Part shown: one piece after another, positions 1-64,000 of the stretch
Position numbering within the stretch: the first letter of the stretch is position 1
How the letters are laid out: each line of letters begins with the position of its first letter
DNA from: Taeniopygia guttata
Taxonomy: Eukaryota; Chordata; Aves; Passeriformes; Estrildidae
Assembly (NCBI RefSeq): GCF_048771995.1
Contig: NC_133033.1
Span: 3,038,501-3,102,500 of the forward strand
Length of the DNA stretch: 64,000 bases
Direction of reading: 5' to 3'
Program-made: the position numbers and the translations under genes
Notes under the pieces: model-generated
The model's input: the letters and a program-made list of their open reading frames with translations, nothing else
Told to the model about the DNA's origin: nothing
Database searches by the model: none

Positions 1-2880
1 AATATTAATATTTATTGCTACTACTATTGCTATCACTTAAAAGATTGATTAGAAAATGGAGAAGCACATTCTGAGAGATCCTAGCAGGGCCTCTTGATCA
101 GCTCTTAATCAAGACTTAACTTGATTTGTGGCTGGCTTTTTTTTTTTTCCCTTCTGTTTTTAGCATCTGAAGACAGTCTAAGTTGGGAGCTTAAGAAAGC
201 ATTCAGCTTTTGTCTGTCTAGGAATACTTTTTTTGTGGGATATGCATTTATAGTAAAAACTCGAGTGCTGGAATCCACATTTAACAATATTTTAGCCTGT
301 AAAGGTGTGGTTTTTTCCTTGAATGTAAGCAGTTTTCTTCATTTAGGACTAAATAATACTGAATTCTTTTGTTGGTATGGCGAAAGAATTCTTGTATCCT
401 CCATGAGCTATAGCTGTAGCCTCTCCCCTCCCATGAAGTTCCTCTTGGTGATAAGCAATGGTGCTGATGAACAGCTGGAGGAGAGTTCTGCTTTTCTCTT
501 TAATGCAGCACAAACATAGCAATGAAAATGAAATGGCACAGATTTTGTGAAAGTAGCTTGATGCTGCAACTTCAGAATTTCACAGCAGTGCTGCTCACAG
601 AACCATTACAATAAACACTGGTGAGTTTCTAAGCGCTGTAAGATGTAATAATACTACATCCATGTCAGTCAGTACTGGTGAGCCAGTAACTTGCTGAAGG
701 GTGTAACTAAATAGCAGAAATAATTGCATGTGTGTCCCTGAACGTGGTCTGAAGGGCTAGAGAGGAGCAACTGAAAAGGTGGAGGATGTCCTGAACCCTT
801 GTGATATTGCTCCAACAGTCTGATTCCAGCAGCCTTCACGGGACGATGTCAATTTGGCTAGCAGGAAGGAGCCAGAGCAGAGCAAGATTTCAGAATGAGA
901 AGTTTCTATGAATTTTGTGTGGAGCTTGTGCTCTGTGTGGAAAACCTTTCCATGCCAATGAAGATAATCCTGGTGCTTCAGCTGCACCCTGTAAGGCAAA
1001 GTGATGGAGGTCCCCATGGAGACTGGGACTGGAGGGATTGCTTGGTTGAGTTCACACAACTTAATATGCAGGAGGATGTTTCTCAAAATTCAATCAGTTT
1101 AGTTATAACTGAACAACATGGCAGACTTGTTAGACACTCAGCCCACTTCATATTTAATACTTTCAGAATTAATAACTGATTCAGCTTGGGACATGATGAA
1201 TGTCCATGTCAAAGCCTGAGCATATCTGGCTTTTGTTCCAGCATATTCCAGAGACAAAACATTCTTTTATGACTCTACTAGTCTATGCATTTTTTAAAAC
1301 AGAATAAAAAGTCTTGGCAGAAATCCAGTCACCAGAATGATTTTCATTCCAGGAATATTCTGAAGACCACTGCTTGCTGTTCATCCTCATGGTATTTGTC
1401 AGCTGCTTGTTCTTTTCACAATTGAGACATCCTTTCTTTATTTTTTTTTTTTAATTTAAAAATTATGTGTGATTTCAATTTCTTCTGGTAAGAAGAAACA
1501 AAGTCTAATGAGAAAACCTATTTATTTAGCTGTATTTATTAACAGGACATTACAGACCTTTAAAGCTTCACAAAGCAAGGAGGCTGTAAAGGCAGAGTGT
1601 GATAATATATTTTGATCTTTATCCCTCACAAAATACTCAATTGCTACCATTAATGGCATTTCTCTAGAGAAAAACTTAATTTTCTGGAGAGCTCCAGAAA
1701 AAGTGAAAGACAACATTTTTCTGGTATAAGTGGTTGCTTACATATCCTGCCTATGCTTGGAGGTGCAACACCAGGTATTGGAGCAGCTGCAGCATAACGA
1801 ACCTTGAAATGTCCCAGAAACAATTTCAAAGGTAGAATGGGCACTAGAGAACACTGGGTATATTTAGCAGAACTTGAAGAACCTGTCCTGTGGCAAAAGA
1901 GGAGTCAAAACCATTCAATCTGCTTTGAAGATACTATGATTTACAAAAATAAATCCATAGTCACTTTGAGCCATTAAATTAATGATATTTGAATAACAAT
2001 GCTTGGAAAAAGAGAATTGTGTTCTTAACAAAATCAGCACTCCTTGAAGCTGGTTCAATTATTGATTTCTGGATTGTGGCATTTGCAATAACTCAGAAAT
2101 ATTGAGATGTTTTAGAGCAGCCTTTTCATTTTCATACAGAGATTGCAGAGCTGCTTGTTCAGCAGAACAAGAGAGAATGAACTCTGCATCTAAATATATA
2201 CATAAATGACTAGGCTTTTAGTTTTTCCATCAAAACTGTTGCTTCAGTCCCCTTCCTTTTACCAGAAAACGCATTTTAACTTATGCTTTCATAAAGACAA
2301 AAATATATTGATGATCATCAGTGCTTGGAACACCTTCCTATAAAAAAGAACCCTTAATATTAATGTTGTCATATGTAAACTGGCAAACACTAGCAAGACT
2401 TTGCTGAAGGGACCCCTCCAAGGCATCAGCTTGTATAGTTTTTAGTTATTTTAGAGCAGAAAGGATGAATATGACCATCTATGCCTGCTTTGTGGGTCAT
2501 GGAAATGTAGCCATTCCTTTCAGATGTAGGCCCAAAGACCGTGTCTGTCTGACATTTCAGTGCTCTCATTCCCTTCAAGTGATTTTTCGTCTCATAAAAA
2601 ATAATAACTTTTTGCTTCAGGAGTCCTGCATGAGCTTAAAATTATGTCCAGTCCAAAGACAGCTCTGATTTTGTAATCAATGCATTCAAATAGGGAAAAA
2701 AATTGAACGTACAGCAACTAATTTTGACCTTTGACCAGTATATGTTAAAAAATGATAATCGGTTTTTCTAATAATTTTTAGGCTTCAAATCTTCAAAAGG
2801 ATTTTCCTTCATTTTAGCTCACTAAAAGGCAGAGTACAGAGAGTGGATGAAGATAGAGAAATTTTGTGACACAGTTTATG

Positions 2881-2935
2881 GAGGAGGATCTGACTAGATG
2901 CACAAATGATCCCTCCTGGCCTTCAGACTGCTGAA
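2881..2935 (+). mobile_element. Possible very old CR1/L3-like 3' end
   Basis: GAGGAGGATCTGACTAGATG and AATGATCCCTCCTGGCCTTC resemble the 3' tail of old reptile CR1 families (ggactagatgatc...ggtcccttctggcctt). It is only about 55 bp and heavily diverged. Confidence 0.35.
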
Positions 2936-4466
2936 TTACTTCATGCATGCTAACCAGAGTTTACAGTAAATCCATGCAGTGGAAACTAACAACATAATGA
3001 AACAGGCTGGAACACTTTGCTGTACTGCTTTTTATTTTTCCACTTGTAAGGAACAAAATGTCATCTCGAACGATGTAACAAGATAGCACATTACAAATCA
3101 CCTTACCTATGCTCTTCTAAGACAACTTTGGAGGAAAAACGGCAGCTATTCCTGTAATGGCTGCTGTATTTGTAATAATTAAGAGTCAAGGTATGTCATT
3201 GGGGTGGTACTGGTGCGCTTCTGTGCAAAAATGATGGGTTCCTATTCCAACTCCTACCTATCGCTCACTGGCAAGCTAAAACAAATAACACTGCATGCTA
3301 AATATAAGTGGCTAGATCCTACTGTGGATCCATCTGCAAACATACCACGTGCCAGTTGCTCTAGGTAGGGTATCTTGGCATAGACATCTGTTTACAGGGA
3401 AAAGCCTTTATTTTTTTTTTTCTGCCCTAATTGTTTCCATGTATTTCAGACTTGGGTTTCTCCCATTTCATGGACATGAGAGCAATTAGCCAAGAACTTA
3501 CAAGCTCAGCAGAGTTAGGGGAGTAGTTTATAAACAAATCAAGGTTGCTCACAAGGCATGTTTTCTCAGATCAGGTGAAATAGTAAATACAGCCATCTCC
3601 CAATTAGTCTGACCAGCAAGGGGGAGATGGGATAAACCTGGACAAAGAAAACACAAATACTCCAAAACACATGGAAATGAATCAATAGGATTGCATGATA
3701 AAAGCACAAAATGCGAAAGGTTCATGATGCTTTTGGCTTACATTCCTGGGTGCTAACGAGCTCCTGAGCTGGGAAGTCTGCACAATGTGCTGCTCTATAC
3801 CTTAGCCCAAGTCTACCACATGTGGCATAAACATTTCCCTGGCTCCTCAGCCCTAAGAAATCCCTTTCCTTGGTGAGTATGCTGTGCTCATGCACAGGGC
3901 TGTGAGCAAGAGCAGTGCTGCTCCTGAGTCATGTCTGGCTTGGCCTCTGTGCCAGCCTCACCAGGAGCCACAGCATCACTGTGCCATGCCCCCAGGCTGT
4001 GGGGCAGGGTGGGTCCAAGCTCCTCTGCCGGCACCACATCCTTCACCCGCTGCACAGGCACCCCGGCCCATGGGGGCACAGCTCACCCCAGGCAAGGCTT
4101 TCCTGGGATCAGAACAAATATTCTTCTATCTGCCTTCTGTACTGTTCTTGCTCTCCCATACTTCTTTAATTAAATAGCTTCTGTCTGCTATTCTGATGTT
4201 ATCTACTTGCCAATACTTCAACTGAAATTTTCATACAGTTCTCTAAATGCACTGCATCAGAATTCAGCCTGGCTTACGACAATGGGCTTTTCTGAGCTCT
4301 GAGAAAACTGTGGTGGAAAGAGTCTTACAAAAAGTTAACTTGTAAAGAGTAACATTACCCAGACATTATGTGCTATCTTAAAAGCTGCTGACCTGTGCCC
4401 ATGCAGTGTGGTGGTAAAATGAAGTATACTAAATACTAAAACCATAGTTTGTGTGCATGTATATAG

Positions 4467-4519
4467 CAAAACAAAACAAAACAAAACAAAACAACCCCCC
4501 CCCCCAAAAAAAAAAAAAA
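4467..4519. repeat. Compound low-complexity tract: (AAAAC)n, C11, A14
   Basis: About five AAAAC units are followed directly by eleven C and fourteen A. Likely replication slippage. Confidence 0.95.
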
Positions 4520-4960
4520 TTGACTTCAAGGAGTTGCTGCTGTATAGATTAATTACTCTGCAGCACTTCCTTTCAAAATAAGGATTTATTAGTACTGCAG
4601 ATTTGGAACATGTAAATATTGTTAATTATTCCTGAACACTTATATATCCACTCCAAGTTACTACACATTTTGTTCCTTTGGTACAATATCTGTTCTCATC
4701 TAGAATTGTTGCATTTAAGTATATTTTGTTTTTTCGAATGGACCCTAAAGAGCTAAAGCCATCTGTTTTGAATGGGCGATGATATCCCAAAGTATTTTTT
4801 CAAACCCCAAGGTCTTATCGTGGATGGGATTTTCTCTTTTTGCTGCTGATGGATACCAGTTGCCCGAGTGCTGATGGGAGCAATCGTGGATGTTCATATG
4901 TAGCACACAGCTGTAAACAACCTGGATCTTTGTGGTTCCCATGTCCTTATGCACAAGTCC

Positions 4961-5032
4961 TTGTGGTTTAGTGGGCATGGTGGTATTTGGCCAATGGTTG
5001 GACTTAGTGATTTTGGAGGTCTTTTCCCACCT
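4961..5032 (+). mobile_element. Diverged CR1-like 3' end
   Basis: TTGTGGTTTAGTGGGCATGG, TGGTTGGACTTAGTGATTTT and GGAGGTCTTTTCCCACC resemble the CR1 3' segment ending in agttggacttgatgatcttggaggtcttttccaacc. The terminal ATTCTATG repeats are gone. A bird LTR with a similar box is a less likely alternative. Confidence 0.6.
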
Positions 5033-8000
5033 GTCTACACTGCAGGGCTCCCATCCAGCATCCTCCTGTAAGCAGTGCCAGTGGTGATGCAGGTAGCTCC
5101 ACTGGGCTCCCAGAAAGTTCATCTTGTGACAAAGATTTGGAGAATGAGTCCTTGAATATGCAACAGGAAAATGTCCCTGTTTACCTGTTCCCTTGGTAAA
5201 GTGAAGTTTTCTGCACTGATGCTGAAAGTTTTCAGAATCAAGCCTTTGTTGGTTCTGTCACTGCCAAACCTGGGGAGGACGGGGCTGATGTACATCCACT
5301 TTGTAAATGTCTGTGGAGTTGTTTTTTTAAGCAGATCCAGGTACACATTGAGTAGTCATCTCCTTAGCACCGAGCCTCTGCAGCACTCTAACCCTATACT
5401 TTAGTCACTACTGACAGGTAGAGGGCAAATTTGCATAATGAACTGTTTAAATATTCAGTTTTATCAAGGCTTCAAGGCACTATTTGTCCTCCGCATCTTC
5501 AATAGCTAGTGACCCTATCTAAATCAACATCATTTGTCAAATCAAATTAGGCTTGTTGTTAATTTCAGACAGTGATGTTCATCTTTTTGATGCTTTCAAA
5601 CAACTCTGAGGTAAATCCCTGTGACATAATGCTGCTTAGATATGCTAAATGAGTCACTTGTTCAATGCTGCAATTGTCAGAAAAATATGAAACTTAGCTC
5701 TAAGGTAAATATTGTTGGGTCACTTGAAATGTATGCAAATTTGACATTTCTCTGCTGATTAGCATATCTACACATCAAAGTTTTCTATATATCACATCAG
5801 ATATTTTTGATTCAGGAGAGTTAAGGTCAGTGGCACTTGGCATACTCTTTACTTTGCATCAGACAAGATGAGAAATGAAAATCTTCTCAGGGAAACTTTC
5901 CAGCTCAAACCTTACTTTGCTGAAATAAAAACATTGCAGAGGAGCAGGGGAAAATTGCACAGGTTCCTGGTTCTCAGTTTATAACTAATAAAGGAACATA
6001 AAGAGATTATTCACTTAACTAATGAATTCCAAAGGGGGGAAAAAAAGGGAATCGATCAGAAATTTGGGCACAGAGACAGTAAAAAGATTCTCTTAATCAC
6101 TGCAGTGAATTTGCCTATATAAAGTATAGATCTAGCTATGTACGTGTTTGATTTTGAAATTAGCCTTTTAAAGTGAAAAAAAAAAGAGGAGATATGTCCT
6201 GTTCTTTAAAAGCTGAGTTTTGATTTGTGTCCAATATGCATCAGTGGGAGTTTTGCACTGTCCTCCCACAAATCTACCTGCTCCTGATGGAGTGCTGCAT
6301 CTCCCAAGTTCATTAGCTCTGTGATTGCTTCCATAGATCCTAATATAACTGGTCACAAGAGTTAATTGTTCACTCATTTTTGCACTTCAGGCTTTTGGAT
6401 ATCATCAATAAGTTGTCAGCAGATTCAGGTCACCAAAACTCTCTGTGCTAATCCATTGTGTTCCATGAGAGATGGGTCTTGGTCTGAGCAGCGCTGGGCT
6501 GCCGTGTACCTCATCACAGGATAATTGATTTAACCTCTCCAGAGTGCTGACACCCAAAAGGATCTGTGTCCATGGAGGTAAGGAAGCACCCACAATGTAG
6601 GCACTGACAATTCCCTGCATCTGCCTGGAGAACAAACTGAGTGCATGAGCACAGGCACCTTCTGCATTGCTGCACTGGAGTAACTCGGTCATGGAGATGC
6701 TTTTTTATTCTTTCCAAAAAGAGCTAAACTGTCTCAACTGCAGCATCCAGTGAATGCCAGCAAAATTTTGTTTTAAAAATAAAACAAACATTTTTCAAAT
6801 TATTGGAGCAGAAAGATGTGTCAGACACCACCAACATATGTTTATTTTTCTTTTTCTCTCCTGGAACTGAAGCATGGCCAAACTCTGCTTCCTTCTCCTT
6901 TATATTGTGTGAGTATGTATAGACAGATATAAATTTTATACTTACTTTTCATGGAGATTTTACATGTTAAATTCTAGAAATGAATCCAGTGATAGACTTA
7001 TTAGAATGGACTTATTAGACTACAGAAAATAAGACACAGAAATGCTGGTTGATCTATTATTCCTTCAGGGCATATAGCACCACTCAACCACATTAGTAGT
7101 TGATGTTTGATGATAAATCAATAATAGCTTTTATCTTCTAAGTAAAAGATATTTTATTCTCTTCCGTCTTTTCCGTGATGGCTGAGATAAAACCAGGAGC
7201 TGCACTCACATTCTTAAGGCAAGATTTTAAAACTATTTTGGTGTAAGATTCGCATTTGCAAGCTGCCCATGCTTCCCATATTGGCAATGATTTTGACAAA
7301 TGTAAAAAAGTCACTAATATTTTGACACTTTCACTGCCCAACTATGATACCAGCTGGCTGTGAATTCAGTTATTCATTGTTCTGCTGTATTTTAAAGACT
7401 GGTCCAGAGCCAATGTACTGGACCAGCTCCATTCATTCATTTTCAAGATTGAAGTTTCAGCTAACTGTAGTGGCCATTTTTCAAATAGATCTGGAAACCT
7501 CTTCCAATTTAACAGGATCATACAGAACAGAAAAAGTCAAGTGTGCTAGTAGATTTAAAGCTCTTCCCTTCAAGGGAAGGAATACATGCGTTTCAGCATG
7601 AATCAACCTAGTCCTCGCAGGACTTATGACTCCTCTCAATTCTTATTTTTTTTTAAAGGCATGACCAGTGCTTTCTTCACAGTAAAGCAAGCAAAACCCT
7701 AAAATCTTTATGATAGTTAAATTAATTTAAAATAAAACTGAACTAAAGCATAGCTGTTCTGAATTCTTAAAATGAGAAATCGTCACACTGGTCTCATGCT
7801 GCCCGAGACTTACAGCAACTCAATCTCTAATTTTAAAGAAACTAAAAAGAAACTTACATATTTTTGGTTCAGATAGGTAAATACAACTTTAAAATAGACA
7901 TGGATGGAGTTCTTGGAAGTCCTTAGTGCACTTGCAGTGCAGACCAGAAGTACAGGACCCTCCATAAGTCCGATCTTTTCCGATTTAAGCATCGTGGAGA

Positions 8001-11000
8001 GCAGATACGCATCTAAGTGAGCAGGTCCTTTTGAAGTGCCCTTCTTTAACAAACATAGTAAAAATGTGCTCACTTTCTAAGTCTTCTTTATTGTGCCTGC
8101 TAACGTTTTACACTATTTTCCAAAGTCAGTAACAATATTCATCCCTCTGGCTTGTAATGCACTGATTAAAAAACAGATTGCCAGCAGTCATCTGCTATTG
8201 TCTGGCTTCCTAAATTCTGTTTCTGGTTTAATTTACTTGATGGTTCCATGCACTATTCATGAGTTCTATAATATTCCAAACTTTAATTTCAACAGATTAA
8301 TTCTTACTAATTATTCAACATATGAACCTGCACATGAGAATTGTACTGTATGCACCATCCTGAGGCACAGAATGCAATGTCGAATCGTTTTCTGATTTCA
8401 AGTGGAAAACAAACTAATTATGTGGAAATATGATAATATATTGTGCTGCAGGGACCAGCCCTTTGTCTGTTTAGAAATGTTTGCTTATGATCGGCTCCCT
8501 GTGTTATTTCTTCCAGGAGGAGCTGCCCTTTCTTAATGCATAAACATTATTGACTGGTCCATGATTCTTTACTTCAAGAAAGCTGATTTACATAATTTTA
8601 TATTACTTCCGTCTGGTGGAAGCAAACAAGACATCCCAGGAAAGTAATAATTGAGCTAGCTGTAGCAATCTTCTGGAAAGATAAGACACGGAAGTCCTTG
8701 GAAATGAAGGATCACTTATTTCTCTTTTATTTCTCCTACTTATTTTTTTCCTAAGCTGTCATGCAGCTTTACCTCTGCGCTGTTTGATTTGATGCATATC
8801 AGCATCCAGCACTTCATCACAGCATGGGGTTCAAATCAACTATCAAAAACCTGAAGTAGAACACGCTTTCTTCAGTCTTCTGGCAACCTACCCCAGACAA
8901 AGCTAAGTGGCTGATACTGGTACTGGGAAATACAGGGATACTGCACCATTCATTGTTTGGGAGAAGCACTGTGAAGCCCTGCTATGGTCATTGCAGCTGT
9001 CAGCCTGGTCTGTGGTATCCAAGACTTACCAAGCTTAAAAACTGTGGCAACACAGCAACATCTTTCTGTAATTCTGCTCAGCTGAAAATGAAATTATTAA
9101 GTCAAATGTAGAGGGTGGGACGGAGGGAGAGTAAGACCCCCCCTCAAAATAAGCAATACTTTTTTGCTTCCCATGACATGTGAAATGAGATATGTGCTAG
9201 AAATTGAATGGTTGAAATATGTTTTCAGGAATTAATCAGCACAGAAAACTATAAAAATAAAATACAGGATTGGAGTTTCTCAAGGGAACCTACTCAGTAA
9301 TGGCATTAAGAAGCAAGTCAAGACTCTACAAAAACAAACACCAGCAATGATAGAGGAAGATAAAATCTGGACCCTAGAATGACATTTTAATAGACCTTGG
9401 GTGATACAACATTGTTTAGCATATACCATAATACTTAATTCCCTCTAGAAATCCAACTGTTAAACAATGGGGAGGTTATCTGGCTTTCTATCCTTCCATC
9501 TTCCCCAGTCATTTCAAGTTTATGAGTTTTACAGTTTCTAACACATTTCCCTATTGATCCCATTTACTTTTTTACTTTATAATGACAAAACAAATGCAGA
9601 TCATCTGCTCTCTTGTTTATTTATATTTTTGCTATTTTTGCTACTATGTCTTGGCTAAGGCCTCAAGCAGACCCAGCTATGTGTCACTAAAGTTAATAAA
9701 GCCCCTGTTAACAAGTTCCCATTCTAGGATCAAGATTTTGGATCCTAAAGGACATTATTTTTGTAATTTTTCTTTAGTAACCCCACCAAAAGTTTACAAT
9801 TGTATCTTAAAGTGTACAAACTGAATCAATGCTGTGACACAAAGTTATTTTGCTTCTCTCTGAAACAATATATTTTCTTTTCGCTGCCTCTGTACCTGAA
9901 TGTTGGGTAACAACAGGTTACCAATACAACTCTGCATTTACCTGTCCCACCCTTGCTGCACAGTTCTGTTTGAGAAGAAAACAGATGAGGGATGGAAAAC
10001 AGAATAAATCTTGGGATGTATCTGTTAATTTGATCCAGCTACAGAGGGGTGAGGACAGCCCAGGAAAAATATACATACTCAATGAGTAAGGTCAGAGGGG
10101 AATTTTCAATATTTTATTTCAGATCCAGCATTCTGGTTTGATACAGATCTAAAAAGCTCTATCTTAAAATACTCTGGTATGAATTTCCTGGTATCAGCTA
10201 AAGGTGGTTTTGTTCAAACTTAATGAAGTGATCAGCAAATGAGGAGAAAGATGGGGGTGTATGGATGTGATGGTGAGTTTTCTCATTTAATTTGAAAATT
10301 AACTTGCTCCTTTGCTCAGAAATAAGGGGCTGTGGAAAACTTCCTTGGGAAATGGCTGCAGAGCATCTCTTACTGGTATTTAAATACCTGAAATGTAAAT
10401 ATAACTTCATATCATAAACCAGTAGGCTGTGTTTTGTCTGTGCCACATTATCTTGGAAAGGCACTGCAAGAAGTAGAGGAGAAAGGAGGATGATTCCTTA
10501 ATCCCAGGGTGTACCATGGATCCTGCTACAGCCTGCAGCTGTACCTCTGGCTCTAGGCTGTGATCTCATCTGATCTCCAGCTCAGCTGAGTCAGAACAGG
10601 GAGAGATGGCAGAGAGATGTTCCTGTAAAAAACCCCAAACCCGCAATGTTTCCAGAGGGGAGAGGTGACTGAGAACAGTTGGCTGGGGGTTGGGTGGGAT
10701 ACCCCTGGCCAAGGAAGAGACCTTTCTGCCACCTCTGGCCCCACACCTGCACCCAAACCAGTGATACCTGCTGGTGTGGGGGATGCCAACCACACTGAAC
10801 TCTTTCTCTTCCTTCCTATATGCCTGTCTCTTCATGAAAGGATCGTTTCTCCCAGGTGGTCTTCAGCAGCTTTACCTTCAAGCTCCTTGGATTGTGCTTC
10901 ACTCCTTTTACTGTATCACCTCATCTCTGTCAGCAAGATGAGTCTTGAAGGATATTTTCTATAAAGGACAGGTTCCCACTGTGATTTTCATCACCAACTT

Positions 11001-14000
11001 CTAAAAACCCCAAGGAAGCCAAGAAATTATACAACCTCAGCCACTTGAATAGGGCCACAACTTGCAGCCATGTTGTTCCCAGTGCACTCAACACCCCCCT
11101 TTACACAGAATTTATGGATATTGGTTGATCTGACTGCTCTATCAGAAATTACCATAAATAAAGTTCTAAGCATGCTCAGATTTACCATGTACATTTTTTG
11201 CAGTGGGTTATCTGGTGCCATTTGTGCTGCATTTCACTGGAAAAAAGCATGCCATGGTTAATAACTTCAATGACCCACGCTGAGAGACTTTTGTTGAGGG
11301 AGTGACTGATCCAAAGCCTATTGAAATAAATGTGAAGAATAGCCTTGTCTCCAGTGGGCTTTGGATCAAGCCCAGATTTATGTTCCTAATATACTGTCTC
11401 TTTTCATAATTTTGCGAGAATGGCTTTTTCTTTTGTGCAACAAGCCATAGTAGAGCGGAGTGGGGAAGAAAAGAAGGCAAAAAGAACCACAGAAACAGTG
11501 CTGAAGGAATTTAAAATGAAAACTACATTAAAAATGTAATATGTGAGCAGAAACAGACTACTTTGCTCTGGAAGGGTGAAAGGAAGGAAAAATTATTATT
11601 TTAATATGTACCAGGCAAGGACAAGCACAAATGTGACCACGTCTGAGAACAGCAGAGAGCCACAGCCTTGGCTTACATTGAAAAGTTCTGGCAAATATCT
11701 CAGTTTAAAAGAAGGTGTGAGAAGGAAAGAGCCAGATCTGGCACACCAGCCCCTTCATGTTTGTGTGAAGCTGTACCACACTTAGCTTTCAAGACTTTTT
11801 GCCTGATTTGAATGCATATGTTTGATAAAAGGAAATGACATATTTATGTTTGCTCCTTACGTTACTCAGTCTCCAAAGGGTTCAGGGAGTTGGTACAAAG
11901 GGTTCTGTGAGCTTCTGGTTCATTCTCACCAAAGTGGCCTGATAACTGAGGGTTGCACTAATTACAATATGATAATCTAAGAGTACCTGGAGCTCATGAG
12001 GTGTAGGTATCTCTGAGTGGGGAAGGAAAATTTTCTCACGTGAGTACAGTGTGTTTGGGTTGGTTCCACTGCAGGGACCTGTGGCCATGCAGAGACTCCC
12101 AGTGAGATCTGCTGTGTTTCACCTGGTCATGTTAGTCCTGCAAGCATCACCTTGCAAAGTGGGACAGCAAAGAGCAGTGCTTCTGTACATTTTGTCCTTT
12201 TTCTAATGGTCTTCACTCCAGTTGCCTGATTTTTAAAATTTTTTTCATGGAGAAAAGCCATCTTCTAGGGGCTAAAAGAAAAATCCGTAGAAAATCTGGT
12301 TGTGCCTTTCAGGATTCTCAATCATAGATTTGTTTCTTAATGAAACTGGTTCTGCCTGTCAACATTATCTATATGGAGACTTCTGGAAAGAGCATGACTG
12401 TGGAACCTCTACTAGAAAAAGGTTCTTCTTTGGGTGATTATTCCTCCTAAGAAACACTGTGTAGTCAAGAAGGAGATCCGTGAAAGTGGGAAGATGCAGA
12501 CACACAAGTCTAGGCCATCCACATTAAACCCCCAAGAGGGGGAAACAAACCCCCTCATTTTCCTGCAGGAGTAGACATGAGTAAGAGATGTCAGTGCAGC
12601 TATGACATCTGTTTACATGGGGATTTTATGCACCTGTTCACTAGGCAATAACAAATGCTTACCATGGTGGTAGCTGTATCACACGGTACATATGCTGCTT
12701 CTGACATACATAACACCTCTTTAAGGAAACACATGGCCCCATATGTCATGAGAACTTGTTTACATTCTACAATACAGTAATGGAAAATATGTTTCATAAT
12801 AAATGTTTTCATCATTTTTGTGTTTAAGGAAAGAATGGGAATTTTATGCCCTAGCTGTCAAGCTGAGTGTCCTCCCTCATTGTTCTCACTGAGAGATGTG
12901 TAGCTTTGGAGCAAACTTCCTACAAGCTTTCCAAGTTCAGGGAAGCCAGGATCTCAACTGGTCAGTTTTAATGGCTGATGCTCATGAAAAAGGTAAAACT
13001 GAAAACAAAAAAAAAAAAGTAAGATTGGGACATTTATTTAGGTGTAAACAGTGTATTTATTTCTTTGGTTTGTTACCAAGCAACCAACTTCTGGTGACTT
13101 GATAAGAGCAGATGTCATATATTGCCTGTGTAGAGCTCTTGGGACACTGAAGCCACCTCAGGAAGATTATCCCCATCTTTATCCCCATCATATTTGTAGC
13201 TCTATCTTTTAGTTCAGCCTCCATAGAACCAGGAAAAGGAATCATATTGCTTCACATCCAAAAAAAGTTTCCTGTTTGAAGCTTGTCTAGTTCTACCTTC
13301 CCAGAAATTTATTTGAATAGCTTTTAGCTTTGATATGGTTAGGTTGAGATTATTCATACTTACACTTTTTCCTTCTAGTAGTTTTTCTGTTTTTAATCAT
13401 CAGTGTTTCCATTTCATACACAGGAATCTTAGTCCTTGCTTCACTCCTCACTGCTGAGGTAAGATTTTGTCCTACAGTTAAACTAACAGGACAGTAAGAA
13501 CTCAATATAATAACCTTTTCCTGTGGAAGACAGGTCCAAGAGTTAATAATTCGATTAAGACGACTTTTTTCCTTCATATGTATACCCTAACTGTCACTTT
13601 CTGGTATTTACTTTTGTGGAGTTAGCTTGAAAAGCAGACTCTTCCTTGTTAGGTATTTACAGACAAACTGTGAATGTTAGAGATAAGTGGACAAAAAAAT
13701 TTTACTATTTTGATGTAAAGAATAATCCACTGATATATGGTTTGAATACATCTTTTCTCTGTTTAGTCCTGCAAAGCAGTAGTCACACTATTTCAGCAAT
13801 TCAATTGATAGTAAAAAAATGGATGAACAGATCATTTATTCCAAAGTATAATAGCCTAAGCTTGTTTCTTTGTTCTTAGATTGAATTTTGTTTAACAACA
13901 CAGACTTTGCATGAGTTTCTTAGCACATCCACGTGTACTGTTTATTACCCGTTATCATCCCATCTATCACATATGTATATTAAAAATTAAAAAGCATTTT

Positions 14001-14888
14001 GCATTCTTTAGTTTAAACTAGCTGTAAGATAACTTGTTTAGAGCTTTTAACTGCAGTTTTGTGAGGCATGCAAAATCTACTTGGCACTTTTTTTTTTTCT
14101 TTTTTTCTTTTTTCCCCCATCGGTTTAATTTTTATGCAATGCAATATTTATTCTTTTCTCCCAGACTCCTTTCCAGGTTGGAAAGTCCTTGTCTGTTTTG
14201 GCCAAGCTCGGACAAGTGACGTAACTCTCTGTGATCTGACAAACTGGGGCCACAGAGCACTTCAAAACCTTCTGAAACGTGTCAATGCCAAACAGATAAT
14301 AAAACTATAAAAATAGATTGAACTGCATTTTTACTGACATTTTCTGACAGCCATTCTTGCTGTTACTTTCTGAGTTCCTTGGAGCCTGTGCAATATGTGA
14401 GGACACAAAGGTACTCTTGCCCATATGCATTGGAGGACAAAGATACTTATTTTCAGAGTGTCATTGCAAAAAAGTTAAAACAAAACACCTCCCAAACTGT
14501 CTGGTCCTTGCAGTTTGCTTAATGGAGAGAAATATGATATATTATTTAATATCTCAAGAAACCTAAGGCCCAAATTTATCAAAGCAAATAAGTGTCTTTT
14601 ATTTCAAGGATGCTTAAAGTTAACTGTGTGCTTCATTGCCTTGTGGAATTGGGGCCATATATTTAGTGGTAATGCACAACCTACTAAAAAATGAACCTGG
14701 CAAAAGCATGGGATCACAAGGTTTTAATAGTGTTCAGTTTCATTTATAAATAATTTCACTTTCCTATAAACATATAAAAGTATATAAACATTACCACATA
14801 AAAACTTAAGGAGTTTTGGTCATAGGATGAATTTGCATCTGATGAAACAATTCTGTGTCTCTCCTTATTGAAGCTTGGTTTTGATCCC

Positions 14889-14918
14889 ACAGATATATAT
14901 ATAAAAATATATATCTGT
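14889..14918. repeat. AT-rich inverted repeat (12-bp stem, 6-nt loop)
   Basis: ACAGATATATAT at 14889-14900 pairs perfectly with ATATATATCTGT at 14907-14918. It lies in a TATA-rich patch extending to about 14945. It is probably a by-product of (TA)n sequence. Confidence 0.7.
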
Positions 14919-16084
14919 GTATATTTATATGTAATATATATAAATGTAGGTTATTCCTGCAGTTAGGTCAAGACTCCTTTTGAATTTATAATAGTGCATG
15001 TAATAGAAGGGATAGCAAATCTTGTTTGACTTAGATTTCTTGGCAGTCATTTCTTAAAGTATTTTCCCCCTATTTCTTCATTTTATTCATTTACAACAAC
15101 AGAAACAGAAGACTTTTGAAAATGTTTGAGACTCATTAAAATATTACATCTTAATCCATCTATTTTTTTTAATATCCTTTAGAAGAGAATGTTTGCAAGT
15201 GTGTCAGGGTACACAAGGACCTTTTAAAAAAGTGTTTGTAATATTGCTTTCAGACTTTTGTACATTGAAAATGCCTTAATGTTTTGTACATTAAATATGC
15301 CAACTGAAATTTGCAGCGAATTCTTACCTATGACTTTCTCCTGTAAACTTCATTGAACTGGATTATTGCTCACATACTTAGGTGTCTTGTTTACAGTAGA
15401 GTGCTGACAAGCTTTATGAATGGAACAACATCATTTAAAAAAGAAAATAACTTCAAATCCCTAAGGAAGAACAGTTTCCCAGCATTATAAGGCAGCATAC
15501 AATGTTCCCTCACCCTGAAGCCAACCTTTTCTTTGAGTTATTTTCAAGACAAGAAACAATATGATAACAACCTACAGAAACTTGGCAGGGTAATTAAATA
15601 ATCATTTTTTTTCCAATGCCCAATCAAGCCATAAGGTGAAAAATCACAAAGATGAGACAAATTTTATTTTGTCTTCATATGCACTGAGTGGTTTCAGAGA
15701 AATATCATTTTCTCACTGCAGGGAACCAGTGCTCACTAATAGCAGAGCCAAGCAAAATTTCTGAAAATTGTTACTGTAATGTTTACATAATGAGATCATA
15801 TTTTTTTCCCTTATGAAGTACAGGTGCAAAATCTAAGCACTTTGCTCCCAGAAGTGCAACTTTCCAGCCATTTCTTTCTTAAGTGGTCCTTGCAAATGTA
15901 ACCAGCCAGCTATTAATTGGCTATTGACAATCTTTGGAAATCTATTTTCTTTTTTAAATTTATTTTTTGCCCCTTGCAACCCTACCAATGCAAAAACCCA
16001 AACCTATCACTCAAAACCTTTCTGCTCTTTCATTTCCTTGCTCTCTTTTTTCTTCTTTTTTGAATTCCTATTTATTTTCTGAAG

Positions 16085-16185
16085 ACCAATAAACCTATCG
16101 AAGAGCATCTGCTGAACCCTTCGTGGAGAAGCAGACGTGGAAATCTTGCAAATGTAAAAGCCAGGAGTGGGTCAGACCCCAGATG
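16085..16185 (+). other. Orphan exon-like block with strong splice signals
   Basis: A long pyrimidine-rich stretch (about 16010-16080) ends in TTCTGAAG, and the 101-nt block ends at a near-consensus donor ATG|GTGAGT (16186). One frame is open across the whole block (TNKPIEEHLLNPSWRSRRGN and onward). A second frame is open over most of it. No family was recognised. It may be an exon of a long gene whose other exons lie outside the window, an exon of a non-coding RNA, or chance. Confidence 0.25.
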
Positions 16186-17013
16186 GTGAGTGTTTGCTCT
16201 TAACAAGGAAAGCCTTTATCCTCCAAAAGAAGGGAGGTAGCACCCTCTAGCACTGAGCCTTTGCTACCACTCCAATGACAGGCACTGCCAAACATAAATC
16301 AGAGTGATAACAGCCTCTACTGGGGATTCAGACCCACATTTTCCTGCATGGAAGATAAAATCTTTTCTGGTTCTTAATTCAATCACATACCCAACTGGCA
16401 ATCTTGCATATCAAAATGGGAATCCTGGGAGGCTGCTGGAATATGCAGATCAACAGAAGCTAATTAGCATTTACTTGCAGCCATCCTTAACTGATTGGCA
16501 GCACAGCTGTGGGGACCAAGCAGAACATGCTGAGTTGCATATTTGTATGGCCACCTGCCATTTGGTGGGATCCAAAATAGTGTAAACTACCACTTCACAA
16601 TAACTCAGTGACCTTAGTTTTGAAGTAATATTGAACAGACATATTTGGCTAAGTGTATAATTAGTGCTTATTTCACCTGACACACAGTTCAACAATAGGC
16701 TGTGCAGCAGTACCTTCCTAATTCGACATGTTGATGTCTTAATTGAGATTGACAACTTGTTAGAGAGGTACTGCATTTCCAACGCAGCCTGAGATCTACC
16801 CATCATCACCAGCTTCCCTGAGCATATGAAACAATGTGCTTTTGTGCCTTAAAACATATTCCAGCTATTCAGATCTGAACAATCAAACATGAGGGGAGCT
16901 CACTGATGAAAGCAACGGGTCCAGTTCTTGCAGGGTCTTTATGGGAGTAATTTTATTGCTTTGCTCCTGATATGTGGGGTATGACCCAGAAAATAAAAAT
17001 GTCAGGAAGCATA

Positions 17014-17015
<2 letters not shown>

Positions 17016-17045
<30 letters not shown>
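17016..17045 (+). repeat. A30 homopolymer, 18 nt after an AATAAA
   Basis: Thirty uninterrupted A follow AATAAA (16992-16997) by 18 nt. The spacing is like a polyadenylated transcript end, but no coding source was recognised upstream and no clear target-site duplication was seen. Confidence 0.9.
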
Positions 17046-17048
<3 letters not shown>

Positions 17049-20000
17049 AAAAAGCACACTTAACGTGAAAATGAAAGCTATTCCAAGTATTTACTGTAAA
17101 ATATTGAGAAGAGAGTGGTGCCTCCCAGGGTTAAGCAAGCAAAGATCTATAGCCTGATTGTCTCATCATCCTAATCTGGAAATCTGGGTTACCTGAACAT
17201 TGGGATACCTCTTTGCTTCCAGGCAAAAATATCAGAAGCAGATCAAACTTGTGTATCCATTGCAAACAAAATAGAAATTACCTCTGTCAATTGGCATGTT
17301 TGCTCATGGTGCCTGGATCGACTTGTAGCAACAAGAAATGTGATTCTGTTTTAGACTGCATGCCAGAAAAGTGAAAATAAATAAATAAATATATATAATC
17401 TGCATCTGATAAGTGATAAGAAAAGCATATCTAGGATTGCTGATACAGTGAAATATAATGAAATATACAGGCAGTGCTAGAATACTGGAAGATGTAGGAG
17501 TGTAACAATAGGTCAGAATGGAGTTCCTGCTTGTGTGTTTCCAAAAGGGGACCACAGCCTGTGAAATATGAGTCACTTCAATCAAAGCAATGTCCTCATT
17601 ATTCCTGTGTCACATATGGACAGGAGCAAGGCCTGGAGTTCTTTACCTGAGGAAATGCTAAAAAAAAAGATCCTGCTATGCCTTTCTGAGTGTGCTAGGG
17701 ATAAGTAGATTCAGAGATATTCTGGAGGCACACAAACACAAGGCATTTCATGTTATTGAGGCCCACACATTTAAGCACGTTCCTGATAATGCAAGAGAAG
17801 TGGCCAAGTTCAGAGCCCTCCTCTCTGTAGCCCTGTGAACCATGGAAGGTATGGATGGACAGAACCCACCAGGCCAGCAGGTCCAGGTGAGCTGCCTCTG
17901 CAGAAGTCATTCCAATAACTGCTTGATGCTTGCTCTTTGCCCCATTCTTCAGCACTGAATGTTGCAGCAGCTCTGTTCTTGAGCCCTGATGTGAAGGCTT
18001 TGCACAGAGAGCCCCAGAATTGCCTTGGCTTTCTTTCTGTGGCCACACTGAATCAAACCATCTGCCTCATTCAGCTACTGAAAGAGAAAAATCTAACTTG
18101 ACTACCCCAAAACCCTGCCAGATAAGCAAATACTTCTGAGCTAAGGCTTTGTAGGCAATTTACCTCTATTGCAATAAATTTTGCAATATGTAGTAAATAC
18201 TTCGAGGTGGTGTTGCCCAAAGGCAACTGAAGGTAGCAGAAATGCTCCTGTTGTCTTGGATGCGCTTTAATCACTGAAAATTGTCATGAAATTTTATACT
18301 TTTGTTTCTGGGCATAAACAGGGACACCCTCAAGTTAGGGAGATCATATTTGTCAAGGATCTTGCTCCTGCCCAGACAGATGTGGATTTCCTAGAAAGTT
18401 ACTTGGACACTGTCTTGTGAGGATCTGAGCAGGATTTGTAGCTGCTTAAATGTTGAGTGGAAGAGGTTTCAGCTGATGGGCAACTTGACAGCCCATTGAG
18501 CAGATTGCTGCAGCTCTGGGCTCTGTGCATTCATGCAAAGCCAGGAGCATTGGCTCCCAGGCACTGAGACTCCCATTCATCTGGGACTTCCAAGTTCCTG
18601 TCTCTGTATTATGCAACCAAGTGGAATTTTAATTGGAGACTTATCCAAATTGCCTGATAATTTTTCAAACCTTCTAAATTTCCTTCCTCTCCTTCCAAAT
18701 CAGAATGAAAACAAACTCCAGAATATTAAAATAATTCCCATGCCAGAATTCCATATCTTCATCCAAGTCTGCTTCTAAATTTGTGTCACAGTAGGGTTTG
18801 GGACTGAGCTGTGTCATATTGCATCATGCTGTGGGAATAACAGCCCGACATTGTTCATGCTCATCACAGTGACTTTTATGTTTAAAGATGATTGTAGCTC
18901 ATCTCCAGGTGTTCCTAGGGAATTCACTGACCCTGTGCTGTGTACCCCAGCCAGTTGTTTCTCTCACATTTTCACCAGAGCATGGCACTTGTACCACAAC
19001 TGTCCCACTGCCTTTCCAATAAAACTGGCTCTCACATAGGAAACTCAAGAGCTAAAGAAGCTTAAATATGATAAAAAGCTACTGGATCCTGCAGAGGACA
19101 GGCTGAGAAATACTTTGTGCCATCCCTAAAGCTGGAGAGGGGGACCCTGCTAGAATTAAAGAAAATTATGTTAGTGAAGAAAAGCACTCTACCTGTTCAG
19201 GAGCACATTCTGGAATTTCACTTAGTGGAAATGTCCATCTCTCACATCCAGGAGAGGTCTCATAAGCAGCAGGGCAGTTCATCCATCAGGCAGGCTCTGG
19301 GACACCCTTTCATTAGGATTTTTCCTGATCTGTGGTGATGATTAAATAGTCAATTGTAGCACTCCAGTTTGAAGCCTGTGCTGCAAGCAGCAGTGGGATG
19401 AAGTCCTCACTGAAGACTTTTGCTTCTCTTCCACTATGCAAAATAACAAAAAAGACTAATCTTAAAACTGCTCTTAATGAGTATAACCAAAATATTAACA
19501 GTAGTAAACAAGAATACATTTGCTCATAACTTGTCATATCAGTGTAATAAATTAAGCCAGAAACACATTAACATTTGACAGCTTAAACAATGCAGGAAAA
19601 AATACAAACCTCACAGGGACTATGTGAAGCATGTTGGCAGTTTAACAGACATTTTGAGATGTAGATACATATATCAACCTTTCTGAATTTAGTCTTGATA
19701 ACTCCTTTTCCTCTGTGTGCCAAAACACTGCCGTGTGAAGACTAATGAGTTCCAGATTTGTTTATCTTTGGTGGCTGAGGCAGATTCATGAGCCCCCTGA
19801 ACCTATTTTACAGCGGCCCTGTGATACCAGTGTGCAACGCCAGAGGCAGAAACGTCTCTTTTATGCTGATGGATACATGAGATCTTCTAAGAGAGATGTG
19901 CTTGGCCATCTGACACAAGAGATCATGTCAGATGTGTTCTGGATGATCTATATGAGTGAAATGTCCTGCCTGTTATCTTTCATATTTGTTTTATGTTTAT

Positions 20001-20334
20001 GTTCAGAGGTGCAATAACAAATGTTCAGAATAAATCTTGCATATGAAATAAGGAGTATTATGTCTTACAGCAAGGCTTTGTGTTGTGTACTCACCAGATT
20101 TTCATATGGCTGATTGTGTTTCCCAAATTCTTTTATGTTTATATTGTGAGCTCTCAAGTAAACATCATAGATCAGGAAGGCCTTGGGCCACCTAAGTGAA
20201 ACTGCTTCCTTTTGATTTTCCCATATTGGAGCTCTACTGATTTGTTTTGTTCCTTAGAATTTTGGGGTTTTATTACTCAGGGAATTTTGGTGTTTCAATG
20301 TTTGCCTTTGTTAAGACGTAGCCATATTAGGGGT

Positions 20335-20392
20335 AATGATTCTACTTGATAATCTGAGAGGTCTTTTCCAACCTTAATGTTTCCATGATTAT
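20335..20392 (+). mobile_element. Short diverged CR1-like 3' tail
   Basis: ATTCTACTTGATAATCTGAG, AGGTCTTTTCCAACCTTAAT and TTCCATGATTAT match the last roughly 60 bases of CR1 (gatgatcttaaaggtcttttccaacc...attctatgatt). Upstream the similarity fades. Confidence 0.75.
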
Positions 20393-23300
20393 ACATCTTT
20401 ATTGAAGTTAAAATACAACATTTTGAGTAGCCTTTTGTGAAAGCAGAGCAGAGCATTTTCCTGCTGCAAGTCCAAGCCGGTGATTTCTTTGTGGACTAAT
20501 CTTTGCTCAGTTCTAAAGAGAGGGGATGGTTTTGACCTATTTTCCCCTCAAACCCATGGCTGGTTTTCATCTCTTGACAGGACAAAGGTGGTGCAAAGGC
20601 ACCTGGAACAACTTGAAGCAGAGAATGTCGCTATGGTGGATCAGCCTCTCCTGCCCTGGGTCTGCCCAGGGACACAAGGGACAGCCAAGGCACGTGCACA
20701 GGGATAGCTGTGGGTATCAGACAGCAAATTAAAACAACTCTGATGAACACTTCACTTTCTGCCTCCAGATTTCTTATTCATTATTAGCAATGTAGCAGAG
20801 GATCTAATGTACCCTTACCATAGTTACGGTCCAAAAATAACATTTTTTCCTCGAATTTGAATGTGGTGTACATGTTTAAGTAACTTTGCTGATGATTTTT
20901 TTCCTGTTTTAACAGATGTATTTTGACTAACTACTTCTGCAGAGCAATTCCTTCTTTAGCAGAGACTGCTCTGTGTCCTCTTTCTTCTAAGTAATATTTT
21001 TTCAGAATTTTTAACTGGTGGGGACAGGTAATTTATATTAAATAAGCAGCAAGAAAAGTCAATAATCCTCTATTTCCTCTATTCTGATTTGAAAATTATA
21101 AAATCCAAATACAACCAGAACCACAGCAGACTTTCTGTGCAATCATCATGGTACATAGCTGTGTCCCATGGAGGTGCAATGAATGCAGCTACCTGTACTG
21201 TGTGATTTTGGAAGGAAGAGTGAAGCAAGATTTGTTAGGAAAACTGCCTTCTGTATAGGGAGTATTTTGGGGGTTATTTGCAAGAGAAGCTTACTTGCTA
21301 TTTGAATATTTAATAAGTGATACAATGCCTGGACTATGCTTTTCTGGGAACTGGCCTTAAGCTCTTTTCAATAGCAATACTAAACCAAGGTCAAAATTTA
21401 TTGCAGAGTAAAATGAGGTAACAAATGCTTTTGGGGTTTCACTGTCCGTGGATCTCTGTGTTGTTTACCGTGTGCAGCACAATCCTATGACAGCCCAGCA
21501 CAGCCTGGAGCCCCCCCCACCCCCGTGCTGTGCAAGGGATGAACACATGGTGAGAGACAGTTCCTGGCCTGGAACATTTACAATCTAAATAGATGTGGCA
21601 GGTGAGAAGGGGATAATGGGGAATTTTTTTATAAATGGACATCTGATTTGTTGAGAGGGGGAATCCATTCAGCCGTGGGCAAGAATTTTGCCCACTCCAG
21701 GTGGTTGCTGAGCCTCCTCTCCCAGGTCATGCTGCTCTCTCTAGCTCTATTTCATGCCTGTAAAAGCAACCATTTAAGTTTGATTTTCTGAACAGAAGAA
21801 AAATGTACAAAGAAAAAAAAAAAGCCATCCCACATATGAACAGTAGTCCATTTCTGTACCATGAACCATGACTGTTCTTGCGCCAGTAAAAGCCAGACCT
21901 CCTCATAACATACCTTATAACCTGTTAATTATGATTTCCTTCTCTAACATTTGGATCACACTACTAAATATTTTTAAATATCTATATATGTGTTTTTTAA
22001 GCTGCTGGGTTTGGGTTACACCTTTTCCATATGCCCAACCCACACAATCCCATCAACGCTTTCACACACCAGTCAAACACTCTATATTTGTGTGAAACTC
22101 ACTGAAGGAAAAAAATTCCTATTACTACTACTACTAATACAAATTCATTTCTCACAACTATTAGTGTTTTGCTGAATGCCACTGAATGAATTTCCTGCAA
22201 TTCAATGTCTAACTTTTTATTGTGTTGATTCAGTGAAGATTTTTGATTTGTATTCATAATTATTCTGGTCCCATCACCACATGCCTTATTTTTTTTATGT
22301 TTTGTGTTTGACAAAGCTCCCTCTACAAAACTTAATCACTTTCTGTTTGAGCAATCCCCGAATACATTTTTACATTCTGTTGTTACTGGGAATGATGTTC
22401 TGAAAGTTGATATACATTGCAACAGCAGGTGTTAAGGCAGGCAAGTAGGGAACAAAAGCTCTTAGAGCATGAAAGAGTCTAATAATAGACAATTTGTTCA
22501 CCTGGCACTGGCTGCTTAAGCATTTGAGATGAGCTCATTGTTATTTGGCCATGAGCTTTCTTGGTCGTAGGGATGAAAATATGGAAAATCCAGGTTGTGG
22601 AAACAAAGGTCTGCTAATATTAGAACGGCACTAAATGGGGCATGATTGAGCTGGGGAGGTTGCAGGGTGAGCTGCGGGGTTTAAAGCAGTGAAACATTTC
22701 CATAACTAGGAAAGCAATCAATAACTCACAGTCCTGTCTGTTCTTGCAATAAAATTACATGTGTAAATGTTTTCAATAACTCTTCAACTGGACAAGCTGT
22801 TCAGAGCAGCCTTGCACTCAGAAGTGCAGCTCAAGATTTTTCCAGGCTTGTTGGAAACGTGGCTGTTAGTTAGGGAAGCTCCCCATGGCCAGCAGAGGTA
22901 GGCACGTTGGTCAGAATGGAATCATCCATCCTCAAAGTTAATTCCCAGCAAAGATCCTGCCAGAGCTGTGGGGCACTGCTGGGAGCACCACTGTGCCCCA
23001 CTGGAGTCCCAAGCATGAGGGATGCAGGGAGTGTGTCCAGACACAGAGCAGTGGGTGTGAGGAAGAGGATGCTGGTTCCTGGGAGCATATCAAATGCCTC
23101 CCTGCAGGCTGTTGGTGTTGGAAGAATTTGGGAAGATTTCTTTTCAAAAAGGGGAATGCACCCACTCTGGGGAAGCCTGGAGGAGAGCAGAGATGGCTCT
23201 GTGCTTGGCTGTGGCTCCTGTCCACTCCCCAGAAGACAAAGGGGAAGCTGTGCTTCAATTAAAGGGCAAAACTGTAGCTGAGTGTCCCTAAATCACCTCT

Positions 23301-26300
23301 CTTTGGCATGTACCCTGTCTCTAGAAGAGGGCCATGCATGCTCCCCCAGAATAGACAGCAAAATAAGCATACTTTACTCAGAGGTGCAATTTCACATTCT
23401 TCTTTTCATGTTCTTTTCACATTATTCTAAAATTTAGGAAGTTGTGTTAATTATGTATACCATTAATTGTTGGTTTTGCTTTCTGAGAGCAAAAATCCCT
23501 CAGATTTTTTAATTCTCTTTGATTTCCAAAGGAAATGCCACAGGACCCTGTTCCAATTTACCCCTCTAAGCCATTCACGCAGTTGTTTGCTTGGCTCTCA
23601 AGGAGATTAAAGGATGAGGGGACTATAAATGCTACTGGATTTCTTTCCTTAGGCAGTCTGTGGAGACGAATCCTGCGTCAGCAGTCACAACTGGTGAGCT
23701 CCCTCTTGGCTTCAGTTCTACTAAAACTTCACTTTATCTTCATGAAGTCAGGTTGACCTTCTAGTTTGGTTGTTAATCAAAAGTCTCAATTCCTCAATAT
23801 TACGGGTTCAGTTTCCAGGAAACACTAATCTTACAATCTTTACAATCACTGTAGGTCAATGAGCGCCCACACCATGCAGTGCATTGGGCTCATTTTCCAA
23901 ACCATCACAGTTCGGGCACATTTTGGGCCAAAAGCCACCTTCCTAATAAGCTTAAACTGTAGTGGATTGACAGTTGTGTTGCTGTCACACCAGTGGTATT
24001 CATCAAGTATTGCAAACATTTATGGCCAAGTTAAGCTCATGCAACAAGACATCAACATAATCCTACACCACCCCCCCCAAAAAAATCATAACTAGAATAC
24101 TTGGATACTGATGATGCTAATAAATGTTTAACAAGTAGGCAATGTGTAAAAAATATATATAAGTGTCTAATACCTCATCCTTTGAATAATCAATATGCTG
24201 GAGAATTTTGTCAGCATTTAGCAATCAGTTCATGGATTCCTTGACCAGAGCAGTTGTGCAGGCACAGCTTTAGTGCCAGTGTGCAGCTCTGTTTGCCTCA
24301 TACATGTATCATTGAAATGTCAAGGACCAAGGAGTTATTTACTTCACATCAGTTGTTTTTGTTCCCCATTCACTTTATTTTTCCTTTGGAAATGTCAGCT
24401 GGAATTTGGCATGTAAGGGTTTAGGTATCTGAAGGGAGGCCACAGCACTGAGCACAGATTGATTTTTTCCTTGCTAAACTCCCCCCTTTGCATTCCAGCC
24501 TGACAAAGTTTTGTTGGAGTTACTCAGTACATAGATAACTAAGTGGTTTAAATACTAATTAAAATATATGATGTTTAACTGTTGGCTTATGCCATTTGTT
24601 TATGATGGAAGACAGCAAAGAAGCAGGATCATCTATTATAATTATCAGTTGAGTATTTCTTTTCATCTCTTCCTATCCAAGCAATAAGTATGTCCAGGCA
24701 CTGACTTGGTTCTTGTAAACACCCTTGTTTCCAACAGAATTTCTTCCTGCACCTTTCCTTTGTCTTATCTTTCAATTCACCCTGAATCTACCTTAAAACA
24801 ATACATTTCAAGTTCCTTCTCTTTTTTTTAGACTTGGAAAGTTCTGTTGGAATTGTTTCAGGTCAGCAAGCTTGCTGCCCTGGTCTCAGTATGCAGAAGT
24901 GTGTTCCCATTAATCAAAGGAAAAGTTGAGTAAAGTGGTACAATCCACATTCTCATTTTGAAAAATTAAAAGGCAGTATAATTATTAAAAGGCAGTTCTG
25001 CTAAATGTTTTCTGATGGAGGGAGAACTGGGACACACTACACTGTCCAATGACTTTGCCAAAGTTACGACACCAAGAGACACAATAAATGAATGTATAAA
25101 TAGTAATTATTCTGAAAGGGGTAGTCATAAATCACAAAGTGAGTTGCAGGAGCTTTCTTTCTTGGTGATACTTAAAATGTGATCTATGTTAAATTAAAAG
25201 AAAATCAGATTTTCTCTTTTGGTTGTGTTGAAATTATTTAGAAACCTGAAATGCAATTTCCCTGAAGCAGAATCCTATACAAACTATGAAGATCTGCAGT
25301 AAACATTAGACCAAGGTTTACAAAAGGAGGAGTTTATTGAAGAGTACAAACCAGCAATTTGTTGGAGTAAAAGGTTATTAATCATACTACACTTAGGGTT
25401 AGCAAAGCTCTGGCCTTGAATCAGCAACGCACTACAAAAAATTGAATCACTCCGGTAAGAACAAATAAGTTGCTCTGTGAAGTTCTGCAATGGATCTCAA
25501 AAGACCTTTTCCCTTGCAAAACAGCCCCCAGTTGTCATGAAAAATGATCCTTGTATTTGTTGTGATCATTTTTCAGCAGAATTTGACCCGTCTCATGCTG
25601 TCTGTAGAAATTTTCCCAGGGCTGATCCACAGTGCTCATGTGGAGAGGTTACCTGCAGATCACCACTTCCCTTTCTTCCCTGAACAGCATCTGTCTTAAC
25701 ATGTACACAGTTCAGGAAGCAGAACTGCTGAAAACTTGGAACCTGAAGAGTTTTCAGGACAGCTGACAGTTTGAGGACCTTATCAAAAGGTGTTTCTTCC
25801 TAAGAGCTGGGGTCATACAGATGTGACCCTGCAGAACTGATCCCACTCTGGTTTAAGTGCCAGACCAGACACAGCATTCATAGGGCACTTTGAAGCCTGG
25901 GTCCAGAAATCCTCTAGCCACTTCCCTGTCCTCTTCCAGGGGCCTCTCCATGACCAAGTGTCTGCTGTGCCTACAGCTGTAGTCTGTAGGTTGACTTCAC
26001 TAGCTGCAATTCCCTGTAATAACATCAGGAAGTAGACCCTTGATAAGACTTGGAAACAGGGACTGGCTCAATTATGCAGCTATGTGACCTTATTTTATTT
26101 GCTTTGGTTTCACAGTCTGCCTCTTGTCCTGCTGCTTGTTTGTCACACTCCCTTGTGCTCTGGTTTAGATCAAATGGGTTCTCTTTCTGTTTGTGTAGCT
26201 CAAGATATGCAGACACCCCAGGAAAACAGCCTGGGGTCTTGAAAAACAAAGATTTGCTTAGGGAAGGACAGTTTTGGAAAGGCAGAGGGAGAAGAGGGAA

Positions 26301-26305
26301 CTTTG

Positions 26306-26570
26306 TCAATAGGATAAGAGGTGATGGTTTTAACCTAAAAGAGGGTTGATTTGGATTAGGTATAAGGAAGATGTTTTTTAAATGAGAGTGGTGAAGCATT
26401 GGAACTGGTTTTCCAGAGAAGCTGTGGCTGCCCTGTCCCTGAAAGTCGGTCAGATTGGAATGGTCTTGGTGCAACCTGGTCTAGTGGAAGATGTCCCTGA
26501 CCATGGCAGGGAATTAGACTGGATGAACTCAAAACATCCCTTCCAACCCAAGCTATTCTATGATTCTATG
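26306..26570 (+). mobile_element. CR1 LINE 3' end
   Basis: Runs from an AATAGGATAAGAGGTGATGG segment through GAGAGTGGTGAAGCATTGGA, CCAGAGAAGCTGTGGCTGCC, AACCTGGTCTAGTGGAAGAT and CATCCCTTCCAACCC to the terminal repeat CTATTCTATGATTCTATG. The 3' terminus is intact and the 5' end truncated. Open frames on both strands here belong to the repeat. Confidence 0.92.
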
Positions 26571-28321
26571 AAGAAAGTTGGCAGTCACAAGGGCACCAGG
26601 GTAAAAGTTGATGTAAACAGGACCTGATGCACCTCACCAGCCTTTTCATTACATGGCAAGAATTCCAAATGTCTCTAAGCAGGACATTGGGCATCAAGTG
26701 CCAGCCCTAAGAGAGGCTCTTCCAAGACTATTGTATTTTTGGTATTCTCATAAATCTGTAGTCATCAAGTGACAGTACTTTTGCTTGTTTTAAAAGATTA
26801 TTCTAAAAGAGTAGTGTGTCTCTTTTGCTGGGTGCCTAAACCCAATTATACAATGCAGGGACTCACAATGTTCAGGCAGCCCATCATATTTATTGATTCA
26901 CTTTCTGGTTTCATAACTCACTGTCATCAGACATAGTGACTTCCTCAGCAGCAGCCAAGAAGCTAACCTGACTCCCAGGCTGGCTGGTGCCAGGCAGAGA
27001 TTTCTGGAGTTCAGTGGCAGGAGTAGAAGCCATTGGTAATTTAGGAGTTAGATAAGGATGTTTCTTTTGTATAGCATGCAGGTCAGACATTGCCTGCTAG
27101 TAAATAGGTAATAAATAACAACTAATAGTGCAAGCTTCTTCCTATTTATTCTCTTATTCTGTATTCTGAGTCTCTCTGTTCCACAGGACAAATGACCTGG
27201 TTGGAAAGGCCACAGCCAGCTCTCCCTGCTGACTCCTGCTTCCTGTGCAAGTCTGTGGAATTGGTGCCTCAGGCCATCCTGATACCTGCAGGACTGCAGG
27301 TAAATCACTGCTGCCATCAGGGAACTCCCAGCCAACCTTGCTGTGTCCGTCTCTTGCCTATCTGTGTGGCTGACCTGGTCCTCAGCCAGGGATCATTCTC
27401 CAGCTGGGAATTTGGCTTTCTAGCAGCAATCTGCTCTTTTTGTGAGAGCAAGTAGTCAGGTATGTTTACCTTCTTCTTCATTTTTTTTCTCCTGTATTTT
27501 GTTTGGTTTATCCACCTTGTTAAATCTGGTTCAAAGGTAACTGTCAGAAGATTGATGCAATAAATTTCATGCTGTACCTGCAGTAAGCAAAGTTTTCTCT
27601 GCCAATTATTCATCCAGCTCCTGGAGTTTGGACAGATAGTTTGTATTAATAAAATATACACTAATATCAAAACATTTTTCAAGCCAAATCTATTAATTAT
27701 TTTTTCCATTATCTCCCTGGCTCTACACATGAATAAATGAAAAGAAACAGAGAAGACAGAGACATGACAAGATCTGTTATGTAAATTACTCTGTACATCC
27801 CGAACTATCTTCTGGGGCAGTGCTAACTAATTTATGACAGGTCACCCAATAGTTATTAATAAGTTATTAAATTGACATAAAATACATCTGGTAATACTTC
27901 TCAAATTAACAATACCGGACTCACAACTTGAACCAGCCTGTTTGGCAAAAGGGCCAAAAATCATGGCAATTTTCAAGCTCTATGTTCAGAAAATTGCATT
28001 TTTCTCTGTGTGTGAGTAGATGTGGAAGCCTTTTGTAATATCTGGGAAAGCTTCACCATTGCATTTCTTCACTGCATTTCCTCACCTGAAGGATTGGAGG
28101 AGCCACTTTGTGCCCTCCACTTGTGTATCCCACAAGGTATTGCAGATGCCAGTTTGTTCTGGGACATCTCAGTGACATTTTCCAGCTTCAGGATTTGACT
28201 AACTGCTTGAGCCTGACTTTGGGCACACTGAGTTTTCCAGAAGCATGAGCACAGATCTAAAAATCTCACTATCCTGGGTCCGTGGTTAAGATGTATGCAA
28301 TTACTGAAATTAAATTGACAG

Positions 28322-28557
28322 AGTAGGATTGGATAAAACAGTAGGAAGAAATTCTTCCCTGTGAGGGTGGTGAAGCCCTGCCACAGGTTGCCCAGAGAAT
28401 CTGTGAATGGATAACCCATCCCTGGAAAAATTCAAAGCCATACTGGATGGGGCTTGGAGAAATACGGGATAGTGGAAGGTGTGTCTGCCCACAGCAGGGG
28501 GCTGGAACAAGATGAGCGTGGTCACTTCCCATGCAAATCATTCCATAATTTTATGAA
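28322..28557 (+). mobile_element. CR1 LINE 3' end
   Basis: Shows GGAAGAAATTCTTCCCTGTG, GGGTGGTGAAGCCCTGCCAC, AGGTTGCCCAGAGAATCTGT, TCCCTGGAAAAATTCAAAGC, GGATGGGGCTTGGAG and a damaged 3' tail CATTCCATAATTTTATGA in place of ATTCTATGATTCTATGA. It is more diverged near the 3' end than the 26.3 kb copy. Confidence 0.88.
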
Positions 28558-29504
28558 AATGCATTTCCCCTTTGCCAGTGAAGAACAGCTCCACAGATGT
28601 GTGCCCTCAATGTGTCTTAGGTCCAGATTATTTCTCTCCATGTCCTCTGCAGCCTCTGTGTTTCCTCTCACTATGTCAATGGGTGTCCATGCTCTGTGGA
28701 CTCTGCTTGCCTTTGCCTGAATTTTGCATTGGGCTTTCAATTAGAGGGATTCAAACTGATTATTCCGGCACCACTTCCCCCTCCAGAAATCCAACTCTTA
28801 TTGCACATCAATTTTTAAAAAGGTGCTACTGATACTCAAGGAGCTGTCAGATATCTGCTCTGCTGTGCCTAAGGACAAGGGAAGGAACTCACCTGGAATT
28901 AGGATAAAACTGCTTCCCATAACCATGGAGTGACATGTCCATGGGATGGCACACCCCTGCTGGAAGACCTGTCTTTACATCCCCTAACCTGAAAAATGGG
29001 AATTTGATGAGAGAGAGGAAGGTAGCATAAGAATCAATTCAAATACACTGAATATTTTGGTCAGAATTTTTTTTAAAATGCATTAATATTGGGTGGGTTC
29101 ACACATCCCCAACTGTGAATCATTTGAAGTTTTCTAGCCCTCATGTCTTTCATTAGTCAAAGACATTTGCTTCATTTTCCACCCATTTTTCATCCTTTTG
29201 TCACCTCAGCTTTGCTGCCTTCAAGGAAACAATACATTCCAGAGGCTGCTTTGCCCATAGAAAGGGTCCAGGATTATTTAGCTCTGGTGCTGTTCATCTC
29301 CTGGTGATGCAGCCTGAAGCTGGGCCCCTACCTATCTGTAATCAAACCTACTTTCCCTAAGCAGAGTTAACTCTTTATTTGTCAAGATAATTGTGCCTTA
29401 TCTGCTGCAGTATCAGTCACTCAGAAATTTCCTCCCCTGAGCCCCAGCCTGTTGCCTCAGTGGTGCAGGAAAGACATGCTGTCAGCCCTGCTTTCTCCTC
29501 AAAG

Positions 29505-29632
29505 GAATGATAGGATCCTAGAATGGTTTGGGTTGGAAGGGACTTTAGAGATAATTTTTTCCAATCTCCTGCCTTGAGCAGAGACACCTACCCCTTGACC
29601 AGATTACTCAAAGCCCTGCCTAACCTGGCTAA
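29505..29632 (-). mobile_element. CR1 LINE 3' end, minus strand
   Basis: On the + strand it begins with AATGATAGGATCCTAGAATGG and GTTTGGGTTGGAAGGGACTT, the reverse complement of the CR1 3' tail. It continues with GCAGAGACACCTACC and GACCAGATTACTCAAAGCCC. It is short and 5'-truncated on its own strand. Confidence 0.88.
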
Positions 29633-30683
29633 ATTCAGCTTAGCTGAGTTCAGCTAAGCTTTCTAACCACAGCTGTCTAAAAATATACAGAGCCTTTTAG
29701 TTCACTAGACATCATTTTGATTAATGCCATTGTTATTCCAAGCTGTTACTGTACGGTTTGTATTGGGTTTTGGTGTGGTTGAGCTATTAGTGTTACTAAT
29801 ACAGCAATATTGCAAATGCTGGTGTTATGGATAGAAATGCAGTTACCTTGTGTTCATGTTTTTGAAGATCAAATATCATCCGATAAAAATAATCTCAGGA
29901 AGAGAAGTGTTGCTGGTTTTGACACTCAGAGAACTATTTGTATGCAAGAATTTGAATTCTCCATTTCAAACACACCTGAGAAATAATTAGGTAAAGTTAA
30001 ACCAGCTTAGAGATGGCTAAAGAGGTGCTGAAGTTGGAGGATGGTGTGGGCTCATGTCTGTGTCCTTGTGATCCTCCAGCTTCACTGAAATCACCTTCCA
30101 CTACTTTGAAGGAGTTGCAAGTGCTCCATCACTGGTGATGCAGGGCTGGGCTCGCTCCAGTTAGAAGACCCTGACTGTGGATGGTGAGAGCTGCCAACAG
30201 CACATTTTGCAGATGCCTGCTGGCTCTGGAGCCCTTCCCCAGCCCCAATGGTGTCAAACAGCCCAAATATTACCAACCCTTGCAGCCTGAAGTAAAAAAC
30301 CATCTGCATGCAACAGCTTTGGAGGAGGCCTGATGGCATGGGACTGGGAGCTGGGTGGAAGGGGCTTGATTCTGCCACTTGGTTTATTGGCTGGTCATAT
30401 TAATTTGCTTTGTTGTGAGGGAGGATCATTATGTTGCCAGGTGTTTATTCCAGCTGGACAGTGAATCTAGCTAATTGCCAGGGCAGGCACCCAGAGCTTG
30501 TGAGCAACCTTTCCTGAAAACAAAACAAAAACTTAGTGAACAAAACAACACAAAACTTCTTAAAAAAAAAAACAACCTCTTCAACTATTGAGTGGGGAGG
30601 AATGGGAAAAGAATTTAGGGCAGGCTGGGGCTGTGGACCCAGCAGCACAGCCTGGAGCAGAGCTTTGGCCCTCAAAGCACAGG

Positions 30684-30790
30684 TGGGATGGGATGGGATG
30701 GGATGGGATGGGATGGGATGGGATGGGATGGGATGGGATGGGATGGGATGGGATGGGATGGGATGGGATGGGATGGGATGGGATGGGATG
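30684..30790. repeat. (GGGAT)n pentanucleotide tandem array, about 21 copies
   Basis: An almost perfect 5-bp repeat about 107 bp long. The + strand carries runs of GGG separated by two bases, a G-quadruplex-compatible layout. Reading frames across it give WDGMG or SHPIP repeats and are not genes. The high purity suggests recent expansion and likely length polymorphism. Confidence 0.97.
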
Positions 30791-32278
30791 AGCACACTGG
30801 AGTGATATGTCCTCAGTCTCTTAGTAAGAGATAACTTTCCTCCAGGTTTTTAGCAACAATGCCATAAATTATTACCCCAACATAGAATTTAATTGCACAG
30901 TTAAAAACATCATTTACAAGGCTTTTACCCTTCCAAATTCTCCACTTTTTCATCTAATCTCTGTAGGCCCTCGTTACATTTAGAGACCTGTATGGGTTTC
31001 ATTCCTGTAAAACATGTCAGTAAATCACAGCAGGAGAAAACCCTGACACATTTCCCTAGGAATTTTCTTTGCTGCCTGAGCTCCCAGCCCTGTGGCTTCC
31101 CGTTCAATAGGTCAGCCCAGACCCCATTTGTCATTACTCTTTAATTACTGTGGAACCTCTAATCCAGGCCACAAATTCCTCCCTGCTCATACTTCTTTTT
31201 ACTTCAGAATGCGTATCTAATAGCAACCAAGGACTTTTCCTATTTTCTCACTTGGAATCTGTTTTGGGAGCTTGGAATTGCTATCTAACTGAATCAGTAA
31301 CATCTGTGACTTCGGGGCAGCTTGAGTGGGAATAGTTAGAGGGTTAGACAGATTTCCTGCATTTTAGGGCTCCTTTCCTCTGAAGAGGCTGCTTTGGGAC
31401 AATTCAATTCCATTTCATGCCTCTTCTTCCCCTTTTCTTCCCATTTACTTTATGTTTAACCCTGTCTCTGCTTCCTCTTTCTTCCTTTTCCCCATCCCTC
31501 CAAGTTGTTTAGGTTTTTCAGAAGTTAAAATTATTTTAAAGAACCTTGCCAACTTTTTGAAAAGTTTCAGTTTCAAACACATGAAAAAGAAAAGTCAGAA
31601 GGGATTCCTAGAACTGTACTGCAGCTTGCAGGTATGGCTTTGATTTTCCTTTTGGCAGGCTTTCGCCATTCCCTCTTTCATTGCCCTTCCAAGAATCACT
31701 GCTGGGTGCCTAAAGACCTGTATGCTTCTTACACTTGGCAGGAGTAGATAACAGGAATGCTACAGTTTGGGCTTTGAAAGATTAAAAGCAACATTTATTC
31801 CTTACAGTACTTTCAAACTTCCTCAAGTTAATTTAAAAGACATTTTTGAGGATGCATAACTACTAATACTGGATTTTTCTAAACTTTTTTTTTTTTTTTT
31901 AATTTTGCACGTGCCATACCTGTTATTTAAACCAAATAAGAGGTGGATTAAAGTCAGTGCAATTCTTTAAAGTGCATTAACTACTTTGAGCAGTCCTTGG
32001 AAGGGGTACCCTGTGCCTCTGTGACTGGTCTCTTTACGATATCTTTGTAAAAGTTCTGGCAATGAATGACCACAGTTTGTGAGTGAATTTCCATTTCTCA
32101 GAAATTTTTGCTTCTGGTAACCAACCTCATTGCTAGTCAAGTATACAACACAAGTGTCCCTGCCCTGGCTGGTAGAGCAGCTGATAAATTATTCATACAA
32201 CTAATGAGGATTTTGAATTTCCAGGCAAACTGTGATGGCATTTTTAAAGGCTTGCATCACTTCAGCAACATTTTCCCC

Positions 32279-32307
32279 ACACCTGAATGCTTCAGGCATT
32301 CAGGTGT
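32279..32307. repeat. Perfect 12-bp inverted repeat with 5-nt loop
   Basis: ACACCTGAATGC (32279-32290), loop TTCAG, GCATTCAGGTGT (32296-32307). The arms pair without mismatch. Each arm carries a CACCTG/CAGGTG E-box core. The surroundings show no recognisable transposon or gene. Confidence 0.85.
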
Positions 32308-35300
32308 TTTAATCACCAAGGCAGAGCTTTGCCCCTTTCTCCTCCTCCAAGTTCTTTGCTCCACACAGGAGTCCCGTGGCTATTTTGTCTGTTTGTCTGC
32401 ATGAGGATTTTCTGTGCTAATAAACATGAGGGGAAAGGGGAATCCGAGAGGGCTGAATTAATTACCAAAAGGGATCACATAACTTGCCTTATATTAATTT
32501 TGAAATGACAAGACACAGGTGCACCTCAAGTGATGTTCCGATGGATGTCAGCATTTAAGGTCCCTTTTTCTTTTTCCTTCCTATGGATTATACTTTAGCT
32601 GGAGCATATCAGAAAAAAAATATATCAGAATAAGGAATCTCCTGCTGAAGTAAAGAGTTCCATGATGTGAAAGGGCTGATTATGTTTATATTTCGTGTTC
32701 TCCTGTGAAAGAACCAAGCCCCCCAGCTAGTAGGGGAAGAAAGGTCACTGAAACTGAAGAAACAACTGACTCAGTGTCTTAATTCTGAAGGAAATGAGCC
32801 CTTTGGAGATGAGAGGGCCTTTCTGATCTACTTCAGGGCAAGGCATGCAACTATGAAAATAAGCTTTTCCTGTTATGTTGAAGACTAAAGCAGCAAATCA
32901 GAAAGACTGGAGATTTGAAGTAAAAAAATATTTACATTGATTTCTCTTTTTTTGCCTTTAAATGCTCCACGTGTGATTGGCAAAGCTGTATCATTCTCCC
33001 AGATTATCATCTGCAGCATCCTTGAGAAGAATTCGAGAAAGAAAGATTAAAAATAAGTTAATTCTTTCTCACATGTGGCAGCCAGACTTCCATGTCTGGG
33101 CTGGAAAGAGACTTCCCATCGCTGGCCAGCCTGGTGGCATGGGGTCCTGAGATTCTCACATCTCCTTCTGCACCCACCTCATACGAACATTTGAATGTGG
33201 AGGAGGTGATAGAAGCACCACTGTCCGAAAAGCCCTGTAGAGGGGTTTAGGTATGTGTGTATTGCACTTCAAATGAGGACCTGAGCCTGGATTTGAGCCC
33301 TAACCATTCTTTGTGGAGCTGAGCTTGCAGGGGGTTTTGCTGAACATCAGAATTAGAAACTTGCATCGCTGCTGGTCCCTGTCCCGGGGAATGTTCTGGA
33401 TGGGATGGTCTAGGACAGTTCTGTCCTGCTTGTCCTCACAGGTGTGTCCCAAGAGCACAAAATCCTTCCCATATATGTCACCACAAGGGACAGTGTGACC
33501 TGTGAGCAGCAGGAAGGGAGAGATGCTTGCAGAACACTGCGGATTTCTACTGCTGAAGTACAGATGGCAAATTGAATTTGGCTCTAAACAGCTAAAAATG
33601 GTCTTTAACTTAGCTTGTTCCCTTCCTTGGCATCATAGTGGACACAGTCCTTGTGGTCATGGATAAGGACAAGGAGTGTATTGTCAGTTTTTACCACAGA
33701 TTGTGATGGGAAAGGCACTGATGGTTCTCGGGGGCTGCCAAGGGTTTAGAAATGTGCTGAGAAATCGAAATACTCATTTAAACTGCAACAGCATCATGAA
33801 GCATGAGCTCTATAAATCTTTACAGATTATTGGTCACCTAAATAGATAGACTTGAGAGTTTTGGTGCTTGTGCCAGTCATCCAGTCACTCTTGGGCAAGA
33901 GTTTTGCTATGAAAAAAGTCAAATGGAGCAACTACAGCTACTCCCACCATAACAGTAGGCAGAGTACACACTGACTGCAACTCTTACAACAAAAGTGACC
34001 ATTTTGGAAAAGCAAATCACCCTGGAAGTTGATCAGAAATGCAACAGAGGATAGTTTTTAATGGCTTTAGGGGGAATATTAAGATTTATTCCTGTAAAGA
34101 CTTACTCAGCATGTTGCACAAACTCCTCTTAGCACGCTAATAAGTCAATGTGTTACCGAATGCTTTGCCATTATAATTACAGCCACATGTTGTCCTTTTT
34201 ACAAATAGGTCTGGCTTAATTGCATCATTTTTCAGCAGGATTTATGTGGTCTTGCTTAATCTAAAATTAGTACATGCACAAATGAAGTGCAAACTATTTT
34301 CCATCACTGAACTGTGAAATGTTTTCCAGAATAGAGATATACCAACATGTTCCTAAAAAGATGCAATAAACAGTCAGGCAACTTTTTGATTTGTGTGTGA
34401 GTCTGCACCTATGCAAGTTTGCTAAAAGTGAGGGAAAATATACTAAAATATACATTAACTACAAAATGACAAAAAAGTCAGCTAAATGGTCTAAATCAAA
34501 TAGTCATTTTTGATTATCACTGGTAAAACAATGGATGGGGGAAATCATAAATCTATCTTGATATTGCTAGCTCTCAGCATTTATTAAGTACAGTAAGAGC
34601 TAAAGTGTTTTATATATTACATCAACCTATCACATGTAAATATATCACATTTATATGATGCTTTATAGGCCAAGATTTTGTTGGCCTAAATTCTAAATTA
34701 CTTTCACTAATATTCCATATTGCCTAGGTAGCTCCGAGTACCTAAGGACATGTATAGGGCATAGCAGGGATAAGAGTTTGGAGTACCTGAACCTAGGCTA
34801 GATATCACATTTGCTATCTCTGCATACTGATTGGGACTTTGGAACATACATGATTTCCAGGAGTGTTAGAACTTAGACATTAAAATATAAATGCACGGCC
34901 AAATCCCAACTAGATGCAAAAGCCTTATTCTGGAAGTAGATGAAATCCTCTTTCAGTTTTTATCTCATAGGGAAAAGTTGCTTTCAGCAGAGTGGAGACC
35001 CTGCCATCCAAAATGGAGATTCACTTCCTGCTGTGAGGAAGTCTGCTGAATTTTAGTGAGTAAATCAGAAAGCCAAGAGAGATTCTGGTATTACTTAAGC
35101 ACTAATGTAAAAGTCCTAAGCTTTGTTCTTCCTCTAAACATGGCAGCTTCTCTCTCTATTTATTGACAGATGAGTGCAGTTTTTGAGAGCTACTCATTCT
35201 TGTGTGAAACATGGTTTGGGTAGAAAGTTAAGAGAAAGGCTCTATTACTACAACTACTTGAATATTAAAAAGAGCCCTTGGTTTAAATTTTATATTCCTG

Positions 35301-36890
35301 ATTTTTACTCCTTTAAAGTATTTCTCCTTGTGTTTCTCAATGGACCCAAATTCCAAAGACTTACTTAAATCAGGGCACCTAATGACCTGTAGAATGTGCT
35401 TTCAGCCATGAGAAATGCTCATGGCTATGGGTAGGAATGAGTTAACACACTTCCAAACACTAGCTTGCAGGTCACTGCCATTTCTCTCTGCCTCATCATG
35501 TCACCACAGTAATTCACACTCTGAAACATTAAGGCTATAGCTGCAAACATGCAGCAAACAGAAGCTTCTGAGCAGAGTGATCCTTGGTGCTCCTTGCCAT
35601 CCACGAGACACCTGTCTGGTTCTGTGCTTGGCTTAAAGTGAGGATTCTCATGTGCATTATCCCAAAGCTAAGAGATCTGCCAAACCAATAGTGGATGTCT
35701 GGATTCATAATTCCTGGCAGCCCTTTAATCCAGATCCTTGGAGATAACAACAGAGTTGTGCCCAAAACAGGGACCCTGTCTTTCCAGTGGTTCATGACTG
35801 GTGTTTGAACCAGGGCACCAACCCTGACATCATCCCTGCTGCCTACAGCACATTCACAGCTTCTGCTCTTCCTGAGAACGTTTATTTTGTAAATTAATGG
35901 CAAAGGCTCAGGCTGAGGGATTTGTTACCATTTGTAAATCAGGAGTTGGCTGTTTGTCTATACCAAATTTGGTATTTCTCACACAGACATTTCCAAAAGC
36001 ACTTTTATGAAAGCATTTATGCACCAATAGTTTTGCTTGGTAAGAGCAAAGTGTGATGCAGGAGTAGGATGCAGGTGTTATAATCACATTTGGAAAAATC
36101 ATACATGAAAAAGGAGGTACTGAGGAATTTTAGAGAAGACTTTCCTAAGGAGATATGACACCCTCCATGAGTGTGGTACCACCCTCTTTGAACCAGTCTT
36201 GCCCTTTCTGGTGCAAAGATTTGATCCACTTTGGTTTCTTGTGCAGGACACGTGAGTCTTGCATAAAGCAGCATACTTCCCTTGGCGTTAGGTCTTCCAA
36301 AATAATGGTCCACTAAACAAAAGCAAAGGAAGAAGAGTGCTCTGCCATCTGCTATGTAAGTAAAGAATTTAAGGTTCTGTAAGGTTTAAGGTTCTATCAG
36401 GTTCTGTAATTTTTGGTTACTGCCACAACTGAATAAGCATTTTTGGTGCTGAGTGTACGGTTTTGAACACCTTCAGTTAAATTTCTTCTGCCTGCTCCGA
36501 TGTTATTGTAGATATTTCTCTGGAACATGTTCCTCAGCCTGTCTGAGTGCCAGAGAAGCCATCTCCATCTGCTGAACACTCCTCAGGTGAACCACTGACC
36601 TCCACCCATCCAACACCTGCAACACCCGTGAGCTGCTCAGCCGTGGCCACCGGGCCGCTGAGGGACACCGAGCGAGATGCACCCACAACAGCTTGGAGGA
36701 AACTGGGTGGCTTTTTTATAGACTTTAAAATGAAATAGAAGTAAAAACTCCTTCTGACAGAGGTAAAGCTGGAAACAATTCCAAGCTTTTCCTGAGCAGA
36801 AAGGCTGCTCCTGACTGTTACTCCCAGAAACGAGCACTGTCATCCGCTGAACACTTCAACCACACTAAAGGAGACACCTGGACTCAGAAG

Positions 36891-37118
36891 ATAGAAACTC
36901 TGCTCAGTTTTCTCAAGTTCAATATTCTGGTATTTCTGGTGCATCCTGCATATGTAGAAGCCGCAAAATTTGTCTTGGGGAACAGAGGCATCAGCTCGGA
37001 GAGGGGACAGATGGTGAACGTTACGGAGACCAAACTACAGCTCAATCTTCCCAGAGAGAGCAGGTCCTGCAAGGTAGGAAAAGTGGTTTTAAATGAGACC
37101 TTGAAAGTTGGAATATGA
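36891..37118 (+). pseudogene. FREM1-like fragment 1: signal peptide and N-terminal domain, start codon lost
   Basis: The frame runs open from upstream to a TGA at 37116. From 36891 it gives a short leader (IETLLSFLKFNILVFLVHP), a hydrophobic signal-peptide-like stretch ending near AYVEAA. Then come GNRG (FREM1-type NRG motif), a spacer, and LQLNLPRESRSCKV followed by VVLNET. This matches the FREM1 N-terminal pattern in which a hydrophobic-strand, IPKEK..CKVEVV.NEP stretch follows the signal peptide. The codon where an initiator would be expected (36891-36893) is ATA, a possible ATG to ATA change. No in-frame ATG precedes it nearby. A GTAGGA at 37074 looks like a donor, but homology (VVLNE) continues through it, so I do not treat it as the exon end. 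After LKVG the frame meets TGA and homology stops, where the family would continue with the conserved LTPQVFDCHF region. The frame is open upstream of 36891 too, but that part shows no similarity. Confidence 0.66.
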
Positions 37119-37195
37119 ATGGCTTGGGTAGGGTACTGTTCTGATGCTGAGGGGGAAGAGGTGGTCTGAGGACAGCACCTTGAGCATGGAAAATT

Positions 37196-37208
37196 GGGGG
37201 GGGGGGGG
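37196..37208. repeat. G13 homopolymer
   Basis: Thirteen G in a row, about 80 bp past the end of FREM1-like fragment 1. Sequencing length may be unreliable here. Confidence 0.9.
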
Positions 37209-40062
37209 AGCTGGTGTCAGAGGAGCTGGTGTAGAGATCATCAACTGCTTTGAAGGCTTAATAAGTCACTTTAAACAAAAGTGTGCTGTTGGTTTAGGTG
37301 AGTTCCATGCTTTTCACAGGGAAAGTTTTCTCCCACCCCACCCTGCAACAGATGTCATTCCCTGAATTGAGAGTTCATAAAGCTTTTAGAAAACTTCTGT
37401 TTAATTTTTAGGCTTTATTATTGTACGTCAAGATGGTTTTATTTGCCATGTTATTGTTCCTAGTGTAATTGCTCTTGCAATTAGAAAAGATAATTGATTA
37501 AGTAATAGCTACAGTTTTGAGTTTATTGTGTTTCAAAATATCTACATTTATATTTTTCCTTAAAATTTTGCAATTAAATTTAAAAAAACCCCATAAACCA
37601 GCAGCATATTTCTATACCAGCTCCTGCAGGCTGTCTGTAGGATGTCTGGGTTGAGGAGCTTGAAAAGGATATGTATATGCTCCTGGAATATAAATTAATC
37701 CCTAACTTCTCCAAGTCAAATTCACTATATCCTTTTTTTATCTTTTCAGAACAAGGGAAGATATCAGTCAAATTGTCACAAATATGCCCCAAACTGTTGT
37801 GAAAGAGCAACTGATTTCCTAAATTAATCTGTAAGGTATGTTTTCAGATTTCAGAACCCTCTTCTTAACCTCGGTTCCACAAATAGCTTTATGCTGAGAT
37901 GAAGTGGAGACAAACACACAATAGAACTTTCTAAGCAGAACTGCTGAGAGGTGTGTGCTATATCCTCTCATAGCAACCATAGGCCCAGCTCAGCTTTGGA
38001 GGCTGAATGGATCCAATGCCATGGTTTCCATGGTTGCACAGGGTTTCATGTACCCAATAATATTAATATTCCGGTCCTTCATAGAATAACTTGTGCAAAG
38101 ACAAATTTTCCTCTTTATTTCCTATCTTAAATTATTGCTGTCTTAATGACTGAATGAAGTTACAAGATGAAAGTTATTCTACTAAAGCTTAAAATGCTGT
38201 TGAGATTGTCTTAGCATGAGCTCAAGCCTGCAGTACTTACGTAAGCAAAATTTCAGGTGCCTCCTGAGACAACACTGTTGGATTTGGCTGGTAAAATAAT
38301 GATGTTTTTTTCTCTCTACCAGTTGTTGCTACCATTTATCTTCACAAAAATTTTGATTGCCACTAAGAAGTTAATAATACTGACAATGGCTGACCAGTTT
38401 TTGGAAGAAAACAGTGCAGGTCTGAGAACTTAGAAGTGCAAACTCAGTTGTGATAATGTGATTTAAATTTTAAGCGAGCGACCTCTTTTGTGTTTCAATA
38501 CTGAGTTGGAAGTAATCATTGTCCTTGCATTTTTTGCCACCTAGGGTTTTCCAAAGCTCACCCTGTTGGAAGCTGCCCACCACCTCATTTTTTCTGTCCA
38601 TCTGAAAAACGTCAGTTGTTAATTAAGAGCTGTGGTAACTCTTACAAGAACAACACCTCACACAAGTGTCAAAGAAACTTCTTGACAAATATTGATCTTC
38701 TTGGGTAGCTCCAGCTGACTGGGACTTCCCTACACCTTAAAATCCCAAGTCCTTGGGGTGAATGACTCCTTTCAAGGTGACAATAACTTGCAGGTGTTGT
38801 CCCATTTCTGGGACAGGCCATGGCTGAATGAGGGGTTGAGTCATGGGGAAAACTTGCTGTGGGCATCATGGAGCTATTTGATTTACAGGAGAAAAAAATG
38901 TTCTGGCAATCCTTTTTTGATGTTTCAAGGCTCAGTGGGATAACCATCCCTGAAGCATAGGGTGTAAGTACCTAAGTACAACAGAACAAAAGATGCAGAG
39001 GTCTGAAGAGAGCTCTTCAGAAACAGAACAGAAAGCTCCCAGAAACTGTCCAAATGAATGCAACGTTGATATTTATAATGGTTACTTGCTACTGAGCTGT
39101 AATCAGTGCTGACTTGTGGCCTCTGCTCTTCAACTGAAAGTCTGAGAGAGCATGTAAAGCTCTCTAAACCTTCCAGTGATTTATCTGAAGTGTTTATTAT
39201 CTGGCTCCCAGATGTGTATTAAAGCATGGTTTACAAAGAAAAGCTCCATGTGCAAAAGGATTCCATTTTTAGCTTGTGTAAACTGTTGTTTCCCCACCAA
39301 AATCAACCAAGTTGCTGTGTAATGTCCCCCAGCAAAGGATCTGCTCTCCAACCAAGGTTTAGTTATTGTTCTTGGCTGTGTCCAGAAATATTTCAGAGAG
39401 TGCTGGAGCTGGACTCTGAATGCCTTCATTCACTGTATAAATGATCAAAGGAGAGGCTTCTTGATCTTGTGTGTAATAAATCCTCTGCTTTCAGGTCTGC
39501 TGAACTGGAGACTATCATAGAAATACTTGTTCCTCATGTACAGACCAGGAAGCTGGAGTCAAGTATTCCTCCTGTTGGACAAATGCCTCTGGAATTCCAC
39601 AAATTGCTTGGCACATCTGACAGAGCAGGCAGAAGAATGCCAGCCTTCGTTTCCTGTAGTCTGCCTGCATGGAGCGTGGCTTTGGAGGCACTGCTCCCTC
39701 CTTCAGGTCAAGTTGTGGCAGGGGAGAAGAGGCATCTACCTGAATATCTGAAAAAATGAAACTAGAAGGAAAGATTTGAAAGCAAATCTTGGCATAAATT
39801 GGAATCTTGGAATAAGTGTTGGAATAAGCTTATTTTTGGACTTAAAAGTGTTTGTTGTAGAAGCATTGCCTAGATTTTTAACAAGGGTTTGTCTTAGCTT
39901 GCAACTCATCTAGCTTTCTTTTGCATCTTGAAGGTGTCTTTACAAATAGTGGTAAAACAAAAGAAAAACTGATGTGGAAGAGTTTAATGGATCTTGAAAG
40001 AAAATAAAGTTGTGGCCTTCAGGTACCTGAACTCCTAATAACTTTCTGTGGTCTTGTAATGA

Positions 40063-40106
40063 ATCTTGTCAGTATCTTGTCAGTGTCTTGTCAGTGCCTT
40101 GCCATT
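40063..40106. repeat. 11-bp minisatellite, about 4 copies
   Basis: Units ATCTTGTCAGT, ATCTTGTCAGT, GTCTTGTCAGT and a decayed GCCTTGCCATT follow one another without gaps. Confidence 0.85.
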
Positions 40107-42304
40107 AATAAATGATATAGGAAGGAAATAGTTGTTTATCACAGCCCCTGTCCATTTTTAGCTAAAAACATGCCTGTGATTACCTGTCTGAATTGAATTA
40201 ATTTTATTTATAAAAAGTAGACAAGGGGTAGCTTGCTAATGGGGCTTTTTATCTAATTGGGACTGGATCTGAAGTAGCTATGTCCACAATTACACCCTTT
40301 TGTGAATTTGAAAATCCTATGGGTTTTTAACCCTGTGGAGAGTGTATACATCATTCCCGTGCAGAATTCCAGTTGTCCAGATTAAAGAGCACAAACTGGA
40401 CTTTTGAAGTTTTCCAGGGCATATCATCCATGCCATGCCTTCCTACACTTAGCTGACATAACTAATAAAAAAAAGTGCCAAAATCTGGGAAATCCATGAC
40501 TGGATTGCTCTGTGCATCTATGCTAACCTGTGTATCACTTTTCTTTGTGCAGTTGTTCAAGAGTCTATTGGAGAATCCTGCCCTTTCAAATGGGAGTTTT
40601 GCCAGCTGCATTAACTGGGACAAGATTATTGACTGTCTGAGGCAAAGCTTAAAAGGTCATTGTTGTGTTTAACTGTTAATTCTCTAGCATTATCCCAGTA
40701 ACTTGTTGATGCTTCCAAGAGTTGCTTGATGTCTATATATATACACACAGCCACACGTGTGCTCTCGCCTGCCTTTGGGAATTCCCTTGCCCTTGCTAAC
40801 GTGAGTGCAAAGATTCACTGGGCTTTTTATTCATAAATAGAAAATGTTTGGACTTATGTACTGATAAAGAGAGATATTACAAACACAATGTGAAGCTGCC
40901 TTTGTGTCTATGTTCATCTCAGAAGCTCAGCAGCTCACCCTTGCACACCGACGGCCATGGCTCAAGATGCTGAAGATGCAGAAACAGCAAAGGGAAAAAG
41001 TAACGTTGCTCATTGCTAATCCCCTGCTGGAGGGGTGGCTCACCCGTTTGGAGGGCTGTGCACAACCCGTGACATCCCTCACTCGGCAGGATCTCTGTGA
41101 TCTGAGAATTGGTACCTGCCACCCGATGTGTCTCCTGCTGCCAGACAGGTCTATGAAGTAATGGAGCCTGGCTGTCTGCAGTCAGCACTGCTGTGCTACA
41201 TCCAAAGCAAGCTTGCCAGTCAGCAAATGCTGCATTAATCTTTCAGGGAGTGTTTGTTTTGCTTGTTTTGCTAGGCTGAGTTTCAAGCAACTGATAATGT
41301 GCTCATGAGCAGTTCTCCTGTTGCAGCCCATTTTTCAAAAGGAAGTGTGAAGGCCAAAGCTCCCAAGGTTGGGTAGAACATGGGTTGGGAGGGTTATATA
41401 TGGTCTTGCCACACTGTGTGAGCTCACAGTGCTTTTGAGTGCATGTTAATACACCTACAGGTACATTTGGGACAGTGGAGTAGTGGCTCTTTGAAGTCTG
41501 ATGAGTGTTTTAAAAATACACCTTGGACTTTGTTCCTCTCTGTTAGTACTAATTCTGCTTGTGGAGTAATCTCTGCAAATGAGATGTACTTTTGTTTGCT
41601 GAGCAATAGCCAAAGCTTCTGACTGCTGAAGTAGAAACTCTGAAGGCTTCTGAGGGTTAGATAAGACAAACATTTTACAGGTCACAGGGTTTTAAGTGTT
41701 GAAATGCCTGGAATTTCAGGAGGAAAATGACAGTGAGCCTGGTTTGTTCCCACTTTTCCCTGCTGTGTTGCTGCTCTGTCCAGCTGCAGCACTGAAGTTA
41801 CAGCTCTCACTTAAAGGCCCATCCCTCCAAGTCTTTTTGCATTTAGCTCCGCTAAGCAAAAAGGAATTTAGACATACAAATGAATTTCAGAATGTGGAAA
41901 ACTCAAGTCTGGAGACTCTTGTATGTGCAGAACCTTTTCTGGACTTTTTTTGGTGTTTTTTATTTTAAGATACTCCATGCTCTTTGATGACTTGAAAAAT
42001 AAAAATCTTGCAACATTTTCACAAGTGAAGAGAATTTTAGCTCCCAGAGTGAGAACAGAAGGATGCACTGTGATCTTGAGGTCTTTTAGCCTGCTTACGT
42101 AGTCTGAAAAAATGTGGCTGGGCAGTGAGTCTGTTGCAAAATGACAATTTTAATGGTGCTGGGATAAGACAAATCCTGTGGATATTTCACGTGCCATACT
42201 TTTCCTACAAACTTTTCTGAGAGTCAATGTTTTACATAAAATCTATTCTGCAAAGAGTACTCCAAAGGTAGTGCTACACACAACAGTACTTTTAAAAGTG
42301 TATT

Positions 42305-42319
42305 AATATATATATACAT

Positions 42320-42360
<41 letters not shown>
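42305..42360. repeat. (TA)n/(TACA)n microsatellite
   Basis: Alternating TA with interspersed CATA units over about 55 bp. Confidence 0.9.
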
Positions 42361-42362
<2 letters not shown>

Positions 42363-42545
42363 CCTCTGCTTAAATATTAAGTGGGAATATACTTCAAGAA
42401 GGTTTTGAGTGGAGAAAAAAGGGTAATAATTAGGTGCTTTTCTCTTTTCTGTCTTTTAGTTTGTGAAAATTTTCCTCACTTTTACTGTTACCCTAATCTC
42501 GCATCTTTTCCTGCTCACAATAAGGGGGATTATAAGGCAGAAATG

Positions 42546-42584
42546 AAAAAAAAAAAAAGAAAAAAAAAGAAAAAGAAAAAAATA
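42546..42584. repeat. A-rich tract with scattered G
   Basis: Runs of A broken by single G. The lysine-rich reading frame over it is not evidence of a gene. Confidence 0.85.
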
Positions 42585-43064
42585 AGTGTGTTCTTAAATA
42601 CAACAGTTGGAGAGCTGTTTGTACACATTTCCATGTTTCTTTCTGGTTTTGGATTAAGTTTCTACTCCAAAGTTCCAATTTCCTGGTTAACATATTGTTC
42701 TGGAAGGACCCCGGGCTCATGCAGACCTGGCACACGGCAGGCAGGCTGGCTCAGTGGGGAAAGCTGTTGCTTTTCCTTGCCTGCTGCAGACACAAGCACT
42801 GTGAGAATTCCCTTGGTACAGGAAAGTGTTGTGCTATTACACTCAACATTTATTGGATACTTCCTCCAGGCTCAAATAAACATTATAAAACCTCCCTTCC
42901 CCAAATGAATCGCTTAAAGTGGATACAAGAGAGGATGTGGCATCTTGGATTTTGCTGTGTGGCTCTTTGTGAACAGCAGTGCAAATGCTTATTATCAGCC
43001 TTCAGTTTTTATATGCATGGGTGTGATAGGGCTGGGCTGTGCAGTAGTGCCCTGCTGTGTAGGA

Positions 43065-43336
43065 TACACAGGACAAGAGGGAATGGCCTCCAGTTGTGCC
43101 AGGGGAGAGTTTAGATTGGATATTAGCAAACATTTCTTCACAGAAAAAGTGTTTAAACATTGGGACAGGCTCCCCAGGGAAGTGGTGGGGTCACCATCCA
43201 AGAGTGGAAGTGTTCCAAAAGCGAGAGACAATTGACAGCAATCCATGGTATGGTTTAGTTGACAAGGTGGTACTTGGCTGACAGCTGGACTTGATGGCCT
43301 TGGAGTCTTTTCCAGCCTTGGTGATTCTGTGATTCC
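43065..43336 (+). mobile_element. CR1 LINE 3' end
   Basis: Contains the CR1 series GGACAAGAGGGAATGGCCTC, TTTAGATTGGATATTAG, ATTTCTTCACAGAAA, ACAGGCTCCCCAGGGAAGTG, GGACTTGATGGCCTTGGAG, CTTTTCCAGCCTTGGTGATT and ends GATTCTGTGATTCC. It is 5'-truncated with moderate divergence. The small reading frames over it are by-products of the repeat. Confidence 0.9.
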
Positions 43337-43888
43337 CTGATCCTCTACAGACTGCTGCCCATGGTTACCTGAATGCTGTCCAGCTCCTGCTGGTGGAAGG
43401 TCCCCAGCACGGATGGATCATAGTGTGAGGTGCTGTGTTGGATCTGGGCTCAACTATGGGATGCAATGCAACACCTACAGAATATAGGCACATTTTATCT
43501 TGTTAAACCTACCCCAATCATCTGCCTAGTCAAGGTTAGACTTTTTTGCATGTGTCTCAGAAAAATTAATAGAAATTCTTCTAAAAGAAACATAAGATTT
43601 TCACATCTTTTGGAACTTCTGCAGTGAGAGCCTGCAGAGTTCAGGCTTGTTACTAAGAACAGCCCAATGTATATTTGAGGGTGAAAAAATAATCATGTCA
43701 CTTCTTTGGAACGTGATCTAAAGTTCACTGAAGTGAATGAAAAGGCTCCTGTTGGTTTTAAGTGGCTCCAGCCTTTACACGGGGAACAGAAGACGTGTGT
43801 CTCATCTGCTTAAATTTGAAAATGTTATTGGTAATTTGTGTTGATAGAAAGAGCACATGGTAACTTTCTTTCTGCATTTATATAACAG

Positions 43889-44204
43889 GAGGCAAAAGCC
43901 TCGAGTTTGAAAACATTTGAGGATGCAGTTGCCTATTTCCAGCACGATGAGAGAGACACAGCCAAGGATTGGGCTGTTTTAAGAATATTTGATGGAAGGC
44001 AAAGCATTAGGCACTGGTTTCCCCACAGGCAATGGTTTCCTATTGTCATCCCACCATCAGATGACAACCTGATGAGCAATGTCACCTTTAAGCTTGCAAA
44101 AGGGAAGATAGTTCTTCCTGAAACAACTACATTGATGTTTTATTTGTGGGTTTAATTCAAGTGATTATTATATTCTCACTGAAACAACCAAGTCAACAAG
44201 TGCT
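43889..44204 (+). pseudogene. FREM1-like fragment 2: junction of CSPG repeats 2 and 3, frameshifted and interrupted by CR1
   Basis: An acceptor-like TTTATATAACAG ends at 43888 and the exon frame opens at once. Key motifs are AYFQHD, then DWAVLRIFDGRQSIRHWFP (the end of a CSPG repeat, matching the FREM1 pattern D..V.RIFDG.HSIRHKFPI), then SDD and NVTFKLAKGKIVL (the beginning of the next repeat). The frame hits TAA at 44153. In the next frame similarity resumes at 44160 with SDYYILTETTK, matching the FREM1-type SDDYIFFNITK. The gap between the two blocks is 22 nt where the family has seven residues, so one extra base explains the shift. An 18-bp imperfect duplication (44010-44040) adds six residues within HWFP/QWFP. 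At about 44205 the sequence changes abruptly into a CR1 3' end. These defects together mark it as non-functional. Confidence 0.78.
44010..44040 (+). repeat. Imperfect 18-bp tandem duplication inside FREM1-like fragment 2
   Basis: GGCACTGGTTTCC (44010-44022) and GGCAATGGTTTCC (44028-44040) differ at one base with an 18-bp offset. This adds six residues (HWFP then QWFP) relative to the family pattern. Confidence 0.6.
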
Positions 44205-44377
44205 GGAGGTTATCAAGGAATCCACTGCAGATGGGCCAAGTAGGTGCTGCAGCCTGGGGAGGTCCCCTGGTACTGCTCTGTGATGGAGTGAGTAGTGCTG
44301 GGCTGGCAGTGCTGGGCTCATGGCTGGAGTTGATCTTCAAGACCTTTTCCAGCTGCAATGCTCCTGTGATTCAATGA
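44205..44377 (+). mobile_element. CR1 LINE 3' end inserted into FREM1-like exon
   Basis: Starts with the CTGGAGGT(A)TT-like segment of the CR1 3' region and runs through GGCAGTGCTGGGCTCATGGCTGGAGTTGATCTTCAAG, i.e. the CR1 'agttggactcgatgatctt' box, then ACCTTTTCCAGCTGC and TGTGATTCAATG. It is 5'-truncated, as is usual for CR1, and diverged. It begins right after the codons for SDYYILTETTK of the FREM1-like pseudoexon, so it sits inside former coding sequence. Confidence 0.7.
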
Positions 44378-45153
44378 CAAATGTTTGGGAGTGCAGGACT
44401 GAGCTGTCCACACAGCTGAAAATGCCTAACTGATGTTGGTCCCCCGGTGTGATGGATGGGGTTATCTGGGGCTTGAATTAATACAGGAGTAAAAGGAGAA
44501 AAGAAAAACAGCAGGCGAGTGCCTAAAAGGATCTGTGCTGTATTTTTAAGATATCCCTGTGTCAATCTGCTTGCAAAGCAATCTCTTCTACAGCCTTGTC
44601 TACCATCATTTTGAAGAAGAGGTCTTTTCATGACTCACTTAAATTCATTTTATCTGACAGTCAAGAACTGCCTAATCTTTGATGCTCATGTAATTACGGC
44701 TTTTTTTTTAATATAATGACATAGCATTCAAAATATTTGAAAGCCATGCAGAGAAATATTGCATAATAGGAAATTGTGCAGGAATGAGAACGTTGGAGCT
44801 ATTCATCTGTAATAACAAAATGCTTCTGTTTTACACAAATGACTTGATTAAAATAAAGACTTGCTCTGGATTTTCATCAGTATTAAAAGAGGTGAAAGCA
44901 AAAGCAAAAAGACCAATTGAATTTTTATTTTTCTTCTTTTTTTTTTCTTTAGGTATGCTGTTTCAAATCATTCCTTGCAACACTTTAACAAATATAGAAA
45001 ATGAACAGAAATGTCAGGACACTGGAAAAAAACAATGCTTGAAAGAGAATTTTTATGAACTGATGAGCTGAGAGCTGAGCTGGTACCAGTAGAGTGGGAT
45101 CAGTTTGGATTTCCACATTTTTCAGCCATCTTTTAGACTGTTCCCTTGTGTTA

Positions 45154-45312
45154 CATGAGCCAAAGCGAGCCTGGAACTACATGCAACTCGTTGTCAAAGA
45201 AACTTGCACCATCACAAGGCGTCAGCTCTGCTCTCCAGAGACCAAATCTCCAGACAATCAACTTGTGTGTGCTGTTAATGCTTTGTTTCTCTCACTTCTC
45301 CCATGTATATGA
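45154..45312 (+). pseudogene. FREM1-like fragment 3: start of CSPG repeat 4
   Basis: In one frame the segment reads HEPKRAWNYMQLVVKET, then TITRRQL, then SPDNQLV. The FREM1 pattern here is a proline-rich linker, LVVKET, ITKKQL and S.D.ELV, marking the beginning of a CSPG repeat. The match keeps order and spacing apart from a two- to three-residue loss between LVVKET and IT. The frame ends at TGA 45310-45312, before the aromatic-rich continuation expected in the family. No convincing acceptor was found directly upstream, and the linker residues are only loosely similar. Its place between fragments 2 and 4 on the same strand supports the assignment. Alone it would be weak. Confidence 0.6.
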
Positions 45313-48300
45313 AACTGTCAAGCTGAATTACACTTTATAAGGTGATAGGGAAAAGATCTAACATTTCTTTTTCCCTTTTACAAATTTTTACAGTGTGTGG
45401 AAGCTAATGTTTGCAGCCTAAAAGCCAACCAAACAAAACAAATCCTGTTGCTTCAGACCTGACATCTTTCAGGTAAACAAGAAAAGCTTTTGACATAATT
45501 TGCAAGTATTATTACTATAATTTTTTTAAAGCTCTGCTTTCATAGAAAGGTCCTGGGAGAGGCATGAGAACAAATTTTGCTTATTGGAATCTAAATTTTT
45601 AAGTTAAAATGCAACAAATAAGCACAAAAGTAGAAAAAAGGCAGAAGCCTAGCATCACCTTCTCAATCCTGTTTCTGACTGTTGAAGTCAGTGCAGCCTC
45701 ACTGCATAGAACAATATTCCAAATCAGTGCAGAGATTGGAGAATTCCTCCATGGTTCTTGCAAAAAAAAGGACCAAAATCAGTGAATTTCTTAGTGTTTC
45801 ACTGAAATCTGTCCAATGAGGACTCGAGTGCTTTCCAGCAACGTGAGTCACTTTCTTTTTTGATAATGGACATGCCTCGTATTTCAAAGACCGGCACAAG
45901 CTCCTGGGTTCCCCATGGCAAACAGCAGGAATTGTTCTCACTCCTGTTACTCTGCAGAGTAAGATCTTAGCAGTTTCTGTGCCAAACCAGTCAAACCCCA
46001 TCTCTGATTTCACCCAATAAAAAATGAAAATGGAGAGCTGTGCCCACTGCTGGTGTTTCTCTTCCTTTCCAGCACTTTGACACATCTGGCAGGAAAGTTC
46101 ACTCAATTAAGTGTTTTCTACCTCTCTATCTTTTCATGGCATTGCTCGAAATATCCAGGTTTGGCAATTCCTTTGCTGAATAATAAGCCCTGAAGATTCT
46201 TCCACATATTTATTGCCTGACTTAGTCCTATAGTTTTTGAATGCATTTGTATTATACCATTGTGTAAGCAAGCTCCTGCTAAAGTCAGAGCATAAAGCTT
46301 ATTCAAGGTGCCTGCATTCCTTGAAAGGATCCAGGCAAGCATTTTCTCCACAAATCCAAATTATTCATCAAATTTATTCCATCTGGGATTTGTATGTGTG
46401 CATGTATTCTTTGTTAAGTGTTCTAGCAAATACTAAAATACCAGCTAGGTTAAGGGGATGAGCAAAATTCCTGTCAGTGTTAAATGAATATTTGCGGAGG
46501 GTGGATTTTGAGTGTGCTGTGTAAAGCTTATAATGCTCAAGGCTATATTCTTCAGCTAACTGGTTAAACTCTGCCCTGAGACCAATCTACCCAGAATAGT
46601 GGGAAAGCAGAAAAGCAAGAGTTACTTGTAGTGAAGAAAATACAACCACAGGAAAGGATTATTTGAAAAATTAAAACAAGCAGTTGAAGTCTGGGAGTCG
46701 TTCAAGAGGCTTCACTGTTTCCAACAGCAAATTGTCTATGAAGAGAACTAAAACAACCTATTCTTTTGTTTTCCAAGCACCTTCAGTAACTTGTAAGATT
46801 TGTGTCAGACTCCAAGTAGAAATTTATCTCCAATTATATTCAAAAGAATAACAATAAAAGCTTGGTGAAAGGAAAACAATACTGAAGCTTTGTCAGTCAG
46901 CTCAGTAGTTTTAATTTCTATGTTTTTTTCGGAAGGATATTTTTAAAACTCTGAACCCATTTTCTCTTCTGTAGAAATACTGCATCATCTTGTTCTTGTT
47001 TTTCTCAAAATCACATTTTAGCTGTGTGCCTCTAGCTATTAACCCTGTGGATTTCTTTCAGATAGAAGAAAGATTGATTCCAGAAATCCACAAGCCTCAA
47101 AAGCCACCACAGTGGGGTAATACCCCACTTATCCCCTATTTCTGATGGCACAGAGGAAAGCATCTTTGTCCTCTATTACTGAGAAGACACAGCAGCTTCA
47201 CTTCTAACTCAACAGTCTTAGATAGACAGGTACCATTGTTTTTCTTGTATTTTTTGTCCATCTCTCCTGTCAAGTGACAAGATTGGTCTTATTCCAACAG
47301 CACAGACACACCTGCTGAGCACCAGAGAACCCCTTCCAGGCCCAAACTGAGGGCAGGTGCACTGGTGGAATGGTTGGTCCTAGGACGGTCCTCCCTGGAT
47401 GCAGCAAAGGAAAAGCCTGCTTCATGCTCCCATGAGGATCTGAACGTTTTTATAGTTAATAAACCTCCTCTTTCCAGTTTCATTGATCTGCATGGACTTG
47501 CCAAGGTGGAAGGAGTTTTGTTTGCGGGCTTTTAGAATAAATTAGTTTGAGTTCTGCCCGTAAAATTCTCCATAGCTGGTTACTACCCAGAGTTTCAAAA
47601 ATGGACCCTCTGCTTTGGGATCTGGGGGGAAGTGAAGCTTGTATCTTATCCATTACTGTGTAATGGTGTCTGAAAATTCATATTTCTCTTTTAATGGTTT
47701 AAAAAGGAGCCTTGTAGTTTTGCAAGGACAAATCCTAGCAGGGCAAAGGGAAGTGGAGGGAGCAGAGTTCAGAGAAGATTGTGACATAAGCTTTGCTTTC
47801 TGTTACCTGCAAGCACATTTAAACCAGCTGCTGCTGTATTAAAGAGGGGGTTTCTTTAACATATAAGATATATGCACAAAAATATGATATATTTATTCTG
47901 AAAATTTAACTGAGCATTTAGAAATAGCACCCTCTGCTTTAGATCCTTCTCAAAGGCAGGAACGACCAGAACATTTCTCTTGCCATTTCAGCAGGGGACA
48001 GCCCAGTGCTAAGGGTCCAGCACAGCCATTCCTCCTCAGACGGGTGAGCAATTCCCAAGGTTTGACATCCTGCCCCACCAGAAGCTTTGGCCATGGGACA
48101 CACCCTTAGCTCTGTGCTGTCTGCACACCCTGATGTGCATGCCAGTCATGAAGCCACTTCTCTTGCCCACCTCCACCTGGTAGAATAAAGCTGAGGGACC
48201 AGGTCCCCATGGGAGGTGTTAACAAAACATCAGTGAAACCAGTGGGACTGGTGGTGATAAATCCAGAGCCCAGGGTAATACTTCAAGTGAGAGAAGCCAA

Positions 48301-48372
48301 CATGATCAATTGAGATAGTGGGCAATGCTTGACCTCAGCTCTTCCCTTGCTCCCCTCCCCTCATATTTATAG
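45313..48372. other. Intron-like sequence between FREM1-like fragments 3 and 4
   Basis: The remainder of CSPG repeat 4 and the first half of repeat 5 would be expected here. Nothing convincing was recognised. A 135-codon frame on the minus strand (45699-46106) has no recognisable motif. Confidence 0.45.
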
Positions 48373-48522
48373 GTTTCTAATTTCCGCTGGATAATGAATA
48401 TCACTTTTCATTATAATTATGTTAAAAGGTACCAGCGTGATGATTCAGAAACCCTTGAAGATATAGTCATATTTTCAGCAACAGATGGATTTAACACTGC
48501 AGATGGAGTGTTAAGAGTGCAG
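48373..48522 (+). pseudogene. FREM1-like fragment 4: end of CSPG repeat 5, intact exon with splice sites
   Basis: A 150-nt block, exactly 50 codons, open throughout and flanked by a pyrimidine-rich acceptor (CTCCCCTCATATTTATAG, ending 48372) and a consensus donor CAG|GTAATA at 48523. Motifs: FRW (FSW in the family), VKRYQRDDSETLEDIVIF and SATDGFNTADGVLRVQ. These fit the CSPG repeat ending F.W.DL....VRYQHDGSE.L.D.....TDG.N.A...L.V.V as found in FREM1. Both splice phases are 0, so the exon could be skipped without shifting frame. It is the best preserved piece of the locus. Taken alone it could pass as a functional exon, but the damage in fragments 1 and 2 argues that it is only less eroded. 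Confidence 0.72.
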
Positions 48523-50139
48523 GTAATAACAAACTCAGCAATGTACTGTACTGAAATATAATTGGAAAGTATTAATCATATATTGGTTACTTCAGCTTCA
48601 CTAAGTAGATGTTTAATTTTCATCAATCTTTTTACCAGATTCCCGGAAAGATTTCTGTGCAGACAGAGTGTGGCTTTAGGTGAAGTGATTGCCCAAATTA
48701 TTAATGACTGAAGCCTTGATCTTGCAGGCATGTGCCCATGGCTTACCCAGGCATGCAGAATAAAAATCATTTGTGTTAATAAGGCTGTCAGAGGGGTCCC
48801 CATTCATATGGCCCAAGTTTCAGCTGGTGGCCAGTCAGTGGTGAAGCCCAGACCCTTCCCTTCACGGGGGCTGTTGGAAATCTGCCAGCAGGAATGGCTG
48901 GATTTGTGGCAGAACACAGCAATTTTAAAAACTCTGCTTATAGAAGTGAACCATCAGTCTAAGCCTTTGCAGGACTGGGAGTTAGAATGTAGAAAAAATG
49001 GAGGGGGGGTGCCATTCCTCATTATTTTAAGTACAGACTATATGGAATTATCTGCATGCAGAGAAATGTCTGCTGTTATTCCCATAAACCCTGTCAGTTT
49101 ACTGGGATTTTTTTAATGCACTTCTTCAGTGAGGTTGTATTTGAAGCCCGGATTATTCAGGGGAGTTTTTGCTCTGAGCAGACCTTGCAGGACCAGAGTA
49201 ATCCGTGATGCCTGGTTGCATGCCATGACTCTGATTCTTTAATTAATGCTATTTATAACTAGGATATTATTTGTAGGATCACAAAGTGGTTCCTGCTCCA
49301 GTGTGCCACCTGGGGACTCAGGGAATGGGGAGTGTGGTAGGGCACAACTCCAGCTCATGCAAAAATCTATTTTATACCAGGAATATAAAAGAGAGTTTTG
49401 CTGACAACAGAAATATTATTCTTTTAAATATGCTTTTTTTTGTGGATGGTTTATGTTCACATTCTTTGTATGGGTTCAGGCATTTGGTGAGGCTGTAACT
49501 CCCCTGATTCCCTTATGAGGTTTTCTTTCCCTGGTGGGAGTACACAGCCATGGTGTTCCATGATGACCATGGACTGACCAGATGGACTGTTGTAAACAAC
49601 AACATAAGCATTCAACACCTAAGTTTTAAGTCCCACAAAATACTTTGCTCAAATGTTGTAGTCTTTTGCTGAATTATTTAGTTTTTTAACTATCCATGAA
49701 CCCTGAAAATGTAATGAAAAACTGGAATTCTATCTGGAAAATTGACTCTCACTTGACAATACAGTATCTTCATCTTGGCTGATAAGGAAACAAAAGATCG
49801 AGTAATAAAATTCAACATGACTGGAAACAAAATTGAGCATGACTAGAAACCACAGGTGAGCATGTTTAATGATGTGAAATGAGTGTGCTGTCTACTTCCT
49901 GACAGGCTTTTGTACTCCACAGAGATACAAACAGGTACTGATCGATTGACCATGGTAATCAAATAAAGCTGTGAGTATAAATGGCTCTAAATATGGTGTC
50001 TCCTTAGGGCTACCAGTCGAGATGAGTGGTTTGTAACTCAGGTCCCACACTGCTCTTGTGGGGAGGGGGGAGCTTGTTGCTAGACTGTAAAGATGAGTAA
50101 TATTTCTGTTTAATGTCCATTTCACCTTGAAATAAACTC

Positions 50140-50165
50140 TTGCCTTGCCTTGCCTTGCCTTGCCT
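50140..50165. repeat. (TTGCC)n short tandem repeat, 5 copies
   Basis: Five consecutive TTGCC units followed by a degenerate copy (TTCCC). Confidence 0.9.
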
Positions 50166-53100
50166 TCCCTTTCCCATGGCTGCAGCAGGGAGTTCAGGCA
50201 GGGATGGGTGTGTGCAGGGAGGATCAGCCAGGATTTTCCAATCTGGAGATATTTCTCCCATGTACAAACTGGTAGGGTGGACTTTTCATCTAACTGCCAA
50301 TGTTTGAACCCCCCTTTTCTGTTTGTTTGTTTGGTTTTTTTTTTCCTTCCTTGCTTATGAGAATTAGTTGAATCAAAAATTACTTAAATTGTCAGGTGTC
50401 TCAGTTTTGATTTAAATAGTGTCTTTTAAAACTTGTTCTGCATTTGTAGCACAGACTTGTGTTGCTTGGGAAAGGTTCAGTCTCAGTTTTTACCAGCAGG
50501 ACAGCACATTTGGTACCCGTTTGTGAGAAACAGGTGGGTAAAGCACTGCATTTACACATAATAATAGAACTTTATACATATTAAGAAGCTCTCTAGGTCT
50601 GTAGAAAAGACACTGGGAAGCAAAAGATTCCCTTTAATAAATCATCTCATACTTTGCTCCAAAGTACTCAAACTCCAGTTCAACAAAGAGCATTAAGCAA
50701 AGGGTTGAAATTTAAATCACTGGTACCTGTGAAAGCTGGAGAGCCTCTGCTCCTTCCCCATTGTCATCAGGACTTCTACATGTCCCTGTCTGCCCTGCAT
50801 CATCTCAGAATTTGCTGCTTGGTCTTTCCAGTTAAAGTGATAATGTTTTTAATTTGTGATTCATGACAGAGTGCTTTGGATGAAAATTGTAATTCAAGGA
50901 AAATCACGACACATGTTTTATGAAGGCATTTTATTTGCTAGCTCAAACTGTGTGAAGTTTGCTGGATGTATCAGAAAATAAAGGTAAATATCTTGTTTTT
51001 CAAAACTTGATAAATTATTAAGAAAGGAAAAATGCCCTGAGTTAATCAATCTGATGTTTTTTCCACCATTTGTCCCTGGAGGATTTAGATGTAGTGGATC
51101 GTGCTTTAGTGCTGGTCTGCTCTCATCATTTGCAAGGGAGAAAATAAACATTCCTGTGTCTCAGCTCCTCATCAGTGTCTGAACTTGAATGAATCAGCTA
51201 TTGAGCTGAAGGAAATTAAATATAAATTGACATGAAGAAAATGTTCTCTCTGCAGCTGCAGAAGCAGCTATGGTTGTCCAAAGCTGACTTTTATCCCTTC
51301 AAAGACCATTATTTTGGGTCACATCATCCTATTCAATAACTGGTATTTCTATAAAAGTTTAGCCTAAAGTTACTGCTTTAATACTATTTTAAAGAATTTA
51401 TAAAAGTAAGTTCGATGAAAGATTGTCTTAAATTCAGTTGTGACTTTTGGCACTCATTTAGAATGGAAAATCAGTATACAAGCTGCTCTTTTTAAATGTT
51501 AATCCTGTTTCTTCCTTGATCATTACTACAAACACAGCATTTTGTAGTCTCACAGTAATTTAAAAACATAATAAGTATTCTTTTAGTTTGAGACTTAACT
51601 CATGAGTTTGTGTTGCAGAAGTGCTCCTGGCTGGGAGTCAGGTGGCTCCATTTTCTCACCTTCATTTTGCTGGGCTTGCCCACAAAATTGTGTAATGACA
51701 TAATGTCACTATTTATGGCACAAATGTTCTAAATAAATATTAAATATTCTGTTTTGGAGAGTGATTTCAAGACATTTACATTTCTTGTGCTATACTCTAG
51801 AGCCCTCTGCTACACTGAATTACCTGGAATAAGTTCTTTCAACTCAGGTTGCCCAATTATCCTTCTTATGTGGTGCCACTATTTAAATATTATATTTTTC
51901 TGGGCAATTTCTTTGCTCTGCAACTTTCCTGGCTTTACTTCATGCTAAAATACACAAGGGAACATAACAGTTTCTCCCTGCTCCCCTTCTCATTCTCAGG
52001 CATGTTTGGAGAAATAAAAGATCATTAAAAGAGAATAATCTTGTAAAATGCATTCATTATACCGGGAAGGTAAAAAAGGAACTTGTCTGTTGATACTCTG
52101 GAGATGGTCTTTTTTGGTCTTTGGAGATGTATTAGGAGATGTCTCCATGCACAGATCTTTGATCACTCAGTTCTCTATCACAGCAACTACTCAGCTGTAG
52201 CACAGATATCAAATTTATTACCAAACTTAGATCATTGCTCAAGTCACTGGCATAGACAAGAGCTCTACTTCAACACATCAATCTTCTATTCAAGTTCAAC
52301 TCCTGCTTCTCTCCTTCTCCACCTATTTTTTCCCCCCACTTCCAGTGGTCTCATCTTCTGAGACAGGAAAACATTTTCCTTGCTGGTTTGTTCTTTCTCC
52401 CAGAAGCAGTTGCTCATTTTGTAGGCAGAGTGGACTTTTAAATCACTGCCAGTGTTATATTTCCCTCTGAATACCCCTCCTGTTGCCAGGTCATCTATAA
52501 TTGGATGCCTCCTCATTGCTGTTGAATAACATAAATCTACCTTGAGATCTGCTGCAGTGAGCATTTCTGGAAGTTTGGTCTTTCCCCTTTGGATCCTCTA
52601 AAATCTATCCCATGAGATCCCTTTGCTTTTTTAGAGGAATTTTTATTATTATCTTTTTGGAGATGGAGTTGATCTGGGACATGACAAAAAGTCACTTTGG
52701 TAAAAGTCATTCAGTCAGCACTGAGACCTGTTGAGTCTATAGGATTGAATCCTGCATGCAAACATCTTTCCTTACATAACTGGTATTTCTCATTTTACTA
52801 CAGCACATTTTTAAAGCTGAACTTTGAAGCTGATCCCTCTCTAATACTTGGTGGCCCTCCCTAACTAAACAAAAGATTTTTATGATTTTTAAAGGATTTG
52901 TATACTGTCAGATGAACAGATGTAACGCACAGCTGTAGTCCATCTCCACTGGGAACCTTTTTTACTGCTGCTGTTTAGAGCTGTTCAGAAAATTTTTGAA
53001 CCAACTTTGTGATGAGAGAATAGACTTTAATGTAAAAAAGCTTTAGTGAAAAGCATCTGCTTTGTATGTCTAGTTTGGTTAGGTTTTTGGTTTTTTTTTT

Positions 53101-53565
53101 TGTTTTTTTTTGCTAGAACTAAAAATTGATGTATGTTTTTTGACTTGAGAATTTATGTTCAAAATACCAACATATCGTGGAAAAGGGAGATGGAGAAGAT
53201 TTATCTGAGGACTTGTCAAAATTCTGTCCAGACATGGTGATGACAACTTCTGTGTTTTAGCTACTTATCATAATTTGTTGATGTTTTAGATACTCTTGTT
53301 TGATATTTGTGTTCATATGGCTGAAGTAAATGACTTATTTGGGATTTATTCCTGATTTTGCTATAGACTCATCTTCCAAGACATTGGCCAGGCTTTTTCT
53401 GCTTTATTTTAGGAGCTTGTGGATGAGGAATGGAATAAGCAAGGCAACCTGGAGACCCTTTAGCCTTAATTCTGAGGTTCTTAGTGCTCATATCTCCAAT
53501 CAATCATGAATTCCCTGTATGAATTAAGTCCTACCTGTTGCAGAGTACTGGGCAGACATGTGGAC

Positions 53566-53728
53566 ATAGACTCAAAGAACAGTTTGGGTTGGAAGGGATC
53601 TTTAAAGGTCACCTAGTCCAACACCCCTGCAATGAGCAGGGACACCTTCCACTAGCTTGGGTTGCCCAGAGCCCCATCTAATCTGGCCTTGAACACTTCC
53701 AGAGCTGGGGCAGCTCCTCTGGGCATTG
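53566..53728 (-). mobile_element. CR1 LINE 3' end, minus strand
   Basis: Reverse complement of a CR1 terminus: AACAGTTTGGGTTGGAAGGG, TCACCTAGTCCAACACCCCT, GAGCAGGGACACCTTCCACT, GGGTTGCCCAGAGCCCCATC and TGGCCTTGAACACTTCCAG. It is moderately well preserved. Confidence 0.9.
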
Positions 53729-56700
53729 TAAAAAACATGCAAAAATATCCAGAAAGACAAAGTCAAACCAAACCAAGCACAGAGATAAAGTAACAGCATC
53801 AGAAGAATGGAGGGTCTATCCTCAGAGATGATCAGGAGTTTGAGTTTGGCATATTGAGCTCAGCAAAACAAAGCCTGAGATGGAGATAAGTAACCACCAA
53901 GTATCTCGAGGGAATAAACATAGGGGGCAAATAAAACCTAAATTATTTACGCTAATAGGGAATATTGGCAAAAAACCCAAACAGATAGAAACCACCATGA
54001 GAAAATTCAGGCCAGCAATTAAAGGATGGTTTCCATCCAGTAGAGGAAAAGTATTTGGAGCAGCTCTGAGCTCTGGGTGCTCCCATCCCTTCACTGGGAT
54101 TATCCCTCCCACAGCAATGAACCCCCCACAAGGCATTAGTTTCTAACTCTGTTTCAAGCTACTGAATCAGTTGTGTGTACCTGAGTGTGATTTCTGGGTT
54201 GGTGCTCTCTGCTCCTCCCTCAGCCACATCCTGTGCAGACACCTTCACACTGTCTCTGACAAAGGGACGGGTGGTAGTGGCTGATTTCTGGTTTTAGGAA
54301 GGTCTTCATCCACCTGTACCACCTCCTACTGCTCTCCCAATTCGTAACCTGAATACTGCATCCCTGCCTATTGATAACCTGAGGCTCCAGACTCAAAAGT
54401 ACACTTTGTGTAACAAGATTTTACCTTCAAATTTAACCTAAATTACCACCTGCATGTATTTTTTAAAGTTTGTATTTAAACCTGGATTGTTTCAGGCCAG
54501 ACTACAGTGACAGAACTTACCCAGGGTAGAACCAAATCGTGCTGTTGGTCCTACTGTAAGACCCATCATTTAGCAGGCAGAGACTGTCATGTTGTAACAA
54601 GCTGAGTTGCATGGGAGCCAGCAGCAACCTTCAGATCCTCTGGAGATGAGTCATGCTATTTTCAAACTATCTGGTTAATCAGTAAACTGAGATCTGCTGC
54701 TTTACAGACAATAATATAATAGTTGCTTTGCATTTGTGCACTATTTTACATTTTGGATCCCTTGCCATTATGATTCGAAGCATATAGACTGCATCTAATC
54801 CAATTTATCCTGTTCATCTTGGCAGTGCTTGCAATGCTGACAGCTTAAAGAAAACACTTAATTTGACTAAGTGTTTTCAGTTTGCTTCTCAAAATATTTG
54901 AAATCATTAAAGCCAGAGTACCCCTGCACTGCAATACACACAGTCCTGACCTACTTCAGCAAGTTAATTACAATTTGTGTGATCCCAGGGCCTCTGATTA
55001 TGCTGCAGGCTGAAGTAGTTTACCTGGTTAAGAAAGCGCTTGATGTTAGAGAATAATTCTCCTGTCTTGATGCTTTTTAATCTGACTTTTAAAGAGGCTC
55101 TTGGAGCAAAAATGAAGCATACTGGGGACTTGGTGTGACATGTTGTGTCGCCTGCCTCGCTGGGCAGGGCGCAGGGGGCCGAGTGCTGAGCTCCCTGTGC
55201 AGATGCTCTCCTGCTGTAAGGCTGCTCAGCCCGTGAATTCAGAGCTATTTGTATTCATTGCTACCTGCCAGAGGTGAGGCACAGCACAGGGATGTAGGGC
55301 AGCCCTGGATGTGCCCTGGTGAGCACAGGTGATTATGAATGGTGGCTCAGTAGCACTGGAGTCTGCCAGAGCTGATGGGGTCACAGGCTGCAGTCCCTTG
55401 CTCTGCTGGTGTGCTCATAACTGAGGACTTGTCACCAACCCCTCTGTGATGGCATCTCACCCTTTACCTGCTGCAACCCAATGAGAAGAAATATCATCCA
55501 GGCTTGCTGTCAGTGCCAAATACAGATCCCAGACAGCAAGCATGATGGAACAGAAGGGAGAGGGTGTACAGGAGAATAGAAATGGACCAAAAGGATTTAT
55601 CAGTGCAAGCGCTAAGTGTTGCAGTGGTGTGAGTCAGGTGAGGTTGCAAATGTCAACACAGATAATGTTGAGACAGTGTAAGCATCAGTACAGGCTATAA
55701 TACATCCACCTTGGTAAGTGCATTCACTCTGTCTCTTCTGCCAGTGCAGGTCCCAACAGCTTCCTTAGCTGCTGTGTCTGAGGTTTTGGAAGATGTCAAT
55801 AAACTCCCAAGTCTGTGTGTCATGATCTGTTTTGTCATTTGGATTTGTGTTTACTGTAGTTAATGATTCAAAAATTATGAAATAGTTAACTAATCCCAAT
55901 TTCTTACAAAGATGACATTTAAAAAAATCCAAAGATGAAATTTAAAAATTCAGTTATGAATGGCTGATTTTATTGCCAGAGAGGAGCACTGGAGCATCCG
56001 TCTGCAATGACAAAAGAGGTGAAATTGCCAGTCTTTGCAGGAAAGGTGATACAATCATGCTGCCACAACACAGAGGTAGCTTGATTTGACACATCAACAT
56101 GCTACAATTTTCCTCTGTGATACGTTTGGTTTCCTTTTAAACGAGTTGCTCACGGCTTCCCTTTCAGAGATGAGTGCTGGCAAGTTGCAATACCACAGAG
56201 AAGGGAAGGTCCAGAGCTGCAGTAGGAATAAGGAACTTTTAAAAATGCAACTGGTGCGGAAGAGCGAACAAGGTCACTGGTGACAAGGCTCTGCTCCATC
56301 TGTGCCAGCACACTCCTGAGCAGAAGCATTCCAGCAACGTGGCATTTCGTCACGTTATTCCTTTCCTTTCCAGTTTCAACAGCTGGTTATTTCCCTGACT
56401 TCGGTGAGGAGACAAAGCCCCCTCTTTGTGCAGCCACACGATGCAGTATCTCGTGTAACAGAGAAATGAAATGCAAATTTCTCTGATAAGGCAGGAACGG
56501 GGCTTGTCTGGGGAAGAAGGAAGCACTGTCTAGTTGCAAGAGCAGAAGAAGCTCATATTGACCACTGCCTCTGCCATTCAGTCCCCAAAACTGGAAGAAA
56601 CTACAGTTTGGGTTGTCCTCTGATAACATCAACATTCAACCTACCATGACCCATTCCATCTTTCATAGAAAAGGAACAAAAATTACTCTCCTGTTTTGGG

Positions 56701-58005
56701 CAATTCAACAAAGCATTTTAACCTGGACTTTTTTAAGGTACACGAGAAGTTGTTCCGTGTCTGCACACAGCAATACACATGCTAAGGCATTATTTACATG
56801 GGGTCTGAGTAATCTGTAAAGGACTTGGAGAAATTTAATAACAAATATGAAAATTACTGATTAAGAAACTATTTATGCATCCTTTCTTTTAAAATTCAAT
56901 TTTCAAGGAAGTAGAAATTTTTGCATTAAATGTTAGTTTTTCTGGGAGATTTTTTTGTTGAGGTGCCATAAGGAGTAAATACTAGATAAAAAAATAGTAA
57001 AGTAAAAGAAAGCTAATGCTGGAGCAAAGGAAAACCTTTGAAATATCACTCAAAAATTTTCATTTGTTCAGTATCAGCACTCTGATTAGAGCAATACTAA
57101 TGTGCATTGTGCATAAGAAGAGCTATTCTGAGTCTAAATTGGTGACACAGGCAGGGGACAGTTTAACCTCTGGCATTAGCTAGAACTGGGCAGTGACAGG
57201 AGCCAGTGCAGCAGTGCTAATTAATGCACCCTGAGGGGACACAACGAGGCATTGGCCCTGTACACCTGAGACATACTTCTGTCAGCACTGAGGTGCCAAT
57301 TACTGTTCTCTCATAAAAATAACCCATGTTAAAAAAATAACAAAAAGGCAAAAGTCCAAGTAATGTAGGTAAGATTTAGCCATAAAATTATCAAGTGGAT
57401 TCTGTAATAATGCATCTCCCCAGTTTATTAATACAAGGCAGGATGAGCTCTGTTGTAGCTGCTGTTATGGAAATTCAGAAGCTTTGTTGCTGGACTGGGC
57501 AGCAGCACCTTTGCTAAGCTCATTTACCCTAGCTTCTCTGAGACCTGACAGCTCTCACTTCCTTCACCTTGGAGCAAACTCCACTGGAGAGCAAAGCTGA
57601 ACCTCTCAGGGCCACCACTGCAGAGAGAGTGGAGGTGTCTGGGAAAGGATCTCTGCCTACACTGATGGTGGACACAGAAAAAAACTCTTTTGGACTGGAC
57701 AAGAAACCAGAAATTCCTATTTTACTTCTAGCTAAACATTAGCAGTACATTGTCCTTTGTAGGTGCTCAATTTCAAATAATTTAGTAATATAAATCCCCA
57801 AACACTCAGCAGTCCTCCAGCTGAAAACCACTGCAAAGAAAACCAAGATGCTGTGGGAGTGCTTTGTCAGATGGCACATTCTTGATAACCAAGGCAGGGA
57901 AGAGATTTGTCCACACTAGAGGCATATTAATGTGGGTTTTTCTCAGCAGGTGCTTTTTGGGGTGAATGAGGAACATTAAGCATGTATCCAATTGAAACAT
58001 CTCAG

Positions 58006-58124
58006 TGTTTTTGAAGAAGACCTCAAGGATCTTAACTGCACATCAAATGCAAACCCTGAGTATAGCTTGCCAGAAAATGCTCTTACCCCAGCTGGCTCAA
58101 GAAGATCAATGCTGGAATTGATAG
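58006..58124 (+). other. Weak exon-like block
   Basis: A 119-nt open block bounded by CATCTCAG and a donor-like ATAG|GTATAT. Its translation is hydrophilic with serine and acidic residues (FEEDLKDLNC, LPENALTPAGSRRSMLELI). The composition looks more protein-like than neighbouring frames, but the upstream pyrimidine tract is poor and no family was recognised. Confidence 0.22.
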
Positions 58125-61100
58125 GTATATACCCTACAATATGTTGCTTTTCCTCTAAAAAATATTTTATTAGAGTTTAATATGGTAATAGTGCCTGGTT
58201 GTATGGGGCACTACTTTACAGCTGGTGGATGGTAGAAAAGAGGAACCATTTGGCAAATCAGGCCAGACCAAATAGCATTCATTTGGTTAATCACCAGCTA
58301 TTAAAATAGCATCAAATCATAGCAACCTATTTGCTTATAATTCAGTGCACAATTTTCTGCACAGTATATTCATAACTGCTGTACCCAAGCTAATTTTAAA
58401 TGAGCCAACAAAGCCATTTTCCACCACTCCCCTGGGAAATGAATCTGTGGACTGATGGATCTTTCTGCTTCTGGGGCTAAGCCCCCACAAAATCTGAGCT
58501 GATGACATTGGTGGTTTGACTTTGAAACAAACTGATTTCAGATTTAGTCTATTTTTTTAAAGCTTGGTATGGTTTAAATCTCTTGCATTCCTCCAAGATT
58601 CATATAACTTCCAGTGCCTAGAAGATTATACCCATTATGTGCTCTTCAAACATGCAAACATTCAGGCATCATTGCAAATTACTTTGTGAATTCTATTAGA
58701 GACAACCTTCAATAGTTCCCTGGTGGTTCCTCTCTTTGTCACCATGAATTCATCAAACAACAATATCCCTCTCCTTCTAAATCAGGAATATATCAGTATG
58801 GTCTTAAAATTGAATTTGGTCTTTAAAGAGTTGAGCCTTTATTTCTGAGAACTGATCCTCACTGCTGTACAGCTGTGGGGAGCAGAATGGCAGAGCTGTG
58901 GCCTGTGCAATGATGAAATATTTTAAGTAGGGAGGAAAGAAATTGATGAAGGTATGTTAGTAACATGTACACAATGAAGTTCTGTTGTTTGTAAATATTG
59001 TGCACACTGTTGTTTTTCTGTATTGCAGTAAAGTTTTTAATGAGCCTCTGGGCTCAGTAAAAGTTGAGCAATGAGTGTTACTTGCCCCAAACACTTCTGT
59101 TGTATAAACAAACAAATGGACAGTCCAAAATTTCTCCTCTGGTACTGCTGGTGTCCTCCCAGGCCAGCTTCCCCACCTTTAATTTAGCTGCAGAGAAATG
59201 AGGACAAACTCTGGCTCTGAAGGCAGACCCAGCCTTGCACATATTCCTGAGTGTCCACACTCATGTCAGCAAAACAGGTACGTGCTTGCTTTTAGGGATG
59301 CAGTGGGATACGGTGGGATACAATGAAACCTCAGAGCCATCTTAAGGGTATCTGAATCCTTGGCTTGGCATTTCATTCTGCACGTCAGTTGATTGGTCAT
59401 TTTATCACTAGTTATGAAGTGAAATTAGATAATCTCACTGCCATATGGTATAGAGTATTTATAGTTTAGTATGTTTTCCATATATGTGCACTAAAGCCTG
59501 CTTCAGGGATTTGTTACGGTCCTTGTGTTTACAGGATTTGGGTCTTGGGTGAAAGAAGAAATTGACAGTTGCTAATGTTTGATTTAAACTGATACTTCAG
59601 AGGCCACATGAGTGATCCCTAATTAAAATCAATTTACACTTTCTGTCCTTTGCCAGGGAGGCTGGCAGGGCTTTCCAGACCAGAGCTCATGTCCACCCAG
59701 CTCTGCTCCCCCTAGCAGCAATCAGGAAGGGGTGACTTCAGGGGACAGGGGGAGAGGCCTGTGGAATGCTGAGAACGTTTAACCTCTACCTCAGCTCTCC
59801 TCCCAGACAACCAGGAGTACCCAGGGACTCTCCAGCTCTCTCAGGTAACCTGAACCCTGAAGCATCTCTCCAATGATTTTTCTCTATGTTAGGTTTAACT
59901 GCTAATTTCTTGCTTTCCATCAAAACGCTCTACTCCCCTTGAAATTTTGATAAATAAGGAGCTACAGAATTAATTATGTGGGACATTAGTCATTCAATAT
60001 GTGTCATTATTGTCTCAAAACAAGCCTAAATGAACACCACAGAAGGGTGTTGGAGATCTGCATTTGGAGCTCACCCAGATGTGATAGAAGAGGAGTGTAT
60101 TCTCAAAACAAAACATTGCCTGGTACAGACACCAGTGCTGGGGAGTTGTATGGTGTAAATACCCCTCATACAATTTTCTGACTGCAAAATTATGCTAAGC
60201 TTTAGAGCACTTGTGTGGGTCTGCTTGAGACCTACATCCCCCACTCCTCATCTGTCTCTGCTGCCATGTCTTGGTCATTTTAAGTTGCAATGTCAGACAC
60301 AACAGAAACTGGCTGAAGCTCAACCAGCCATTTTTAAAAAGTGGTAAATAATAGTAAAAAACAACAAACTCTGAGAGAGGAGAAGCAATTTTCAATCACC
60401 CTGTAAGAACCCTGTGAGCACTCAAAGAAAGAGGAGTTAATAAATGTTAGAGTCAGGTTTTTTTTGGATAGGATTCTTGCAGAATATGATTTCATAATCC
60501 CCTGTCTCTAGTGAACAACAAGACCTCTGTAAACACTCAATATTCAAATAGAAAATTGTTTCTTGTAGGCTTCCATGGCACAAAATAAAAGCTCTGTAAA
60601 TCTGGGCCTCCATATGTGGTTCTCAGCTGGTGTAAGTCCCTGAATGAATTACATGTGAACAGAGAAATTAATGCTATGCACATGGTGGCCAAACTTGAAA
60701 GCAGAAATTGCAACTGAGGATATACTGCAGTGGATTGTGAAATTTTTGAAGATAAATGGAAGCTTGAGTCCTTGTTTATGTAATGCAATATCGATGCATT
60801 TCAAGGGACAGACAGCTATCACAGTGAGATACTACAATACTGAGATCACATTTGGGACAATAAAGGGATTTGCTCTTTAAAATCAAAGACTGAAATTAAA
60901 AAGGCAAATATTCAATAATCCAATGTAACTTTGAACAAAAAATTGGGCAAAATACTTCCCCCCTTTTTAAATCTATCAAATTGCCGTGGCAGTAAATGTA
61001 TATGCTATCCATGTTTTGAAATGATTGTGCTCTAAAGCCACTTTTGTTAATCAGTCAACGTTGATGATGAATTACCCACGAGTTTTGGTACTTTACAAAG

Positions 61101-61417
61101 AGTTGCGATCTTTTTGTTGTTGTTTTCTTTCCCCCTTCTCCTCTCGACAGAGGGAAGAATGTGCATGTTACAGTGAATTCTAAATGAGGCCTGTGCCTCC
61201 CCTGTTTGCAAAAAGCCAAGCAAAGCAGTAAAATAATAAATAAAACAAATGAAACCCTCTTTAATCCATTCATGAGCTTGAGTGTTTCAAGTAGGCCATA
61301 ATATTAAGACACAGAGCTCTGAAAGAGATGGATCAGAGGAAAGGGCTATTGCTTAAACAATGCCAGCCCATTTAATTGAATTACGTATTTGTCAGCACTG
61401 TATTTTCCCATGTCCAG

Positions 61418-61576
61418 GATTCTTACTGTCGATTCAGGGCTTAAGGCCTAAATGGAAAGGGCAACAACTGCCGTGTATTTTGGTCCCGAACAAGCCGTGT
61501 CCTTTGAAACGGCAGCGCTCGACGTTGGGTAGAATGCTGGAGTGCTTTGCAGCAACAGAGGCCACCAGCAAAAGAG
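61418..61576 (+). other. Weak exon-like block, possible partner of the block at 61907
   Basis: An open 159-nt block after TTTTCCCATGTCCAG, ending AAAAGAG|GTAATG. It has more CpG dinucleotides than its surroundings and a basic stretch (PLKRQRSTLGRMLE). Both ends are phase 1. No family was recognised, and it could equally be a conserved non-coding element. Confidence 0.2.
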
Positions 61577-61906
61577 GTAATGAAAATATGTTACCCCCAT
61601 GGATTCGACCTTGCTGCAGCATACCAAGGAACTTGACTGAGAATTTTTAAGCCTGATGTTATTTCTGTAGCAGTTTATTTGTATTAATCACAAGGACAAC
61701 TGGGGTTGTCCTTGAACAAGAGGACGGGAGACAGAAATTCACAACTTTTTTCTTTAAACTGATTTGGCAGAGTTTTTTTAAAGTATGAAATCTATAGTTT
61801 AGTCAAGGATGTTACCAAATGTTCATTGTCTTAGGATCAAAATTTCAACTGTTTTCCTTGATTTGTTGCATAAAATAAGCACTTGTGTATCCATCCCTCC
61901 CTCTAG

Positions 61907-61995
61907 GGGCATTTTATGCCACATACGCCACAGCAAGACTGGAGGAAGCCACAGGGACCTGGACAGCAACAGCTCAGGCTGGAGGAGGAGACAAG
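61907..61995 (+). other. Weak exon-like block, phase-compatible with the block at 61418
   Basis: An 89-nt open block after CCATCCCTCCCTCTAG with donor CAAG|GTAACC. Joined to the block at 61418 the frame stays open through the junction (a one in three chance). The translation is alanine- and threonine-rich (AFYATYATARLEEATG). No family was recognised. Confidence 0.2.
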
Positions 61996-62556
61996 GTAAC
62001 CTTGCAAGTGTTAGGCCTGAGTATCTGCTCTGCTCCTTTACAGAGCTTCTCACTCTGGCACTCCCCTGTGTCCCAGCTACCTTGCTACTACTGCTATCTA
62101 CATAACAAAAAAAAAAGAATTTTGGCTGCTTCTTCTCTGCTGTACCCATGCAAGTTTTGTTTCCAGATTATTTTGAGGACAAGTGCCCTGTGATCACAAA
62201 GAGCATGATCATCCCTTTGTCCTACTCTTTCAGTCATCTGTGACAAAAATTTGGGAGCATATTCCCAAAAAACAGTCTGCATCTGGAATAGAAGTGTTGC
62301 CAGGGCATCCTGACTTTGACAGAGATGACTCTAGATGAAGGATGCTTGAAATTGGTCCCTCCATACAACTGTCCATATAAGAAAACTCTGCTGAGTCATT
62401 TCCTAAAATTCAACCAAATGATCTGCAACTCTGAGCCTCATTTGCCCAGTTTACTGACCCTCAATCACATTTCATTACAGTGAGGTTACACAGCCTAGGT
62501 ACCTCCTCTTCCATTGTGTTGTACTCCAAATGAACACAAAATTCCATTTTGTTTTG

Positions 62557-62607
62557 GAGTTGGAAAAACTCTTCCACAGTGTTGGAAGAGTTGGAAAAAC
62601 TCTTCCA
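62557..62607. repeat. 20-bp direct repeat (31-bp period) containing a 10-bp hairpin
   Basis: GAGTTGGAAAAACTCTTCCA occurs at 62557-62576 and again at 62588-62607. Within 62583-62607, TGGAAGAGTT pairs with AACTCTTCCA around a five-base loop, giving a perfect 10-bp stem. Confidence 0.85.
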
Positions 62608-64000
62608 TAATTCAGTGACACAGAATTATGTAGGTTTTATTTGAAGAAATGCCATTGTGAAATACAAATTAGCAGGTTCAACAGAGCAATGATTTTAAAA
62701 AATTCTTTATTTGTGACCCTTCATGAGTCTGGCTATCTTAGCAGATAGATCTTAAAAATCTACAGTGCTTCAAAGCACACTTGTCTCTGCTAAAAAGTCC
62801 ACCCATCTCTCTGCCACTCACATCAGCTTTTTCCAATGAATTTTTCCATCACTCGAAGAAGTGTCTTTGTTTTACGTAAAGTTCAAGGTGAGATTATATT
62901 TCTTTCAGCTGGCTCTAGTTCTCCCAAGCTGTGTCAAGGCACAGCTTTCCCTCCTGCTGAACACGCAATTTTAGCTGCATTAATTGTAGGCAATTCTTAA
63001 GAAGTGCTAAAATAGGTTCCATAAATAGGGATGTTATGACCCAAGGAAATGACTCACATGGGTGGAAGGATCTCCTGCTTGTGCATCTATAACCTGGCTC
63101 TACAGAAACCGTGCAGCAAAACTCCAGAGTTCTAATCTGCCCATAATAAAGTGGTTTCATTTTGTACTTCCACTTCCACAAGGTTGGGATCCCAATAAAT
63201 GGCACAGGGCTGTGTGGTCCCATCACCTCTGCACCAGAGTCTTCATTTGTCCCCCTAAAAGGTTGTAGGAAGGGAAGTGCCACCACCTCCAGCCACAGAG
63301 AAAGAAGTGGGATGCAAAGAGGTTAAAGATTTGTGTGAGCTGGCTCAGGGATGGTGCATTGAAATCGAAATTTCAAAGCACTGAGCTAATCACTAACTTG
63401 TCCTTCTACAATAGAGCAAATGGGCTGCAGCACAGCAGTGAAAATTTGAAGGCCTTTTTGCAAAATCAGATTGAAAATCTTTTACCAATGTCTTGCTGAC
63501 CAAATTCAATGAAAAACATGTTCCTGTGGAATCTAAAGATTTCATTTACCATCTTGCCTAATTATTTTATGATGCTTTTAGATGAAATATGATTTCAAAT
63601 ACCACCTGAAATACTCCACTTTAAACACACCTTTAAAAAAAAAATACTATATTACCATCTACTTTTTTGTTCAAGTTTTGTGGGATTTGCATTTATTTTG
63701 ACTGAAGCACTCCTCTTTTTTTTGTAGGTTTTTTTTTTTTTTGCCTTTTTTTGTGCATTACGCAGTTCAGATGCATTTTAAACAGTTTCTGCTCATGTCT
63801 GAGCTCTGGTTCTGATGTGTGCAAAGAGCACGGCTGCTCTGAACCCGCCACATGTTAAAAGGATGAATATTAACTTTTGTTTTTTCAAAGTGACTCTTTA
63901 ATTGAAAAATTAAATATTTAATGAGCTATTTCCATCCAGAAGGGAGGCAGGAAAAAAAAAATCCTGTGGTTCATTCCCAAGAAAAACTCATGCTGGTGTC

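Follow-up and report, generated by a model that had tools for sequence, protein, structure and literature searches.

Broken remains of a second FREM1-type matrix gene on avian chromosome C10

Exons and a repeat in the window

Chromosome C10 carries a second FREM1-type skin-matrix gene that survives only as damaged fragments. The window analysed here is a stretch of 64,000 nucleotides (C10:3038501-3102500), and FREM1-type exons lie in order on its plus strand. They run past the window end, the last matched exon reaching C10:3137174 (34.7 kb beyond it), and cover about 62 kb in total. Exons are numbered after the coding exons of the Z-linked FREM1. The E-values were obtained with exon profiles (bird FREM1 plus human FREM1) against 9002 reading-frame fragments from both strands of 174 kb, and the human FREM1 sequence is a provisional one in all comparisons. 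We found the following features:

36891..37127, plus strand: exon 1 equivalent, hydrophobic leader and N-terminal segment (E 1.6e-6)
38349..38435, plus strand: exon 2 equivalent, weak (score 39.0, best opposite-strand score 49.5)
39495..39732, plus strand: exon 3 equivalent, weak (score 41.5, best opposite-strand score 43.0)
40837..41157, plus strand: exon 5 equivalent (E 2.5e-6)
41275..41383, plus strand: exon 6 equivalent, an in-order chain match
43063..43337, plus strand: CR1-like repeat directly 5' of the surviving half of exon 7, outer boundaries estimated
43369..43429, plus strand: exon 7 equivalent, 3' half only (E 0.0053)
43889..44207, plus strand: exon 8 equivalent (E 2.1e-11)
44551..44679, plus strand: exon 9 equivalent, in two frames (E 0.0011 and 0.0069)
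45155..45276, plus strand: exon 10 equivalent, weak (score 43.5, which the opposite strand also reaches at best; position is its sole support)
48429..48522, plus strand: exon 14 equivalent (E 4e-8)
57956..58119, plus strand: possible exon 17 equivalent, weak
58633..58795, plus strand: possible exon 18 equivalent, weak

The first-pass annotation had described four fragments on one strand in protein order. These are the equivalents of exons 1, 8, 9 and 14 on the plus strand (E 1.6e-6, 2.1e-11, 1.1e-3 and 4e-8). Its reading of the content as FREM1-type holds, but the region that it delimited was too narrow, as more exons lie between and beyond the four fragments.

ATA (36891) stands in place of the start codon of exon 1, and the first ATG of this frame lies only downstream of the hydrophobic stretch. 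An in-frame TGA precedes the donor, whose GT is at the homologous position; both the lost start and the stops claimed earlier are found here. Exon 2 contains stops and one frameshift and lacks the acceptor AG, with a donor GT at the homologous position; a rival match lies on the minus strand (E 0.0038), and two other plus-strand places score 39.5. The acceptor AG of exon 3 is at the homologous position, and no donor was found. Exon 5 has four frame changes in its alignment, no acceptor AG and a retained donor GT. Exon 6 keeps both splice dinucleotides and has a TAG opposite a Trp codon of the Z gene. The repeat at about 43063-43337, which we take to be a CR1 element, adjoins the truncated exon 7, in line with the CR1 insertion proposed earlier. 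The 5' half of this exon was looked for at the locus and not found, and in the remaining half an in-frame TGA is followed at once by a donor GT, itself at the homologous position. In exon 8, the acceptor AG is 5 bases off the position predicted by the alignment, indicating a frame change before the aligned part is reached; another frame change, inside that part, and an insertion lie further downstream, and no donor was found. Exon 9 has one frameshift, an acceptor AG at the homologous position and no donor in place. The frame is therefore broken, as had been claimed, but a single frameshift was an undercount, with two frame changes in exon 8 plus one in exon 9. Exon 10 has one frameshift, and exon 14 is open with both splice dinucleotides kept. 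The possible exon 17 has one stop, one frameshift and neither splice site exactly in place, and the possible exon 18 has one stop, three frame changes and a donor GT at the homologous position.

Colinearity, family and lesions

A frameshift-aware colinear chain contains 22 of the 34 FREM1 exons and scores 783 on the plus strand, versus 69 (11 exons) on the minus strand. None of 1000 exon-order permutations reached this score (maximum 649.5). Splice dinucleotides are exact at 16 of the 21 ends that are no more than 4 residues away from the alignment (background 5-6%, P ~1e-16), and at 17/35 across all tested ends (P ~6e-13). Exons 2, 3 and 10 were counted as present although, for each, the best match on the opposite strand scores as high or higher. 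Eighteen of the 34 exons are unsupported, 12 being outside the chain and 6 being chained exons that we did not count. For the former (exons 4, 11, 13, 15, 19, 21, 25, 27, 28, 30, 32 and 34), nothing above noise was found in the expected intervals. Among the latter, exons 12 and 31 score within noise; exons 24, 26 and 33 beat 19, 19 and 8 control intervals, respectively, but with only 40, 15 and 18 residues aligned; and exon 16 scores 47.0 in order versus 57.0 for an out-of-order plus-strand match. The best interval match of exon 24 is a spill-over adjoining exon 23. As to the Calx-beta domain and C-terminal C-type lectin of the FREM1 class, exon 29, presumably the Calx-beta region, is matched in the remnant with E 5.7e-5, and the 35 kb searched downstream gave no convincing match to exons 30-34.

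All five remnant exons tested score higher on bird FREM1 than on FREM2 and CSPG4-like loci (for example, 92 vs 61 bits for exon 23 and 58 vs 29 bits for exon 8), in a direct comparison limited to these three. The FREM1-type assignment made from motifs alone is thereby borne out. A genome-wide search with the exon 23 peptide (E 0.001, best candidates scored) hit nothing but the peptide's own locus, FREM1 and FREM2. In a Pfam scan of five ORFs, the exon 23 equivalent matches the CSPG repeat (Cadherin_3; E 5.6e-9, 36.4 bits, cut-off 25.5), the exon 20 equivalent reaches 21.4 bits for the same family, below the cut-off, and the three window ORFs (exons 1, 8 and 14) give no match. The remnant also has the exon-intron layout of FREM1, with many exons and splice dinucleotides at homologous positions. 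We rejected a FREM2 identity on the lower scores and on the layout of FREM2. One further Cadherin_3 locus, at C40:54.73 Mb, looks CSPG4-like and not FREM in the one piece checked; the family name is our assumption from its C-terminal tail.

Introns lie between the remnant exons, so the locus is not a retrocopy, and its disabling lesions are those of a formerly spliced pseudogene. Stop codons are found in exons 1, 2, 6, 7 and 22. A working, fast-evolving gene whose lesions are artefacts of a forced FREM1 alignment is very improbable. It would account for exons 14, 20, 23 and 29, whose aligned parts have no stop or frameshift, and for both splice dinucleotides at exons 14, 20 and 23, but not for the missing start codon, the stops in five exons, the two frame changes in exon 8, the missing half of exon 7 and the many exons not found. 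The lesion density suggests that inactivation occurred in this bird's line tens of millions of years ago.

An open FREM1 elsewhere and the age of the duplication

The check for an intact FREM1 elsewhere in the genome, proposed with the first-pass annotation, had a positive outcome: at C40:73311592-73367534, on a Z-like contig, 34/34 FREM1 exons read open. At exons 12, 22, 24 and 25, the matches overran into intron with stops and were hand-trimmed before being called open. Thus, the C10 locus is a paralogue. The open exons refute the idea that it is the bird's only FREM1, now lost; we found no point in favour of this idea, and its probability is close to nil.

It is extremely improbable that the remnant is a recent copy of this bird's FREM1, whether decayed on W or of another kind. 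One CR1-like repeat match does link the exon 6-7 introns of both loci, and Z-linkage of FREM1, described for chicken and zebra finch in passages of PMC12524454 and PMC11628666, would leave room for a W-linked copy. However, when 174 kb of C10 and 90 kb of C40 were compared as DNA, no more than 8 short stretches matched and none of them lay at matched exons, indicating that the remnant is not a recent copy; beyond these, the intron DNA is unaligned. The match at window 43116-43269 (71% to one repeat copy on C40) pairs with the repeat between exons 6 and 7 of C40 FREM1, and the two genes hold the repeat in opposite orientations, indicating two separate insertions and not one inherited. C10 also has its own NFI, HOOK, p450 and TTC39 genes.

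Over 12 exons, the remnant is identical to Z FREM1 at 266/659 residues (40.4%) and to the provisional human FREM1 at 267/656 (40.7%), while Z FREM1 and the provisional human FREM1 share 484/656 (73.8%). Where the latter two differ, the remnant agrees with the bird at 31 sites and with human at 34. By these counts it is no closer to bird FREM1 than to the provisional human FREM1, which would place the duplication before the mammal-bird split. In a tree of four sequences, Z and human FREM1 pair up and leave the remnant outside at a bootstrap of only 58%, and our case does not rest on it. We rejected a recent duplicate, a W-linked copy, a retrocopy and a loss of the only FREM1 on the DNA comparison, the open C40 FREM1, the equidistance and synteny. 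The equal distances and synteny also uphold the earlier suggestion of a separate paralogue and mark it as ancient.

Neighbourhood, origin and known relatives

The remnant sits between an NFI gene (2.640-2.683 Mb) and p450/HOOK genes (p450 cluster, 3.2006-3.2225 Mb; HOOK, 3.230-3.237 Mb) on C10, which also has a TTC39 gene (6.086-6.103 Mb). C40 FREM1 is flanked by NFI (73.005-73.038 Mb) and TTC39 (73.415-73.429 Mb), and C32 also carries NFI plus HOOK. Paralogous neighbours are thus found on both segments: NFI and TTC39 on C10 and C40, and HOOK beside NFI on C10 and C32. The four NFI loci, each with 0.45 Mb on either side, make up 0.3% of the 1.14 Gb genome. From gene maps, we take the neighbours to be NFIA, TTC39A and HOOK1 on C10, and NFIB and TTC39B on C40. 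A Z location of NFIB in chicken is given in a passage of PMC12524454. The remnant's position is where a 2R ohnologue of FREM1 is expected. Its orientation to its NFI gene is the reverse of that of FREM1 to NFIB, and the C10 TTC39 gene is 3 Mb off, so a rearrangement is needed.

We propose, with a probability of roughly 85%, that a second FREM1-class gene (here FREM1L) once stood at this locus and is now a unitary pseudogene, and that it came most likely from the early vertebrate genome doublings. These would have copied a segment that held the FREM1 ancestor together with an NFI and a TTC39 gene. FREM1, beside NFIB and TTC39B (on Z in birds), would be one product, and FREM1L, beside NFIA and HOOK1 on C10, the other. 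The FREM1L product was presumably a secreted, FREM1-like CSPG-repeat matrix protein. FREM1 was retained, but FREM1L would have been inactivated in this bird's line by loss of its start codon, by stops and frameshifts, by the loss of splice sites and whole exons, and by a CR1-like insertion; redundancy with FREM1 may be the reason that the loss was tolerated. An unlikely alternative is that FREM1 was copied once, by a segmental duplication younger than the genome doublings but older than the mammal-bird split, and that the copy came to lie near NFIA by chance. The 58% tree support leaves room for such a date and the differing orientation to the NFI gene fits it, but it would take a coincidence for the copy to land within about 0.4 Mb of a paralogous NFI gene, on a contig with TTC39, HOOK and p450 genes.

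FREM1 is a member of the Fraser complex, which holds embryonic skin to the underlying tissue, and its loss leads to blistering and malformation. Our search of open-licence papers found no FREM1 paralogue beside NFIA, nor the loss of one in birds. A tentative extension of the FREM1L proposal, which may well be wrong, is that the doublings left jawed vertebrates with two FREM1 genes. The NFIA-side gene would still function in certain present-day birds, reptiles or fish, frem1b being a possible case, and would be gone from mammals. In this bird's line it would have been lost as recently as tens of millions of years ago, with FREM1 the sole one of the two left in the dermal-epidermal matrix complex. 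A second FREM1-class gene from the doublings that persisted until its exons could still be read in a bird alive today would change the family history, and the degree to which two FREM1 genes are redundant could vary among vertebrates.

The remnant resembles FREM1 in exon order, splice positions, CSPG (Cadherin_3) repeats, the N-terminal segment and the exon 29 match, and in sharing its contig with an NFI and a TTC39 gene. It differs in being only about 40% identical, in lying on another contig and in having lost its start, frame and many exons. FREM2 belongs to the same family and has CSPG repeats, with 39-41% identity to the exon 23 equivalent, but its repeats lie in a single 1766-codon exon on C1 and it scores lower for the exons tested. 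In zebrafish, frem1b is a second frem1-class gene besides frem1a, like the C10 remnant besides FREM1. According to a passage of PMC2855323, frem1b is partly redundant with frem1a. Whereas the C10 locus is broken, frem1b is a working fish gene; if the doublings gave rise to two FREM1 genes, it need not be a fish-only duplicate.

Remnants of FREM1-type exons on contig C10

The window (C10:3038501-3102500, C10 being its contig) was searched together with flanks of 40 kb on its upstream side and 70 kb on its downstream side, and reading frames of 20 codons or more in this stretch were compared with those of C40, the Z-like contig. Among 70 matches in total, many of which are repeats, we found + strand fragments lying in FREM1 order across about 62 kb of C10. 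We named this remnant FREM1L and number its exons after the coding exons of the open FREM1 on C40 (Z FREM1). With single-exon profiles, nine of the 34 exons (1, 5, 7, 8, 9, 14, 20, 23 and 29) gave an in-order match on the + strand with E < 0.01, exon 23 reaching E = 7e-29. At the same threshold, the profiles of exons 5 and 15 also matched the exon 23 site and those of exons 8 and 18 the exon 20 site, as cross-hits among similar CSPG repeats, and an exon 2 match on the opposite strand and an out-of-order exon 16 match are ascribed to chance.

A frameshift-tolerant alignment joins 22 of the 34 exons into a + strand chain with a score of 783. The opposite-strand chain scores 69, and none of 1000 exon-order permutations reached 783 (maximum 649.5). 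We regard 16 of the 34 exons (1, 2, 3, 5-10, 14, 17, 18, 20, 22, 23 and 29) as supported, and this set was used for lesion dating. The support for exons 10 and 17 consists of position plus a modest score. Exons 2, 3 and 10 do not score above the best opposite-strand match; exons 2 and 3 were kept because a splice site stands exactly at the expected place.

Splice sites played no part in building the alignment, and the exon boundaries of Z FREM1 were read by hand. Where the alignment ends at most four residues from such a boundary, the exact acceptor dinucleotide is present in 7 of 10 cases and the exact donor in 9 of 11, against a background of 5-6% at neighbouring positions (joint P ~1e-16). 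Over all tested ends at any extrapolation distance, which leave out the exon 22 acceptor, the exon 24 donor and exon 26 (unreadable boundaries) as well as exons 31 and 33, exact splice dinucleotides are found at 17 of 35 (P 6e-13). This agreement supports weak exons such as 2, 3, 6, 7, 18 and 22. A spliced gene of FREM1 layout once stood at the C10 locus.

Open FREM1 and other CSPG-repeat genes

Searching the whole assembly (1,140,912,852 bases, 41 contigs) with Pfam Cadherin_3, the CSPG repeat, returned 51 matches. Those on C1 lie mostly within one 1766-codon exon, which is FREM2. Other sites are C40:73.33-73.36 Mb, C40:54.73-54.76 Mb, C12 and C5, and C10 has one match, at 3119459, 17 kb beyond the window end. 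The Z-like contig bears a CSPG4-like gene (L003, C40:54730400-54733714) with a near-terminal hydrophobic segment and a C-terminal QYWV tail; distinct from it is a separate long Cadherin_3 ORF on C12, which we take to be, probably, CSPG4.

Guided by a human FREM1 bait sequence, we read 34 exons of Z FREM1 in 90 kb of C40. All 34 trimmed exon peptides (2103 residues) are found verbatim without stops; in exons 12, 22, 24 and 25 the bait match overran into stop-bearing flanks, and the overrun was trimmed off. The model is incomplete, since bait residues ~1935-2007 have no exon counterpart in the 90 kb. The bait has 2179 residues with Arg at 1481, as does human FREM1 according to PMC4009816. Immediately 5' of exon 24, at C40:73331298 and upstream (L022), there is an open N-terminal reading, MVNREQMLKTALPLFA, closely resembling the N-termini that PMC4009816 gives for human and mouse TILRR. 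From this resemblance, the TILRR start seems to be retained in zebra finch Z FREM1. With its FREM1, NFI and TTC39 genes, C40 (82 Mb) fits the Z chromosome, which carries FREM1 in chicken and zebra finch (PMC12524454, PMC11628666) and, in chicken, NFIB as well (PMC12524454).

Affinity and chromosomal neighbourhood of FREM1L

All five remnant exons tested score highest on Z FREM1, above zebra finch FREM2, and the exon 23 peptide finds genome-wide, among the best candidates scored (E 0.001), only itself, FREM1 (48%) and FREM2 (39%). At the DNA level, the C10 and C40 loci share only 8 short matches, none of them at matched exons. One pairs the exon 6-7 introns of both loci; its orientation relative to the gene is opposite and its C40 copy also pairs with C10 sequence outside FREM1L, so these matches are interpreted as repeats. 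Across the 12 exons compared, identity of the remnant is 40.4% to Z FREM1 (266/659) and 40.7% to the human FREM1 bait (267/656), and the latter two are 73.8% identical to each other. Among the 166 columns where the two FREM1 sequences differ, the remnant has the bird residue 31 times and the human residue 34 times. A duplicate arising in the bird line would favour bird residues. A four-sequence tree agrees with a split before the bird line, with a bootstrap of only 58%.

Gene neighbourhoods of Z FREM1 and FREM1L
C40:73.005-73.038 Mb, NFI gene (matched exons only)
C40:73.312-73.368 Mb, FREM1, between the NFI and TTC39 genes
C40:73.415-73.429 Mb, TTC39 gene
C10:2.640-2.683 Mb, NFI gene
C10:3.075-3.137 Mb, + strand, FREM1L remnant, between the NFI and p450 genes
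C10:3.2006-3.2225 Mb (3200587-3222539), p450 genes, at least three tandem copies adjoining HOOK
C10:3.230-3.237 Mb, HOOK gene
C10:6.086-6.103 Mb, TTC39 gene, farther from the remnant

NFI and HOOK genes occur again on contig C32, at most 0.1 Mb apart. From human maps, we take the C40 block to be NFIB-FREM1-TTC39B, the C10 block NFIA-CYP2J2-HOOK1 with TTC39A, and the C32 block NFIX-HOOK2; the C10 p450 tandem is probably a CYP2J-type cluster. The human NFIA-CYP2J2 interval is not known to hold a FREM gene. The segment that carries the remnant is thus a duplicate of the FREM1 neighbourhood, which is where a copy from the early vertebrate genome doublings would be expected. The orientation relative to NFI differs between the C10 and C40 segments, and therefore an inversion must have occurred. 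At 30684-30790 of the window, there is a perfect pentanucleotide array (21.4 x TGGGA).

Inactivation and possible role of FREM1L

The start position of the remnant (window position 36891) reads ATA. Exons 1, 2, 6, 7, 17, 18 and 22 contain stops, and exons 2, 5, 8, 9, 10, 17, 18 and 22 contain frame changes; the stops of exons 1, 6 and 7 and one of exon 2 were read from the sequence between alignment end and splice site. A CR1-like repeat lies immediately before the remaining second half of exon 7; the first half was looked for and not found. Exons 20 and 23 remain open and retain their two splice dinucleotides, whereas other exons are gone. Decay is uneven among exons, exon 23 (L014:6936-7200, C10:3119436-3119700) being open throughout.

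We counted 9 stops and 14 frameshifts in 882 codons. The stops correspond to ~0.08 neutral substitutions per site (0.036-0.141, exon resampling), or 0.05 with a stricter 11-exon set, strongly decayed exons not being countable. At neutral rates of 1.5-3e-9 per year, this would roughly place the inactivation of FREM1L at 27-54 million years ago. If this is right, FREM1L was lost long after living birds arose.

We place FREM1L in the FREM1 class, as a member that is dead in this genome. Searches of the open-licence literature listed no account of a paralogue of FREM1 beside NFIA, nor of any such paralogue being lost in birds. An intact copy may already be in the annotations of other vertebrates under an automatic name. 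The living product would presumably have been a secreted CSPG-repeat basement-membrane protein. In zebrafish, PMC2855323 describes a second frem1 gene, frem1b, whose knock-down has no visible effect alone and worsens blistering in frem1a mutants. A redundancy like that of frem1a and frem1b would permit the decay of FREM1L in the zebra finch lineage.
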